A stretch of DNA of 55,200 nt from assembly GCA_902563575.1 (NCBI GenBank), contig CACEXV010000005.1:1-55200 (forward strand), given 5' to 3'. The notes under the pieces are model-generated. The model saw only the letters and a list, made by a program, of their open reading frames with translations. It did not search any database and had not been told where the DNA came from. The DNA comes from an uncultured Pelagibacteraceae bacterium (lineage in GTDB: Bacteria > Pseudomonadota > Alphaproteobacteria > Pelagibacterales > Pelagibacteraceae). The first letter of the stretch is position 1. Each line of letters starts with the position of its first letter. Positions 1 through 55,200 of this stretch are shown here, piece after piece. The position numbers were made by a program, and so were the translations under genes.

Positions 1-1276
1 TAGAATGTCAGGTCCTGATACTTTAAGTATTTGTAAACTCATTTCAAAAGAAAAGAAGATCAAAGAAAATGAGATAAACCTTTGCAAATTTTTTGATCCA
101 AGTAATGGTGCTATTATTGATCCAGAAGCTTTAATATTATGGTTTCCAAAGCCAAATAGTTTTACGGGTGATGATCTAGCTGAATTTCATGTCCATGGAA
201 GTAACGCAATTATAAGCTATTTTCTTAAAGTATTATCTAGTCAAAAAAACTGCAGAATGGCTGAGCCCGGTGAGTTTACAAAAATTGCCTTTCAGAATAA
301 TAAAATTGATTTATTAAAAGCTGAAAGTATTGGCGATTTAATACATTCAGAAACAGAACTTCAAAGAAAACAAGCAGTAAATTTAGTTAATGGCCATGCA
401 TCCAAATATTATGATGAATTAAGATCAAAATTGATAAAGTCACTTTCTTTCATAGAAGCTAAAATTGATTTTGCTGAAGATGATCTTCCTGAAGATGTTT
501 TAAAAGAGGCCCATAAATCAATTAAATCAATACATAGTGATATAAGTAAAATTATTAACGATAACAAAGTAGGTGAAAAAATCAGAAATGGATTTCGAGT
601 ATCAATTATCGGAGAAACAAATGTTGGGAAATCTTCGTTGTTAAATTTATTATCTAAAAGAGATGCAGCTATAGTTTCTGATGAAGCTGGAACAACAAGA
701 GATGTCATTGAAACCTATCTCAACCTAGATGGTTATCCAGTCATTCTTGCAGATACAGCTGGGATCAGAGAGGCAAAGAATGAGGTTGAAAAAAAAGGAA
801 TATCATTAGCGTTAAGCAAATTTAATGAAGCTGATTTAAATATTGTGGTAATTGATAATACAAAAAAAAAAGTTAGTGATAAAATAATGTCTTTAATTAA
901 TGAAGACTCAATAATTTTACTAAACAAATCTGATGTTCAAGATGAAGAAAATCATAGATTTGATGTAGATACCATATTAGCTTCTGTAAAAGATAATAAG
1001 AATATTGATAAATTAATAAATTTAATCAAACAAAAGCTTAGTAAAAAATTTTCATCAACTAACAATGCTTTAATTACAAGAGAGAGACATCGAGTGAAGC
1101 TAAACGAGTGTTTGATAGAGATAGACAAGTTTCTCAAGAAAGATCAACACAAAGACTTAGAACTAGCTGCTGAGGATCTAAGAATGGCCACAAGACATTT
1201 AGGAAGTATAGTTGGAAAAGTGGATGTTGAAGAGATTTTAGGGTCAATTTTCAAGGATTTTTGCATAGGCAAATAA
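1..1276 (+). CDS. mnmE: tRNA modification GTPase MnmE (5'-truncated by window edge)
   Basis: MnmE works with MnmG to install the aminomethyl-type group on U34 of certain tRNAs. The first in-frame ATG (base 5) is not the real start: it reads MSGPDT, which matches the family's internal I-R-x-SGP motif, and the frame is open to base 2 (Arg codon aga), so roughly the first 20 residues lie outside the window. Visible parts are the N-terminal formyl-THF-binding domain (FHVHGS, AEPGEFT), the helical domain, the G domain with P-loop GETNVGKSS near residue 205, DTAG, NKSD, and the C-terminal FCIGK containing the family's catalytic Cys. mnmG follows after 65 bases. Identification is certain; only the 5' end is missing. 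Confidence 0.97.
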   Translation, partial: RMSGPDTLSICKLISKEKKIKENEINLCKFFDPSNGAIIDPEALILWFPKPNSFTGDDLAEFHVHGSNAIISYFLKVLSSQKNCRMAEPGEFTKIAFQNNKIDLLKAESIGDLIHSETELQRKQAVNLVNGHASKYYDELRSKLIKSLSFIEAKIDFAEDDLPEDVLKEAHKSIKSIHSDISKIINDNKVGEKIRNGFRVSIIGETNVGKSSLLNLLSKRDAAIVSDEAGTTRDVIETYLNLDGYPVILADTAGIREAKNEVEKKGISLALSKFNEADLNIVVIDNTKKKVSDKIMSLINEDSIILLNKSDVQDEENHRFDVDTILASVKDNKNIDKLINLIKQKLSKKFSSTNNALITRERHRVKLNECLIEIDKFLKKDQHKDLELAAEDLRMATRHLGSIVGKVDVEEILGSIFKDFCIGK

Positions 1277-1341
1277 TAATAAATTTATTTTGATTAATAA
1301 TTAATTCTTGTAATCTAAATAATCAACGTTACATTCTAATT

Positions 1342-3210
1342 ATGATTAAACAAAACTATGATGTAGTAGTTATAGGAGGTGGACACGCAGGATGTGAGGC
1401 TGCTGCTGCTTCCGCTAGAATGGGCGTCAATACTGCGCTTTTTACCCATAAAATCGAGACCATTGGTGAGATGTCTTGTAATCCTGCTATTGGTGGACTA
1501 GGTAAAGGGCATTTGGTTCGAGAAATCGATGCACTTGATGGTGTAATGGGTACGGTCTCTGATAAATCAGGTATTCAGTTTCGATTATTAAACAGAAGTA
1601 GAGGGCCAGCGGTCAGAGGACCACGAACTCAATCAGACAGAGCCCTTTATAAGGAGCATATGCAAAAAATCTTATTAAATTATAAAAACCTATCTATTAT
1701 AGCTGACCCAGTGGTTAAATTTTTGTTTGATGATAATCAAGTTATAGGTTTCTTGTGCCAAAGCGGTAAGGAGATAATGTGTAAGGAGCTTATCTTGACG
1801 ACTGGAACTTTTTTAAACGGGTTAATACACATTGGTGAAACACAAATACCTGCAGGTAGATACGATGAAAAACCATCTACCGGTTTAAGTGAACAGCTAA
1901 CTAGATTTAAAATTAAACTAGGCAGACTGAAAACTGGAACACCTCCAAGACTTGACGGATCGACAATTAATTATGACGATTTAGAAATGCAACCAGCTGA
2001 TGAGAATCCTTACTTCTTTTCTTTTTTGACAACCAAACTTGAAAATAAACAGATTTCATGCGGCATGACACATACTAATGATGAAGTTCACAAAATTATT
2101 AGCAATAATATTAATAGGAGTGCGATGTACTCTGGCAATATTAAAGGTGTTGGACCAAGATATTGTCCTTCCATTGAAGATAAAATTGTAAAGTTTAAAG
2201 AAAAACAAAAACATCAAATCTTTTTAGAGCCAGAGGGATTAAAGGACAATACTGTTTACCCAAATGGCATTTCAACATCTCTTCCAGAAGAAATACAGAT
2301 TAAAATATTAAGTAAAATCAAGGGTTTAGAGAGTGTTAAAATGAAAAGAGCAGGTTATGCTATAGAGTACGATTATGTTGATCCAAGGGAGTTAAATCCA
2401 ACTTTAGAGACCAAAAAAATTAAATCGTTATTTCTAGCAGGACAAATTAACGGAACAACTGGTTACGAAGAGGCGGCTGCTCAGGGACTAATTGCTGGTA
2501 TCAATGCTGCTTTAAAAATTTTAAAAAAAGAGGAATTTATTTTAGATAGATCTGAGTCTTATATAGGAGTAATGATTGATGATCTAATTACTAAAGGTGT
2601 TTCTGAACCGTATCGAATGTTTACTTCAAGAGCTGAATATAGATTATCGTTAAGAGCAGATAATGCAGATCAAAGGTTAACTCCATCTGGTATTAAAATT
2701 AATTGCGTAGGAATAAATAGATCTAAAATATTTCTGGGAAAACAAAAAAAATTAGTTCAAATATCTGATTACCTTAAATCAAATTTAATCTCCCCCACTG
2801 AAGCAAGTAAGCATGATATAAAAATTGCTCAAGATGGTGTTAAGAGATCTGGGATTGAATTAATGGCACAACGAAATTTAAATATGGCAAAAATAAGGCA
2901 GATCTGGAAGTCATTACCTTATCATGGTTCTGACATAGATGAACAGATTGAAATTGACTCACACTATTCTGGCTATTTGAAAAGACAGTCTCATGATATT
3001 GCTGCTTTTAAAAAAGATGAAAGTCTTTTGATACCAAACAATATCGATTATAATAATTTTAGCGGTCTTTCTAACGAAATTAAGAGTAAGCTGTCTCAAA
3101 TTAAACCACGAACTTTAGGACAAGCTTTGCGAATTGATGGCGTTACTCCAGCAGCTGCTATTATTCTTCTAGGTTATCTAAAAAAACCAAAAAAAAGAGT
3201 TAGAGTTTGA
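1342..3210 (+). CDS. mnmG: tRNA uridine-5-carboxymethylaminomethyl modification enzyme MnmG (GidA)
   Basis: FAD-dependent partner of MnmE in wobble-uridine modification. At 622 residues it is full length. The N-terminus has the dinucleotide-binding motif [12 protein letters not shown], followed by the GidA signature around [20 protein letters not shown] and the second signature [17 protein letters not shown] near residue 370. The C-terminal helical domain that contacts MnmE is present. The stop TGA overlaps the TTG start of rsmG as TTGA, which suggests translational coupling. The gene order mnmE-mnmG-rsmG-parA-parB is the classic origin-proximal cluster of many bacteria, including Alphaproteobacteria. 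Confidence 0.98.
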
Positions 3211-3824
3211 TACCCAGCCCTAAAGCTGTAAATTTACTTAAAAGTGTACTTAAATATAATGATTTTGATCTCCAAAAGATCAATAAATTTATTGAATATT
3301 TACTTTTGATCAATAAAAAGTACAATCTTATAAGCCAAAGTTCACAAAATGATATATGGACAAGGCATATCTTAGACTCTGCCCAATTAGTTAAGTTTAT
3401 TGGGTTTGATGACGACTCTTCACTGTCAGATCTCGGATCTGGTGGTGGTTTTCCTGGTATTATTATCTCTATTTTTAATAAAAATCCTCGATTTCACGTG
3501 AAATTATATGAAAAATCACCAGTAAAGGCGAAATTTTTAGAAGATGTTATTAAACTGGTTGGTTTAAATGCAAAAGTGATTAAAGGTGATATTTTCCGGC
3601 AGTCTATAGACTCTAGATATATTGTGTGTCGTGCATTTAAGAAAATCGACAAATTGATACAAGTTTCACGTGAAATTTGTAAAAAACCACATAAATTTAT
3701 TATTTTAAAAGGAAAGAGTGCACAAGAAGAGTTAGAAAAAGCTATGAAGAATAAAATTTTCAAGTATAGTCTGGAAAAAAGTATTACAAGCAAAGATTCT
3801 AAAATTGTGATTTGGAATAGATAA
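3207..3824 (+). CDS. rsmG: 16S rRNA (guanine-N7) methyltransferase RsmG (GidB)
   Basis: Methylates G527 (E. coli numbering) of 16S rRNA using SAM. The 205-residue protein has the Rossmann SAM-binding motif [12 protein letters not shown] at about residues 71-82 and the upstream [11 protein letters not shown] motif typical of RsmG. The start is TTG inside the overlap TTGA with the mnmG stop; no ATG in frame gives a full-length N-terminus. The coding sequence contains two parS-like palindromes (3491-3504 and 3663-3676), so part of its codon use is constrained by a second function. parA starts 7 bases after its stop. Confidence 0.95.
3491..3504. promoter_or_regulatory. parS-like ParB binding site 1 (inside rsmG)
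   Basis: The 14-base perfect palindrome ATTTCACGTGAAAT carries the invariant 12-base core TTTCACGTGAAA of the bacterial parS consensus (TGTTTCACGTGAAACA). It lies within the rsmG reading frame about 340 bases upstream of parA. The outer two bases on each side differ from the consensus. A 12-base core match next to parAB is unlikely to be chance, particularly with a second copy 172 bases away. Confidence 0.85.
3663..3676. promoter_or_regulatory. parS-like ParB binding site 2 (inside rsmG)
   Basis: GTTTCACGTGAAAT contains the same 12-base parS core. Extended to 16 bases it matches the consensus TGTTTCACGTGAAACA at 13 positions. It lies near the 3' part of rsmG, about 155 bases before parA. Spreading of ParB from here would cover the parAB promoter region. 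Confidence 0.87.
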
Positions 3825-3831
3825 AAAAAAA

Positions 3832-4620
3832 GTGAAACCAAATATAATAGCGGTCATAAATCAAAAGGGCGGCGTAGGAAAAACAACCTCAGTTATCAAC
3901 TTGGCGAGTGCACTGTCCATTTTGGGTCAAAATAATTTAATTATTGATCTAGACCCACAAGGTAACGCCACTACTGGAGTTGGTATATCAAATAATGATC
4001 AAGAGAAAAATATTTACAATCTCTTAATAAAAAAAATTAATCTTGAAAATGTTATTCAAAAAACACGTATCGAAAATTTAGATTTAGTTAGCTCACACGT
4101 TGATCTATCAGGTCTTGAGGTCGAAACGGCCAATGATAATAATCGAGCCTTTATATTAAAAGAAATATTAGAGAATAGCGCTACTAAAAAGTATGATAAT
4201 GTTTTTATAGATTGCCCTCCTTCTCTTAGCCTATTAACAGTTATGGCATTGGTTTCTTCCAAAGAATTATTAGTTCCACTTCAAACTGAATTTTTTGCTT
4301 TAGAAGGAATTACCCAACTTGTTAAAACCATTGATCGTATAAAAAAAAATTTAAATCCAACACTAAGCATTCGCGGAATTGTTCTTACAATGTTTGATAA
4401 GCGAAACAAATTATGCTCACAAGTCGATTTCGAAGCTAGAAATTACTTTAAGGAAAAGGTTTACAATACTGTAATTCCAAGAAATGTCAGATTATCGGAA
4501 GCACCATCTCATGGAGAACCATGCGTAGTATATGATAAAAATTGTTCTGGTAGTAAATCTTATTTTGAACTGGCGAAAGAATTTCAATCTCAAAATAATA
4601 AAATTGGGAGTGCTGCATGA
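3832..4620 (+). CDS. parA: Chromosome partitioning ATPase ParA (Soj)
   Basis: Deviant Walker-A ATPase that moves ParB-parS complexes and so segregates the origin region. The 262-residue protein begins KPNIIAVINQKGGVGKTT, holding the deviant Walker A motif (KGGVGKTT) at residues 11-18, followed by DLDPQGNATTGVG and the Walker B region NVFIDCPPSLSLLT. The start is GTG at 3832, 7 bases after the rsmG stop. Its 3' end overlaps parB by 4 bases (ATGA). Two parS-like sites just upstream support its role in chromosome rather than plasmid partitioning. Confidence 0.97.
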   Translation: MKPNIIAVINQKGGVGKTTSVINLASALSILGQNNLIIDLDPQGNATTGVGISNNDQEKNIYNLLIKKINLENVIQKTRIENLDLVSSHVDLSGLEVETANDNNRAFILKEILENSATKKYDNVFIDCPPSLSLLTVMALVSSKELLVPLQTEFFALEGITQLVKTIDRIKKNLNPTLSIRGIVLTMFDKRNKLCSQVDFEARNYFKEKVYNTVIPRNVRLSEAPSHGEPCVVYDKNCSGSKSYFELAKEFQSQNNKIGSAA

Positions 4621-5459
4621 ATAAATCTAAAAAAGGCTTAGGTAGAGGTCTTTCAGCGCTATTTGGTGATCAAAATAACAACGAAAAAACCTCGAAAAAT
4701 CAGGCTATTTTAAGGGTGCCATTAGATAATATAAAAAGAAATGAATTTCAGCCAAGGATAAATTTTGATGAAACTAAACTTAATGAGCTTGCTTCTTCAA
4801 TTAAACAAAATGGAATTATACAACCTATTGCAGTCAGGCAAATAAAAGGTTCGTCGGAGCCTTATCAAATTGTTGCTGGTGAGAGAAGGTGGCTTGCAGC
4901 CCAAAAAGCAGGCCTTCATGAGATTCCTGTTACCATATTAGAGCTCAACGACAATGAAGTTTTAGAGGTAGCTATTGTTGAAAATATTCAAAGAGAGGAC
5001 TTAAATATAGTAGAGGAGGCTAAAGGGTACAAACGTCTTAATGAGGAATTTGGTTATGATCACGACAAGATTGCTAATATGATGTCAAAGAGTAGAAGTC
5101 ACGTTAGCAATACTTTACGTCTTTTAAATTTGCCCAAAGATATTATTTCTATGCTGCAAGACGGTGAACTAACAGCTGGCCAAGCCAGACCTTTAGTTGG
5201 TCTTCCTAACGCATCACAAATTGCCGAAGAAATAGTTAGCAAAAAAATGTCAGCTCGATCAATTGAGTCTATAAAAAAAAAGCAGTCCAAATCTTTTACT
5301 ATAGATCCAAATATTTTTGACGTTCAAAGGGAGATAGAAAGGTCTTTAGGGTTAAAGGTTAATATAGTTAATAAAAAAAATAATTCTGGTAAAATAAGCA
5401 TAGAATATAAAAACTTAGAGCAATTTGAGTCAGTTTCTGAAAAGCTCAAGCGACGCTAG
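4617..5459 (+). CDS. parB: Chromosome partitioning protein ParB (Spo0J)
   Basis: CTP-dependent DNA clamp that loads at parS and spreads. In the 280-residue protein one sees GLGRGLSALFG at the N-terminus, the CTP-binding N domain with IKQNGIIQPIAVR, GERRWLAAQ and ENIQREDLN, and then the helix-turn-helix MMSKSRSHVSNTLRLLNLP at about residues 156-174 that reads parS. A short C-terminal dimerisation domain follows. The start overlaps the parA stop by 4 bases. The 3' end overlaps the convergent holA gene by 14 bases, with no terminator between them. Confidence 0.97.
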   Translation: MNKSKKGLGRGLSALFGDQNNNEKTSKNQAILRVPLDNIKRNEFQPRINFDETKLNELASSIKQNGIIQPIAVRQIKGSSEPYQIVAGERRWLAAQKAGLHEIPVTILELNDNEVLEVAIVENIQREDLNIVEEAKGYKRLNEEFGYDHDKIANMMSKSRSHVSNTLRLLNLPKDIISMLQDGELTAGQARPLVGLPNASQIAEEIVSKKMSARSIESIKKKQSKSFTIDPNIFDVQREIERSLGLKVNIVNKKNNSGKISIEYKNLEQFESVSEKLKRR

Positions 5460-6444
5460 AAACTTTATTGCAAATATCTATTAAAAGTTTCTTTGTTATT
5501 TCGCTACCTCGTATATCGGTAGAAGTTTTAATTAAAATTTCGGCATTAGTTAACTCATCAATTGTTGTTTTAATTTTACTTATTTTCCACTTATTAGCTT
5601 GACCTAAAATTATTGGCTTATCTTTCCAAAATACCCTAGGATTAAGGCTTTCTATAGATTGAGTAAGATTTTTCTTAGTTATATTGATTTCATGTATTTC
5701 TGCCAACCTCACGAATTGATTTAGAAGACCCCTAATATAGATCATGTTATCTTGTTCACTAATTTGTGTTTTAGAGATCAACTCATTAAATAGTTTTTTA
5801 TCTCCTAGAATAGCTGCATCCCTTAATTTCTGAGAATTATCATTTTCATCCAAATTAAGTAGTTGTCTCAATTCTAAAATGTTAATTTGTTTTTCTATGA
5901 AGTATACTATTATCTTATTTAATTCATTTTTGATTTTATCTCTGCTCTTATTAGAATTATCTATGATAAAATTAATTATTTCTTGATTAAGACCTTTTAT
6001 ATTTTTCAGATGATTTTTTATATAATTGCGTAATGTTATTTCATTATCTTCGTAGCAAGGAATTACTCCTAATGATTTTTCTTTTTCAAAAAGATTTCTT
6101 AATTTTGACTTTTTTTCAAGTGCTCCTGAAAATAAACAAATTTTACAATTATCCTGCTTAACATTTTTTTCTATAAGGTTAAAAAATTTATCAGTTATAT
6201 TATCAATTAATATTATTTTTTTGTTATTAAATAGCGAGAGGTTCATAATCTCGTTATCTAACAAAAAGTTATTTTTTAATATGTCATCTTGATTTAATTT
6301 TATTATTTCTCTGTTTATATTATTTTCAATTATATTTCTTTTAAGGTCATCTTTTAATCCTGTATTTTCTCCATACAGTAAAATAATATTCTTATCCTTA
6401 AGTAAAGATAAATCATTTTCAACTAAGTAGCTTTTAAATATCAT
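5446..6444 (-). CDS. holA: DNA polymerase III delta subunit (HolA)
   Basis: Clamp-loader subunit that opens the beta clamp. The 332-residue, Lys/Asn/Ile-rich protein has the HolA layout: an N-terminal domain with IILLYGENTGLKDDLKR near residues 20-36, a middle domain containing IPCYEDNE, and a helical C-terminus. Sequence motifs are weak, so the call also relies on position: leuS-lptE-holA is a conserved order in Proteobacteria. It overlaps lptE by 11 bases and convergent parB by 14 bases. Confidence 0.85.
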   Translation of the reverse strand: MIFKSYLVENDLSLLKDKNIILLYGENTGLKDDLKRNIIENNINREIIKLNQDDILKNNFLLDNEIMNLSLFNNKKIILIDNITDKFFNLIEKNVKQDNCKICLFSGALEKKSKLRNLFEKEKSLGVIPCYEDNEITLRNYIKNHLKNIKGLNQEIINFIIDNSNKSRDKIKNELNKIIVYFIEKQINILELRQLLNLDENDNSQKLRDAAILGDKKLFNELISKTQISEQDNMIYIRGLLNQFVRLAEIHEINITKKNLTQSIESLNPRVFWKDKPIILGQANKWKISKIKTTIDELTNAEILIKTSTDIRGSEITKKLLIDICNKVSSVA

Positions 6445-6901
6445 TATTAAATTTAAATTTAAGATAGCTTATAAGTTCATCAGCAATATTCTTAGCAAGT
6501 TCGCTCTCAAGATTTTTTTGAGCTCTAATTGTATCAGAGTAATCAGATGATACATCATAAAAATCTATTGTCTCAAATTTCCTTTCAATTATTTCAGACG
6601 AAGTCTTTATTGAGATATTGGCTATAAGTTTAATATCGTATTTAGTAATTTTGTTACTTGAATCTTTCTCTCTGGTTGTTTTGTATTTTTCAAGATTAAT
6701 ATTTAAAAACAGTGTGTTTTTTGAACCTGTGCTTGACGAAAGCTTAAGTTTATTTTGTATTACTAAACCAAGTTGCTTGTTTCCACTAAGTTTTATATCG
6801 CCTATTGAATAAAACTTTAAATTTGGGTCATTAATCTTTTTAAAACCACAGCCACTAACAAACGCAAATATAAAAACTATTGTTAGTACTTTTTTCATCA
6901 T
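6434..6901 (-). CDS. lptE: LPS-assembly lipoprotein LptE
   Basis: Outer-membrane lipoprotein that plugs the LptD barrel during lipopolysaccharide export. The 155-residue protein starts with a lipoprotein signal peptide ([20 protein letters not shown]); the lipobox VSGC puts the lipidated Cys at residue 18. The body has GNKQLGLVIQNKL and alternating beta-strand segments as in LptE. Its start codon shares one base with the leuS stop (TAATG) and it overlaps holA by 11 bases. The family is divergent, so the call rests on the signal peptide, the length and the leuS-lptE-holA order. Confidence 0.85.
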   Translation of the reverse strand: MMKKVLTIVFIFAFVSGCGFKKINDPNLKFYSIGDIKLSGNKQLGLVIQNKLKLSSSTGSKNTLFLNINLEKYKTTREKDSSNKITKYDIKLIANISIKTSSEIIERKFETIDFYDVSSDYSDTIRAQKNLESELAKNIADELISYLKFKFNNDI

Positions 6902-9420
6902 TAGTTTGTGAGTATATTTATTATCTTATCTTTAATAAAAATACTTTTTTTTATTTTCTTATCATTTAAATATTTTTTTAATTTATCATCCAATTTTACA
7001 AGCTCAATTAATCGATCTTCTTTAATACCCTTTTCAAGTTCTTTAATCGATCTTGTTTTACCGTCTATTTGAACAACTAATTTAATTTTTTGATTTTCCA
7101 GTATTTTAACGTCTAATTTAGGCCATTCTTCTCTTTTCTGACATTTCAAAACATCTAAGCATTCATTAGCAAGAAATGGGACGATAGGTATTAACATTTT
7201 TATGAAAATTGAAAATTTTTCTTTTAAAAGTGAATTTGAAATATTTTTTTCGAAACTGTTATAAAAAAACCTGTGTGCTTCATAACTGTTAGCTATAACT
7301 ACATTTAACTGAAAATTTTCAATATGATTTGTTATCTGTTTAATGAAAACTTCAAAATTTATAATGAATTGATTTTCATCCTTTGAATTAGTTTTCCTTT
7401 CCTTTCTTTCACAAATTCTTTGGTTTAAATCCCACAATTTTTGTAAAAATTTGTAGGATGCATTAATTCCTTGATCAGACCATTGAATGTCTTTATCCGG
7501 TGGACTATCAGATAATACAAACCATCTGACAGCATCCGCACCATATCTCTTAATCATTTTTTCTGGATCGACAGTATTTTTCTTTGATTTTGACATTGAT
7601 TCAGAGGGTCCGATAATTACTTTCTCGCCCGTTTTTTTTGACACAACATTTGATGACGGGTCTTGTTCAACGTCCTCTGGGCTAAGCCATCTGCCGTTTG
7701 TGTCTTTATAAGTTTCATGACAGACCATACCCTGAGTGAACAGACCTTTGAAAGGCTCTTTGCACTTGATGTCACTATTTACTAGATTTATAGACTTCAT
7801 AAAAAATCTTGAGTAAAGAAGGTGGAGTATAGCATGCTCAACTCCTCCTATGTATTGATCAACTGGCATCCAATGATTAATTTTTTCTTTGTCAAATGGA
7901 CCTTGGTTAAAATTAGGTGAGCAAAATCTCAAAAAATACCAAGAGGAGTCAACAAAAGTATCCAATGTATCTGTTTCTCGAATTGCTGGTTTTCCCGTTG
8001 ATTTTTGGGTAGTTTTTTTCCATGACGGGTGATTGTCGAGAGGATTTCCCGATTTTGACAAGTCTACGTCGTCGGGCAGTTTTATTGGGAGCTCACTCTT
8101 TTCGACAGGTACAATTTCACCGTTTTCTAAATGTATCATTGGTATCGGACAACCCCAATATCTTTGTCTAGATATTCCCCAATCTTTTAATCTAAAAGAA
8201 ATTTTTCTATTTCCTATTTTTAACTTTTCTATTTCTGAAATAATTTTATTTTTTGCTTCATTTGTTTTTAAACCATCAAGAAATTCAGAATTGATAGCAA
8301 TACCCTCTTCAGTAAATGCTTCATCTACAATTTTGAAATCTTTAGATTTTGGGGATACTACTGTAATAATCTCAATCTTATATTTTCTGGCAAACTCTAA
8401 ATCTCTCGTATCATGTGCGGGACAACCAAATATAGCTCCCGTTCCGTAGTCCATTAAGATAAAATTTGAAACATAAACCGGAATTTTTTTGTGTTTTATA
8501 AATGGATGATTAGCTAGGATGGAGGTTTTATAGCCAAGTTTTTCTGCGTTTGCGATAGACTCCTCTGTTGTTCCAATTTTTGAACATTCATCTTTAAATT
8601 TTAAAAAATCTTTGTCGCCTTTTAAATTTTCACAAATCGGATGGTCTGGAGATATTGCAAGAAAGGTTGCACCAAATATTGTATCTGGCCTAGTTGTAAA
8701 AATTTTTATTTTTTTATCAATATTTGTTTTAAAATCAATTTCACACCCTACTGATTTTCCTATCCAATTTTTTTGCATCAATTTCACCTTGTCAGGCCAA
8801 TTATTAAGACCCTCTAAACCCTTAAGAAGTTCCTCTGAAAAAATTGAAATATTGAAAAACCACTGAAACAATTTTTTTCTTTGCACCGTGGCGCCTGATC
8901 GCCAACCTTTACCATTTACAACTTGCTCATTTGCTAATACAGAATTTTCAATAGGATCCCAATTAACATATTTTTCTTTACGAGTTACTAGTCCTTTTTT
9001 ATAAAAATCAATAAATAGTTCTTGCTGATGCTTATAATAATCCTCATCACAAGTAGATATTTCTAAAGCCCAATCTATTGATAGTCCCATCATTTGTAAT
9101 TGTCGTTTCATTTCAGCAATATTGGAGTTAGTCCAATCTTTTGGGTGAAGTTTGTTCTCTTTGGCCGCGTTTTCTGCTGGTAGTCCAAATGAGTCCCAAC
9201 CCATTGGATGTAAAACTGAAAATCCATTCATATATTTATATCGCGCTATAACGTCACCTATGGTGTAGTTTCTAACATGACCCATGTGTATTTTTCCTGA
9301 TGGATATGGAAACATTTCTAAACAATAAAATTTTTTGGCGGGCTTTGGTCTGTATAATTTTTGATTTTTAAAAATCTGACTCCATTTTTTTTCAACAGAT
9401 AAAAAATTGAATCTTTCCAT
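6901..9420 (-). CDS. leuS: Leucyl-tRNA synthetase
   Basis: Class I aminoacyl-tRNA synthetase that charges tRNA-Leu. At 839 residues it is full length. The HIGH-type motif appears in [20 protein letters not shown] at about residues 37-56. The editing (CP1) domain contains [12 protein letters not shown] and [13 protein letters not shown], the latter with the Asp used in post-transfer editing. The KMSKS loop reads SMSKSKKN. It starts 7 bases downstream of the DUF3576 lipoprotein gene, an order common in Alphaproteobacteria, and leads the lptE-holA operon. Confidence 0.98.
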
Positions 9421-9427
9421 TTAATTA

Positions 9428-9946
9428 CTAATTTTTTTTAGTTTTTGTCTCTTTTTCAAATTTAGCAGCCAATTTAAGAATCGAAGTTACTAGCTCTTCT
9501 TCAATTTTGGAGTCTATTTTGTTTGTCGCACAATTTTGATTATTGTCACAAGTTTTTTTATGCACTACTACTTTTATACTATTCGTTCTTACTTCATTAG
9601 ATAAAAATCTTACAGTTACTTTGATCGCATCATTGCCCGCATTATCATTATACCAGTCTGTAATAATAACTCCCCCAGAGTAATCTACTGTTGTTAATGG
9701 AATAAAATCTAAAACCTCAAGTGATGCTCTCCACATAGGATTGGATGAACTAAATTGATAAGTAGTTTTTCTATTACCCAAATTTCCTAAGGATACCCCT
9801 CTTCCTTCTTCAACATTTTTTCTCGCTCTCTCTCTTGCATCAGTTGGAACGTTTCGTGTATCAACCCACTTAGGTTTTAATGCTTTGCAAGAGTTAAGAG
9901 CCAAAATGGCTATAATAGTTAGTGCTAATAATTTATAAAATTTCAT
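9428..9946 (-). CDS. DUF3576-family lipoprotein
   Basis: A 172-residue predicted lipoprotein of unknown molecular function. The signal peptide ends in the lipobox LNSC (Cys at residue 20). The body contains NPMWRASLEVLDFIPLTTVDYSGGVIITDWY, typical of the DUF3576 family, which in Alphaproteobacteria sits just upstream of leuS. A Cys pair (TCDNNQNC) occurs near residues 133-138. It is the first gene of the leuS-lptE-holA operon, so its upstream region (9947-10162) should hold the operon promoter. An outer-membrane or periplasmic role is inferred from the lipobox only. Confidence 0.85.
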   Translation of the reverse strand: MKFYKLLALTIIAILALNSCKALKPKWVDTRNVPTDARERARKNVEEGRGVSLGNLGNRKTTYQFSSSNPMWRASLEVLDFIPLTTVDYSGGVIITDWYNDNAGNDAIKVTVRFLSNEVRTNSIKVVVHKKTCDNNQNCATNKIDSKIEEELVTSILKLAAKFEKETKTKKN

Positions 9947-9960
9947 TAGATTTTTTAAGT

Positions 9961-9972
9961 TAAGTTAACTTA
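9961..9972. promoter_or_regulatory. Perfect 12-base palindrome upstream of the leuS operon
   Basis: TAAGTTAACTTA is its own reverse complement and lies 15 bases upstream of the DUF3576 gene start, where an operator could sit. A further half copy (TTAAGT) precedes it. In AT-rich DNA such palindromes arise by chance, so this is only a candidate. Confidence 0.3.
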
Positions 9973-10016
9973 TAAACAAAAAATAGCATAATTTGAGAAG
10001 AATTGTTAAATTATCA

Positions 10017-10035
10017 GCTAAAAACACTGTTTTTT
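10017..10035. repeat. Porin-upstream repeat, copy 1
   Basis: GCTAAAAACACTGTTTTT contains an almost perfect inverted repeat (AAAAACA-C-TGTTTTT). A related copy lies 97 bases downstream at 10114. The pair may be binding sites for a regulator of the porin gene; the regulator is unknown. Confidence 0.4.
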
Positions 10036-10113
10036 GGTATGTTGCATATTTACCACAATAGCTCATAAAAAACCACGTTTCTGGGAAAAATTGGTACTAA
10101 AGTCCCTGTTTAG

Positions 10114-10133
10114 GCTAAAAATACGCTGTTTTT
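10114..10133. repeat. Porin-upstream repeat, copy 2
   Basis: GCTAAAAATACGCTGTTTTT shares the left arm GCTAAAAA and the right arm TGTTTTT with copy 1, with a centre two bases longer. It sits about 30 bases before the porin start codon, where it would overlap a core promoter or the start of the transcript. Confidence 0.4.
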
Positions 10134-10162
10134 ATATAAAAACATAACAAAAGGAAAATACA

Positions 10163-11200
10163 ATGAAAACATTAAGAAAAATATTGTTATCAACTGTGTT
10201 GACTGTTTTTGCATTCGTACCAGCTAACGCTGGCGAAATGACTCTTTCTGGTAGTATGGAAATTTCAGCTACTACAGGTTTATCAGGAGCAAATTCTGGT
10301 GGTAGACTTGGACAAGAGAACGAGTTAACTGTAAAAGGTTCAACTGAGTTAGACGATGGAACTACAGTTTCATACGAACAAACTCTAACAGGAGATAACG
10401 CAAGAAACGATTCCAAATTATCATTTGGAACTTCTTACGGAACTATCGAAATGACATCAAGAGGAACTCCGATTGATGCAATCGATAACAAGACTCCAAC
10501 TGCATTTGAAGAAGGTTTCCATGGTGCAACAACTTGGACACAAGTTGGTCAGAACGATGGATCTTTCGGTTTAAGATTTACAAATGCTGACATCCTTCCA
10601 TTAGGATTAAAACTTGATGCAATGTACTTCCCAACAGTAGGTGCGGGTGACGCAGCGACTGACGAAGGTACATCTGGAACAGTTAACCAATACTATGAAG
10701 ATTCATATGAGGTAGTTTTATCAGGTAATGTTCCTATGGTAGATGGTGCTAGCTTTGGTTTAGGTTATGCAACTGCAGACACAACAGTAACATCAAGAGG
10801 TGACCGAGAAGAAGGTACTGCGTATGTTAATTATTCATACGGTCCAGTTACACTTGGTGCACAAGTTGGTGTTGTAGCATTTGACATTAAAACTCAAACA
10901 GCTGCAGCAGCAGATGTTGCTTGGTACAAGAACACATACTACGGTATTTCATACGCGATAAATGATAATTTATCAGTATCATACCAAAACAACGAATCCC
11001 AAAAGCATACAAAAACTGATGGTACAGACATCGAAGATGGATCTTTGGGAACAAGTGTTCTACAAGAGTCTGATGGTTTCAGCGTAGCATACACATTAGG
11101 TGGAATGACTATTTCTTACGTAGATAACAATCACGATAACGAGTCTTATGGTTCAACAAGTAAGGACTATAGACAAATCGTAATCGGTGTTGCATTCTAA
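10163..11200 (+). CDS. Outer-membrane porin
   Basis: A 345-residue beta-barrel porin for passive nutrient uptake. The signal peptide MKTLRKILLSTVLTVFAFVPANA is followed by GEMTLSGSMEIS. Alternating strands, Gly/Thr/Ser-rich turns and a C-terminal strand ending in Phe (IVIGVAF) fit insertion by the BAM complex. It resembles the alphaproteobacterial porins that are abundant in marine cells, although the solute cannot be read from sequence. Its composition (few Lys runs, many Gly/Thr, codons richer in C) differs from its neighbours, as expected for a highly expressed exported protein. A strong intrinsic terminator follows 20 bases after its stop, unlike any other gene here. Confidence 0.9.
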   Translation: MKTLRKILLSTVLTVFAFVPANAGEMTLSGSMEISATTGLSGANSGGRLGQENELTVKGSTELDDGTTVSYEQTLTGDNARNDSKLSFGTSYGTIEMTSRGTPIDAIDNKTPTAFEEGFHGATTWTQVGQNDGSFGLRFTNADILPLGLKLDAMYFPTVGAGDAATDEGTSGTVNQYYEDSYEVVLSGNVPMVDGASFGLGYATADTTVTSRGDREEGTAYVNYSYGPVTLGAQVGVVAFDIKTQTAAAADVAWYKNTYYGISYAINDNLSVSYQNNESQKHTKTDGTDIEDGSLGTSVLQESDGFSVAYTLGGMTISYVDNNHDNESYGSTSKDYRQIVIGVAF

Positions 11201-11218
11201 TTTAAGAAAGCAAACTAT

Positions 11219-11776
11219 TTAAAAAAGCCGGCTAAATATTTTAGCCGGCTTTTTTTTTACCTCTGATAAAAATGCTGCACATTGCGCATCTAAAGAATTT
11301 AATTTATTTAGATTAGATAAACTAATCCCACCTAAAGGTATTAGTTCTCTTTTATTATCTATTAAATTAAACTTAATAATCCCCCAAAAAGTCTTCTTAT
11401 TTTTGTAATTTGTCTTAAATAATCTTGAAAAAATAATCTTTTCACATCCCTGCCAAATTTTTAGACTTATTTCCTTATTATTATGAGTGGCACCAATAAT
11501 TTCCTTAAAGTTTCTTAATATTTTCTTCTTATTAAAAGACGAAACATATAGCCCATCTGCTTTAATTTTAATAGCTAACCTCTCATCATTTGCCAAATAA
11601 AATTTAATAGATTTAGCTTGGCATTTTTTCCGGAACTTCTTAATTAAATCAAGTTTTTCATTTGCTTTTTTATTTCTGTAAATTATTGTAAATTTATATC
11701 TTTTATTTATTTTTTTAAGGTCAATATCGTTTGTATTTTCTATATATAAATAATATTGTTTTTTTAAAATTGCCAT
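11219..11776 (-). CDS. Thiamine-phosphate synthase (ThiE/TenI)-like protein, degenerate
   Basis: A 185-residue protein with the outline of a ThiE-type TIM barrel: ADGLYVSSF in place of the family's ADGVHLGQ-D, IGATHNNKE in place of IGxSxH, FSRLFKTNYKNKKTFWG matching the GPVFxTxSK loop, and LIPLGGIS matching the final GGI phosphate-binding strand. The Asp residues that bind Mg-pyrophosphate in true ThiE are not visible, so enzymatic activity is doubtful and a TenI-like or other role is possible. The position opposite yggS is common in Alphaproteobacteria. Its start codon abuts that of yggS, and its last 12 residues (about KKKPAKIFSRLF) are encoded by the porin terminator hairpin. Confidence 0.7.
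   Translation of the reverse strand: MAILKKQYYLYIENTNDIDLKKINKRYKFTIIYRNKKANEKLDLIKKFRKKCQAKSIKFYLANDERLAIKIKADGLYVSSFNKKKILRNFKEIIGATHNNKEISLKIWQGCEKIIFSRLFKTNYKNKKTFWGIIKFNLIDNKRELIPLGGISLSNLNKLNSLDAQCAAFLSEVKKKPAKIFSRLF
11221..11258 (+). terminator. Intrinsic terminator of the porin gene, overlapping the opposing ThiE-like gene
   Basis: Two perfectly complementary 16-base arms (11221-11236 and 11240-11255, core GCCGGCTAAA/TTTAGCCGGC) are separated by a 3-base loop and followed by a run of T to 11258. This is the strongest hairpin in the window. Because the flanks are A-rich on the left and T-rich on the right it can work in both directions. The last codons and stop of the minus-strand gene at 11219 lie inside it. 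Confidence 0.95.
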
Positions 11777-12427
11777 ATGACCATTGTATTAAAAAATTAT
11801 AATAATTTGATTTTAAATATAAATCAAAAATATGATAGTAAAAAAATTAATGTTATAGCTGTAAGCAAAACCTTTTCGTTAGATTACATTAAACCTTTGA
11901 TTGACATAGGACATATTCATTTTGGTGAAAATAAAGTTCAAGAAGCTTTAGATAAATGGACAGAAATTAAAAAAAAAAATAATAAGATAAAGTTACATAT
12001 GGTTGGTAGGCTTCAAAGAAATAAAGTCAAAAAATCATTGCAGCTTTTTGATTACATTCATTCTTTAGATAATATTAAATTAGCTGATACAATTGCTAAA
12101 GAAGAAGAAAAACTCAATAGAAAATTAAAATATTTTATACAAGTTAATGTAGGTGCCGAAGAGCAAAAGTCAGGAGTAAGTTTAAGTAATGCGTCTGAAT
12201 TTGTTTATCATTGTGTCGAAAAATTAAAATTAGATGTAATAGGTTTAATGGCCTTGCCACCCCAATCATCTGATCCAACTAAATATTTCAAAATAGTTTC
12301 TGATTTGAATAATAAACTCAAATTTAAAGATTTGAGCTTAGGAATGTCTGCAGATTATATCGAGGCGATTAAGTATAATTCAACTTTCATAAGAGTTGGT
12401 TCTATAATATTTGGAAATAGAAGTTAG
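11777..12427 (+). CDS. yggS: Pyridoxal-phosphate homeostasis protein YggS
   Basis: PLP-binding TIM-barrel protein that buffers free PLP and affects amino-acid metabolism. The 216-residue sequence contains the PLP lysine in NVIAVSKTF (residue about 31), HFGENKVQEAL, HMVGRLQRNK, QVNVGAEEQKSGV, LGMSADYIEAI and the C-terminal RVGSIIFG, all standard YggS motifs. The ATG directly abuts the start of the divergent ThiE-like gene (CATATG), so its promoter and ribosome-binding site, if any, lie inside that gene. It overlaps the convergent L,D-transpeptidase gene by 4 bases. Confidence 0.95.
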   Translation: MTIVLKNYNNLILNINQKYDSKKINVIAVSKTFSLDYIKPLIDIGHIHFGENKVQEALDKWTEIKKKNNKIKLHMVGRLQRNKVKKSLQLFDYIHSLDNIKLADTIAKEEEKLNRKLKYFIQVNVGAEEQKSGVSLSNASEFVYHCVEKLKLDVIGLMALPPQSSDPTKYFKIVSDLNNKLKFKDLSLGMSADYIEAIKYNSTFIRVGSIIFGNRS

Positions 12428-12915
12428 ATAATTTTAATCCTATCATCTTTAGATATCTTTTTTAAAAAAAATTTGATGTCTTTTTTTGACATCGCAATAC
12501 ATCCTTTTGTAGGACTATAATTTCTTTTTGCGATATGAATGAATATTGCGCTACCTCTTTTTTTTATTGTCGGATGCTTATTGTAGCTTATTTCAATAAT
12601 TATATCGTAAATATTATCAGATCTATATAACTTTTCAGCTCTGTAGTTAAATGGAAACTTAATTTCTTTATTGTAATCTTTAGACTTGAAGTCATCGCAC
12701 CATCCCATATTTTTCTTAATAATTTTCTTCCTTAAATTTGTTTTAAGTTTGTTAATGCGATCTTTCCTGTAATATACACCTATAAATCTATATATTCCTA
12801 TGGGAGTAAATTTATCACCCTCTCGTTTATTTTTTTTTCTTCCTCTTTTACCTATAGCGCATTTTAGATTATAATTATCTATATTAATGAATTTATTTTT
12901 TAAAGTGAAAATCAT
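12424..12915 (-). CDS. L,D-transpeptidase family protein (YkuD-type catalytic domain)
   Basis: A 163-residue single-domain protein with the YkuD signature: the His of IHIAKRNYSPT and the catalytic Cys in KGCIAM near the C-terminus, plus GDKFTPIGIYRF resembling the family's GxxTPxGxF motif. Such enzymes make 3-3 cross-links in peptidoglycan or attach lipoproteins. No signal peptide is apparent, as in the small alphaproteobacterial branch of this family, so its location is uncertain. Many basic residues are present. It starts at a CATATG shared with the divergent regulator gene and overlaps yggS by 4 bases at its end. Confidence 0.88.
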   Translation of the reverse strand: MIFTLKNKFINIDNYNLKCAIGKRGRKKNKREGDKFTPIGIYRFIGVYYRKDRINKLKTNLRKKIIKKNMGWCDDFKSKDYNKEIKFPFNYRAEKLYRSDNIYDIIIEISYNKHPTIKKRGSAIFIHIAKRNYSPTKGCIAMSKKDIKFFLKKISKDDRIKII

Positions 12916-13542
12916 ATGTCATCAAGTATAAACGTAATTTCAATAGGTAACAAAGAATTTAATTTATCTTTAATCGAAGTAAAGCAATTTTTAAAATTCA
13001 ATTTATTTATCGAGGATGATTTTAGGGATAACATCAATTTTGAGAATTATGATGTGATAATGATATACAAAAAAAAATTAGACAAGGAGAAAATCAATTT
13101 TTTAAATAAATCAGAGAAGATAATAGTTCTGATTTCTGAGAGAGAAACTAAACTTTTTTCAAATAGCTTTAGTATAATAAAGTTACCTGTAAAGCTTGAT
13201 GATATAAACTCTACAATTTTAAATTTAAATATAAAAAGAAAATTTAGTATTAATTCATCAATTAAGATTAAGGATTTTAATTTAAACATAAATGACAGGA
13301 AAATTTCAAGAAATGACGAATTTATAGAAATAACCGAGAAAGAGATAGAGTTAATAAAGATTTTATTGAATAGCAAAATTCCAGTTAAAAAGGATAAAAT
13401 ATTAAATTCTGTATGGAAGTATTCTAAGGATGCCGATACCCATACCGTTGAAACACATATTTATAGATTAAGAAAAAAAATGAAAGACAAATTTAATGAG
13501 CAAAATTTTATTATAAATAAAAAAGATGGTTATATAATTTGA
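12916..13542 (+). CDS. OmpR-type winged-helix regulator with degenerate receiver domain
   Basis: A 208-residue protein. The C-terminal half (about 115-208) is an OmpR/PhoB winged helix with FIEITEKEIELIKILL, THTVETHIYRLRKKM and INKKDGYII. The N-terminal half has receiver-like strands (YDVIMIYKK, IIVLISE, IIKLPVKLDD), but the acidic pair and the phosphorylatable Asp are not seen, so it is probably not controlled by a histidine kinase. No sensor kinase is adjacent. It starts flush against the divergent L,D-transpeptidase gene, which may be a target. Its TGA stop overlaps the TTG start of the ArfA-like gene. Confidence 0.85.
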   Translation: MSSSINVISIGNKEFNLSLIEVKQFLKFNLFIEDDFRDNINFENYDVIMIYKKKLDKEKINFLNKSEKIIVLISERETKLFSNSFSIIKLPVKLDDINSTILNLNIKRKFSINSSIKIKDFNLNINDRKISRNDEFIEITEKEIELIKILLNSKIPVKKDKILNSVWKYSKDADTHTVETHIYRLRKKMKDKFNEQNFIINKKDGYII

Positions 13543-13661
13543 AAAAGAGAAATAAAATAGCCAAGGATTTACTAACTCCAAAGTACAGAAAACGAGTGGT
13601 AAAGCCAAAAAAAGGAAAAGGAAGTTTCTCACGAAAATCTATTAAACAAAAATTAATCTAA
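13539..13661 (+). CDS. arfA: ArfA-like alternative ribosome-rescue factor (40 residues)
   Basis: A tiny gene. Starting at TTG (overlapping the regulator stop as TTGA, the same arrangement as mnmG/rsmG) it encodes 40 residues, about half of them Lys or Arg, with a central YRKRVVKPKKGKGSFSRK. This matches the conserved core of ArfA (E. coli FRQRVEKNKKGKGSYMRK), which recruits release factor 2 to ribosomes stalled on mRNAs lacking a stop codon. ArfA's C-terminal hydrophobic extension is absent. No hairpin for RNase III control, as in E. coli arfA, is visible. The last 9 bases overlap the convergent kinase gene. The match is by eye but motif-specific. Confidence 0.82.
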   Translation: MKKRNKIAKDLLTPKYRKRVVKPKKGKGSFSRKSIKQKLI

Positions 13662-14582
13662 CCTAGCTCCAATTTTTTGAATTATTTTAGAAGACAATTC
13701 ATTTCCTTTCTCGAGACATTTAGAAAAAGATAAACCGTTAATATATCCATGCAAGAAACCTGCCGCAAACAGATCACCGGCGCCTGTTAAATCAACAATA
13801 TTAAGATCTTTTTTAGCTTTACACTCAATTATTTCCTCACCAAAAATTAATAAAGCCCCATTTTTTCCACGTGTAATTATAAACATTTTTTTAATTTGTT
13901 TTGAGAAGTTAATTATATCTTGAAAAGAATTTGCATTAGATAAAGATTTAATTTCCTGCTCATTTGCAAAAACAATATCAAGTTTATTCTTGACCAAATT
14001 GAGAAAATCTTTCTTATGTCTTTCCACGCAAAAAATATCAGACAATGACATTGCTGTTATTGATGAATATTGAATAGCTAAATCAAAAGCAGTTTTTGGA
14101 TCGCCTTTATCCCATAAATACCCCTCTAATAAAACAATTTTACTTTTTTTAACGGCATTAATATCAATATCGCCTTTATTAATTGCACCAGCAGTTCCTA
14201 GATAAGTACACATAGTTCTTTCGGAGTCCGGTGTAACTAATATTAAACACGTGCCTGTCGGCACCATTTCTTTTTTTTTATTGTAATAATACTTTACATT
14301 TTCTCTTACTAATCCCTCTTCGTATTTTGATCCAAATCTGTCATCACTTATTTTACCAATAAATCCTACATCATTACCTAATTGTGAAAGACCAACAATT
14401 GAATTTGCGACAGATCCACCAGAAACAGTCTTTTCAATCTTTAATTTATTTAAAAGTCTGTCGAGCTCATCTTTGTCAATCAGCTTCATAGTGCTTTTTA
14501 CTAAATTATTTTTTTTAATGAAATTATCTTCCACTTTACAAATGACGTCGATAATAGCATTACCAATACCTAAAACTTTCAT
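13653..14582 (-). CDS. PfkB-family carbohydrate/nucleoside kinase
   Basis: A ribokinase-fold sugar or nucleoside kinase, most like the adenosine-kinase-like branch. The chosen start (MKVLGIGNAIID) lies 1 base after the nth stop; an ATG 18 bases upstream would overlap nth and adds no conserved residues. The 309-residue protein shows GNAIIDV at the N-terminus, the substrate motif SGGSVANSIVGLSQLG at about residues 54-69, and the PfkB signature DLTGAGDLFAAGFLHG with catalytic Asp near the C-terminus. The substrate cannot be decided from sequence. It is the last gene of the dapB-nth-kinase run and overlaps the ArfA-like gene at its 3' end. Confidence 0.9.
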   Translation of the reverse strand: MKVLGIGNAIIDVICKVEDNFIKKNNLVKSTMKLIDKDELDRLLNKLKIEKTVSGGSVANSIVGLSQLGNDVGFIGKISDDRFGSKYEEGLVRENVKYYYNKKKEMVPTGTCLILVTPDSERTMCTYLGTAGAINKGDIDINAVKKSKIVLLEGYLWDKGDPKTAFDLAIQYSSITAMSLSDIFCVERHKKDFLNLVKNKLDIVFANEQEIKSLSNANSFQDIINFSKQIKKMFIITRGKNGALLIFGEEIIECKAKKDLNIVDLTGAGDLFAAGFLHGYINGLSFSKCLEKGNELSSKIIQKIGARLD

Positions 14583-14583
14583 A

Positions 14584-15237
14584 TCATGCTTTCTTTGCAA
14601 TAAATCTTTTTACTCTATTTGGGTAGCAGCTTTTACAAATTTTGCAAGTTATGCCAAAACAGTCTCTGGCTTTACAATATTCTCTACCATACCAAATAAT
14701 TTGTAGGTGCAATCTATTCCAATGTTTCTCTGGAAAAATAGACTTCAAGTCCTTTTCGGTTTGAATAACATTTTTACCACTAGTTAGACCCCATCTTTGG
14801 GCAAGACGGTGTATGTGCGTATCAACTGGAAAGGCAGGATGCCCAAACCCTTGAGACATTACTACGCTAGCCGTTTTATGACCAACACCTGGTAATTGCT
14901 CTAAAGCTTCGTATGTATTTGGAACCTTACCATTGTATTTCTTCACTAGTATTTTAGATAAATAGTAAATACTTTTAGCTTTTACTCTGAAAATTCCTAT
15001 TTTTTTTATTAGTTTTTCAATTTTTTTTCTGCCTAATTTAACAAAATGTTCTGGACGATTATATTTAGGATAAATGTTTTTTGTAACATTATTTACATTC
15101 ACGTCAGTACATTGAGCTGAGAGTAGAACAGAAACTAATAATGTGAAAGTATTTTTATACGCTAGTGGTACAGGCACCTTAGGGTAAGTCTTATTTAAAA
15201 TTTTTAAAATTATTTTGGACTTTTCTCTATTATTCAC
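14584..15237 (-). CDS. nth: Endonuclease III (Nth)
   Basis: Base-excision-repair glycosylase/AP lyase for oxidised pyrimidines. The 217-residue protein has the helix-hairpin-helix with catalytic Lys (LPGVGHKTASVV) at about residues 111-122 and the catalytic Asp in FPVDTHIHR. The C-terminus has the iron-sulfur loop, but its cysteines (YCKARDCFGITCKICKSC) do not follow the usual C-x6-C-x2-C-x5-C spacing. The gene sits directly between dapB (stop and start abut at 15237/15238) and the PfkB kinase, an order known in other Alphaproteobacteria. Confidence 0.94.
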   Translation of the reverse strand: MNNREKSKIILKILNKTYPKVPVPLAYKNTFTLLVSVLLSAQCTDVNVNNVTKNIYPKYNRPEHFVKLGRKKIEKLIKKIGIFRVKAKSIYYLSKILVKKYNGKVPNTYEALEQLPGVGHKTASVVMSQGFGHPAFPVDTHIHRLAQRWGLTSGKNVIQTEKDLKSIFPEKHWNRLHLQIIWYGREYCKARDCFGITCKICKSCYPNRVKRFIAKKA

Positions 15238-16014
15238 TTATTTAAAATTTAAAAGATCTCTCATTGAAAAAAAACCGGATTTTTTCTTCATTATCCAAAT
15301 TGCAGCTACTAGTGCACCTTCAGAGTAAAGAGCTCTATCAAAGGACTCGTGATTTAAAGTTATTGTCTCTTTACCACTTGAAAATCTTACTTCATGTTCA
15401 CCGATCACCTCTCCTTTCCTTAAGGAATTAAAATTTATCTTATTAGAGTAAGGAAAATCTTTTTTATTTAAATATTTCTTTCCAATTAATTTTCCCAGTT
15501 TTTTACCTTTTCCAATAGCTATACCATTTCCAAGCATTAAAGCTGTGCCTGAAGGATAATCCTTTTTATGTTTATGATGTACTTCGTAAACCTTGCTCAT
15601 AAATTTTTTTCCTAGGGATTTTGATGCAATTTCTGTTAAATACATTAATAAGTTGACACCCAAGCTCATATTTCCTGCCTTAAGTATTGGTACTTTTCTA
15701 GAATATTTTTTGATCAAATTATCTTGTTTACCAGAGAAACCAGTTGTACCAATTATAACTTTTTTTTTTAATTTTGATGCAATTTTTAAAACTTCTAAAG
15801 TGCATTTTGGAGAAGTAAAGTCAATTATAACATTAGCTTTTCTAAAGGCTTCTAAATTATTTGTGGTTGGATATATTCCTGCAATTTTTCTTTTTACAAC
15901 TTTGCTCTCAGTAATTGACACTAATTTAAAACGGCTATTTTTTTTAGTTGACTTAATAAGTTGCTGCCCCATCCTACCTAAACAGCCTGTTATAGCTAAG
16001 TTAATTTTTTTCAT
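15238..16014 (-). CDS. dapB: 4-hydroxy-tetrahydrodipicolinate reductase
   Basis: Catalyses the NAD(P)H-dependent second committed step of lysine/diaminopimelate synthesis. The start is MKKINLAITGCLGRMGQQL; a longer in-frame ATG at 16065 runs back through a small upstream gene and adds a non-conserved leader. In 258 residues one sees the nucleotide motif TGCLGRMG, VIDFTSPKC, IIGTTGFS, and the catalytic YEVHHKHKKDYPSGTAL at about residues 154-170. Its ATG shares a base with the stop of the 49-residue membrane protein gene (TAATG), which implies coupling. Confidence 0.96.
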   Translation of the reverse strand: MKKINLAITGCLGRMGQQLIKSTKKNSRFKLVSITESKVVKRKIAGIYPTTNNLEAFRKANVIIDFTSPKCTLEVLKIASKLKKKVIIGTTGFSGKQDNLIKKYSRKVPILKAGNMSLGVNLLMYLTEIASKSLGKKFMSKVYEVHHKHKKDYPSGTALMLGNGIAIGKGKKLGKLIGKKYLNKKDFPYSNKINFNSLRKGEVIGEHEVRFSSGKETITLNHESFDRALYSEGALVAAIWIMKKKSGFFSMRDLLNFK

Positions 16015-16163
16015 TATAAAATTATATAAATAAGTACAATAATAATTAATATAATTACAGTCCAAATAAATAAATTATTTAACAATTGCCTCAATTTATT
16101 ATTAGTGGATAAAAAACTAGGCAGAACTAATATTAAAACGGCTATTAAAAAAATTGCCGACAT
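16014..16163 (-). CDS. Small membrane protein (49 residues) between dnaJ and dapB
   Basis: An unannotated short reading frame: ATG at 16163, TAA at 16014-16016 overlapping the dapB ATG by one base. It encodes an N-terminal hydrophobic segment (MSAIFLIAVLILVLPSFL), a short polar Asn/Lys/Arg linker, and a second strong hydrophobic segment (FIWTVIILIIIVLIYIIL), so it is a two-pass or hairpin membrane peptide. The second half resembles, by eye, the membrane-anchor region (R-x-L-x-x-x-LIW...Y) of alphaproteobacterial TIGR02281 aspartic proteases; the protease domain is absent. Function unknown. The TAATG coupling and the otherwise empty gap support reality. Confidence 0.6.
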   Translation of the reverse strand: MSAIFLIAVLILVLPSFLSTNNKLRQLLNNLFIWTVIILIIIVLIYIIL

Positions 16164-16186
16164 TATTTGATTAGTTTCCACTTAAT

Positions 16187-17317
16187 CTAAGAATTCTTCC
16201 AAAATTTTTTAGCTTTTTCAAAAAAATTTTTAATTATTGGATTAGGCTTTTCAGACTCGATTTTTCTAAATTCTTCTAAAAGCTGTTTTTGTTTGGGGCT
16301 TAAAGAAGTCGGAATTTCAGTTATAATTTTGATATATAAATCTCCAAAAGACCCGCCTCTAAGCACAGGCATGCCTTTACCTTTAAGTCTGAGTTGTTTA
16401 CCATGTTGTGTTCCCGGGGGTATTTTGATTTTTGACTTTCCACCATCTATAGAGGGTACCTCGACAGTAGTTCCTAGAGCGGCATCGGAAATAGTAATTG
16501 GAAGTTCAAAATAGAGATTTTCGTCTGATCTCTTAAAAATACTATGATTCTCTATTGAGATAAAAAGGTATAGGTCGCCACTACCCCCGCCTTTAGAGCC
16601 AGCTTCACCTTTACCAGTTAGTCTAATCCTAGTACCGTCATCAACACCTTTAGGTATTTTTACAGATATGTTTTCTTGGCTTTGTGTTTTACCATTACCT
16701 CTGCATTTGTTACATGGGTTACTAATACGTTCTCCATAACCACTACACTCTGGACAAGTTTGTTGAACTGTAAAAAAACCTTGATTAGATCTAACTTTTC
16801 CATGGCCATTACAATAATTGCAAGTAATAGGCTTTGACCCAGGTTCTGAGCCATTTCCAGAGCACCTATTGCACTTCCTATAAGTAGTATAATTAATTTT
16901 TTTACTTAATCCTTTGAACGCATCTTCTAGGTTTATCGTAACATCATATCTTAAATCATTTCCTCTATTAGAAGATCTTCTTCTAGACCCTCTAGATCCT
17001 CCAAAAATATCATCACCGAAAAAATCTTCAAAGATGTCTGAGAAAGATGAGCCAAAATCGAAATTACCAAAACCTTGGCCGCTACCGCCATTCTCAAAAG
17101 CTGCATGACCAAATTGATCATAGTTAGCTTTCCGCTTATCATCTGATAAAACGTGGTAAGCCTCACTTGCTTCTTTGAATTTGTCTTCTGATGTCTTATT
17201 ACCTTTATTTTTATCTGGATGATGTTTTAGCGCTAGTTTTCTATAAGCTTTTTTGATCTCGTCTTTACTAGCTGATTTACTTATACCTAAGATATCGTAA
17301 TAATCTCTTTTAGCCAC
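16187..17317 (-). CDS. dnaJ: Chaperone DnaJ (Hsp40)
   Basis: Co-chaperone that delivers substrates to DnaK and stimulates its ATPase. The 376-residue protein has the J domain with HPD (LKHHPDKNKG) at about residues 29-38, a Gly/Phe-rich region (FGNFDFGSSFSDIFEDFFG), four CxxCxGxG-type zinc motifs (CNRCSGNG, CNYCNGHG, CPECSGYG, CNKCRGNG) at about residues 150-210 and the C-terminal substrate-binding domain. The start is GTG; AAGGAG lies 9 bases upstream. It follows dnaK by 22 bases in the grpE-dnaK-dnaJ operon. Confidence 0.98.
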   Translation of the reverse strand: MAKRDYYDILGISKSASKDEIKKAYRKLALKHHPDKNKGNKTSEDKFKEASEAYHVLSDDKRKANYDQFGHAAFENGGSGQGFGNFDFGSSFSDIFEDFFGDDIFGGSRGSRRRSSNRGNDLRYDVTINLEDAFKGLSKKINYTTYRKCNRCSGNGSEPGSKPITCNYCNGHGKVRSNQGFFTVQQTCPECSGYGERISNPCNKCRGNGKTQSQENISVKIPKGVDDGTRIRLTGKGEAGSKGGGSGDLYLFISIENHSIFKRSDENLYFELPITISDAALGTTVEVPSIDGGKSKIKIPPGTQHGKQLRLKGKGMPVLRGGSFGDLYIKIITEIPTSLSPKQKQLLEEFRKIESEKPNPIIKNFFEKAKKFWKNS

Positions 17318-17339
17318 AGGGAATTACTCCTTTTTTATC

Positions 17340-19271
17340 TTAGGCGCTTTTTTCTTTATCTTCTTTTACGTCTTCAAAATCTGCGTCAACTACGTTCTCT
17401 TTATTTTCACCTTTAGCTTTACCATCTTTGCTTTCATCTCCGTCATCTTTCTTATTTTGAGATTTTTGCTGATTTTTGTAAACAGCTTCACCAAGTTTCA
17501 TAGAGACCTGAATTAGGCTTTGTGTCTTTTTTTTCACGTCTTCAACATCGGTTCCTTTTAAAGAATTTTTTAAATCTGAAATAGCACTTTCAATAGCCTT
17601 TTTCTCCTCTGCTGTGATTTTGTCTCCATGTTCTTTTAAACTTTTTTCTGTAGAGAAAACTAGGCTGTCAGCTTGATTTCTTGCATCAACTGTCTCTCTT
17701 TTCTTTTTATCCGCTTCTTTGTTTGCCTCAGCGTCTTTAACCATTTTATTAATCTCTTCGTCAGATAATCCTCCTGAAGCCTGTATCTGGATTTTTTGCT
17801 CTTTCTGTGTACCCTTGTCTTTCGCAGAAACACTCACTATTCCGTTTGCATCTATATCAAACGTTACTTCTATTTGAGGTGTACCTCTTGGTGCAGGTGG
17901 AATACCAACTAGCTCGAAATTCCCTAATTGTTTGTTGTCAGCTGCCATCTCTCTTTCGCCCTGAAGAACTCTAATCGAAACTGCCGGTTGATTATCTTCA
18001 GCAGTAGAAAATACCTGACTTTTTTTTGTAGGTATTGTTGTGTTTTTTTCTATTAATTTAGTTGAAACACCTCCGAGCGTTTCTATTCCTAAAGAAAGAG
18101 GAGTAACATCTAAAAGCAACACATCTTTCACATCTCCTTGAAGTACCCCAGCTTGAATTGCGGCACCCATAGCAACAACCTCATCCGGGTTTACACTTTT
18201 GTTAGGCTCTTTTCCAAAAAAATTTTTAACAGTTTCAATTATTTTTGGCATTCTTGTCATTCCACCCACTAAAACTACCTCATTAATTTCAGCAGCGGAA
18301 AAACCAGAGTCTTTCAAAGCAGTTTTGCATGGCTCTAAAGTTTTATCAATAAGAGATTGAACCAAGGCTTCTAATTTAGCTCTTGAAAATTTTAAATTTA
18401 AATGTTTGGGACCGCTTTTATCAGCAGTTATAAAAGGTAAATTTATCTCTGTTTGTGCTGCAGAGGATAATTCAATTTTAGCTTTTTCAGAAGCTTCTTT
18501 AAGTCTCTGTAAGGCGAGTTTATCTGTTTTTAAATCAATACCATTATCTTTTTTAAACTCACTTGCCAAATAATCTACGATAGCGTCGTCAAAGTCTTCA
18601 CCACCTAAAAAAGTATCACCGTTAGTTGACTTAACTTCAAACACTCCATCACCAATCTCTAAGATAGATATATCAAATGTACCACCACCTAAATCGTATA
18701 CTGCTATTTTTTTTCCACCTTTTTTATCCAGGCCGTAAGCAAGTGAAGCAGCTGTTGGCTCATTTATAATTCTTAAAACTTCTAAACCAGCAATTTTACC
18801 AGCATCCTTTGTTGCTTGTCTCTGAGAGTCATTAAAATATGCTGGAACTGTGATAACAGCTTTAGTAACAGCTTGGCCTAAGTATTTCTCAGCAGTCTCT
18901 TTCATTTTTTGGAGAACAAATGCAGAAATTTGGGATGGTGAATATTTTTTACCTTTACCTTCTACCCAAGCATCACCATTATCAGATTTAATAATTTTAT
19001 AGGGTACTTTTGAAATGTCTTTTTGAACTGAAGGCCCGTCAAATTTCCTTCCAATTAATCTTTTGACTGCATATATTGTATCACTAGGATTTGTAACGGC
19101 TTGCCTCTTAGCAGGCTGCCCAACCAACTTTTCATCTTTTTCCAAAAAGGCAACAACAGATGGGGTAGTTCTTGCGCCTTCAGTGTTTTCTAAAACTTTA
19201 GCTTGTGAACCATCCATAATGGCTACACAAGAGTTTGTTGTTCCTAAATCTATTCCTATTACTCTACTCAT
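17340..19271 (-). CDS. dnaK: Chaperone DnaK (Hsp70)
   Basis: ATP-dependent chaperone. At 643 residues it is full length: [15 protein letters not shown] at the N-terminus, the phosphate-2 motif [14 protein letters not shown] near residue 195, [13 protein letters not shown] near residue 335, and the substrate-binding domain with the linker [19 protein letters not shown]. The C-terminal lid ends in an acidic tail rich in Asp/Glu/Lys. It sits 50 bases downstream of grpE and 22 upstream of dnaJ. No separate promoter was recognised in the grpE-dnaK gap, so expression probably comes from the heat-shock-like promoter before grpE. Confidence 0.99.
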
Positions 19272-19321
19272 GATTCAATCCTTAATAACTTTCATATGGG
19301 TGTTTTTTTTAAAACTACAAG

Positions 19322-19933
19322 TCATTCTTTGTCTTTATTTTCACCCTTTTTTTTAGATTTTTCAGCCTTTTTTTTAGAAACACCTACAAAAGATGGTCTT
19401 AAAAGCCTATCTCCAAAAGTATAGCCAGGCTGTATCTCTTGAATTACTTTACCAGGTTCTGAATTTTCGTCCTCAATCTCCAACATTGCTTGATGAAAAT
19501 TTGGGTCAAATATTTTACCAACGCAATGAATTTTTTTTATATTATTTTTTTCAAATATAGAGACAAGATCTTTTTCTAAAATTTCGATATTATTTAAAAA
19601 TTTATTAAACTCTTTACTCGTTTTCAAAGCTTCATCATTTTGCATGGATAGTTTTGCCCTCTGTAAATTATCTAAAATTGACAATGTTTCTTTAGCAAAA
19701 TTAAATCCTCCAAACTCAAATGCATCTTTGATTTCCTTTTCAAATCTTCTTCTTTGGTTTTCCTGCTCTGCTAAAGCCCTAAGTAATTTTTCCTCAAGGT
19801 CTTTAACCTTACCTTGGTCGGTAGGCTCGTTTTTATCAGTAGCCTCTTTAGATGCTTCTACGGCAGGGTGCTTAGACTTATCCTGGTTCTGATCGATATT
19901 ATCTTTATTTTTAGCTTCGCTTTTATTTGACAT
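19322..19933 (-). CDS. grpE: Nucleotide exchange factor GrpE
   Basis: Releases ADP from DnaK. The chosen start (MSNKSEAKNK) lies just downstream of the promoter; the longer frame to 20020 would run through the promoter and into rdgB with an unrelated leader. The 203-residue protein has a charged disordered N-terminus, the long coiled coil (VKDLEEKLLRALAEQENQRRRFEKE), and the beta domain with NPNFHQAML-like DPNFHQAMLE and IQPGYTFGDRLLRPSFVGVS. The first gene of grpE-dnaK-dnaJ, divergent from rdgB. No hrcA gene is adjacent. Confidence 0.96.
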   Translation of the reverse strand: MSNKSEAKNKDNIDQNQDKSKHPAVEASKEATDKNEPTDQGKVKDLEEKLLRALAEQENQRRRFEKEIKDAFEFGGFNFAKETLSILDNLQRAKLSMQNDEALKTSKEFNKFLNNIEILEKDLVSIFEKNNIKKIHCVGKIFDPNFHQAMLEIEDENSEPGKVIQEIQPGYTFGDRLLRPSFVGVSKKKAEKSKKKGENKDKE

Positions 19934-19940
19934 ACATTGT

Positions 19941-19968
19941 ATATAGGGTTGAAAACATAAATTTCTAG
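19941..19968 (-). promoter_or_regulatory. Heat-shock (RpoH/sigma-32)-like promoter for grpE-dnaK-dnaJ
   Basis: On the minus strand CTAGAAA (19968-19962), 13 bases, then CCCTATAT (19948-19941). This fits the sigma-32 pattern CTTGAAA-N13-CCCCATnT and the alphaproteobacterial RpoH variant with CYTATnT; one mismatch in the -35. A start point 6-8 bases beyond the -10 falls at about 19933-19935, on or within two bases of the grpE ATG, so the transcript would be leaderless or nearly so. Coincidence is possible but position and gene identity fit well. Confidence 0.75.
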
Positions 19969-19973
19969 GTATT

Positions 19974-20561
19974 ATGCTAAAAAAAGATAAATTGGTCGTT
20001 GGTACACATAATAAAGGCAAATTTAGAGAATTGTGCTATTTACTGCCAAAAAATTTAAAAAAGATCTCACCATTAGACCTTAAGATTAAAGCCCCAAAGG
20101 AAACTAGCAAAACTTTTAAAGGCAATTCTATTCTAAAGGCTAAGTATTTTTTCAAACGTACTAAGTTAGCTTGTATTTCAGACGACTCTGGACTACAAGT
20201 TGTTGCCTTAAAAAATAAACCAGGAATTTACTCGGCGCGTTGGGCAAAAAAACTTGGCAGTTTCAAGCTTGCCATGAAGAAAATTTTAAATTTACTTAAA
20301 ACTAAAAAAAGCAGAAACGCTTATTTTGTTTGCTCATTAACTTTAATCAATGAAAAAGGAAAAATATTTAATTCTACCTATCGATTACAGGGAAAAATAT
20401 CTCATAAAATACTTGGAAAAAAAGGTTTTGGTTATGATTCAATTTTCATTCCCAATGGCTACAAAAAAACATTCGGACAAATAACACAAAAAAAGAAAAT
20501 GAAAATGGATCACAGATTTTATGCTTTCAAAAATTTACGAAGGCACCTTAATATTTTTTAA
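19974..20561 (+). CDS. rdgB: Non-canonical purine NTP pyrophosphatase (RdgB/HAM1)
   Basis: Hydrolyses dITP/XTP-type nucleotides to keep them out of DNA and RNA. The 195-residue protein has the start motif LVVGTHNKGKFREL, the catalytic Asp region CISDDSGLQV, GIYSARWAKK and the C-terminal GFGYDSIFIPNGYKKTFGQ motif followed by DHRFYAF, all typical of the ITPase fold. It is divergent from grpE with only 40 bases between starts, which hold the grpE promoter. Its 3' end overlaps the convergent LpoA-like gene by 14 bases. Confidence 0.95.
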   Translation: MLKKDKLVVGTHNKGKFRELCYLLPKNLKKISPLDLKIKAPKETSKTFKGNSILKAKYFFKRTKLACISDDSGLQVVALKNKPGIYSARWAKKLGSFKLAMKKILNLLKTKKSRNAYFVCSLTLINEKGKIFNSTYRLQGKISHKILGKKGFGYDSIFIPNGYKKTFGQITQKKKMKMDHRFYAFKNLRRHLNIF

Positions 20562-21702
20562 ATTTGCCGCTATCTGTTACATACATATTTAAATCTTGAA
20601 GTGTTTTTTGTTTTTTAAATTTGAAATAACCTATTTTGCCCTTAATTCTTTTGTCTATATTAAAATTATTTATTGAAATTGATTTTTTGCCGCTTTTCCA
20701 TAAGTAATAAACTAATCCTATAGCATCGTAAGCAAGAATTGTTATCTCGTTCGGTTCACTAGAAAAATTATCTCTATATTTCATTTTGAATTTATTGAAA
20801 TTTTTTAAATTGACTGATGGAAAATATAATTTTTTTAGAGAGTTTTCAAAAAATAGGCTTTTGTCAAACCATTGATTTAAGGTTGCAAACAACACATTAT
20901 TTTGATCCACATCCTGAAAAATTAATGTAGAAATTACGCTTTTTAAACTATTTCCAAAATCTAATATTACAACTGAGTCAAAATTAACTTTCCCCAATGT
21001 ATATTTTTGCTCCAGTAGTTCCAATTCTCTTTGAGACGATAAATCATCTTTTTTTTCCAAAACTTTTTTTCTAATTTTTAAGTTTCTTTTTCTTTGTTCG
21101 TAATTTGTTATTTTTTCCAACTGTCCAGTCAAAATTTCTTGGTCTGGAGTATATTTGAAAATTTTATTGATATTGAAATCTAAGTTTTTTAAACTTTTTT
21201 CAATAAAATCAGCATTTTGGTCATCTGGATATAAAAGCACAGTTTTCGTTTTTCTTTCTTTCTTTAAAAGTCTCTCTATTGCTTTGAGTTGAGATTCTAA
21301 ATTTATTCCAACGCTAACTACATTTCCTTTAAACTCTGAGCTATAATTAGATGGTGAAACGAAAATCGTGTCCGGGTATTTATTTGCAATATCAAAATCT
21401 TCGTAACTTATTGGACCAATAATTATGTCTACGTCAAAGCTCTTTATATCTTTAATGGCGTCATCAATTTTTTTTTTATCATTAAAACCAGAGTCTCTTG
21501 GGATTATAATTATATTTTCATCATTTATTTCATCAAGAGCCATCTGAGTTGCAAAAAGTATTGAAGCTCCGATTTTTTCATATTTTCCTGACAGGGGCGC
21601 CAGAAGCCCAATCTTTAAAAGATTATCTTTTTCTTGTGCGAATAAACTGATATTAAAAAAAATGATAAGGTAAGTTAAATATACATAAAAAGTTTTTATC
21701 AT
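20548..21702 (-). CDS. Periplasmic binding-fold protein, penicillin-binding-protein activator (LpoA)-like
   Basis: A 384-residue exported protein. The N-terminal signal sequence (MIKTFYVYLTYLIIFFNISLFAQ) is followed by LLKIGLLAPLSGKYEKIGASILFATQMALDEI, the opening of a type I periplasmic-binding (ABC amino-acid receptor) fold. In Alphaproteobacteria such a protein is commonly encoded divergently from rsmI and annotated as LpoA-like activator of penicillin-binding proteins. A lipobox Cys is not visible. A charged Lys/Glu-rich helix (about residues 200-235) may be an insertion. The cell-wall role is inferred from family and position. The start lies 5 bases from that of rsmI. Confidence 0.8.
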   Translation of the reverse strand: MIKTFYVYLTYLIIFFNISLFAQEKDNLLKIGLLAPLSGKYEKIGASILFATQMALDEINDENIIIIPRDSGFNDKKKIDDAIKDIKSFDVDIIIGPISYEDFDIANKYPDTIFVSPSNYSSEFKGNVVSVGINLESQLKAIERLLKKERKTKTVLLYPDDQNADFIEKSLKNLDFNINKIFKYTPDQEILTGQLEKITNYEQRKRNLKIRKKVLEKKDDLSSQRELELLEQKYTLGKVNFDSVVILDFGNSLKSVISTLIFQDVDQNNVLFATLNQWFDKSLFFENSLKKLYFPSVNLKNFNKFKMKYRDNFSSEPNEITILAYDAIGLVYYLWKSGKKSISINNFNIDKRIKGKIGYFKFKKQKTLQDLNMYVTDSGKFKKY

Positions 21703-21707
21703 ATTAT

Positions 21708-22547
21708 ATGAGCTCTTTTAAAAAAGGATTATACATTGTTTCAACACCAATTGGTAATTTGGAGGATATTTCTTTAAGAGCGTTAAGTATATTAAAAAAT
21801 TCAGATCTCATATATTGTGAAGATACTAGACATTCATCAAAATTATTAAATCATTATAAAATTAAAAAAAAACTGATTTCTAATCATAAATTTAATGAAA
21901 AAAGTCAAGTTACTAAGGCTATTGAATATTTAAATCAGGGCAAAATTTTGTCATTAGTATCTGACTCTGGAACCCCAATACTGTCTGACCCAGGCAATAT
22001 TTTAGTTAAGGAGTGTATTAATAAAAATATAAATATTTATACAATTCCTGGAGCCTCAGCCGTAACTTCTGCCCTCACGTGCTCTGGCTTTGACAGTAAA
22101 TTTTTGTTTTACGGCTTTCTTCCTAAAAAACCTGGAGAGTTATCAGATGTTTTGAAAAAATTGGAAAAAATTGAAAATACTTTAATATTTTTTGTGCCAG
22201 CTGTAAAATTTGTGTTCTATTTAAAATTTTTTAAAAAATATTTCTCTGATAGAAAAATTGTAATTGCTAGAGAAATGACAAAACTCCATGAGGAATATAT
22301 CAGAGATGAAGTTAATAACATAGATCCAAGCAAAATTAGTCTAAAGGGAGAGTTAACAGTTGTAATTTCTGAAAAAAAAAATAATAAAGTAAGTATATCT
22401 AATGATGAGTTAAAAAAAATGGTAAAGTCAACACTAAGAAAAAAAAGTGTGAAAGATACAGTGCAATTTGTAGCAAGCAAAAGTAATATTTCAAAGAAAA
22501 TAATTTATCAACTATGCTTAGAAATCAATGAAAAAAAAAATAATTAA
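21708..22547 (+). CDS. rsmI: 16S rRNA 2'-O-ribose methyltransferase RsmI
   Basis: Methylates the ribose of C1402 (E. coli numbering) in the ribosomal P site, using SAM. The 279-residue protein has GLYIVSTPIGNLEDISLRAL at the N-terminus, IYCEDTRHSSKLLNHY, LVSDSGTPILSDPG and IPGASAVTSAL, the standard tetrapyrrole-methylase-fold motifs. Divergent from the LpoA-like gene, as usual. It overlaps the BON lipoprotein gene by 20 bases. yraN and gshB, often found next to rsmI in relatives, are absent here. Confidence 0.96.
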   Translation: MSSFKKGLYIVSTPIGNLEDISLRALSILKNSDLIYCEDTRHSSKLLNHYKIKKKLISNHKFNEKSQVTKAIEYLNQGKILSLVSDSGTPILSDPGNILVKECINKNINIYTIPGASAVTSALTCSGFDSKFLFYGFLPKKPGELSDVLKKLEKIENTLIFFVPAVKFVFYLKFFKKYFSDRKIVIAREMTKLHEEYIRDEVNNIDPSKISLKGELTVVISEKKNNKVSISNDELKKMVKSTLRKKSVKDTVQFVASKSNISKKIIYQLCLEINEKKNN

Positions 22548-23121
22548 TTTCATTTTTATAATTTTAGTTTTTTGGTCGCTAACTAATTGTACTAAAGTCG
22601 GTAGATTTGGAACGGGAGTTGATATTACATTTGATCCAAGGACAATCGGTATGCAAATTGATGACTCAATAATGCAAAAAAATTTGAAAGCTAGATTATC
22701 TTTATATAAGAAGGAATATTTGTTGGGCATTCAAGTCGAAGTTTTAGATGGTCGTATTTTTTTATCAGGCAAAGTTAATGATCCCGAAGAAAAACTAAAA
22801 GTTACAAAAATGGCCTGGGAGACAAATGGCGCAAGATCAGTAAAAAATGCAGTAACTATTAAGGGAAGATCTAATTTTAAATCTGCTGCCAAGGATGTGC
22901 TAATAACAAGTCAATTAAGAACTGCATTAATTTTTAATAAAAAAACTAAATCTAGAAATTATACCTTAGAAACCATTAATCAAAATGTATATATATTTGG
23001 AATAGCCATGAGTGAAGAAGAGCAAAAAGCTGTCATAGCAGAAGCCAAAGAAATATACGATGTAAAGAACGTAATACCATCAATTTATCTAGTCACTCAA
23101 TTAAGTAGGTTCAAAAATTAA
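22528..23121 (+). CDS. BON-domain lipoprotein
   Basis: A 197-residue predicted lipoprotein. The signal peptide ends at the lipobox LTNC (Cys at residue 21). Two BON-like segments follow: YLLGIQVEVLDGRIFLSGKVNDPEEKLKVTKMAWETNGARSVKNAV (about 67-112) and a second with YTLETINQNVYIFGIAMSEEEQKAVIAEAKEIYDVKNV (about 148-185), as in OsmY/DolP-type proteins that bind phospholipid and help envelope integrity. The start lies inside rsmI (20-base overlap). It overlaps convergent malic enzyme by 4 bases. Confidence 0.9.
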   Translation: MKKKIINFIFIILVFWSLTNCTKVGRFGTGVDITFDPRTIGMQIDDSIMQKNLKARLSLYKKEYLLGIQVEVLDGRIFLSGKVNDPEEKLKVTKMAWETNGARSVKNAVTIKGRSNFKSAAKDVLITSQLRTALIFNKKTKSRNYTLETINQNVYIFGIAMSEEEQKAVIAEAKEIYDVKNVIPSIYLVTQLSRFKN

Positions 23122-25403
23122 TTTTTATCATAATCAATAACATCTGCAGAGTATGCAGCTATCGATGCTAAATTTAAGATATCGGATGTTGTAGATCGTA
23201 AAGGAGCTACTTCTATGGGTTGGTCCAGACCAACTAATAATGGGCCGATTAACTTTGCACCCCCAAAAGATTTCATTAATTTTGTAGATATTGCTGCGCT
23301 GTGTAATGCTGGCATAATTAAAATGTTCGCATTTCCAACTATTTTTGAAAAAGGATAAATTTCTTTATAAATAGGATTTAGAGCAACATCAGGCTGCATT
23401 TCACCATCGAAATCAAAGTCAACATCTTTACTTTTTAGTATTTCAATAGCCTCTCTTACGTGTTTAGTATTTCTTGATATTGGCTTACCAAATGTTGAAT
23501 GTGATAAAAAAGCTACTTTTGGTTCAAACCCAAATAGACGAGATACCCTCACACAGGATTTTGCTACTTCCACAAGCCGCTCAGAAGAGGGAAAATCTTG
23601 AACATTTGTGTCCGCCACAAGCACTGTTCTTCCTTTAAAAACTATCATGGTTAATCCAAAAATAGGTTCCCCCTTTCTTGCGCTACAAACGTGTTTCAAT
23701 TTTTCTACTGATGCTGCATAGTGTCTAATATTCCCTGTCACCATCGCATCAGCGTCCTTACAGGCAAGCATAGACGCACCAAAAGCAATTCGGTCGTTTC
23801 TTACTAATCTATCTACGTCTCTTTCAAGCTGTCCTGTTCTCTGGAGTTTTTTATAAAGATATTTAGAATACTTTTCTCTTTTTTCTTTATCAGTGGAATT
23901 TACGATTTTTATTTTATAATTTTCGTCTAACCCAACTTTATTCAAAGTTTCTTTAACTCTTTTTTCGTTACCTATTACGATTGGTGTTCCTAGTTTATTT
24001 TTTCCAAATTCAATTGCAGCTTTAAGCATACTTTCGTCCTCACCTTCTGCGAATATCACTCTCTTTGGGTTTTTTCTAACTTTAGAATTGATACCTTGCA
24101 TGATTGACATTGATGGATCTAATCTATTAGTAAGTTTATCTTTATAATCCTCAAAATTATCTATTTTTTTTCTGGCCGCACCGCTTTTAATTGCAGCCTC
24201 TGCAACTGCAGCCGGAATGACACTTATCAACCTCGGATCAAATGTAGATGGAATAATATATTTTTTTCCAAACTTAGGTCGCTCACCACCATATGCCGCA
24301 ACAACTTCATCTGGTACCTCTTCTCTTGCTAATAGTGCAATAGCTTTTGCAGCAGCCATCTTCATTTCATCATTAATAATTTTTGCCCTTACATCTAATG
24401 CCCCTCTAAATATATATGGAAAACCTATCAAATTATTAACTTGATTAGGGTAATCGGATCTACCAGTCGCAACTATTGCATCACTTCTTACTTCATCAAT
24501 TAGTTCAGGTTTAATTTCCGGATCAGGATTAGCGCAGGCAAATATTATGGGGTTTTTGCTCATTGACTTTACCATCTGTTTCGTGACCACGTCTTTTGCA
24601 GACAATCCCAAGAATACATCCGCACCTTTCATCGCATCCTCAAGAGTTCGTAATTTAGTTTCTAACGCAAAAGCAGATTTAAATTGATCGACTTTTTCCC
24701 TACCTTTATAGATAACCCCTTTTCTATCACACATGACGAGATTTTCGTTTTTCACACCCGATAATTTAAAAAGATTTGCACAGGCAATTGCCGAAGCTCC
24801 TGCGCCATTAATAACTATTTTGGCCTTATCAATTTTTTTGTTAGAAATATCTAAAGCATTAATTAATGCAGCTGTTGTAATAATAGCTGTTCCATGTTGA
24901 TCATCATGAAATACAGGTATATCTAAAACCTCTCTCAGTTTCTGTTCAATTATAAAACACGCTGGCGCAGCAATATCTTCGAGATTTATACCACCAAAAG
25001 TTCCCGCAATATTTTTTATAGTATTTACAATTTCATCTGTATCTGAACTATCAACTTCAATATCAATAGAATCAATGTCAGCGAATCTTTTAAATAAAAC
25101 TGCTTTACCTTCCATTACAGGCTTAGAGGCTAGTGAACCCAAATTACCCAAGCCTAAAATAGCGGAACCATTACTAATTACGGCTACAAGATTTCCTTTA
25201 GAGGTGTAATCGTAAGATGCATCAGGATTTTTAGATATTGCTTTAACGGGTGCCGCAACACCAGGCGAGTATGCAAGTGATAAATCTCTTTTGGTGGTTA
25301 AAGACTTAGACGAAATAACCTCAATTTTGCCAGACTTACCATTTATATGAAAATCCAGAGCTTCTTTATCAGTATAATGATCAATTTTTGATTTTTTTGT
25401 CAT
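23118..25403 (-). CDS. maeB: NADP-dependent malic enzyme with C-terminal phosphotransacetylase-like domain (MaeB)
   Basis: Oxidative decarboxylation of malate to pyruvate, supplying NADPH. At 761 residues it has the two-domain MaeB form: the malic-enzyme part with LSLAYSPGVAAPVKAI, FHDDQHGTAIIT (metal-binding DD) and NGAGASAIACANL (residues about 1-430), and the phosphotransacetylase-like part (about 440-761) with GLTMIVFKGRTVLVADTNVQ and AALRSTTSDIL-like motifs. The second domain normally regulates activity rather than catalysing. A 57-base gap separates it from divergent murJ. Confidence 0.97.
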   Translation of the reverse strand: MTKKSKIDHYTDKEALDFHINGKSGKIEVISSKSLTTKRDLSLAYSPGVAAPVKAISKNPDASYDYTSKGNLVAVISNGSAILGLGNLGSLASKPVMEGKAVLFKRFADIDSIDIEVDSSDTDEIVNTIKNIAGTFGGINLEDIAAPACFIIEQKLREVLDIPVFHDDQHGTAIITTAALINALDISNKKIDKAKIVINGAGASAIACANLFKLSGVKNENLVMCDRKGVIYKGREKVDQFKSAFALETKLRTLEDAMKGADVFLGLSAKDVVTKQMVKSMSKNPIIFACANPDPEIKPELIDEVRSDAIVATGRSDYPNQVNNLIGFPYIFRGALDVRAKIINDEMKMAAAKAIALLAREEVPDEVVAAYGGERPKFGKKYIIPSTFDPRLISVIPAAVAEAAIKSGAARKKIDNFEDYKDKLTNRLDPSMSIMQGINSKVRKNPKRVIFAEGEDESMLKAAIEFGKNKLGTPIVIGNEKRVKETLNKVGLDENYKIKIVNSTDKEKREKYSKYLYKKLQRTGQLERDVDRLVRNDRIAFGASMLACKDADAMVTGNIRHYAASVEKLKHVCSARKGEPIFGLTMIVFKGRTVLVADTNVQDFPSSERLVEVAKSCVRVSRLFGFEPKVAFLSHSTFGKPISRNTKHVREAIEILKSKDVDFDFDGEMQPDVALNPIYKEIYPFSKIVGNANILIMPALHSAAISTKLMKSFGGAKLIGPLLVGLDQPIEVAPLRSTTSDILNLASIAAYSADVIDYDKN

Positions 25404-25460
25404 TGATTAATAATTATGTAATATAAAGTAACATAAATCACTGATAAATTTGGCTTAATT

Positions 25461-26990
25461 ATGAATTTACTATCATCAGCTACTGTATTTAGTTTTTTTA
25501 CCTTAATAAGCAGATTTTTAGGATATATCAGAGATATTTTAATAGCTTTCTTTTTGGGAGCTTCTATATATGCAGATGCCTTTTTTGTTGCCTTCAGACT
25601 TCCCAACACATTTAGACGGCTTTTTGCCGAGGGTACTTTTAATGCAGCTTTTATCCCAAGCTACACTAAAGAAAAAATCAAAGGTTCTCTTAATGGAAAA
25701 AGATTTGCAGATGACGTTTTGTTCTTATTAATTGTTACTTTATTGGCTATAATTTTTATTGTCGAAATATTTACACCTTTTGTAATTTTTCTGATTGCCC
25801 CCGGTTTTGTTGAGAATGACCTAAAATATAATTTAGCAATAGAATTCTCAAGAATTACTTTTCCATTTTTATTATTTGTAAGTATATCATCCTTTTTTTC
25901 TGGAATACTTAATGCAAATAATAAATTTGCAGCTGCAGCAGCTGCACCAATAATTTTAAATATTGTTTTAATAATATCACTTGTTATTTCTTACATTTCC
26001 GACTCCGGCTATGCCAAAAACTTGTCTTATGGTGTTTCTTTATCAGGATTTATTCAAATGATTTTTTTGGCGTATTATTCAAAAAAATACTATAAACCAA
26101 AATTCTTCTTATTAAAAAAAATTGAAAAAAAGGTAAAATTTTTTTTGAAAAAACTTGTGCCAAGCATTTTCTCTTCAGGGGTAACTCAAATTAATATACT
26201 TGTCGGCACTATTATTGCATCTTTTGAATCTGGCGCTGTTTCTTATCTATATTACGCAGACAGAGTTTACCAAATAAATTTAGCTATTGCTGGTATCGCT
26301 GTTGGCATAGTCTCACTACCGATCTTGTCTAAAGCTATTAAAAAGAGAAATAATGATAATCAAATATCAAAAATACAAAATAAATCTATAGAACTCACTT
26401 TACTTTTGTCATTACCTGCTAGTTTGGGGCTTATTTTAGCATCGGAGGAAATAATTAGCGCGTTATTTGGATACGGATCCTTTAGTTTGCAAGATACAAA
26501 AATAACTGCAACCGCATTATATTACTTTGGATTTGGTGTTCCAGCTTTTGCACTTACTAAAGTCTTAGCAAACTTTTATTTTGCCAGAGATAATACGAAG
26601 ACTCCTTTTTACATTTCTGCGTTAATTGTAGTAGTCAATATTATCATTAGTTTATCTTTTTTTGACAAGATTGGTTTTGTAATAATACCTATTGCAACAA
26701 CTATTTCCACTTGGATAGGAACGGGAATTTATTTTATTTTATTAAGTAAAAAAAGATTTTTTAATTTTAGTAGAGAAACTCTAAGTAATATTTTTAAGAT
26801 CATACTTTCAGTTATTATTATGTCTATTTTACTTTACTTTGGTCTCATTTATTTTGAAGAAAAGCTAAATTATATTAATGTTTTTAAAGTTGTATATCTC
26901 TTATCAGGTATTATTTTTTTAGCGATTATTTATCTTATTTCATGTAATTTATTAGGTGTGTTAAAAATAAAAAATTATAAAATAATTTAA
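25461..26990 (+). CDS. murJ: Lipid II flippase MurJ
   Basis: Integral membrane MOP-family protein that flips lipid II, the peptidoglycan precursor. The 509 residues form about 14 hydrophobic helices. Family motifs are [19 protein letters not shown] near the N-terminus, [31 protein letters not shown] (about 38-69) and [16 protein letters not shown] (about 262). murJ followed at once by trpS is conserved in Alphaproteobacteria. Transcribed away from maeB; the 57-base gap should hold both promoters, but none is clear. Confidence 0.97.
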
Positions 26991-26992
26991 AT

Positions 26993-27991
26993 ATGAAAAA
27001 AATCGTTTTCTCAGGTGTGCAACCAACAGGGAATTTGCATTTAGGCAATTATCTCGGTGCATTAAAAAATTTTGTTTCATTGCAGCACGAGGCAGAGTGT
27101 GTCTACTGTGTGGTTGATCTACATGCAATTACTACTTTTCAAGATCCAAAAACTTTGAGAAGCAATATTTTTGAGACAACCGCTGCATTTATTGCATCTG
27201 GTATAGACGACAGTAAAAATATTATATTTAATCAATCTTCAGTTAGCGGTCATGCAGAATTATCATGGATATTAAGTTGCGTTTCCAGAATGGGATGGTT
27301 AAACAGAATGACTCAGTTCAAAGATAAGGCGGGAAAAGATAAGGAAAAAGCAAGCGTGGGTCTTTACATTTACCCTAATCTTATGGCTGCAGACATACTA
27401 TTGTACAAAGCTACCCATGTACCTGTAGGCGCTGATCAAAAACAGCACCTAGAACTTTCCAGGGACATAGCTCAAAAATTTAATAATGATTTTAAAGTTA
27501 AAAACTTTTTCCCAATACCAGAACCATTAATCCCCAAAAATATCTCTCGGGTTATGAGTTTAAGAGATGGGACAAAAAAAATGAGCAAATCTGAAGAGTC
27601 TGATTATTCAAGAATTAATTTATCCGATAGCCCAGATTTAATTTCAAAAAAAATTAAAAAGGCCAAAACCGACTCTGGAAATATTCCAGATAATATCAAA
27701 GAGTTGGAAAAAAGATCAGAAGCTTTTAATTTACTAAACATTTATTCAGAAATTGTAGGTCAAAAATTGGAGAGGGCGCTTAATGAAATGAGTGGTAAAG
27801 ATTTTTCATTTTTAAAAGATAAATTGAGTGAGGCATTAGTTGAAAAAATTTGTCCCATTGGAAAAAAGATGGACAAATTGATGCAAGATAAATCTCATTT
27901 AGAAAATATCATCAAAAAAGGCACTGAAAAAGCTAATATTAAAGCTGAGGAAAACATAAAAAAGATTCGTGAAATAATAGGATTTGTATAA
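26993..27991 (+). CDS. trpS: Tryptophanyl-tRNA synthetase
   Basis: Class I synthetase charging tRNA-Trp. The 332-residue protein opens with [21 protein letters not shown], which holds the HIGH equivalent (HLGN), then [24 protein letters not shown] for tryptophan/ATP binding, and [14 protein letters not shown] as the KMSKS loop at about residues 200-205. It starts 2 bases after the murJ stop. No tRNA-Trp or leader peptide is seen upstream. Confidence 0.98.
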
Positions 27992-28005
27992 TATAACCTA
28001 TTCAA

Positions 28006-28557
28006 ATGATACAAACTGAGAATACACCAAATCCTAATTCTATTAAATTCATATCTGAAAGAGTTATATCGAACTCTGGTACTGTGGAATTTCATAGCAA
28101 GAATTTAAAAAATATAAAAAATCCTTTTATTAGGGAATTATTGTCATTCAAGGGCGTAGAATTGGTATTTTTATCTAAAAACTTTTTGACAGTAAAAAAA
28201 GATGATCATGTTACTTGGGACTCTCTTAAACCTACAGTCATATCGCACATGAATGATTATTTTAATAAAAATAAATCTCCAGTTTGGGATAAAAGTGTAA
28301 CCGACTCAAAGATATACGATGGAGAAGATAATGAGATAGTTTCGAAAATAAATGAGGTTTTAGATAATAAAATTAGACCGGCAGTAGCTAGAGATGGCGG
28401 TGATATAAAGTTTAGATCATATGAAGATGGAGTAGTAAAAGTTGAACTCCAGGGAAGTTGCTCTGGTTGTCCAAGTTCACTTATGACATTAAAACAGGGA
28501 GTCCAAAATCTTCTTAAGCATTACGTCAAGGAAGTACAATCTGTAGAGGCGATTTGA
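28006..28557 (+). CDS. nfuA: NifU-family iron-sulfur scaffold/carrier protein (NfuA-type)
   Basis: Carries Fe-S clusters to target proteins. The 183-residue protein has the N-terminal Nfu domain (IQTENTPNPNSIKFI and the following fold) and the C-terminal NifU domain with the cluster-binding CSGCPSS (Cys at about residues 155 and 158) preceded by RPAVARDGGDIKF. It starts 14 bases after trpS; murJ-trpS-(usp)-nfu-tsaB is a shared alphaproteobacterial order. Nth, MiaB and other Fe-S enzymes in this window are plausible clients. Confidence 0.95.
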   Translation: MIQTENTPNPNSIKFISERVISNSGTVEFHSKNLKNIKNPFIRELLSFKGVELVFLSKNFLTVKKDDHVTWDSLKPTVISHMNDYFNKNKSPVWDKSVTDSKIYDGEDNEIVSKINEVLDNKIRPAVARDGGDIKFRSYEDGVVKVELQGSCSGCPSSLMTLKQGVQNLLKHYVKEVQSVEAI

Positions 28558-28558
28558 T

Positions 28559-30106
28559 ATGGTAAAAAGTTTATCTTATAGGGAAAAATTATTAGAGCTT
28601 TCAAGAATATATAAAATATCGGAAATTCAGAATTATATTAAAAGGAAAAAAAACTTAACTACTTCACAGATTGAGCATATTTTAAAAAAAAACAAAGTTC
28701 CAATACCAAAAGATTTTAATGTAGGTTTTTTTGAAAAAAACTTTACAAAGCCTCTAAGTAAAGCAGGTAGAAACGTTACAGGTTTTTATGGTGACACATC
28801 GAAAGGACTTTCCAGGATGGTTTCAAAAACTGGTAAAGGTGCTACAGGTATTTACGACAATACTACAAGCGGTATAACAAGTTTTTTTATTTCATTGTGG
28901 AGAGGTGTAGGATTGGCCGGGTTAAATGTTTTGAACATTATACCTAAATTAATATCTACTATTTATAATTTTTTTGGTGATTTATTTGTTAATACATTCA
29001 GCTCCTTTTATGATCAAAAAATTGAGGAAAAAAAAGCAGGAAAAATTGTAGCCGGTGTAGGTTACATAGCTATAATCGGAGTGACGGTTGTTCTTGGTTA
29101 CACTGTTATTGAAAACTTTAAAAAGGATAACTTAATTTTTGAGACAAAGAAACAAAATGAACAAAAAATTGAGAAGAACGCTAAAATCAAAAATGATAAT
29201 GCAAAAAAGCAAAATAAGTCAAAATCAGATCCTAAAAAAGAGCTAGCGAAACTTCCAAAAAAAGATATTAAACCAGATAAAGAAAAAACAAAAGATCCGA
29301 GTCAAGTCAAAGAACTTGTGCTGCCCAATTTAAATCTTAAAACAGATACTGTGCTAAGTTTATTTGAGGACGTCGAGTACGATTTGAAAAAAGTGAGATA
29401 TCAAAAGAAAGTTAAACCGATTTATTTTACGCAATTTCCTAAAGACCTAGATGAGATAAAAGATACTCAATTAAAAAAAGAAACATTTATAAAAATTGTT
29501 TTACCACTAGTCGTTGCAGAAAATGATAAAATTTTAAACGATAGGGTCAAATTAAAAAAAATTGTTTCTAAAAAAATGACATCCGATAAGGAAAAACTTT
29601 GGCTTCGACAAAAGCTTAGAGAATATAAGGTTAAAAATTCAGATATGAAGGAGTTGCAAAAAAGAATGGATATTATACCAGTTTCAATCGCATTAGCTCA
29701 GGCGGCAAAAGAAAGTGGCTGGGGTACATCAAGATTTGCTTTAGAGGGTAACGCAATATTTGGCCAATGGACTTGGACAGGACAAGGTATAGAGCCTTTA
29801 AACAAAGGAAAACATGAAGGCCACAAAATACTGCGTTTTCCAATTTTAAGAGCTTCAGTAAAAGCTTATAAAAATAATTTAAATACTCATAAAGTTTATT
29901 CCGAATTTAGAGAGAAAAGATCTAAGTTAAGAAAAAGAAATAGAAACCTGAAGGGAACAGAGCTGACGCAAACCCTCGACAAATACGCACAAACAGGAAA
30001 AGAGTATACGAAAATTCTCGAGCAAATAATTAATCAAAATAATCTTTCTGATTTTGAAACTGTACAACTTACTAATTCTGTAATTAAAAAAGAATTAAAT
30101 TTGTAG
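28559..30106 (+). CDS. Membrane-anchored Bax-like glucosaminidase-domain protein
   Basis: A 515-residue protein. The C-terminal part (about 360-480) is a Bax/FlgJ-type N-acetylglucosaminidase: PVSIALAQAAKESGWGTSRFALEGNAIFGQWTW holds the catalytic Glu, and FPILRASVKAYKNNLNTHKVYSEFR follows. Upstream are a helical N-terminus, two 21-residue repeats (about 68-88 and 90-110), a hydrophobic stretch at about 115-150, a transmembrane helix (VAGVGYIAIIGVTVVLGYTVI, about 164-184) and a highly charged Lys/Asp linker. It probably anchors in the inner membrane and cuts peptidoglycan. It starts 1 base after nfuA and abuts the convergent deacetylase gene. The repeat region is unfamiliar. Confidence 0.85.
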   Translation: MVKSLSYREKLLELSRIYKISEIQNYIKRKKNLTTSQIEHILKKNKVPIPKDFNVGFFEKNFTKPLSKAGRNVTGFYGDTSKGLSRMVSKTGKGATGIYDNTTSGITSFFISLWRGVGLAGLNVLNIIPKLISTIYNFFGDLFVNTFSSFYDQKIEEKKAGKIVAGVGYIAIIGVTVVLGYTVIENFKKDNLIFETKKQNEQKIEKNAKIKNDNAKKQNKSKSDPKKELAKLPKKDIKPDKEKTKDPSQVKELVLPNLNLKTDTVLSLFEDVEYDLKKVRYQKKVKPIYFTQFPKDLDEIKDTQLKKETFIKIVLPLVVAENDKILNDRVKLKKIVSKKMTSDKEKLWLRQKLREYKVKNSDMKELQKRMDIIPVSIALAQAAKESGWGTSRFALEGNAIFGQWTWTGQGIEPLNKGKHEGHKILRFPILRASVKAYKNNLNTHKVYSEFREKRSKLRKRNRNLKGTELTQTLDKYAQTGKEYTKILEQIINQNNLSDFETVQLTNSVIKKELNL

Positions 30107-31156
30107 TCACTTTTCAGCCACTACAAACTGAACACCAAGCCATCTATAATAGCCATTCTCTTCTCTTAACGAGCAATTAATTCTACCTCTCTCAGTAGTA
30201 AATTTTCCATTAAGAATTATATTAATCTCATTATCATTTAGAAATTTTAATTCTGATTTTCGCCAAGTGTTTTCTTCATTTGAGAAACAATTAATGTTTT
30301 TAATATTGTAATTTTTAAAAAATTTAATTTGAACATTTGGAGGATTTGAATCATTATTAATATATTTTTCTTTAGGTAATAGTTCTTCAAACTTAAATGG
30401 TAATGTTCTTAGTAATGTTTTGAATCTTTTTATTTCACCATATTTTTCATTAATAGGAAATCTAGGCAACTCGTAAGGGTCTTTCGTAATATCTATAACT
30501 CCAGAATGTTGACCAAAAGCAAATTCAAATCCCAGATCATTAATTAATTTTTTAAAAGCTAAACTATACTCTCCAAATGGATAAGAGAAGAAATTTGAAT
30601 TATAATTCATATTCCTCTTAAATATGTTTATTGAAGTTTTAATATCATTCTCAATATCAGTAATTTCAAAGTCAATTAGATAATCATGTGTATGGCTATG
30701 ATTCCCAATTTCTACAAAATTATAACTTGCCACTTCATTGATTTGAGCCCAGCTCATATAGCCGTTTTTACCAACTTCTCTAGTGCTAACAAATAAAATG
30801 AATGGAATTTTTTTTGATTTAAGAATTGGCCAAGCCTTCTCATAAAAAGATAAAAAACCATCATCTATGGTAATCAAAACTTTTCTTTGATTTAAATTAT
30901 CTCGCAATTCTTGTTTAAAATTTTTGGGATTAACAAACTTTATACCCTCTTCTTCAATAATTTTAATTTGTTCAATGAAATCATTTATTCTAATATTAGT
31001 AGATGGATATTTATTTTCCTCAAACCTATGGTACATTAACGATATAATCCCGTAGTCTTGATTATTTGTATTTGAGTTGGCCTGTGAAAATAATATTATG
31101 TTTAAAATGAAAAAAAATATTAAAAATTTTTTGTTGATAAGTGTTATTGGTGACAT
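30107..31156 (-). CDS. Polysaccharide deacetylase (NodB-domain), exported
   Basis: A 349-residue protein with an N-terminal signal sequence (KKFLIFFFILNIILFSQANS). The NodB domain has SLMYHRFEE, the metal/catalytic VLITIDDGFLSFYEKAWPIL and the metal-binding HSHTHDYL, plus FFSYPFGEYS. These features predict metal-dependent removal of acetyl groups from a sugar polymer, possibly peptidoglycan given the neighbouring glucosaminidase. The C-terminal 100 residues are an additional domain I do not recognise. The ATG at 31156 makes its first ~50 bases antisense to the start of tsaB. Confidence 0.87.
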   Translation of the reverse strand: MSPITLINKKFLIFFFILNIILFSQANSNTNNQDYGIISLMYHRFEENKYPSTNIRINDFIEQIKIIEEEGIKFVNPKNFKQELRDNLNQRKVLITIDDGFLSFYEKAWPILKSKKIPFILFVSTREVGKNGYMSWAQINEVASYNFVEIGNHSHTHDYLIDFEITDIENDIKTSINIFKRNMNYNSNFFSYPFGEYSLAFKKLINDLGFEFAFGQHSGVIDITKDPYELPRFPINEKYGEIKRFKTLLRTLPFKFEELLPKEKYINNDSNPPNVQIKFFKNYNIKNINCFSNEENTWRKSELKFLNDNEINIILNGKFTTERGRINCSLREENGYYRWLGVQFVVAEK

Positions 31157-31499
31157 AGATTATATAGCAGCAAAGTTCAATTCTAAATTTATAACAAAAA
31201 AACTCTTAAAAAAAGAAAATAAAAATGACCTTCTTGTCACAAATCTAATGAAATTTGTTGAAAAAAACAAAATCAGAATGACCAAAGATATGTTAATTTT
31301 GGTTAATCTTGGTCCTGGCAGTTATTCCTCTTTAAGAATAGCTCTATCAGTGGCCAAAGGGATAAGTATGGCGAAAGGTTTAAAAATATATGGTTATAAA
31401 AAAAAAAATCTGAAAGAAATTACCCTTAAAAATATAGAAAAATTAATAAAAAAAAATTTATTAGAAAATAAATTGATTAAACCCATATATTTAAGTTAA
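31107..31499 (+). CDS. tsaB: tRNA threonylcarbamoyladenosine biosynthesis protein TsaB, short form
   Basis: Partner of TsaD in making t6A37 in tRNA. The protein is recognised by LVNLGPGSYSSLRIALSVAKGISMAKGLKIYGY, matching the TsaB GPGSFTGLRIG motif. Starting at ATG 31107 it is 130 residues; ATG 31098 and TTG 31077 are in-frame alternatives and no ribosome-binding site decides. It is short compared with usual TsaB (over 200): the C-terminal half is reduced. Position before fur-miaB-phoH supports the call. rimI, the usual next gene, is missing. Its 5' end overlaps the divergent deacetylase gene. Confidence 0.85.
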   Translation: MKKNIKNFLLISVIGDIDYIAAKFNSKFITKKLLKKENKNDLLVTNLMKFVEKNKIRMTKDMLILVNLGPGSYSSLRIALSVAKGISMAKGLKIYGYKKKNLKEITLKNIEKLIKKNLLENKLIKPIYLS

Positions 31500-31508
31500 G
31501 TTATTAAT

Positions 31509-31928
31509 ATGAGTATAATTGAGGTCAAGTGTAAAGAAAAAGGTGTAAGGCTCACCGATCAAAGAAAGGTTATTGCAAAAGTACTTTCTGAGTCAAAAGA
31601 GGTGTATGGTTCAAAAGATCATCCAGATGTTGACGAATTACACAAGCGAGTGACAATAATAGACGAAAAAATTAGTATAGCGACAGTCTATAGAACAGTT
31701 AAACTTTTTGAGGAAGCTGGAATACTAGTCAAACATGATTTTAAAGCAGGTAAAGCAAGATACGAAATTAATGATGATCATAATCATTTGATCGATATTA
31801 ACAGTGGGGAAATAATTGAATTTGTAGACAAAGATATTGAAGAACTACAAAAAAAAATCGCAAAAAAACTTGGCTATAACTTAGTAGATCATAAACTTGA
31901 ACTTTATGGTTCAAAATTAAAAAAATAA
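31509..31928 (+). CDS. fur: Fur-family metal-responsive regulator (Fur/Mur type)
   Basis: A 139-residue Fur-family repressor. The winged helix has GVRLTDQRKVIAKVL and ISIATVYRTVKLFEEAGILVKHDF; the metal-binding dimer domain has NDDHNHLIDINSGEIIEF and VDHKLELYG. No CxxC zinc motif is present, as in alphaproteobacterial Fur/Mur. In many relatives this copy (tsaB-rimI-fur-miaB) senses manganese or iron, which cannot be settled from sequence. A second Fur-family protein, Irr-like, lies at 46546. miaB begins 1 base after its stop. Confidence 0.93.
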   Translation: MSIIEVKCKEKGVRLTDQRKVIAKVLSESKEVYGSKDHPDVDELHKRVTIIDEKISIATVYRTVKLFEEAGILVKHDFKAGKARYEINDDHNHLIDINSGEIIEFVDKDIEELQKKIAKKLGYNLVDHKLELYGSKLKK

Positions 31929-31929
31929 T

Positions 31930-33276
31930 TTGAATAAAAAAATTTTTATAAAAACTTTTGGCTGTCAAATGAATGAATATGACAGTGGCAGAATATCAGA
32001 TTTCACAAAAGCTATTAATTATAGAAAGACTGAAAATTTTAAAGAGGCAGATTGTTTTGTTCTTAATACTTGTCATATTCGGGAAAAAGCAACAGAAAAA
32101 ATGTTTCATGAAATTGGAAGAATTAAAAAAGAATATAAAGATAAAAAAAAACCAATTGTTTTAATTACCGGTTGTGTTGCTCAAGCGGAAGGTGAGATTA
32201 TTTTAAAAAAAAGTAAGTACGTTGATGCAGTTATAGGTCCGCAATCATATCAAAAAATTAATGAGATAATTAAAAAAATTGAAAATAAAAATAAAGAGAA
32301 AATTGATGAGACAAGCTTCGATACAATCAAAAAATTTGATACTTTAAGTGAATTAGAAAACAAAGCTTCAAAAGTTTTTAATTATATTACTGTGCAAGAA
32401 GGATGTGATAAATTTTGTAAATTTTGTGTTGTTCCTTACACAAGGGGCGTCGAGACCTCTCGTCCTTTTGAGCAGATTATCTGTGAAGTAAAATCATTGA
32501 TTAAGAATGGATGCAAAGATATTACCTTATTAGGACAAAATGTTAATGCGTATAATTATAAAGGAAAAAAATTATCTGATATAATTTTTGAATTAGAAAA
32601 ATTAGATAACTTACAAAGAGTGAGATATACAACATCTCACCCAAAAGATATGACTGAAGACTTGATCTTAGCACATGGAAGGTTTAAAAAACTAATGCCT
32701 CTTATTCATTTACCTGTTCAGAGTGGATCTAATAAAATATTAGACTCGATGAACAGAAGACACTCTGTGGAATATTATCTTGATAAAATAAAAAAATTGA
32801 AAAAAAATAACGCAAGTTTAGAATTTACAGGCGATTTTATTATTGGATATCCCGGAGAAACCGAGGAAGACTTTCATCAAAGTATAAATTTACTTAAGAA
32901 AGTAAAATATATCCAAGTATTTTCTTTTGTTTATAGTCCTAGACCAGGTACTCCTGCTTCGGATCTTTCACTAACCAATAGCTCTATAGCCAAAGAAAGA
33001 TTAATCAAATTTCAATCATTAGCTGACAAATATCAACTGGATTTTAAAAGAAAGTTGATAGGTAAAAAAGTTAAAGTACTAATAGAAAAAAAAATAAATA
33101 ATTCAAATTCTTATTTTGGTAGAGATGAATATATGAATTCTGTAATTACAAGTGAGTTAAAAAACAAAAATTTAATTGGTAAAATAGTTGAAGTTGAAAT
33201 CCAAAAAACAAACAAACAAACAATGTTTGGAACAATTATTAACAACTTTAAAACAGAAAAGGAATTTGCCGCTTAA
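31930..33276 (+). CDS. miaB: tRNA-2-methylthio-N6-dimethylallyladenosine synthase MiaB
   Basis: Radical-SAM methylthiotransferase acting on A37 of tRNAs. The 448-residue protein starts at TTG (31930). The N-terminal MTTase domain has TFGCQMNEYDS, NTCHIREKATEK and LITGCVAQAEG with its three cluster Cys; the radical-SAM motif is EGCDKFCKFCVVPYTRG at about residues 155-171; a TRAM domain ends the protein. It follows fur by 1 base and abuts phoH. The isopentenyl substrate depends on MiaA, which is not in the window. Confidence 0.97.
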   Translation: MNKKIFIKTFGCQMNEYDSGRISDFTKAINYRKTENFKEADCFVLNTCHIREKATEKMFHEIGRIKKEYKDKKKPIVLITGCVAQAEGEIILKKSKYVDAVIGPQSYQKINEIIKKIENKNKEKIDETSFDTIKKFDTLSELENKASKVFNYITVQEGCDKFCKFCVVPYTRGVETSRPFEQIICEVKSLIKNGCKDITLLGQNVNAYNYKGKKLSDIIFELEKLDNLQRVRYTTSHPKDMTEDLILAHGRFKKLMPLIHLPVQSGSNKILDSMNRRHSVEYYLDKIKKLKKNNASLEFTGDFIIGYPGETEEDFHQSINLLKKVKYIQVFSFVYSPRPGTPASDLSLTNSSIAKERLIKFQSLADKYQLDFKRKLIGKKVKVLIEKKINNSNSYFGRDEYMNSVITSELKNKNLIGKIVEVEIQKTNKQTMFGTIINNFKTEKEFAA

Positions 33277-34281
33277 ATGTCAAAATTAGAAAGTTTAGAT
33301 AAAAATTTAATCATTAAAAAAGTTGATAAAGAGACAGTTAATATAAGATTAAATAATAACGATTTGTTAATTTCAATTGTTGGTCAGTTTAATCAAAATC
33401 TAAAAGAACTTGAAAAGCTAACTAAAACAAACATTTATTCTAGAGGTAATTCTATCACCGCAAAAGGTAAATCAAGCGATATTGAGGAATTTTCAAAAGC
33501 TATAAGATTTTTGGCAAATAAATTTAATTTAACTAAATCTATAGAAAAAAATGATATACTACTCGCAGTGAGAAATAGAGATGATACAAAAAATGGTGAC
33601 AATATACACTCATTGAACCAATTAATTAAAACACCTAGAAAATCTGTTATAGCTAGATCGAAAAAACAATCAGATTACATAGATGCATTGAGAAAAAATG
33701 ATATTGTGATGGCAGTGGGACCAGCTGGTACTGGAAAAAGTTTTTTAGCTGTTTCTGTAGGTATAACCATGTTAATGGAAAAAAAAATTGAACGAGTAAT
33801 ACTATCAAGACCTGCTGTAGAAGCTGGAGAAAAATTAGGTTTTCTCCCGGGCGATATGAAAGAAAAAGTCGACCCTTATCTCAGACCGTTATATGACGCT
33901 TTATACGATTTGTTTGGCTTTGAATTGATTAATAAAAAAATCGAAAATGGTGAAATTGAAATTGCCCCTCTAGCGTTTATGAGAGGAAGAACTCTAAAAA
34001 ACTCATTTGCTATTCTTGATGAAGCTCAAAATGCTACAGCTACACAAATTAAAATGTTTCTAACAAGAATTGGTGAAAATTCTAAGCTTGTTGTTAACGG
34101 GGACCCATCCCAAATAGATTTAAACAATAAATCACACTCTGGACTCAATAGATCAATAAAAATATTGAATAAATTAAATGAGATAAAAATTATAGAATTT
34201 GACCACCGGGATGTAGTAAGACACCCTTTAGTGTCTAAAATCATCACGGCTTACCAAAAAATTTCTGAAAATGAGGATTAA
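33277..34281 (+). CDS. phoH: PhoH-family ATPase
   Basis: A 334-residue PhoH-like P-loop protein. Walker A is GPAGTGKSFLAVSVG at about residues 148-162, followed by ILSRPAVEAGEKLGFLPGDMKEKVDPYLRPLYDAL and the Walker B region NSFAILDEAQNAT. An N-terminal KH-like region precedes the ATPase. In bacteria phoH is nearly always next to ybeY, as here, and is thought to act in RNA metabolism as a helicase; the exact reaction is unsettled. The stop overlaps ybeY by 11 bases. Confidence 0.96.
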   Translation: MSKLESLDKNLIIKKVDKETVNIRLNNNDLLISIVGQFNQNLKELEKLTKTNIYSRGNSITAKGKSSDIEEFSKAIRFLANKFNLTKSIEKNDILLAVRNRDDTKNGDNIHSLNQLIKTPRKSVIARSKKQSDYIDALRKNDIVMAVGPAGTGKSFLAVSVGITMLMEKKIERVILSRPAVEAGEKLGFLPGDMKEKVDPYLRPLYDALYDLFGFELINKKIENGEIEIAPLAFMRGRTLKNSFAILDEAQNATATQIKMFLTRIGENSKLVVNGDPSQIDLNNKSHSGLNRSIKILNKLNEIKIIEFDHRDVVRHPLVSKIITAYQKISENED

Positions 34282-34720
34282 GGTAATTATTCAAGATAAA
34301 TCATGGAAAAAATATTTAAAAAATCCAGAGGCTTTTTTTAAAAAAAAAACCAAAGTATTAAGTGATAATTATAAACCTTTTTGTAAATCTAATTTATCGT
34401 CTACGTTAGTTTTGACTAATTCCAAAATGATAAAAGACTTAAACAAGAGATTTCGAAAAAAAAATAAAACAACAGACATAATCTCATTTCCATTCCATGA
34501 AAAAAAAGAATTAAATAGGTTGTTAAAGTCAAATCAAAAAGTTTATATCGGTGACATAGTAATCAACTTGAATAAAGTTAAAAAAGATAATTTTAAAAAA
34601 AATTTTAATATTTTATGGGTTCATGGATTATTGCATCTCATTGGATTCACGCACAGTAAAGATATTGAATATTATAAAATGTTGAAATTAGAAAAAAAGT
34701 TTTTAAAATTAATTAGTTAA
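34271..34720 (+). CDS. ybeY: Endoribonuclease YbeY (rRNA maturation factor)
   Basis: Zinc-dependent endoribonuclease involved in 16S rRNA 3' maturation and ribosome quality control. The 149-residue protein has the metal-binding motif HGLLHLIGFTH at about residues 117-127 (family H-G-x-L-H-L-x-G-x-x-H) and KTTDIISFPFHE upstream. It overlaps phoH by 11 bases and shares one base with the lnt start (TAATG). The corC/tlyC gene usually found between ybeY and lnt is absent. Confidence 0.95.
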   Translation: MRIKVIIQDKSWKKYLKNPEAFFKKKTKVLSDNYKPFCKSNLSSTLVLTNSKMIKDLNKRFRKKNKTTDIISFPFHEKKELNRLLKSNQKVYIGDIVINLNKVKKDNFKKNFNILWVHGLLHLIGFTHSKDIEYYKMLKLEKKFLKLIS

Positions 34721-36279
34721 TGTTTAAAAATATTTCTAACAATAGATTTTATAATATTTTTTTATTTCCACTTACTCTAGGATCGTTGTCTGTTGTGAGC
34801 TTTGAGCCAATAAGTTATACATTTGTAAATTTTTTAACCTTACCCCTCTTTTTCTTAATATTATTAAATATTAAAAAAAAATCAAAAAGTAAGTACAGAA
34901 AAAAACCTTACAAACTTAACCTTTTTTGTTCTGGGCTATTTTTTGGCTTTGGTTTTTTTTTAGCTGGTAACTTTTGGATTTCAAATTCATTATCCTTTGA
35001 TAAAAATCTAACTTTTTTAATTCCATTTGCAATAATATTGATACCATTATTTTTGGCTTTATTTTACGCCACAGCAGCTTTAATCGCTGGAATTTTTATA
35101 AAAGAAAATTTCAGCTCGATATTATTATTTAGTGCAATAATCTCGACCATAGATTATTTGAGGGGAGTGATGTTTACTGGCTTTCCTTGGAACAGCTGGG
35201 CGTATAGCTGGTCTTGGTTTGAAGAATATTTGCAATTTGTGAGAGTTTCGGGTTTTAATATCTTTAACTTGATTTGTGTTTCTCTTTTTTGTTTACCTCT
35301 TATTATATTTTTTAAGAATGAAATAAAAACAAAAATTTCAGTTACTACATTTGGTATCTTTATTTTCTTCTCTTTGCTCTTATATGGAAATTATTCAATT
35401 AACAAAAACAAAAGAAACTTATTAGAAAATGAAATACAAAGTCCTGTACTATTTAAAATTGTATCACCTGGATTTGAGATTAATTATGGGTTGAGTGAAA
35501 AAGAAGTAATAAATAATTTAGAAAAAATCATCAAGTATAGTGAACCAAATAAAGATATAGAAACAGTGTTTATTTGGCCTGAGGGAGTGCTATCTGGATA
35601 TTATTTTAATGAGTTAAAAGAATTCAAAGATATTATTAAAAAAAATTTTTCCAAAAAACATGTAATTATTTTTGGAGCCAATACTTTAGATTCTACATCA
35701 GGAAAAACTTATAATAGTTTAATTGCTATAAACAATGATTTCAATAAACTTTTTCAATATAATAAAATTAAACTTGTTCCATTTGGTGAATTCTTACCAG
35801 CCTACAATTTTTTAGAAAAAATTGGATTAAAAAAAGTTACCGAAGGTTACGGATCATTCTCGCCTGGAAATAAAAAAAATCAATTCATTTATAAAAAATA
35901 TTTTATAAAACCTGTGATTTGTTATGAAATAATTTTTCCTGAGTTTTTTTATTCAAATAAAAATTCTAACTTGATATTAAATATTTCAGAGGATGCGTGG
36001 TTTGGAAAATCTATTGGGCCACATCAGCATTTTGCTAAAGCCAAATTTAGAGCAATAGAAAATGATAATTATTTGATTAGATCAGCAAATAAAGGATTTA
36101 GTGCATTTCTGGATGATAAAGGCAAAATTATAAAAATTCTAAAACCAGGTGAAGTAGGAAACATTGAATTTAAAGTACCAATTAAGGAGGGGAGTAAAAA
36201 TACTAAAAATAATTTGATATTCTTTATTCTTTTATTTACATATACGACTATCTTTTTATATTTTAATAATGAAAAATAA
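34720..36279 (+). CDS. lnt: Apolipoprotein N-acyltransferase Lnt
   Basis: Inner-membrane enzyme that adds the third acyl chain to lipoproteins. The 519-residue protein has five to six N-terminal hydrophobic helices, including [11 protein letters not shown], then the nitrilase-like periplasmic domain (about 240-490) with the catalytic triad visible as Glu in [10 protein letters not shown], Lys in [12 protein letters not shown] and Cys in [15 protein letters not shown] final hydrophobic helix closes the protein. Several predicted lipoproteins in this window are potential substrates. It overlaps metK by 11 bases. Confidence 0.96.
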
Positions 36280-37432
36280 TTCTTATTTATTTACTAGTGA
36301 GTCAGTGTCTGAAGGCCATCCAGACAAAGTTTGTGATAAGATTTCAGATATGATAGTAGACACTTACTTAAGTCTAGACCCATATTCAAGAGTGGCTTGC
36401 GAAACTCTCACTACAACAAATAAAGTTGTTCTTGCAGGAGAGACAAGAGGGCCAGACCTAGATAAAGAAGAAATTATTCAAAAAGTAAGAAACTGTATTA
36501 AAGATATTGGTTACGACCAAGAGGGATTCAGTTGGAAAACAGCTAACATTGAGGTGCATCTTCATAAGCAATCTAGCGATATTGCAATGGGTGTTGACTC
36601 ATCTGGTAATAAAGATGAAGGAGCTGGTGATCAGGGTATAATGTTTGGATATGCCTGCAAAGAGACAGACGATTTAATGCCCGCTCCGATTTATTTTTCA
36701 CATAAAATACTTAGACTGATGGCAGAGGATAGAAAAAAAAATAATTTGACTGGTATTGAACCAGATTCTAAAAGTCAAGTTACAATGCTCTACGAAAATG
36801 GTAAACCATCCAGGGTAACATCTGTTGTGATATCAACTCAGCATTCTGAAAACCTAGATCAAGAAAAAGTGAGAAGATTAGTTATTCCCTACATAAAAAA
36901 ATCAATACCTGAAAATTTTTTGAAAAATTTAAAAGAAGAAGAAATTTATATTAATCCAACAGGTCAGTTCGTAATAGGAGGGCCAGACGGTGATACCGGG
37001 TTAACAGGAAGAAAAATAATTGTGGATACTTACGGAGGTTCAGCACCTCATGGGGGAGGAGCATTTTCTGGTAAAGATCCAACTAAAGTGGATAGATCAG
37101 CAGCCTATGCATCGAGATATTTGGCGAAAAATATTGTTGCAGCAGGTGTTAGTGATAATTGTTTAATTCAACTTGCATATGCTATTGGAGTTTCCAAGCC
37201 ATTATCGATTTTTTTAAAACTCGATGAGAAGGACAAAGATAAAAGTAAAGAAATTTTAAAAAGAATTAATGAAAATTTTGACTTATCACCGAGAGGTATA
37301 AGGGAAATGCTTAAGTTGAATAAACCGATTTATGAGGTTACCTCCTCCTACGGTCATTTTGGAAGAAAACCGGGCAAAAATGGTGAATTTTCTTGGGAAA
37401 ATACAGACAAAAAAGACCTATTTAAACTGTAA
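36269..37432 (+). CDS. metK: S-adenosylmethionine synthetase
   Basis: Makes SAM from methionine and ATP. The 387-residue protein shows [18 protein letters not shown] at the N-terminus, the signature [12 protein letters not shown] (about 118-129) and the phosphate loop [19 protein letters not shown] (about 260-278). It overlaps lnt by 11 bases. Downstream, instead of trmB and rimP, there is only a 92-base gap with a terminator-like hairpin before nusA. No SAM riboswitch is seen before or after it. Confidence 0.98.
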
Positions 37433-37485
37433 ACTTGAAAAAGACATAATTATCTAATAAAAATAATTAAAATTATTATTAATTC

Positions 37486-37512
37486 AAAATGGGCAGTAGC
37501 CCATTTTTTTTT
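37486..37512 (+). terminator. Intrinsic terminator/attenuator between metK and nusA
   Basis: A 9-base stem (AAAATGGGC/GCCCATTTT) with a 4-base loop (AGTA) leads into nine T (37504-37512). The nusA ribosome-binding site AGGAGAG begins right after the T run. It can end the metK transcript, and with the hairpin formed ahead of nusA it could act as an attenuator for readthrough. In E. coli nusA expression is autoregulated at leader terminators, so NusA feedback here is a reasonable inference. Confidence 0.85.
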
Positions 37513-37524
37513 AGGAGAGAGTAA

Positions 37525-39072
37525 ATGTTAAATCGAGGATTAGATAAACTAGAACTTTTAAGAATAGCAGAGGCTGTCGCTAATGAAAAATCTATAGATA
37601 AAGAAATTGTATTGGGCTCAATGGAGAGTGCTATTCAAAAAGCAGCTTTAACCAAGTTTGGCAATGACAACAATATCGAAGTAAAAATTGATAGGGAGAA
37701 TGGCAATATCAAGATACAAAAAGTTTTAAAAGTAGTGGATAAAGTAGAAGATCCTGGCAAAGAGATAGATCTTAAAAATGCTAAATCTTTAGAAAATAAT
37801 ACAGACCTTAAAATCGGAGACGAAATTTTTGAAGAGCTTCCCCAAGTTGATTTTGGTCGTATAGCTGCTCAGAGCGCAAAACAAGTAATTAGTTTCAGAG
37901 TAAAGGAAGCAGAAAAAAATAGACAATATGAGGAATTTATAGATAAACAAGATCAGATCTTAAGCGGTATTATTAAAAGACTAGAGTACGGGAATGTCAT
38001 TGTAGACTTAGGTAGAGCCGAGGGTGTAATTAAAAAAGATGAGCTTATTCCGAGAGAAATTTTAAAAACCGGTGACAGGGTTAAGGCTTATTGTTATGAG
38101 GTAAGAAAAGAAATTAAAGGGCATCAAATTTTTTTATCAAGAGCCCATCCACAATTTTTAGCGAAATTGTTTTTTCAAGAAGTTCCCGAAATTTATGAGG
38201 GAATTATCGAGATTAGATCAGTAGCTAGAGATCCAGGTAGCAGAGCCAAAATATGTGTGAATTCAAAAGATAATTCTATCGATCCAGTCGGTGCTTGTGT
38301 TGGTATGAGAGGTAGCAGAGTGCAAACGATAGTTAATGAGCTGCAAGGTGAAAAAATCGATATAATCAAATGGACAGAAGATTTACCAACTTTAATTTCT
38401 GAGTCTTTATCGCCTGCAGAGATACAAAAAGTCTTAATAGATCAAGATAATAAAAAGATAGATGTTATTTTATCAGAAGAGAATTTAAGCAAGGCTATTG
38501 GACGAAGAGGTCAAAATGTTAGGCTTGCCTCAAAATTAACTAACTATGAAATAGACATTCTTACTGACAAAGAGGACTCAGAAAGAAGACAAGCCGAGTT
38601 CAAAGATAAAACTGAAAACCTTATTAAAAATCTTGAAGTTGATGAAACATTAGCGCAGCTATTAGTTTCAGAGGGATATCAATCAATAGAGGAAATTTCT
38701 AATTTAAAGTCTGAGGATATTTCTAAAATAGAGGCAATCGACGATGAAACTGCCCAGGAGCTTATATCAAGATCTAAAGAGACATTAATAAAAGAAAAAG
38801 AAGAAATAAGCCAAAGGCTAAAAGAACTTGGAGTTGAGGAGTCTCTAATAAATCTTAAAGGTATTACTCAAGGCATGTTAGTTATATTGGGTCAAAAAAA
38901 TATTAAGAAATTGAAAGATTTTGCAGAATTGTCATCCGATGAATTAATAGGTGGATTTGATGAAATAAAGGGAAAAAAAATAAGAATCGACGGATATTTA
39001 GAAGAATTCTCGCTGTCAAGGGATGAGGCAGATCAACTAATAATGAGTGCAAGAGACATAGTTTTTAAATAA
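37525..39072 (+). CDS. nusA: Transcription termination/antitermination factor NusA
   Basis: RNA-polymerase-binding elongation factor. In 515 residues: the N-terminal polymerase-binding domain, an S1 domain with ILSGIIKRLEYGNVIVDLGRAEGVI at about 147-171, two KH domains with CVGMRGSRVQTIVNEL and AIGRRGQNVRLA, and two C-terminal acidic helix-hairpin-helix repeats (about 375-500) containing VDETLAQLLVSEGY and GVEESLINLKG. AGGAGAG lies 5 bases before its ATG, one of the clearest ribosome-binding sites in the window. rimP, usually upstream, and ylxR, usually downstream, are absent. Confidence 0.97.
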   Translation: MLNRGLDKLELLRIAEAVANEKSIDKEIVLGSMESAIQKAALTKFGNDNNIEVKIDRENGNIKIQKVLKVVDKVEDPGKEIDLKNAKSLENNTDLKIGDEIFEELPQVDFGRIAAQSAKQVISFRVKEAEKNRQYEEFIDKQDQILSGIIKRLEYGNVIVDLGRAEGVIKKDELIPREILKTGDRVKAYCYEVRKEIKGHQIFLSRAHPQFLAKLFFQEVPEIYEGIIEIRSVARDPGSRAKICVNSKDNSIDPVGACVGMRGSRVQTIVNELQGEKIDIIKWTEDLPTLISESLSPAEIQKVLIDQDNKKIDVILSEENLSKAIGRRGQNVRLASKLTNYEIDILTDKEDSERRQAEFKDKTENLIKNLEVDETLAQLLVSEGYQSIEEISNLKSEDISKIEAIDDETAQELISRSKETLIKEKEEISQRLKELGVEESLINLKGITQGMLVILGQKNIKKLKDFAELSSDELIGGFDEIKGKKIRIDGYLEEFSLSRDEADQLIMSARDIVFK

Positions 39073-39074
39073 TT

Positions 39075-41264
39075 ATGAGCGATAAAAATAAAAAAACACT
39101 TACTATAAATCCAAATTTTGGAAAAAAAATTAGTTCTAACTACACAGGTGACAATAAAAAAAAATCTTTTAATATAGAAAAGAAAAAACCCTTCAGGCCT
39201 GGTGGTTTTAAGAAAAATGATTTTTTAGGAAAAAATACAAAATTTGAAGGCAAACCCTCTAAAAAAAATTTTGAGAGAAAGTTTGTTGAACAAGCTACAA
39301 AAAAAGCATTCATTAAGAAAAGTAATGACAAGCCACAAACTAAGAGCAAACTTAAGCTAAAGAGCCCAGTTGATAAACGTGATTTTAAATTGACGGTTTC
39401 CAGAGCACTGAATGTTGAGGAAATTGAGATTAAACAAAGAAGTTTAGCTTCAGTCAAAAGAGCGCGACTCAAAGAGAAAAAGAGTGCACCGGAGATTGAT
39501 GATAAAAAGGAATTTAAAAAAGTAATCAGAGAGGTAAAAATACCTGATCAAATATCTATTCAAGAACTTTCAAACAGAATGGCTGAAAAATCAAGTGATA
39601 TAATTAAATTTCTTTTTAATATGAAAGTGATTGCAACTATTAATCATAATATTGATAAAGATACAGCAGAGTACATAGTAAAAGAATTTGGACATAAACC
39701 AATTTTAGAAGAAAAACCGATAATAGATCTAGAAAATAAGAAAGATACGATTAAAGGAGATTTAAAAAAAAGACCTCCAGTTGTTACTATTATGGGACAC
39801 GTGGATCACGGAAAGACATCTCTGTTGGACTCACTAAGAAATGCTAACGTTGTATCTGGTGAATTTGGTGGTATTACTCAGCATATTGGGGCTTACCAAG
39901 TTAAAACAGATAATAATGAATTAATTACTTTTATTGATACACCAGGACACGCAGCCTTTACAGAAATGAGAGCAAGAGGTTCAAAAATAACTGATGTAGT
40001 GGTGCTTGTGGTTGCGGCAGACGACGGCATAAAACCTCAAACTGTAGAGGCTATCAATCACGCCAAAGCAGCTAAGGTTCCTATAATAGTTGCAGTTAAT
40101 AAATGCGACCTACCTAATAAAAATATTTCAAAGATTAAAAACGAAATGATGAAATATGAACTCGTATCAGAAGATTTAAGTGGAGACACTTTATTTGTTG
40201 AGGTTTCAGCAACAAAAAAAACTAATCTAGATAAACTGAAAGATAGTATAGTTTTACAATCTGAACTTCTTGATTTAAAAGCATCATTTACTGGGATTGC
40301 TGAGGGTGTAGTAATTGAGTCAAAAATTGATAAAGGCAAAGGACCAGTTTCAACTATTCTAGTATCAAACGGTCTTCTTAAAAAAGGAGACTTTTTTGTT
40401 TGCGGGAACACTTGGGGTAAAGTTAGAGCTATGATCGGACACGATGGAAAAATGATAGACCAAGCAAAACCATCAACTCCGGTAGAAATTCTAGGCATGA
40501 ATTCATCTGTAAACGCAGGAGCTGATTTTCTGGTGACAGAAAATGAAGAAAAAGCAAAAGAGATATACGAATTTAGAAGTCAAAACTCAGGTCAAAAAAA
40601 TAAATTATTTGCTAAAGACAAAGCAACATTATTTGAAAAAGGGGTAAATAAAAAAGAACTAAATATTATTATTAAATCTGATGTTCAAGGGTCTAGTGAG
40701 GCAATTAAAAACGCTATAAATAAAATTGATCATAACGAGGTTAAGCCTAATATAATTTTATCAGATATCGGCATGATAAACGAGACGGATGTAAATTTAG
40801 CAAAAGCTTCAAACGCTATATTAATTGGATTTAATGTTAAACCAAACAGAGAAGCAAAAAAGATTGCTGAAGAACAAAAAATTGATATTAAATATTTTAA
40901 TATAATTTATGAGACAATTGATTTTGTTGAGAAAAATCTATCTGGCCTACTAGATCCCGAGATAAAAGAAAAAGTGCTCGGATCAGCTGAAGTTAAAAAA
41001 ATATTTAAAGTAACGAATGCTGGTAAAATTGCAGGATCTAAAGTTACTGATGGTGAAATCAGAAGCAAATCCAAGGCAAGGATAATTAGAGATGGTACAG
41101 TTGTGTACGAAGGTGAAATTGCTAGTTTATTCAGAGAAAAAAATTCTGTAAAGGAAGTTAAGAACGGATTTGAGTGTGGAATAAGTATAAAAGATTTTAT
41201 AGACTTTAAAGAAAAAGATGTAATAGAGTCTTACGTTTCGGAAAAGATAGAGCGTACAATTTAA
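39075..41264 (+). CDS. infB: Translation initiation factor IF-2
   Basis: GTPase that brings fMet-tRNA to the 30S subunit. In 729 residues: a Lys-rich N-terminal region shorter than in many Proteobacteria, the IF2_N segment (IQELSNRMAEKSSDIIKFLFNMKV), the G domain starting about residue 235 with VTIMGHVDHGKTSLLDSL, DTPGHAAFTEMRARG and NKCDLP, and the C-terminal domains ending before residue 729. It starts 2 bases after nusA and overlaps rbfA by one base. Confidence 0.98.
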   Translation: MSDKNKKTLTINPNFGKKISSNYTGDNKKKSFNIEKKKPFRPGGFKKNDFLGKNTKFEGKPSKKNFERKFVEQATKKAFIKKSNDKPQTKSKLKLKSPVDKRDFKLTVSRALNVEEIEIKQRSLASVKRARLKEKKSAPEIDDKKEFKKVIREVKIPDQISIQELSNRMAEKSSDIIKFLFNMKVIATINHNIDKDTAEYIVKEFGHKPILEEKPIIDLENKKDTIKGDLKKRPPVVTIMGHVDHGKTSLLDSLRNANVVSGEFGGITQHIGAYQVKTDNNELITFIDTPGHAAFTEMRARGSKITDVVVLVVAADDGIKPQTVEAINHAKAAKVPIIVAVNKCDLPNKNISKIKNEMMKYELVSEDLSGDTLFVEVSATKKTNLDKLKDSIVLQSELLDLKASFTGIAEGVVIESKIDKGKGPVSTILVSNGLLKKGDFFVCGNTWGKVRAMIGHDGKMIDQAKPSTPVEILGMNSSVNAGADFLVTENEEKAKEIYEFRSQNSGQKNKLFAKDKATLFEKGVNKKELNIIIKSDVQGSSEAIKNAINKIDHNEVKPNIILSDIGMINETDVNLAKASNAILIGFNVKPNREAKKIAEEQKIDIKYFNIIYETIDFVEKNLSGLLDPEIKEKVLGSAEVKKIFKVTNAGKIAGSKVTDGEIRSKSKARIIRDGTVVYEGEIASLFREKNSVKEVKNGFECGISIKDFIDFKEKDVIESYVSEKIERTI

Positions 41265-41659
41265 TGAATAAATTCAATAATAACCCTGGCTATTCACAAA
41301 GGCAGCTAAGAGTCGCTGAATTAGTAAAAAAAAACGTAGGTGAAATACTTTTAAGAGGTGAAGCTAAAATTACTGAATTTGACTCTAAATTAATAACTGT
41401 AACTGAGGTCAGAATGACACCAGACTTAAAATCTGCCAGAATTTATATAATTCCTTTAGGTGGTAACGATATGAAAAAAGCAGTAAGCGCCTTGACTGCA
41501 TCTGCTCATCTTGTTAGAAAAGCTCTGTCTAAAAGATTAGATACTAAGTTTCTTCCTCGATTAAATTTTGTTGAAGACAATTCTTTCGAGTATGCAGAAA
41601 AAATAGAAAAAATTATTAGGCTAAACAAAGAAGATGAAAAAAAGAAAAGATATAATTAA
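41264..41659 (+). CDS. rbfA: 30S ribosome-binding factor RbfA
   Basis: Cold-shock-associated 16S maturation factor with a KH-like fold. The 131-residue protein has SQRQLRVAELVKKNVGEILLRGE at the N-terminus, VTEVRMTPDLKSARIYIIPLG, and LRKALSKRLDTKF-like VRKALSKRLDTKFLPRLNFVEDN. Its start shares a base with the infB stop. It overlaps rpsO by 26 bases. truB, which normally sits between rbfA and rpsO in Alphaproteobacteria, is missing. Confidence 0.95.
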   Translation: MNKFNNNPGYSQRQLRVAELVKKNVGEILLRGEAKITEFDSKLITVTEVRMTPDLKSARIYIIPLGGNDMKKAVSALTASAHLVRKALSKRLDTKFLPRLNFVEDNSFEYAEKIEKIIRLNKEDEKKKRYN

Positions 41660-41891
41660 ATCATTGGCAACAGGACCAAAAGATGTTGGTTCGACAGAAA
41701 TTCAAATTGGACTTTTAAGTTTTAAGATAGAAAAAATGTCTGAGCATTTCAAAAAATTTAAAAAAGATAAACACTCAGCAGTAGGTTTAACAAAATCAGT
41801 AAACCAAAGAAAAAAATTACTTATGTATCTAAAAAGAAAAAATCCACAATCTTACTCAAAAATAATAAAAGAATTAAACCTAAGGAAATAA
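41634..41891 (+). CDS. rpsO: 30S ribosomal protein S15
   Basis: Primary 16S rRNA-binding protein of the platform. The 85-residue protein carries the S15 signature: [35 protein letters not shown], then [23 protein letters not shown]. It is about four residues shorter than the E. coli protein at the N-terminus. Its start lies 26 bases inside rbfA, and it shares one base with pnp (TAATG). rpsO-pnp is a widespread pair. Confidence 0.97.
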
Positions 41892-43963
41892 TGTTTGAAA
41901 TAAAAAAAGAGGAAATTACAGTTAACGGAAAAAAAATCACATTAGAAACAGGCAAAATCGCGAGACAAGCTGATGGAGCTATTATAGCAACTTGTGGCGA
42001 AACAGTTGTGATTGCTACAGCGGTTGGAGCAAAAAAAGTAGCTGAAGGACAAGACTACTTTCCTTTGTCTGTAAATTACCAGGAAAAATATTATGCCGCT
42101 GGTAAAATACCTGGTGGATATTTTAAAAGAGAGGCTCGACCAACAGAAGCTGAAACTTTAATTTCAAGATTAATAGACAGACCGATAAGACCTCTTTTCC
42201 CTTCAGGGTTTATGAACGAGGTTCAAGTACTTCCCACTGTATTATCTTATGATGGCGAGAACCAACCGGATATTTTAGCTATGATTGCATCATCAGCAGC
42301 ATTAGCAATTTCCGGACTACCATTTCAGGGCCCTATTGCAGCCAGCAGAGTAGGTTTTAACAATCGAAATTACATTCTTAATCCATCACCAAAAGATTTA
42401 GAAAATTCTAGTTTGGACTTAGTGGTAGCTGGGACAAAAGATGCTGTATTAATGGTTGAGTCGGAAGCATCAGGATTATCAGAGAAAGAAATGTTAGATG
42501 CTGTAAAATTCGGACATGAAAGTTTTGTACCAATAATTGGAGCAATTGAAAAACTTGCAAAAAAAGCTGCTAAATCAAAGTGGGAAGTCGAAGTTGCCGA
42601 TAATTCAGCAATAAAGAAAAAAATTAAAGCAAAGTTTGAGAAAGACTTAAGAACTGCCTTTAATGAAATCGACAAAAAGAAAAGATCTTCAGCAATCTCA
42701 GAAATAGACAACCAGTGTAAAGAAATGTTTAAAGATGATGAGTCAATTACAGAAAATCAAGTAATTTCAGAACTGAAATCTTTGGAAAAAGATATTGTAA
42801 GAACAGCGATACTTAAAGATAAAAAAAGGATCGATGGAAGAGGTCTATCAGATGTCAGAAAGATATCTTGTGAGGTAGGCGTTCTACCACGAACACATGG
42901 TTCGGCTTTATTTACTAGAGGTGAAACACAGGCATTAGTTGTTACTACCTTAGGGATGACTGAAGATGAGCAAAGAACTGAAAGTTTAGACGGCATGCAA
43001 AGATCTAACTTTATGCTACATTATAATTTTCCGCCTTTCTCAGTTGGAGAGTGCGGAAGAATTGGAACCGGAAGACGAGAAATTGGACACGGTAAATTAG
43101 CCTGGAGAGCAATTAACTCCTCATTACCTAAGAAAGAAAATTTCCCTTACACTCTTAGAATAGTTTCAGAAATCACAGAGTCAAATGGATCATCCTCAAT
43201 GGCCACTGTTTGTGGAACATCTTTATCGTTGATGGATGCGGGTGTTCCAATCAAAGAACCTGTTGCAGGAATTGCGATGGGCTTAATTAAAGAGGGAGAG
43301 GAATACTCAGTTTTGTCAGATATTTTAGGTGACGAGGATCATCTTGGGGATATGGATTTTAAAGTTGCAGGAACTGAGAACGGGATAACCTCTCTTCAAA
43401 TGGATATAAAAATTACCGGAATTACCTTCGAAATAATGGAAAAAGCACTTGATCAAGCAAAAGATGGAAGAAAGCACATACTTGGTGAAATGAACAAAGC
43501 GATCAAAACTTCTAGAAAAGAATTCTCCAAACACACTCCTAAAATGGAGACATTAAAGGTCGATAAAAAAGATATTGCCACAGTGATTGGGAAGGGCGGT
43601 GCCACTATAAGAGAGATAGTAGAAACCTCTGGAGCAAAGGTCGATGTCAAAGACACTGGTGAGGTCACAGTCGCTGCTCCTGATGAAGAGTCGAGAAATA
43701 AAGCAATTGATTTTATAAAAAGTTTAGTTGCCAAACCTGAAATGGGAAAAATTTATAAGGGTAAAGTAGTAAAAATTATGGAGTTCGGTGCCTTTGTTAA
43801 TTTTTTAGGAAAACAGGATGGGCTTGTTCATATATCTGAACTTGCAGATAAAAGGGTCGCAAAGGTGGGCGACGTTGTAAAGGAAGGTGATGAAGTATCT
43901 GTAAAAGTTGTGGGTTTTGATAGAGGTAAGGTCAAATTATCAATGAAGCAGGCGGGTGCTTAA
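41891..43963 (+). CDS. pnp: Polynucleotide phosphorylase (PNPase)
   Basis: 3'-5' phosphorolytic exoribonuclease and degradosome component. In 690 residues: two RNase PH domains with [27 protein letters not shown] (first) and [16 protein letters not shown]-type [26 protein letters not shown] (second, active site), a KH domain with [17 protein letters not shown] (about 566-582) and an S1 domain ([22 protein letters not shown]). The stop overlaps convergent fabI by 4 bases, with no terminator between them. Confidence 0.98.
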
Positions 43964-44745
43964 GAAATATTCTTAGGATCTGGCATACCAACTTTATTAT
44001 AACCAGCATCAACATAGTGAATTTCACCTGTAACACCTGAAGCCAGATCGCTTAGCAAGTATAAAGCTGAATTACCCACGTCATATATATCTACATTTCT
44101 TTTTAAAAATGAGTGATCCTCATTCCATTTATATAAAAACTTTGCATCTCCGATTGCTGAAGCTGCGAGTGTCTTTATAGGCCCAGCACTTATCGCATTT
44201 ACTCTGATTTTTCTGTGACCAAGATCTCTTGCCAAATATTTGACACTAGCTTCAAGAGCAGATTTACAAACACCCATTACGTTATAGTTTGGTATTGCTT
44301 TTGTTGACTCATAAGTAAGAGTTAACATGCTCCCGCCTTCATTTAATATCTTTGAAGCTTCTTTTGATACTTCTGTAAAGGAAAAACACGAAATTAACAT
44401 ACTTCTTAAGAAATTATCTCGAGTAGTGTTGAGATATTCTCCTGAGAGTTCTGATTTATCTGAAAATGCTACAGCATGAACTACGAAATCAATCTTCCCC
44501 CACTTTGTTTTAATATCTTCAAAAAGCTTAACTATTTCGTCTTTTTTTTCAACATTACAGCTGAAAATAGTTTTAGAATTTAATTTCTCTGCGAGCGGTG
44601 TAACCCTTTTTTTAAGTGCGTCGCCTAAATATGTGAATGCCAACTCTGCACCAGCCTCTGCTAATTTTTTTGAGATTCCCCAAGCAATTGATCTTTCATT
44701 AGCAACACCCATTATCAATCCTTTTTTTCCCTTCATCAAAGTCAT
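43960..44745 (-). CDS. fabI: Enoyl-[acyl-carrier-protein] reductase FabI
   Basis: NADH-dependent last step of each fatty-acid elongation cycle. The 261-residue short-chain dehydrogenase-like protein has [31 protein letters not shown] and the FabI Tyr-x6-Lys motif in [20 protein letters not shown]. It starts at [12 protein letters not shown] at codon 4 is an alternative. It ends the fabA-fabB-fabI operon, 2 bases after fabB, and overlaps pnp by 4 bases. Confidence 0.97.
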
Positions 44746-44747
44746 AA

Positions 44748-45959
44748 TTATACTTTCTCGAAAATTAAAGTCGCGTTAGTTCCCCCAAATCCAAAACTAT
44801 TTGACATTACTGAGTTTAGGCTTACATCTTTTTCAACCTTTGTTACTATAGGATATTTTTTTGCCTCATCATCCATCTCATTAATATTTGCGGAAGCAGC
44901 TATAAAATTATTTTTCATCATTATTAGACAATAAATTGCCTCATGAACTGAAGTTGCTCCAAGTGAGTGACCAGCAAGCGATTTAGTTGAACTTATCTTT
45001 GGTTTATATTCAGTAAATGCCTCTCCAACTGCTTTCAATTCCGTTATGTCTCCTACCGGGGTAGAAGTTCCATGCGTGTTGATATAATCAATTTTATTTT
45101 TTGCTGTGCTTAAGGCCATTTTCATGCATCTAACTGCGCCTTCACCTGAGGGAGCAACCATATCATATCCATCTGAAGTAGCACCATAGCCTGTTAGCTC
45201 TGCATAAATATTTGCACCTCTAGCCTTAGCATGCTCATATTCTTCTAAAACTAAGACACCTCCTCCACCTGCAATTACAAAACCATCACGAGTTTTATCG
45301 TAAGGTCTGGAAGCTTTTTCAGGTGTTTCATTGTACTTAGAAGATAATGCTGTCATTGCATCAAACATCGCTGTCATGGCAAAATGAACTTCATCGCTAC
45401 CACCTGCAAAAATAATCTTTTGTTTTCCTAATTGGATTAGTTCCATGGCGTTACCAATGCAATGCCCACTTGTCGCACAAGCGGAACTTATTGTATAATT
45501 TACACCTTTAATTTTAAAAGGCACAGCCAAAGTCGCAGACGCAGTGCTCGACATAGTTCGCGGAACTACGAAAGGACCCATCCGCTTTGGACTTTTTGCT
45601 CTTGTTTTATCTGCTGCTAGAATTACATTTTCTATTGAAGGGCCACCAGAACCCATAATCATCCCAGTTGAAAAATTACTAACTTCAGTATCTTTCAGAC
45701 CAGAGTCTTTAACAGCTTCATTCATTGCAATAAAGTTGTAAGCAGATCCAGGACCCATAAACCTAATAAATTTTCTATCAACATGATCTTCAAGATTTAT
45801 ATTTGGTTTTCCATGAACATTACTTTTGAGATTATATTCTTTATATTCTTCTGAAAATGTTATCCCTGATTTAGATGTAAGGAGTGACTTATAGACCTCT
45901 TCTTGATTATTACCTAAACACGATACGACTCCAATACCTGTAACAACAACTCGTTTCAT
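44748..45959 (-). CDS. fabB: 3-oxoacyl-[acyl-carrier-protein] synthase I (FabB)
   Basis: Condensing enzyme needed, with FabA, for unsaturated fatty acids. In 403 residues: [14 protein letters not shown] at the N-terminus, catalytic Cys in [19 protein letters not shown] (about 160-175), the two His in [12 protein letters not shown] and [16 protein letters not shown], and [15 protein letters not shown] at the end. Sits between fabA (4-base overlap) and fabI (2-base gap). Confidence 0.97.
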
Positions 45960-46459
45960 GATCTAAAAAGCCCTACCTTTAAATTTTCTGCAGTATAAAT
46001 AATTTTATCTTCAACACTCAATATTCCATTCGCTAAACCCACAGCAGTTCCCTCCTTTTTAAGAACCCTTTTAATATGCACTTCATAAGTTGCTTTTTCA
46101 AACTTTTTCAACACTTCTCCGGTAAACTTCACAGAATTAACACCTAAAGCTCTACCTTTTCCAGGTTCACCTGTCCATCCAAGAAAGAAACCTACAAGCT
46201 GCCACATGGCATCTAATCCTAAACAACCAGGCATAACTGGATCATCTTTAAAATGACAATCAAAGAACCACATACTTTTTTTAATATCAAGTTCAGCCTT
46301 TATTAAACCTTTTTTGAACTCACCTTTATCTTGAAAAATTTCTGTAATCCTATCAAACATTAACATTGGCGGAAGAGGTAATTTTGCATTACCCGCACCA
46401 AATAGTTTACCTTCTGCACAAGATATCAATTCATCGTAATTAAAACTATTTTTTTTCAT
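45956..46459 (-). CDS. fabA: 3-hydroxydecanoyl-[ACP] dehydratase/isomerase FabA
   Basis: Introduces the cis double bond for anaerobic-type unsaturated fatty-acid synthesis. The 167-residue hot-dog-fold protein has the active-site His in [31 protein letters not shown] (about 74-104), also containing the Asp of the FabA dyad. First gene of fabA-fabB-fabI and divergent from irr, as in Rhizobiales. The 86-base gap with irr contains an Irr-box-like inverted repeat, so iron-dependent control is likely. Confidence 0.97.
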
Positions 46460-46477
46460 TTTAATAAAAAGTTTTAC

Positions 46478-46505
46478 TTGATTTGAAGAGTTTCTCCTAT
46501 ATAAA
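46478..46505 (+). promoter_or_regulatory. Probable sigma-70 promoter of irr
   Basis: TTGATT (46478-46483), a 16-base spacer and TATAAA (46500-46505) point towards irr. Transcription would start at about 46512, inside the Irr-box-like repeat at 46509-46525, so binding there would block initiation. Judged by eye in AT-rich DNA. Confidence 0.5.
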
Positions 46506-46508
46506 TAA

Positions 46509-46525
46509 TTTAGAACGATTATAAA
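46509..46525. promoter_or_regulatory. Irr-box (ICE)-like inverted repeat between irr and fabA
   Basis: TTTAGAACGATTATAAA: arms TTTAGAA and TTATAAA match as inverted repeats at 6 of 7 positions around a 3-base centre; outer A/T pairs extend the arms to nine bases. It resembles the iron control element bound by Irr in rhizobia, recalled as TTTAGAA-N3-TTCTAAA. A near-identical copy precedes katG. The position overlaps both predicted start points. Confidence 0.7.
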
Positions 46526-46533
46526 TTATAACA
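46525..46533 (-). promoter_or_regulatory. Extended -10 promoter element of fabA
   Basis: On the minus strand the bases read TGTTATAAT, a complete extended -10 (TGnTATAAT). A start at about 46518 would lie within the Irr-box-like repeat. No convincing -35 is needed for such an element. It points toward fabA-fabB-fabI. Confidence 0.5.
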
Positions 46534-46545
46534 AATATCTAATTT

Positions 46546-46965
46546 ATGCCAAAAACAAACGATATAATTAATACTTTAAGGTCTTCCGGTCTGAGACCCA
46601 CCAAGCAGAGAATAAAAATAGCTGAATATCTATTTAATAGAGAAAGCACGTTTCATTTCAACGTTGAAACTATAGATAAAGAAATCAATTCAAAATCGGG
46701 GGAAGAGAATATTTCATTAGCAACGATATATAACACAGTAAATGCCTTCAAAGATCACGGACATCTTAAAGAGGTAAAATTAAATAATGATAAAACATTT
46801 TATGATACGAATACTAATTTGCATCATCATTTTTATGATAAAGAAGAAAATATTTTGACTGATGTTGCCGCGACAGATGTTCACGTTAGTAAAATCCCGT
46901 CTGCCCCGATAGGAAAAAAAGTTGATGATATCGAAGTAACAATAAACGTCTCAAGAAAAAAATAA
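46546..46965 (+). CDS. irr: Irr-type iron response regulator (Fur family)
   Basis: A 139-residue Fur-family protein distinct from the copy at 31509. The winged helix has SGLRPTKQRIKIAEYLF and ISLATIYNTVNAFKDHGHLKEV; the C-terminal domain has NLHHHFYDKEENILTDV (the HHH motif of Irr) and DIEVTINVSRKK, the usual Irr ending. The N-terminal heme regulatory motif (GCPWHD) found in Bradyrhizobium is absent. Irr senses heme/iron status in Alphaproteobacteria and is commonly encoded divergently from fabA, as here. An Irr-box-like repeat in its own promoter suggests autoregulation. Confidence 0.9.
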   Translation: MPKTNDIINTLRSSGLRPTKQRIKIAEYLFNRESTFHFNVETIDKEINSKSGEENISLATIYNTVNAFKDHGHLKEVKLNNDKTFYDTNTNLHHHFYDKEENILTDVAATDVHVSKIPSAPIGKKVDDIEVTINVSRKK

Positions 46966-47017
46966 CTCTACTTGCAAATCATTATTAGTTAGATCAAACT
47001 ATATCCCTTGCTATCAA

Positions 47018-47034
47018 TTTAGAATCATTATAAA
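47018..47034. promoter_or_regulatory. Irr-box (ICE)-like inverted repeat upstream of katG
   Basis: TTTAGAATCATTATAAA differs from the irr/fabA copy (TTTAGAACGATTATAAA) only in the central two bases, and both continue outward with AA on the left. It lies 12 bases before the katG ATG and covers a TATAAA that could be the katG -10 (TTGCTA, 15 bases upstream of it, as a poor -35). Binding by Irr would be expected to block transcription. Confidence 0.72.
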
Positions 47035-47040
47035 CTGTAA

Positions 47041-49215
<2,175 letters not shown>

Positions 49216-49217
49216 TT

Positions 49218-49832
49218 ATGGAAACAATTCAAAATATAAAAGAAAAAAATACTAATAATTTTTACAAAGTTCCAGAGATGGCCTTTGACATAAATAAGCT
49301 AAGAGCTGATTTGGAGAACATTTTAAAAAAAAAGAAATTTTGGGATGGTGGAATCACAAACTTTGGAGCTATACCAATGAACCAAATCCCAAATGACTCT
49401 GACTCAATCAAGGGACATAAAAATAGAGGAGTGTATTGGACTATAGCTGATGAAAGTGGCAAAGAAGTTACTAGAGATGTTAATATCGAAGAGGAAAAAT
49501 ATACAGAACTTTTACCAGAATTTAGATCAACCTATTTTGCTGAAGTTTACAAAGTATTAAGTCAAAAATTTAAACTAGGAAGAGTAAGAATACTTTTAAA
49601 ACAGCCTAGATCAACGCTTAGCTGGCACAGAGATCCAGAATGTAGGTTACACATCCCAATTATTACTAACCCAGGATGCAGGATGGTAATTGAAGACGTA
49701 TCAAAGCATTTACCAGCAGATGGATCTGTTTGGATTACAAATAACACAAAATATCACAATTTTTTTAATGGAGGTGAGCAGGCAAGAATACACCTAGTAG
49801 CATGCGTGTTAGAGAGCCCGTTCAAAAAATAA
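49218..49832 (+). CDS. Aspartyl/asparaginyl beta-hydroxylase-like 2OG-Fe(II) oxygenase
   Basis: A 204-residue soluble protein. It carries the iron-binding H-x-D in STLSWHRDPECRLHIPIITNPGCRMVIED (about 132-160), then YHNFFNGGEQARIHLVACVL with the distal His and the Arg that holds 2-oxoglutarate. This matches the Asp/Asn beta-hydroxylase fold. Substrate unknown; bacterial homologues act on proteins, peptides or small amino-acid compounds. It follows katG by 2 bases and shares one base with the DUF2061 gene (TAATG), so the three look cotranscribed. An iron-requiring enzyme under an apparent Irr box fits the regulatory context. Confidence 0.82.
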   Translation: METIQNIKEKNTNNFYKVPEMAFDINKLRADLENILKKKKFWDGGITNFGAIPMNQIPNDSDSIKGHKNRGVYWTIADESGKEVTRDVNIEEEKYTELLPEFRSTYFAEVYKVLSQKFKLGRVRILLKQPRSTLSWHRDPECRLHIPIITNPGCRMVIEDVSKHLPADGSVWITNNTKYHNFFNGGEQARIHLVACVLESPFKK

Positions 49833-50080
49833 TGGTCGAATTTACACAAGGGATATTTAATGCTAGTAAAAATATTTACTTAAACAATAAGGGCTCAATA
49901 CTTAGAACTATTGTTTATACTATCGGACATTTCGCGATCGCAATAACGGTTTTAATGTTAATAGCTGATGTCTCATTTATGGTAGCACTTACGGACGCTA
50001 TTGTAGAGCCTTTAGCAAATGCGGTTTGGTATTTCTTATTAGATAAATTTTGGGCCTCTAGAATAATTGGCCAAAAATAA
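49832..50080 (+). CDS. DUF2061-family small membrane protein
   Basis: An 82-residue protein of unknown function. The chosen start (MVEFTQGIFNASK) overlaps the oxygenase stop as TAATG; a start 30 bases upstream would lie inside that gene. The sequence has SILRTIVYTIGHFAIAITVLMLIADVSFMVALTDAIVEPLANAVWYFLLDKFW, i.e. two hydrophobic helices with the R-x-x-x-Y-x-x-GH and Y-x-x-x-x-x-x-W pattern of DUF2061. It ends 2 bases from the convergent SH3 gene. Third gene of the apparent katG operon. Confidence 0.82.
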   Translation: MVEFTQGIFNASKNIYLNNKGSILRTIVYTIGHFAIAITVLMLIADVSFMVALTDAIVEPLANAVWYFLLDKFWASRIIGQK

Positions 50081-50082
50081 AT

Positions 50083-50529
50083 TTATATTCTTCCCCAAAT
50101 ATTATCTTTTTTGACCCATCCGATGTAATTTTTGACTTTTATTTTGCACCAATTATCTTCACATTTCTTTATTAAGCACAATCTGCCCTTTTCAAGTTTA
50201 GCAATTGGCTTCGAATAGATAGTTGGCCTATCGAACATAATAGAGATATCAATATTAATAATTCCTGCTTTTTTTTTTGATAATTGAGATATATGAATCC
50301 ATCCACTATTTTTTTCATGATCTATAATTTTTCTAAAATTTCCAGACTTATCTTTTACAACGACAGGCAAATATTTTTTTTTGTAAATAATTTTAACAGG
50401 ATAATCAAACGAAGGTCCTTGCCTTAAATTTACTATATCATTTCTTAAAGTTAAAAAATATTCATTATCTGCTGATAAAATATTAAAGTTAAAAAACAAA
50501 GTAATACTGAAAACAATTCTAGCTAACAT
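50083..50529 (-). CDS. Exported bacterial SH3-domain protein
   Basis: A 148-residue protein with a signal peptide ([22 protein letters not shown]) and two SH3-like repeats: [32 protein letters not shown] (about 25-56, plus GWIHISQL) and [42 protein letters not shown] (about 98-140). Such domains bind cell-wall glycans or peptides in the periplasm. Two Cys in the second repeat (KKCEDNWC) may form a disulfide. Overlaps the upstream MoeB-like gene by 7 bases. Precise role unknown. Confidence 0.85.
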
Positions 50530-51269
50530 TTGTTAATACAGTCCGGGTTTTTCAAGATTTTAATTTTTCTTAAACTTGATTTTAAAGCATCGAAGACAAT
50601 CATTTTTCCATTTAAATCTGAATTAACGTTTAATATAGTTTTGCCAACTTCGTTAGCTTGCAATGTTCCTAGAATACCTGCTACTGGAGACGCTATACCT
50701 TCAGTATCACAGTTCTCTTCCAATGGTGGAATTGTCGGCATAAAGCATCGATAACACGGAGTTTTTTTTTTAAAATTAAATTTGAAAAGGTGCCCACTAA
50801 ATCTACTAATAGCTGCAGAAATTAAAATTTTTTTCATTTTTTTGGAATAGTCGTTGATCAGTAGCCTTGTTGTGTAGTTGTCTGATCCATCACAAATTAT
50901 CTCAAAATTTGAAAATATTTTTTTAATATTATTCATATTTAATCTGGTTTTAAAAGTTTTTAGAATTATTTTTGGGTTAATCAACTTTAATTTCTTTTTA
51001 ACTCTATCCACTTTGTATTTTCCAATATCTTCATGATTAAATAGTATCTGTCGATTAAGGTTTGAAATTTCAACAGTATCATCATCTATTACACCAATAT
51101 TTCTTACACCGAAATTAGCTAAATAAATCAGTAAGGGGCAACCTAGCCCTCCCGCGCCGACTACTAGCACCTTTGATTTAAAGATTTTTTTTTGTCCGAC
51201 AAATCCTATTTGTTTTAATAAAATCTGCTTACTATACTTTTTATAGTCCTCTTTAGATATCTTCATCAT
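50523..51269 (-). CDS. MoeB/ThiF/HesA-family adenylyltransferase
   Basis: E1-like enzyme that adenylates the C-terminus of a sulfur-carrier protein (MoaD or ThiS). The 248-residue protein has the ATP motif [21 protein letters not shown] (about 34-54), [30 protein letters not shown], Cys pair CYRC, and [15 protein letters not shown] with the potential acceptor Cys. The second zinc pair is at the very C-terminus (DCINKC, one residue wider than the usual CxxC). No moaD, thiS or thiG is nearby, so thiamine and molybdopterin roles cannot be told apart. Lies between dut (4-base overlap) and the SH3 gene. Confidence 0.9.
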
Positions 51270-51703
51270 TTACCTGTAGATCCAAAACCACCTTTGCCTC
51301 TTTCGGTTTCATCAAGTTTATCTACTTCACAAACTTCAGCCATGGTCACAGGACAAACCACCATTTGCGCAATTCTCATATTATTTTCAATTTTAAAATT
51401 CTCTTTTCCGTGATTGAACAGTATAACTTTAATTTCCCCTCTGTAATCAGAGTCGATTGTTCCAGGAGTATTTAGAACTGTTATGGAATTTTTTGCAGCT
51501 AAACCTGATCTAGGCCTAATTTGAATTTCATAACCTTTTGGCACTGCAGCCATTAATCCGGTAGGTATCATCTTTTTTTCATTGGGGGCTATTACCAAAT
51601 CATTTTTTAGATAAGCCGATAAATCCATTCCTGATGACCCATCAGTTTCGTACTTAGGTAACGGTATTTTTGTATCAAGTTTTCTAATTAATATTTTTAT
51701 CAT
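51266..51703 (-). CDS. dut: dUTP pyrophosphatase (dUTPase)
   Basis: Hydrolyses dUTP to dUMP, keeping uracil out of DNA. The 145-residue trimeric-type protein shows all five motifs: [12 protein letters not shown] (1), RPRSGLA (2), [18 protein letters not shown] (3), [11 protein letters not shown] (4) and [10 protein letters not shown] (5). It overlaps coaBC by 20 bases and the MoeB-like gene by 4. The order coaBC-dut is common in Alphaproteobacteria. Confidence 0.97.
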
Positions 51704-52907
51704 TAATAAGAAATTTTTTTAAAATATTCTCAACTATTAAATTCGCAATGTAGTTTTTTTTACCTTTCGATATTTTTTTTTTATTACCCTCCCTGTCAAT
51801 AATATGCACTTCATTATAGTCACTATTAAAACCAATATCTCTACGAGACACATCGTTTGCAATGATAATATCACAATATTTTTCTCTAATTTTTTTTTTT
51901 GAATTTTTAATTAAATCCTTAGTTTCTGCAGAAAATCCAACAATTAACTTTGGCTTAGATTTATTTGTTTTACCTAAATATTCTAAGATGTCGGGGTTTT
52001 TATTTAATTCTAAATTATTTAATTGGTTCCATGATTTTTTTAATTTATCTTTATTTTTGTTTAATGGTTTTACATCTGATACAGCTGCAGCACATATCGC
52101 AATATCAACTGGTAATAATTTTTTTACTGCATTCATCATTTCTACACCAGTGGTTACCTTGATGACTTTTATGTCTTTATCTACTTGACTCTCAGAGGGA
52201 CCTAAAATTAATTTTGTTTTTACGCCTATTCTAGATAAAGCATTAGCTATTGCCACACCCTGTTTACCACTTGACTCGTTAGAGATATAACGCACTGGAT
52301 CCAAATATTCTCTAGTAGGGCCTGCTGTAACTAAAGCAGTTAATTTTTTCTGCATCAATATTTTTTTATTATAGAAATAATTTTTAATTTCTGAATAAAT
52401 TTGACGTGGACTAGACATTTTACCATCGCCATATTCACCGCAAGCCATCTCTCCTTTCTCTGGCCCTATGAATTTATATCCATAATTCTTTAAAGATTTA
52501 ATATTTTGTTGGGTTGCAAGGTGTGACCACATCCTAACATTCATAGCGGGCACTAAAAAAATATCTTTATTCGATGCTAAAATTACTGTTGTGGAGAGAT
52601 CCTCGGCCCTTCCTTGACACAATTTACTTAAAAAATTTGCAGTAGCGGGTATAACTAATACTAAGTCTGCCCAACGAGATAACGAAATATGATCTATTTT
52701 GGCCTCCTCATTGGCATCGAACATATTTTCATGTGGCTTAGAGCCAGTGAGAGCAGTTAGAGATAGAGGAGTAACAAATTCTCGCCCTGATTTTGTAAGT
52801 ATAGTTTTTACCTCAAAATTATTTTTTTTTAATAATCTTATTAAATCTAATGATTTGTAGGCAGCTATTCCTCCTCCAATTATAATCAATATTTTTTTTG
52901 TTCTCAT
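51684..52907 (-). CDS. coaBC: Bifunctional phosphopantothenoylcysteine decarboxylase/synthetase CoaBC
   Basis: Two consecutive steps of coenzyme A synthesis. In 407 residues: the flavoprotein CoaC part with GGGIAAYKSLDLIR, PATANFLSKLCQG, PAMNVRMWSHLATQ and the substrate-loop Cys in MACGEYGDGKMSSP (about 1-175), then the CoaB part with VTAGPTREYLDPVRYISNESSGKQG, CAAAVSDVKPL and the KLKK of KDKLKKSWNQL. Both active centres appear intact. It starts 6 bases after ubiB. Confidence 0.97.
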   Translation of the reverse strand: MRTKKILIIIGGGIAAYKSLDLIRLLKKNNFEVKTILTKSGREFVTPLSLTALTGSKPHENMFDANEEAKIDHISLSRWADLVLVIPATANFLSKLCQGRAEDLSTTVILASNKDIFLVPAMNVRMWSHLATQQNIKSLKNYGYKFIGPEKGEMACGEYGDGKMSSPRQIYSEIKNYFYNKKILMQKKLTALVTAGPTREYLDPVRYISNESSGKQGVAIANALSRIGVKTKLILGPSESQVDKDIKVIKVTTGVEMMNAVKKLLPVDIAICAAAVSDVKPLNKNKDKLKKSWNQLNNLELNKNPDILEYLGKTNKSKPKLIVGFSAETKDLIKNSKKKIREKYCDIIIANDVSRRDIGFNSDYNEVHIIDREGNKKKISKGKKNYIANLIVENILKKFLINDKNIN

Positions 52908-52913
52908 GATTAA

Positions 52914-54479
52914 TTAAAATACTAATAGTATTAAAATTACAACTCCTAAAAGTGAAAAAATAATATTATTCTTAAAAGATTTTAGCCTTAATTTCTCATT
53001 ATCCAGGGAAATTGTATCTGGTGTTACTAAGTTAAGTTTTCCCTCGGCTATTAATTGAAGAGCGTAATTGGCTTTATCAATAAAGTCAGGAAAATCTGGG
53101 ATTCTTTTTATAATTTCCTCTGAAGTATTAATAACTTTGTTGACTGTTGACTTTGGACTTTTAACTTCCTTAATCCAGTTTTCTAAAATTGGTTTTGAAA
53201 CCTCCCATATGTTCGTATCTGGATTCAGTTTTCTAGCGACACCCTCTACTACGACCATTGTTTTCTGTAGTAATAGTAATTGTGGCTGGGTGCTCATATT
53301 GAATTTTTCTGTTATCTCAAATAATTGAGCTAATAAATTTCCACCTGATATATCTTTAATAGATTGACCAAAGATAGGTTCACCTACTGATCGTAGTGCT
53401 TGTGCAAATTCATCCTTTGAAGCATTTTTTGGCACTAAACCGGCTTGAAAATGGACCTCAGCTACTTTTGTATAATCCCTGCTGATAAAACCGTAGAGGA
53501 TTTCAGCAAGATATTTTCTATTATTTTTATCTAATCGGCCCATTATACCAAAATCTACAGGAATAATTTCTCCATTATTATTTACAAATAAGTTTCCTTG
53601 ATGCATATCTCCATGAAAAAAACCATCTCGCACAGCCTGTCTTAAAAAGTGCTGTATTAAGTTTTGTGATAAAATTTTTAAATCAACATTATTTTGTTTT
53701 AATAAATCCATCTCTCTTATTGAAACACCATTAACCTTGTCTAACGTTAAAATCCGCTTTGTGGTGTAAGGCCAATAGATCTTAGGAACTGTAAAACCTT
53801 CATCGTATTTAGTATTTTCATACAATTCATTAGCAGCAGCAGCCTCAAAGCGCAGATCCATCTCTATATTAGTAATTTCTCTTAGCAAATGAACAACTTC
53901 TATCAATTTTAATCTTTTTGTTTTTGCAACAGTATTTTCAACAATATAAGCTAGTAGCATCAATGCGTCTAATTCCTCATTAAACACCTTCTCAATGTCA
54001 GGTCTAAGAATTTTTATAGCAACCTCAACTGTTTGATCCTCTAATTTCAATTTAGCTAGATGAACTTGTGCAATAGATGCAGCAGCAATGGGGTCACTTA
54101 ATTCCTCGATATTTTTAAAATTATTTTCACCAATTTCATTTAATAATATTTTTTTTGCTTCATTAGAGTTAAATGGTGGAAGTTTATCCTGAAGTTTTTC
54201 TAAATCACTGGCTACTTCATTTCCAATTATATCTGGTCTTGTCGCTAAAAATTGACCAAGTTTGATGAATGTGGTTCCCATTTTCTCCAATGCATCACAA
54301 AGTTTTTCTCCTGATCTTCTATTCAATTCTTTAGACTCTTTTATGGAACCGATTGTGATAACATTAAAAAAAATTTTAAGTATTAGTGGTATTCTGTAAA
54401 TTTCGTCTATAGTAATTAGAGCCCCAGATGTACCTAGTTTTCTCGCTATTTTTATTAATTGATAAATTCTCTTGATCAT
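52914..54479 (-). CDS. ubiB: Ubiquinone biosynthesis protein kinase-like UbiB
   Basis: Atypical kinase/ATPase required for ubiquinone (coenzyme Q) synthesis. The 521-residue protein has the UbiB KxGQ motif (TTFIKLGQFLATRPDIIG, about 68-85), the A-rich loop DPIAAASIAQVHLAKL, VAIKILRPDIEKV, HGDMHQGNLFVNNNGEIIPVDFGIMGRL (catalytic and DFG-like) and a C-terminal hydrophobic segment that fits a membrane anchor. It lies directly downstream of ubiE by 4 bases. Confidence 0.96.
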   Translation of the reverse strand: MIKRIYQLIKIARKLGTSGALITIDEIYRIPLILKIFFNVITIGSIKESKELNRRSGEKLCDALEKMGTTFIKLGQFLATRPDIIGNEVASDLEKLQDKLPPFNSNEAKKILLNEIGENNFKNIEELSDPIAAASIAQVHLAKLKLEDQTVEVAIKILRPDIEKVFNEELDALMLLAYIVENTVAKTKRLKLIEVVHLLREITNIEMDLRFEAAAANELYENTKYDEGFTVPKIYWPYTTKRILTLDKVNGVSIREMDLLKQNNVDLKILSQNLIQHFLRQAVRDGFFHGDMHQGNLFVNNNGEIIPVDFGIMGRLDKNNRKYLAEILYGFISRDYTKVAEVHFQAGLVPKNASKDEFAQALRSVGEPIFGQSIKDISGGNLLAQLFEITEKFNMSTQPQLLLLQKTMVVVEGVARKLNPDTNIWEVSKPILENWIKEVKSPKSTVNKVINTSEEIIKRIPDFPDFIDKANYALQLIAEGKLNLVTPDTISLDNEKLRLKSFKNNIIFSLLGVVILILLVF

Positions 54480-54483
54480 CTAA

Positions 54484-55188
54484 TTAAGTTTTCCAACCAC
54501 GATGAATAGCTGCAATTCCACTATTTAAATTCCTATATTCAACATTATGAAATCCTGATTTTTCCATTATTTCCACAAACTCATCTTGGGAGTAAAATTT
54601 TCTAATACTCTCTGTAAGATATCTGTATGGACGATCATCTCCTACAACAATTTTACCCAATGAAGGGATCAACTTTGAATAATTTTTATATAACAAATTT
54701 ATTATTTCATTTTCTACTTTTGAAAATTCTAAGCAAAAAAATTTTCCTCCTGGTTTTAAAACTCTATATGCCTCTTCTAAGGATTTTCGAATATTAGATG
54801 TATTTCTGATACCAAAACTTACAGAATAATAATCAAAGGTATTACTTTTAAAAGGTAACTTTTCAGCGTAGTTATTATGCCAATTTATATTTTTTTTATA
54901 AGCCAATTTTTTTTTCCCAATTTTAAGCATATTTATATTTGGCTCAACGCATTCCACACTACACTGATCATTTAATTTATTAGAGAAAAGATTTGCTACA
55001 TCACCCGTTCCTGAAGCTACATCAATTAGTGTATCATTTTTTGACGGTCCCATCCATTCAATTAAATTTTTTTTCCATTGCCTATGTACACCAAATGACA
55101 TCAAGTCATTCATCAAATCGTATTTTTCATTAACTGTATCAAATACTTTGTTGACAATGCTATTTTTTTTTTGATTATTAAGATTCAT
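54484..55188 (-). CDS. ubiE: Ubiquinone/menaquinone methyltransferase UbiE
   Basis: C-methyltransferase of quinone synthesis, SAM-dependent. The 234-residue protein has YDLMNDLMSFGVHRQWKK near the N-terminus, SAM motif LIDVASGTGDVANLF (about 54-68), FDYYSVSFGIRNTSNIRKSLEEAYRVLKPGG and a C-terminal signature GIAAIHRGWK. The start at 55188 is 12 bases from the window edge; the frame upstream is not needed for a full-length protein. First visible gene of the ubiE-ubiB-coaBC-dut series. Confidence 0.97.
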   Translation of the reverse strand: MNLNNQKKNSIVNKVFDTVNEKYDLMNDLMSFGVHRQWKKNLIEWMGPSKNDTLIDVASGTGDVANLFSNKLNDQCSVECVEPNINMLKIGKKKLAYKKNINWHNNYAEKLPFKSNTFDYYSVSFGIRNTSNIRKSLEEAYRVLKPGGKFFCLEFSKVENEIINLLYKNYSKLIPSLGKIVVGDDRPYRYLTESIRKFYSQDEFVEIMEKSGFHNVEYRNLNSGIAAIHRGWKT

Positions 55189-55200
55189 TATTAAATTATA

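Follow-up and report, generated by a model that had tools for sequence, protein, structure and literature searches.

Cells of the SAR11 type, among the ocean's most abundant, carry few regulators, and no settled account of how they control peroxide defence was found in the literature searched. The DNA described here raises that question in a compact form, since its catalase-peroxidase gene (katG) directly follows a gene for a Fur-superfamily regulator of the Irr kind: is katG under the control of Irr, through which operator, and as part of how large a regulon? The 55,200-nucleotide stretch that was analysed (the window) is contig 5 of a 969,940-base Pelagibacteraceae genome (G000) that is 83.7% complete. 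The closest named relative found is Pelagibacteraceae assembly AH-287-A19, with an Irr that is 98% identical. A preliminary description of the window had pointed out twin repeats, one between irr and fabA and one before katG, and had suggested that they define a small local iron regulon.

The features are as follows. Scores out of 14, here and throughout, are counted against TTTAGAAnnnTTCTAAA, the 17-base ICE/Irr-box-type palindrome consensus.

31509-31928, plus strand: second Fur-superfamily gene, Fur-type (8e-26 to PRK09462, under cutoff)
43960-44745: FabI-like enoyl reductase, after fabA and the FabB-type synthase
44748-45959: FabB-type synthase, after fabA
45956-46459, minus strand: fabA, 3-hydroxyacyl-ACP dehydratase/isomerase, divergent from irr (NCBIfam score above cutoff)
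46509-46525, no strand: putative operator 1, Irr-box/ICE-like, TTTAGAACGATTATAAA, in the divergent fabA-irr gap (13/14)
46525-46552, minus strand: promoter-like TTGGCA-16-TATAAT (11/12, TG before the second hexamer), pointing to fabA
46546-46965, plus strand: irr, Fur-superfamily regulator of the Irr kind, 139 aa, no cysteine, HHH at 93-95
47018-47034, no strand: putative operator 2, Irr-box/ICE-like, TTTAGAATCATTATAAA, before katG (13/14), overlapping a -10-like TATAAA
47047-49215, plus strand: katG, catalase-peroxidase, 722 aa (NCBIfam score above cutoff)
49218-49832, plus strand: aspartyl/asparaginyl beta-hydroxylase-like protein (PF05118, Pfam), starting 2 bases past katG
49802-50080, plus strand: DUF2061 small membrane protein (Pfam), overlapping the hydroxylase gene

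The order at the locus is fabA (minus strand), operator 1, irr (plus strand), operator 2, katG, hydroxylase and DUF2061. The Fur-type gene lies about 15 kb from irr, and match coordinates place it at a similar spacing in many relatives.

Two matching repeats beside irr and katG

Both 17-base repeats are real. Read directly from the sequence, operators 1 and 2 are identical except at positions 8-9, as had been noticed before, and twelve bases separate operator 2 from the katG ATG. The palindrome is imperfect, since the arms TTTAGAA and TTATAAA pair at six of seven positions. Exact matches to TTTAGAANNATTATAAA occur in the 969,940 bases at operators 1 and 2 only. With up to two mismatches, however, TTTAGAANNATTATAAA is matched 42 times forward and 53 times in reverse across the whole genome, no more commonly than its backwards control (48 and 53). 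Because loose matches are as frequent as the control, only close matches are informative, and a matrix was used instead.

To avoid circularity, this matrix was built from the operators of another family (f2), namely six distinct irr-rubrerythrin operators. Over 967,220 of the 969,940 bases, its top match is operator 2 (18.6 bits), followed by operator 1 (17.6 bits) and a third match at 14.6 bits. A matrix made from the relatives' sites, which is partly circular, gives the two window sites 22.8 and 22.0 bits and the third match, inside a gene, 17.2 bits. Across a set of 61 relatives (37 genomes of the genus, the window's own included, and 24 of the sister family), exact matches to TTTAGAANNATTATAAA number 58, against 18 for the backwards control, and 45 of the 58 fall at the irr locus. 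Exact matches at G005 (C1:158756), G027 (C7) and G033 (C6) were set aside.

The position of the repeats relative to promoter-like sequences bears on how they may act. On the katG strand, the operator holds TATAAA in the genus, and in 7 of 26 loci TTGACT stands 16-17 bases before it; the window's own katG promoter has TTGCTA at a spacing of 15 and no clean -35. On the other side, the TATAAT facing fabA overlaps operator 1 by one base. The fabA-irr region holds three promoter-like matches against a shuffle mean of 3.6, and without an excess over shuffles the fabA-side match is weak. Operators that overlap -10-like elements fit a repressor that blocks RNA polymerase.

We favour an explanation in which operators 1 and 2 are bound by the Irr encoded between them. 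Irr would most likely repress by occlusion, as the katG operator covers the -10-like TATAAA, and the irr/fabA operator would act from just before both divergent genes. Once heme, oxidation of its metal/heme site, or the two together had released Irr, the katG-hydroxylase-DUF2061 operon would be made, and in most genomes of the genus irr would be controlled too, perhaps together with fabA. The switch behind irr would normally precede rubrerythrin, a non-heme iron peroxidase, in Alphaproteobacteria, and in this SAR11 lineage the output gene would have been swapped to katG while the operator was kept. For the joint explanation (sites as Irr operators, repression by occlusion, and katG as the replacement of an ancestral rubrerythrin) we estimate a probability of about 0.73 from sequence comparison. 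A circuit of two operators is also small enough for a complete test.

Conservation of the operators and the gene behind irr

Operator 2 is conserved in all 26 irr-katG loci of the genus as TTTAGAAnnATTATAAACT, with 17 of 19 columns invariant between variable flanks when the best-scoring place is taken in each locus. In 26 of the 27 other Irr-bearing genomes of the genus, the identity of Irr is no more than 50-56%, so that the conservation of operator 2 is not simple recency. Additionally, a 13/14 box lies between irr and the following cassette in 28 of 28 genus loci. With both window sites top-ranked and the katG site found in each of the 26 loci, the proposal that irr and katG share an operator stands. 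The irr/fabA side is patchy in comparison. Of 28 genus loci, 19 have the operator 1 site at 13/14 and 23 have it at 12/14 or better; in the other five it is weak or missing, and it was not seen in eight sister-family loci. Similarly, among 39 class-wide regions of 200 bases upstream of irr, eight reach at least 11/14, only two at least 12/14 and none at least 13/14. Conservation of both sites, which had been proposed as a check, holds strongly on the katG side and only in places on the other, and fabA is a candidate target with partial support. The case is better for katG than for fabA.

In 19 genomes of the genus (L103-L121), KatG shares 88-91% identity with the window's although Irr shares only 50-56%, which may point to unusual conservation or a recent spread of katG. 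A separate comparison concerns G030 and G019 (L092/L093), for which the identity per 100 columns is 83-97% along fabA, irr and the operator. Roughly where katG begins, the identity drops to 57-80%, except in a short final block, and the katG genes are of two different lineages behind a near-identical fabA-irr-operator stretch. Here katG has apparently been swapped while the operator in front of it was retained. In a tree of 34 KatG proteins (fragment L129 and duplicate L130 dropped, and the broken katG of G032 outside), the label "beside irr" changes three times, which shuffled labels equalled in 43 of 500 cases and which is not significant.

Irr was found at E < 1e-25 in 49 of the 61 genomes; a looser tally of 58 includes genomes with the second, Fur-type protein alone. 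katG is present in 32 of the 61 and rubrerythrin in 22, none has both, and the seven genomes without either gene lack the fabA-irr locus or have it interrupted by a contig end. This exclusion is mostly a family split, since 30 of the 32 katG genomes belong to the genus and 20 of the 22 rubrerythrin genomes to the sister family, with two exceptions each way. By coordinates, irr is adjoined by katG in 27 of the 49 Irr-bearing genomes, by rubrerythrin in 21 and by neither in one (G050). The box lies between irr and rubrerythrin in all 16 sister-family genomes with this pair among the matches listed, which do not include three more such genomes, G048, G051 and G058. In G002 and G037, the cassette consists of rubrerythrin, a GlpC-like Fe-S protein and DUF3501.

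One operator behind irr thus precedes katG in some genomes and rubrerythrin in others, and two relatives in which no irr was detected have katG paired with oxyR; together these cases make a natural experiment. OxyR is a thiol-sensing regulator. The OxyR of relatives has no match in the window's genome (83.7% complete) at E up to 1e-30 or up to 1e-10, and at E up to 1e-30 OxyR occurs in only two of the 61 relatives, G003 and G023. In both, katG is divergent from the OxyR-like gene and has no box. Neither has a detectable Irr, and at 57% and 87% completeness, respectively, an irr elsewhere is possible. At their fabA loci (L263 1508-2713 and L264 951-2161), a lone hydroxylase gene occupies the place of irr-katG. 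These results agree with the earlier suggestion that katG in the window is not under OxyR.

Several other loci depart from the common arrangement. In G005, irr is absent at the locus and a decayed box, TTTGGAATAATTATAAA, remains between fabA and katG. In G050, katG and irr are on separate contigs, with a box 49 bases upstream of katG (19.7 bits, 12/14) and none behind irr. The katG box of G038 is weak (11/14). No irr was found in G001, G007, G013, G016, G020, G021, G046 and G052; as seven of these eight also lack fabA and the fabA of G007 is cut at a contig end, the missing irr says little, and the locus itself seems to be missing from the assemblies.

Beyond these relatives, 191 alphaproteobacterial genomes contain Irr in 114 cases, katG in 68 and rubrerythrin in 109. 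Rubrerythrin lies directly downstream of irr (same strand, within 1.5 kb) in 81 of the 87 genomes with both, and katG adjoins irr in 5 of the 54 that have irr and katG. Forty stretches were hand-chosen to spread over families, of which 39 were scored for the box (37 of the 81 irr-rubrerythrin gaps and two irr-katG gaps); G192 stayed outside the count because its katG is upstream of irr. Against the consensus, 33 of the 39 gaps behind irr score 11/14 or more, 24 score 12/14 or more and 15 score 13/14 or more, while six have no box of 11/14. For 31 of them, a match as good came up in under 1% of 300 single-base shuffles, and the box is also present in G+C-rich stretches, with 14/14 at 63-64% GC. 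This class-wide box between irr and the next gene, usually rubrerythrin, was not part of the preliminary description, and it is a widespread and probably ancient feature of Alphaproteobacteria. Given the class-wide irr-box-rubrerythrin order, the ancestral output would most simply be rubrerythrin and katG its replacement, which suggests that evolution kept the switch and changed the peroxide-destroying gene under it. As a separate observation, G192 (C52) and G174 (C9) carry katG on the strand of irr and upstream of it, and the order in G174 is katG-irr-rubrerythrin.

A broader reading, which we offer tentatively and consider possible but less likely than not, is that the irr-box-peroxidase unit is the old core job of Irr, a peer of OxyR and PerR across Alphaproteobacteria. 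The peroxidase would be exchangeable (rubrerythrin, katG and, at another site in some SAR11 relatives, peroxiredoxin), and the rhizobial iron/heme regulon would have come later. Mutual exclusion of katG and rubrerythrin was rejected as a general rule, because the two occur together in 38 of the 191 genomes, where chance predicts 38.8. This free co-occurrence slightly weakens both the broader reading and the explanation preferred here.

The Irr protein and alternative readings of the operators

Among nine NCBIfam models, the two that best match the window's protein are IrrA NF045678 (9e-37, 126 bits; cutoff 150) and Irr NF045677 (118.4 bits; cutoff 170), and the next gives 57.8 bits. As it falls below both cutoffs and yet has these as its best two models, the protein is named Irr-like by sequence and Irr by context. 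The His cluster expected of Irr (HHH/HXH, putatively heme-binding) is present at H93-H95, and all 41 aligned proteins share H37, D87, H93-95 and D106. Alignment with 2FE3 (to residue 97), and with 5NL9 for the last Asp, indicates that the PerR-type metal-ligand set His/Asp/His/His/Asp is kept. The structural zinc site of PerR is made of four cysteines, and the window's Irr, which has no cysteine, therefore has no such Cys4 site. It also has no Cys-Pro heme regulatory motif. That motif is absent from Brucella Irr too, according to one report (PMC3413700), and hence does not define the Irr family. In two others, heme-free Irr is reported to bind ICE, and the heme sites of Irr to include a Cys-Pro motif and a His cluster (PMC7762939, PMC11442138).

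These residues bear on the signal, and the strongest alternative is that Irr is a PerR-like peroxide sensor, acting through iron-catalysed His oxidation, so that H2O2 would induce katG directly and heme would play no part. The invariant ligands shared with PerR are consistent with this, as are the genes behind the box, which are katG, rubrerythrin and, in five verified sister genomes, peroxiredoxin. The amount of Irr is also described as falling under oxidants in Dinoroseobacter (D. shibae; PMC8007024). However, the protein lacks cysteine and the Cys4 structural zinc site, and the same His cluster has been reported as the heme-binding region of Irr (PMC11442138). Heme and peroxide sensing are inseparable by sequence, and we regard a purely peroxide-sensing Irr as quite possible, if short of even odds. 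In Ca. P. ubique under iron limitation, Irr protein did not change significantly and rubrerythrin rose 1.57-fold, and the irr transcript tracked stationary phase (PMC2864753). If the rubrerythrin of that organism lies behind irr, these changes would be a poor fit to simple repression by Irr at low iron.

Activation of katG by Irr, instead of repression, is unlikely. Irr is described as an activator or a repressor depending on box position (PMC7762939), but the conserved operator contains the -10-like TATAAA, with TTGACT 16-17 bases before it in 7 of 26 loci. Furthermore, a 5' end mapped inside the Irr box of R. sphaeroides mbfA was read as repression by its authors (PMC3413700).

Slightly less probable again is that Fur, the product of the gene at 31509-31928, reads the site in place of Irr. 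Fur boxes are likewise AT-rich and palindromic, operator 2 has a centre, AATCATTAT, that resembles one, and a Fur-type protein is encoded in the window (NCBIfam 8e-26, under cutoff). Yet the central bases vary and the TTTAGAA/TTATAAA arms are fixed, the box is found class-wide behind irr, and G003, with a Fur-type match and no Irr, has a katG without the site. Finally, chance or a regulator-free promoter motif is very improbable, because, even in a genome of about 70% A+T where loose matches are as frequent as controls, the sites rank first and second with the independent matrix, operator 2 is invariant in 26 of 26 loci, and the class-wide box also occurs in G+C-rich stretches.

Extent of the regulon and known systems

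In the 967,220 bases scanned of the window's genome (83.7% complete), with coding matches set aside, no comparable intergenic site is present beyond operators 1 and 2. The weaker matches are either coding by crude ORF calls or intergenic, the latter near two aminotransferases, a DHDPS-family gene, a glycosyltransferase, a cytidylyltransferase and a 63-aa ORF, and none of the identified neighbours is an iron, heme or Fe-S gene. One further 12/14 match lies at C6:8420. A genome-wide excess is also absent, as column-permuted matrices match about as often at 11-14 bits, and the consensus with up to one mismatch is rarer in this genome than its backwards control (4 versus 9). G246 is a complete genome from the window's family and shares its gene order; over 1,199,990 bases, no intergenic match there scores above the irr-katG site, although a single coding match, inside a redoxin-domain gene, does so when only the sister-family matrix is used. 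The irr/fabA box of G246 is 12/14 and falls outside the best 12 matches, and the identified neighbours of the other matches are not iron genes.

A broad iron regulon of the usual kind thus finds no support in these scans, and the proposed genome scan for sites before iron, heme or Fe-S genes brings out only the window's two sites. Since no comparable intergenic site is found elsewhere, the two-site circuit looks like a dedicated peroxidase switch. If this is correct, Irr, commonly presented as a heme/iron regulator, would be recast as such a switch in SAR11-type cells, and a control element would have been kept while the enzyme under it was exchanged. Two kinds of box were set aside: one that G002, G018 and G020 have at the alanine dehydrogenase 3' end, which looks coding, and one in G038 that overlaps the start codon of a cyclopropane-synthase-like gene.

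The circuit resembles several known systems in part. Regulators of the Fur superfamily beside catalase or catalase-peroxidase genes are known from PerR-katA and FurA-katG; the arrangement is alike, whereas the window has another branch of the superfamily and an ICE-type operator. In G088 (L266 1184-3774), from another alphaproteobacterial family, a PerR-like gene overlaps the katG start. The oxyR-katG pairs of G003 and G023 have the same output gene, but a LysR-type regulator and no ICE box. With the Irr/ICE systems of Bradyrhizobium, Brucella and Rhodobacter, the window shares a Fur-superfamily protein, a His cluster and a palindrome of the TTTAGAAnnnTTCTAAA type; it differs in that its Irr has no Cys-Pro motif, there are two strong operators only, and the output is katG. 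The regulon prediction made by Rodionov et al. in 2006 is said to be the key earlier one, and may already cover Pelagibacter or irr-rubrerythrin.

A further parallel is R. sphaeroides, for which PMC3413700 gives two predicted Irr boxes, at mbfA and ccpA (cytochrome c peroxidase), tied by its authors to oxidative stress. As in the window, the predicted regulon is very small and the boxes are at promoters. The irr mutant is described there as more peroxide resistant, and OxyR runs katE, whose promoter Irr does not bind. In contrast, OxyR was not found in the window's genome, and the box stands before katG itself, beside irr.

Boxes were also seen at other genes in relatives. In G042 (L177 1273-2704), a 13/14 box lies between a divergent peroxiredoxin gene and a metallo-beta-lactamase-fold gene. 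The peroxiredoxin has no match in the window's genome. The same arrangement, at 13/14, is present in five sister-family genomes, and a sixth has the box with neither flanking gene matched in its shorter stretch.

There are hints of an iron link in G148 and G038. G148 (L261 1506-4502) is complete and has no Irr at E up to 1e-15; its katG follows an EfeU/Ftr1-type iron transporter gene, and a perfect palindrome, TTAAGAATAATTCTTAA (12/14), lies upstream of both. In G038 (L169 891-7795), irr-katG-hydroxylase sits inside an ABC transporter gene cluster and not beside fabA, with a box between a transporter permease gene and irr.
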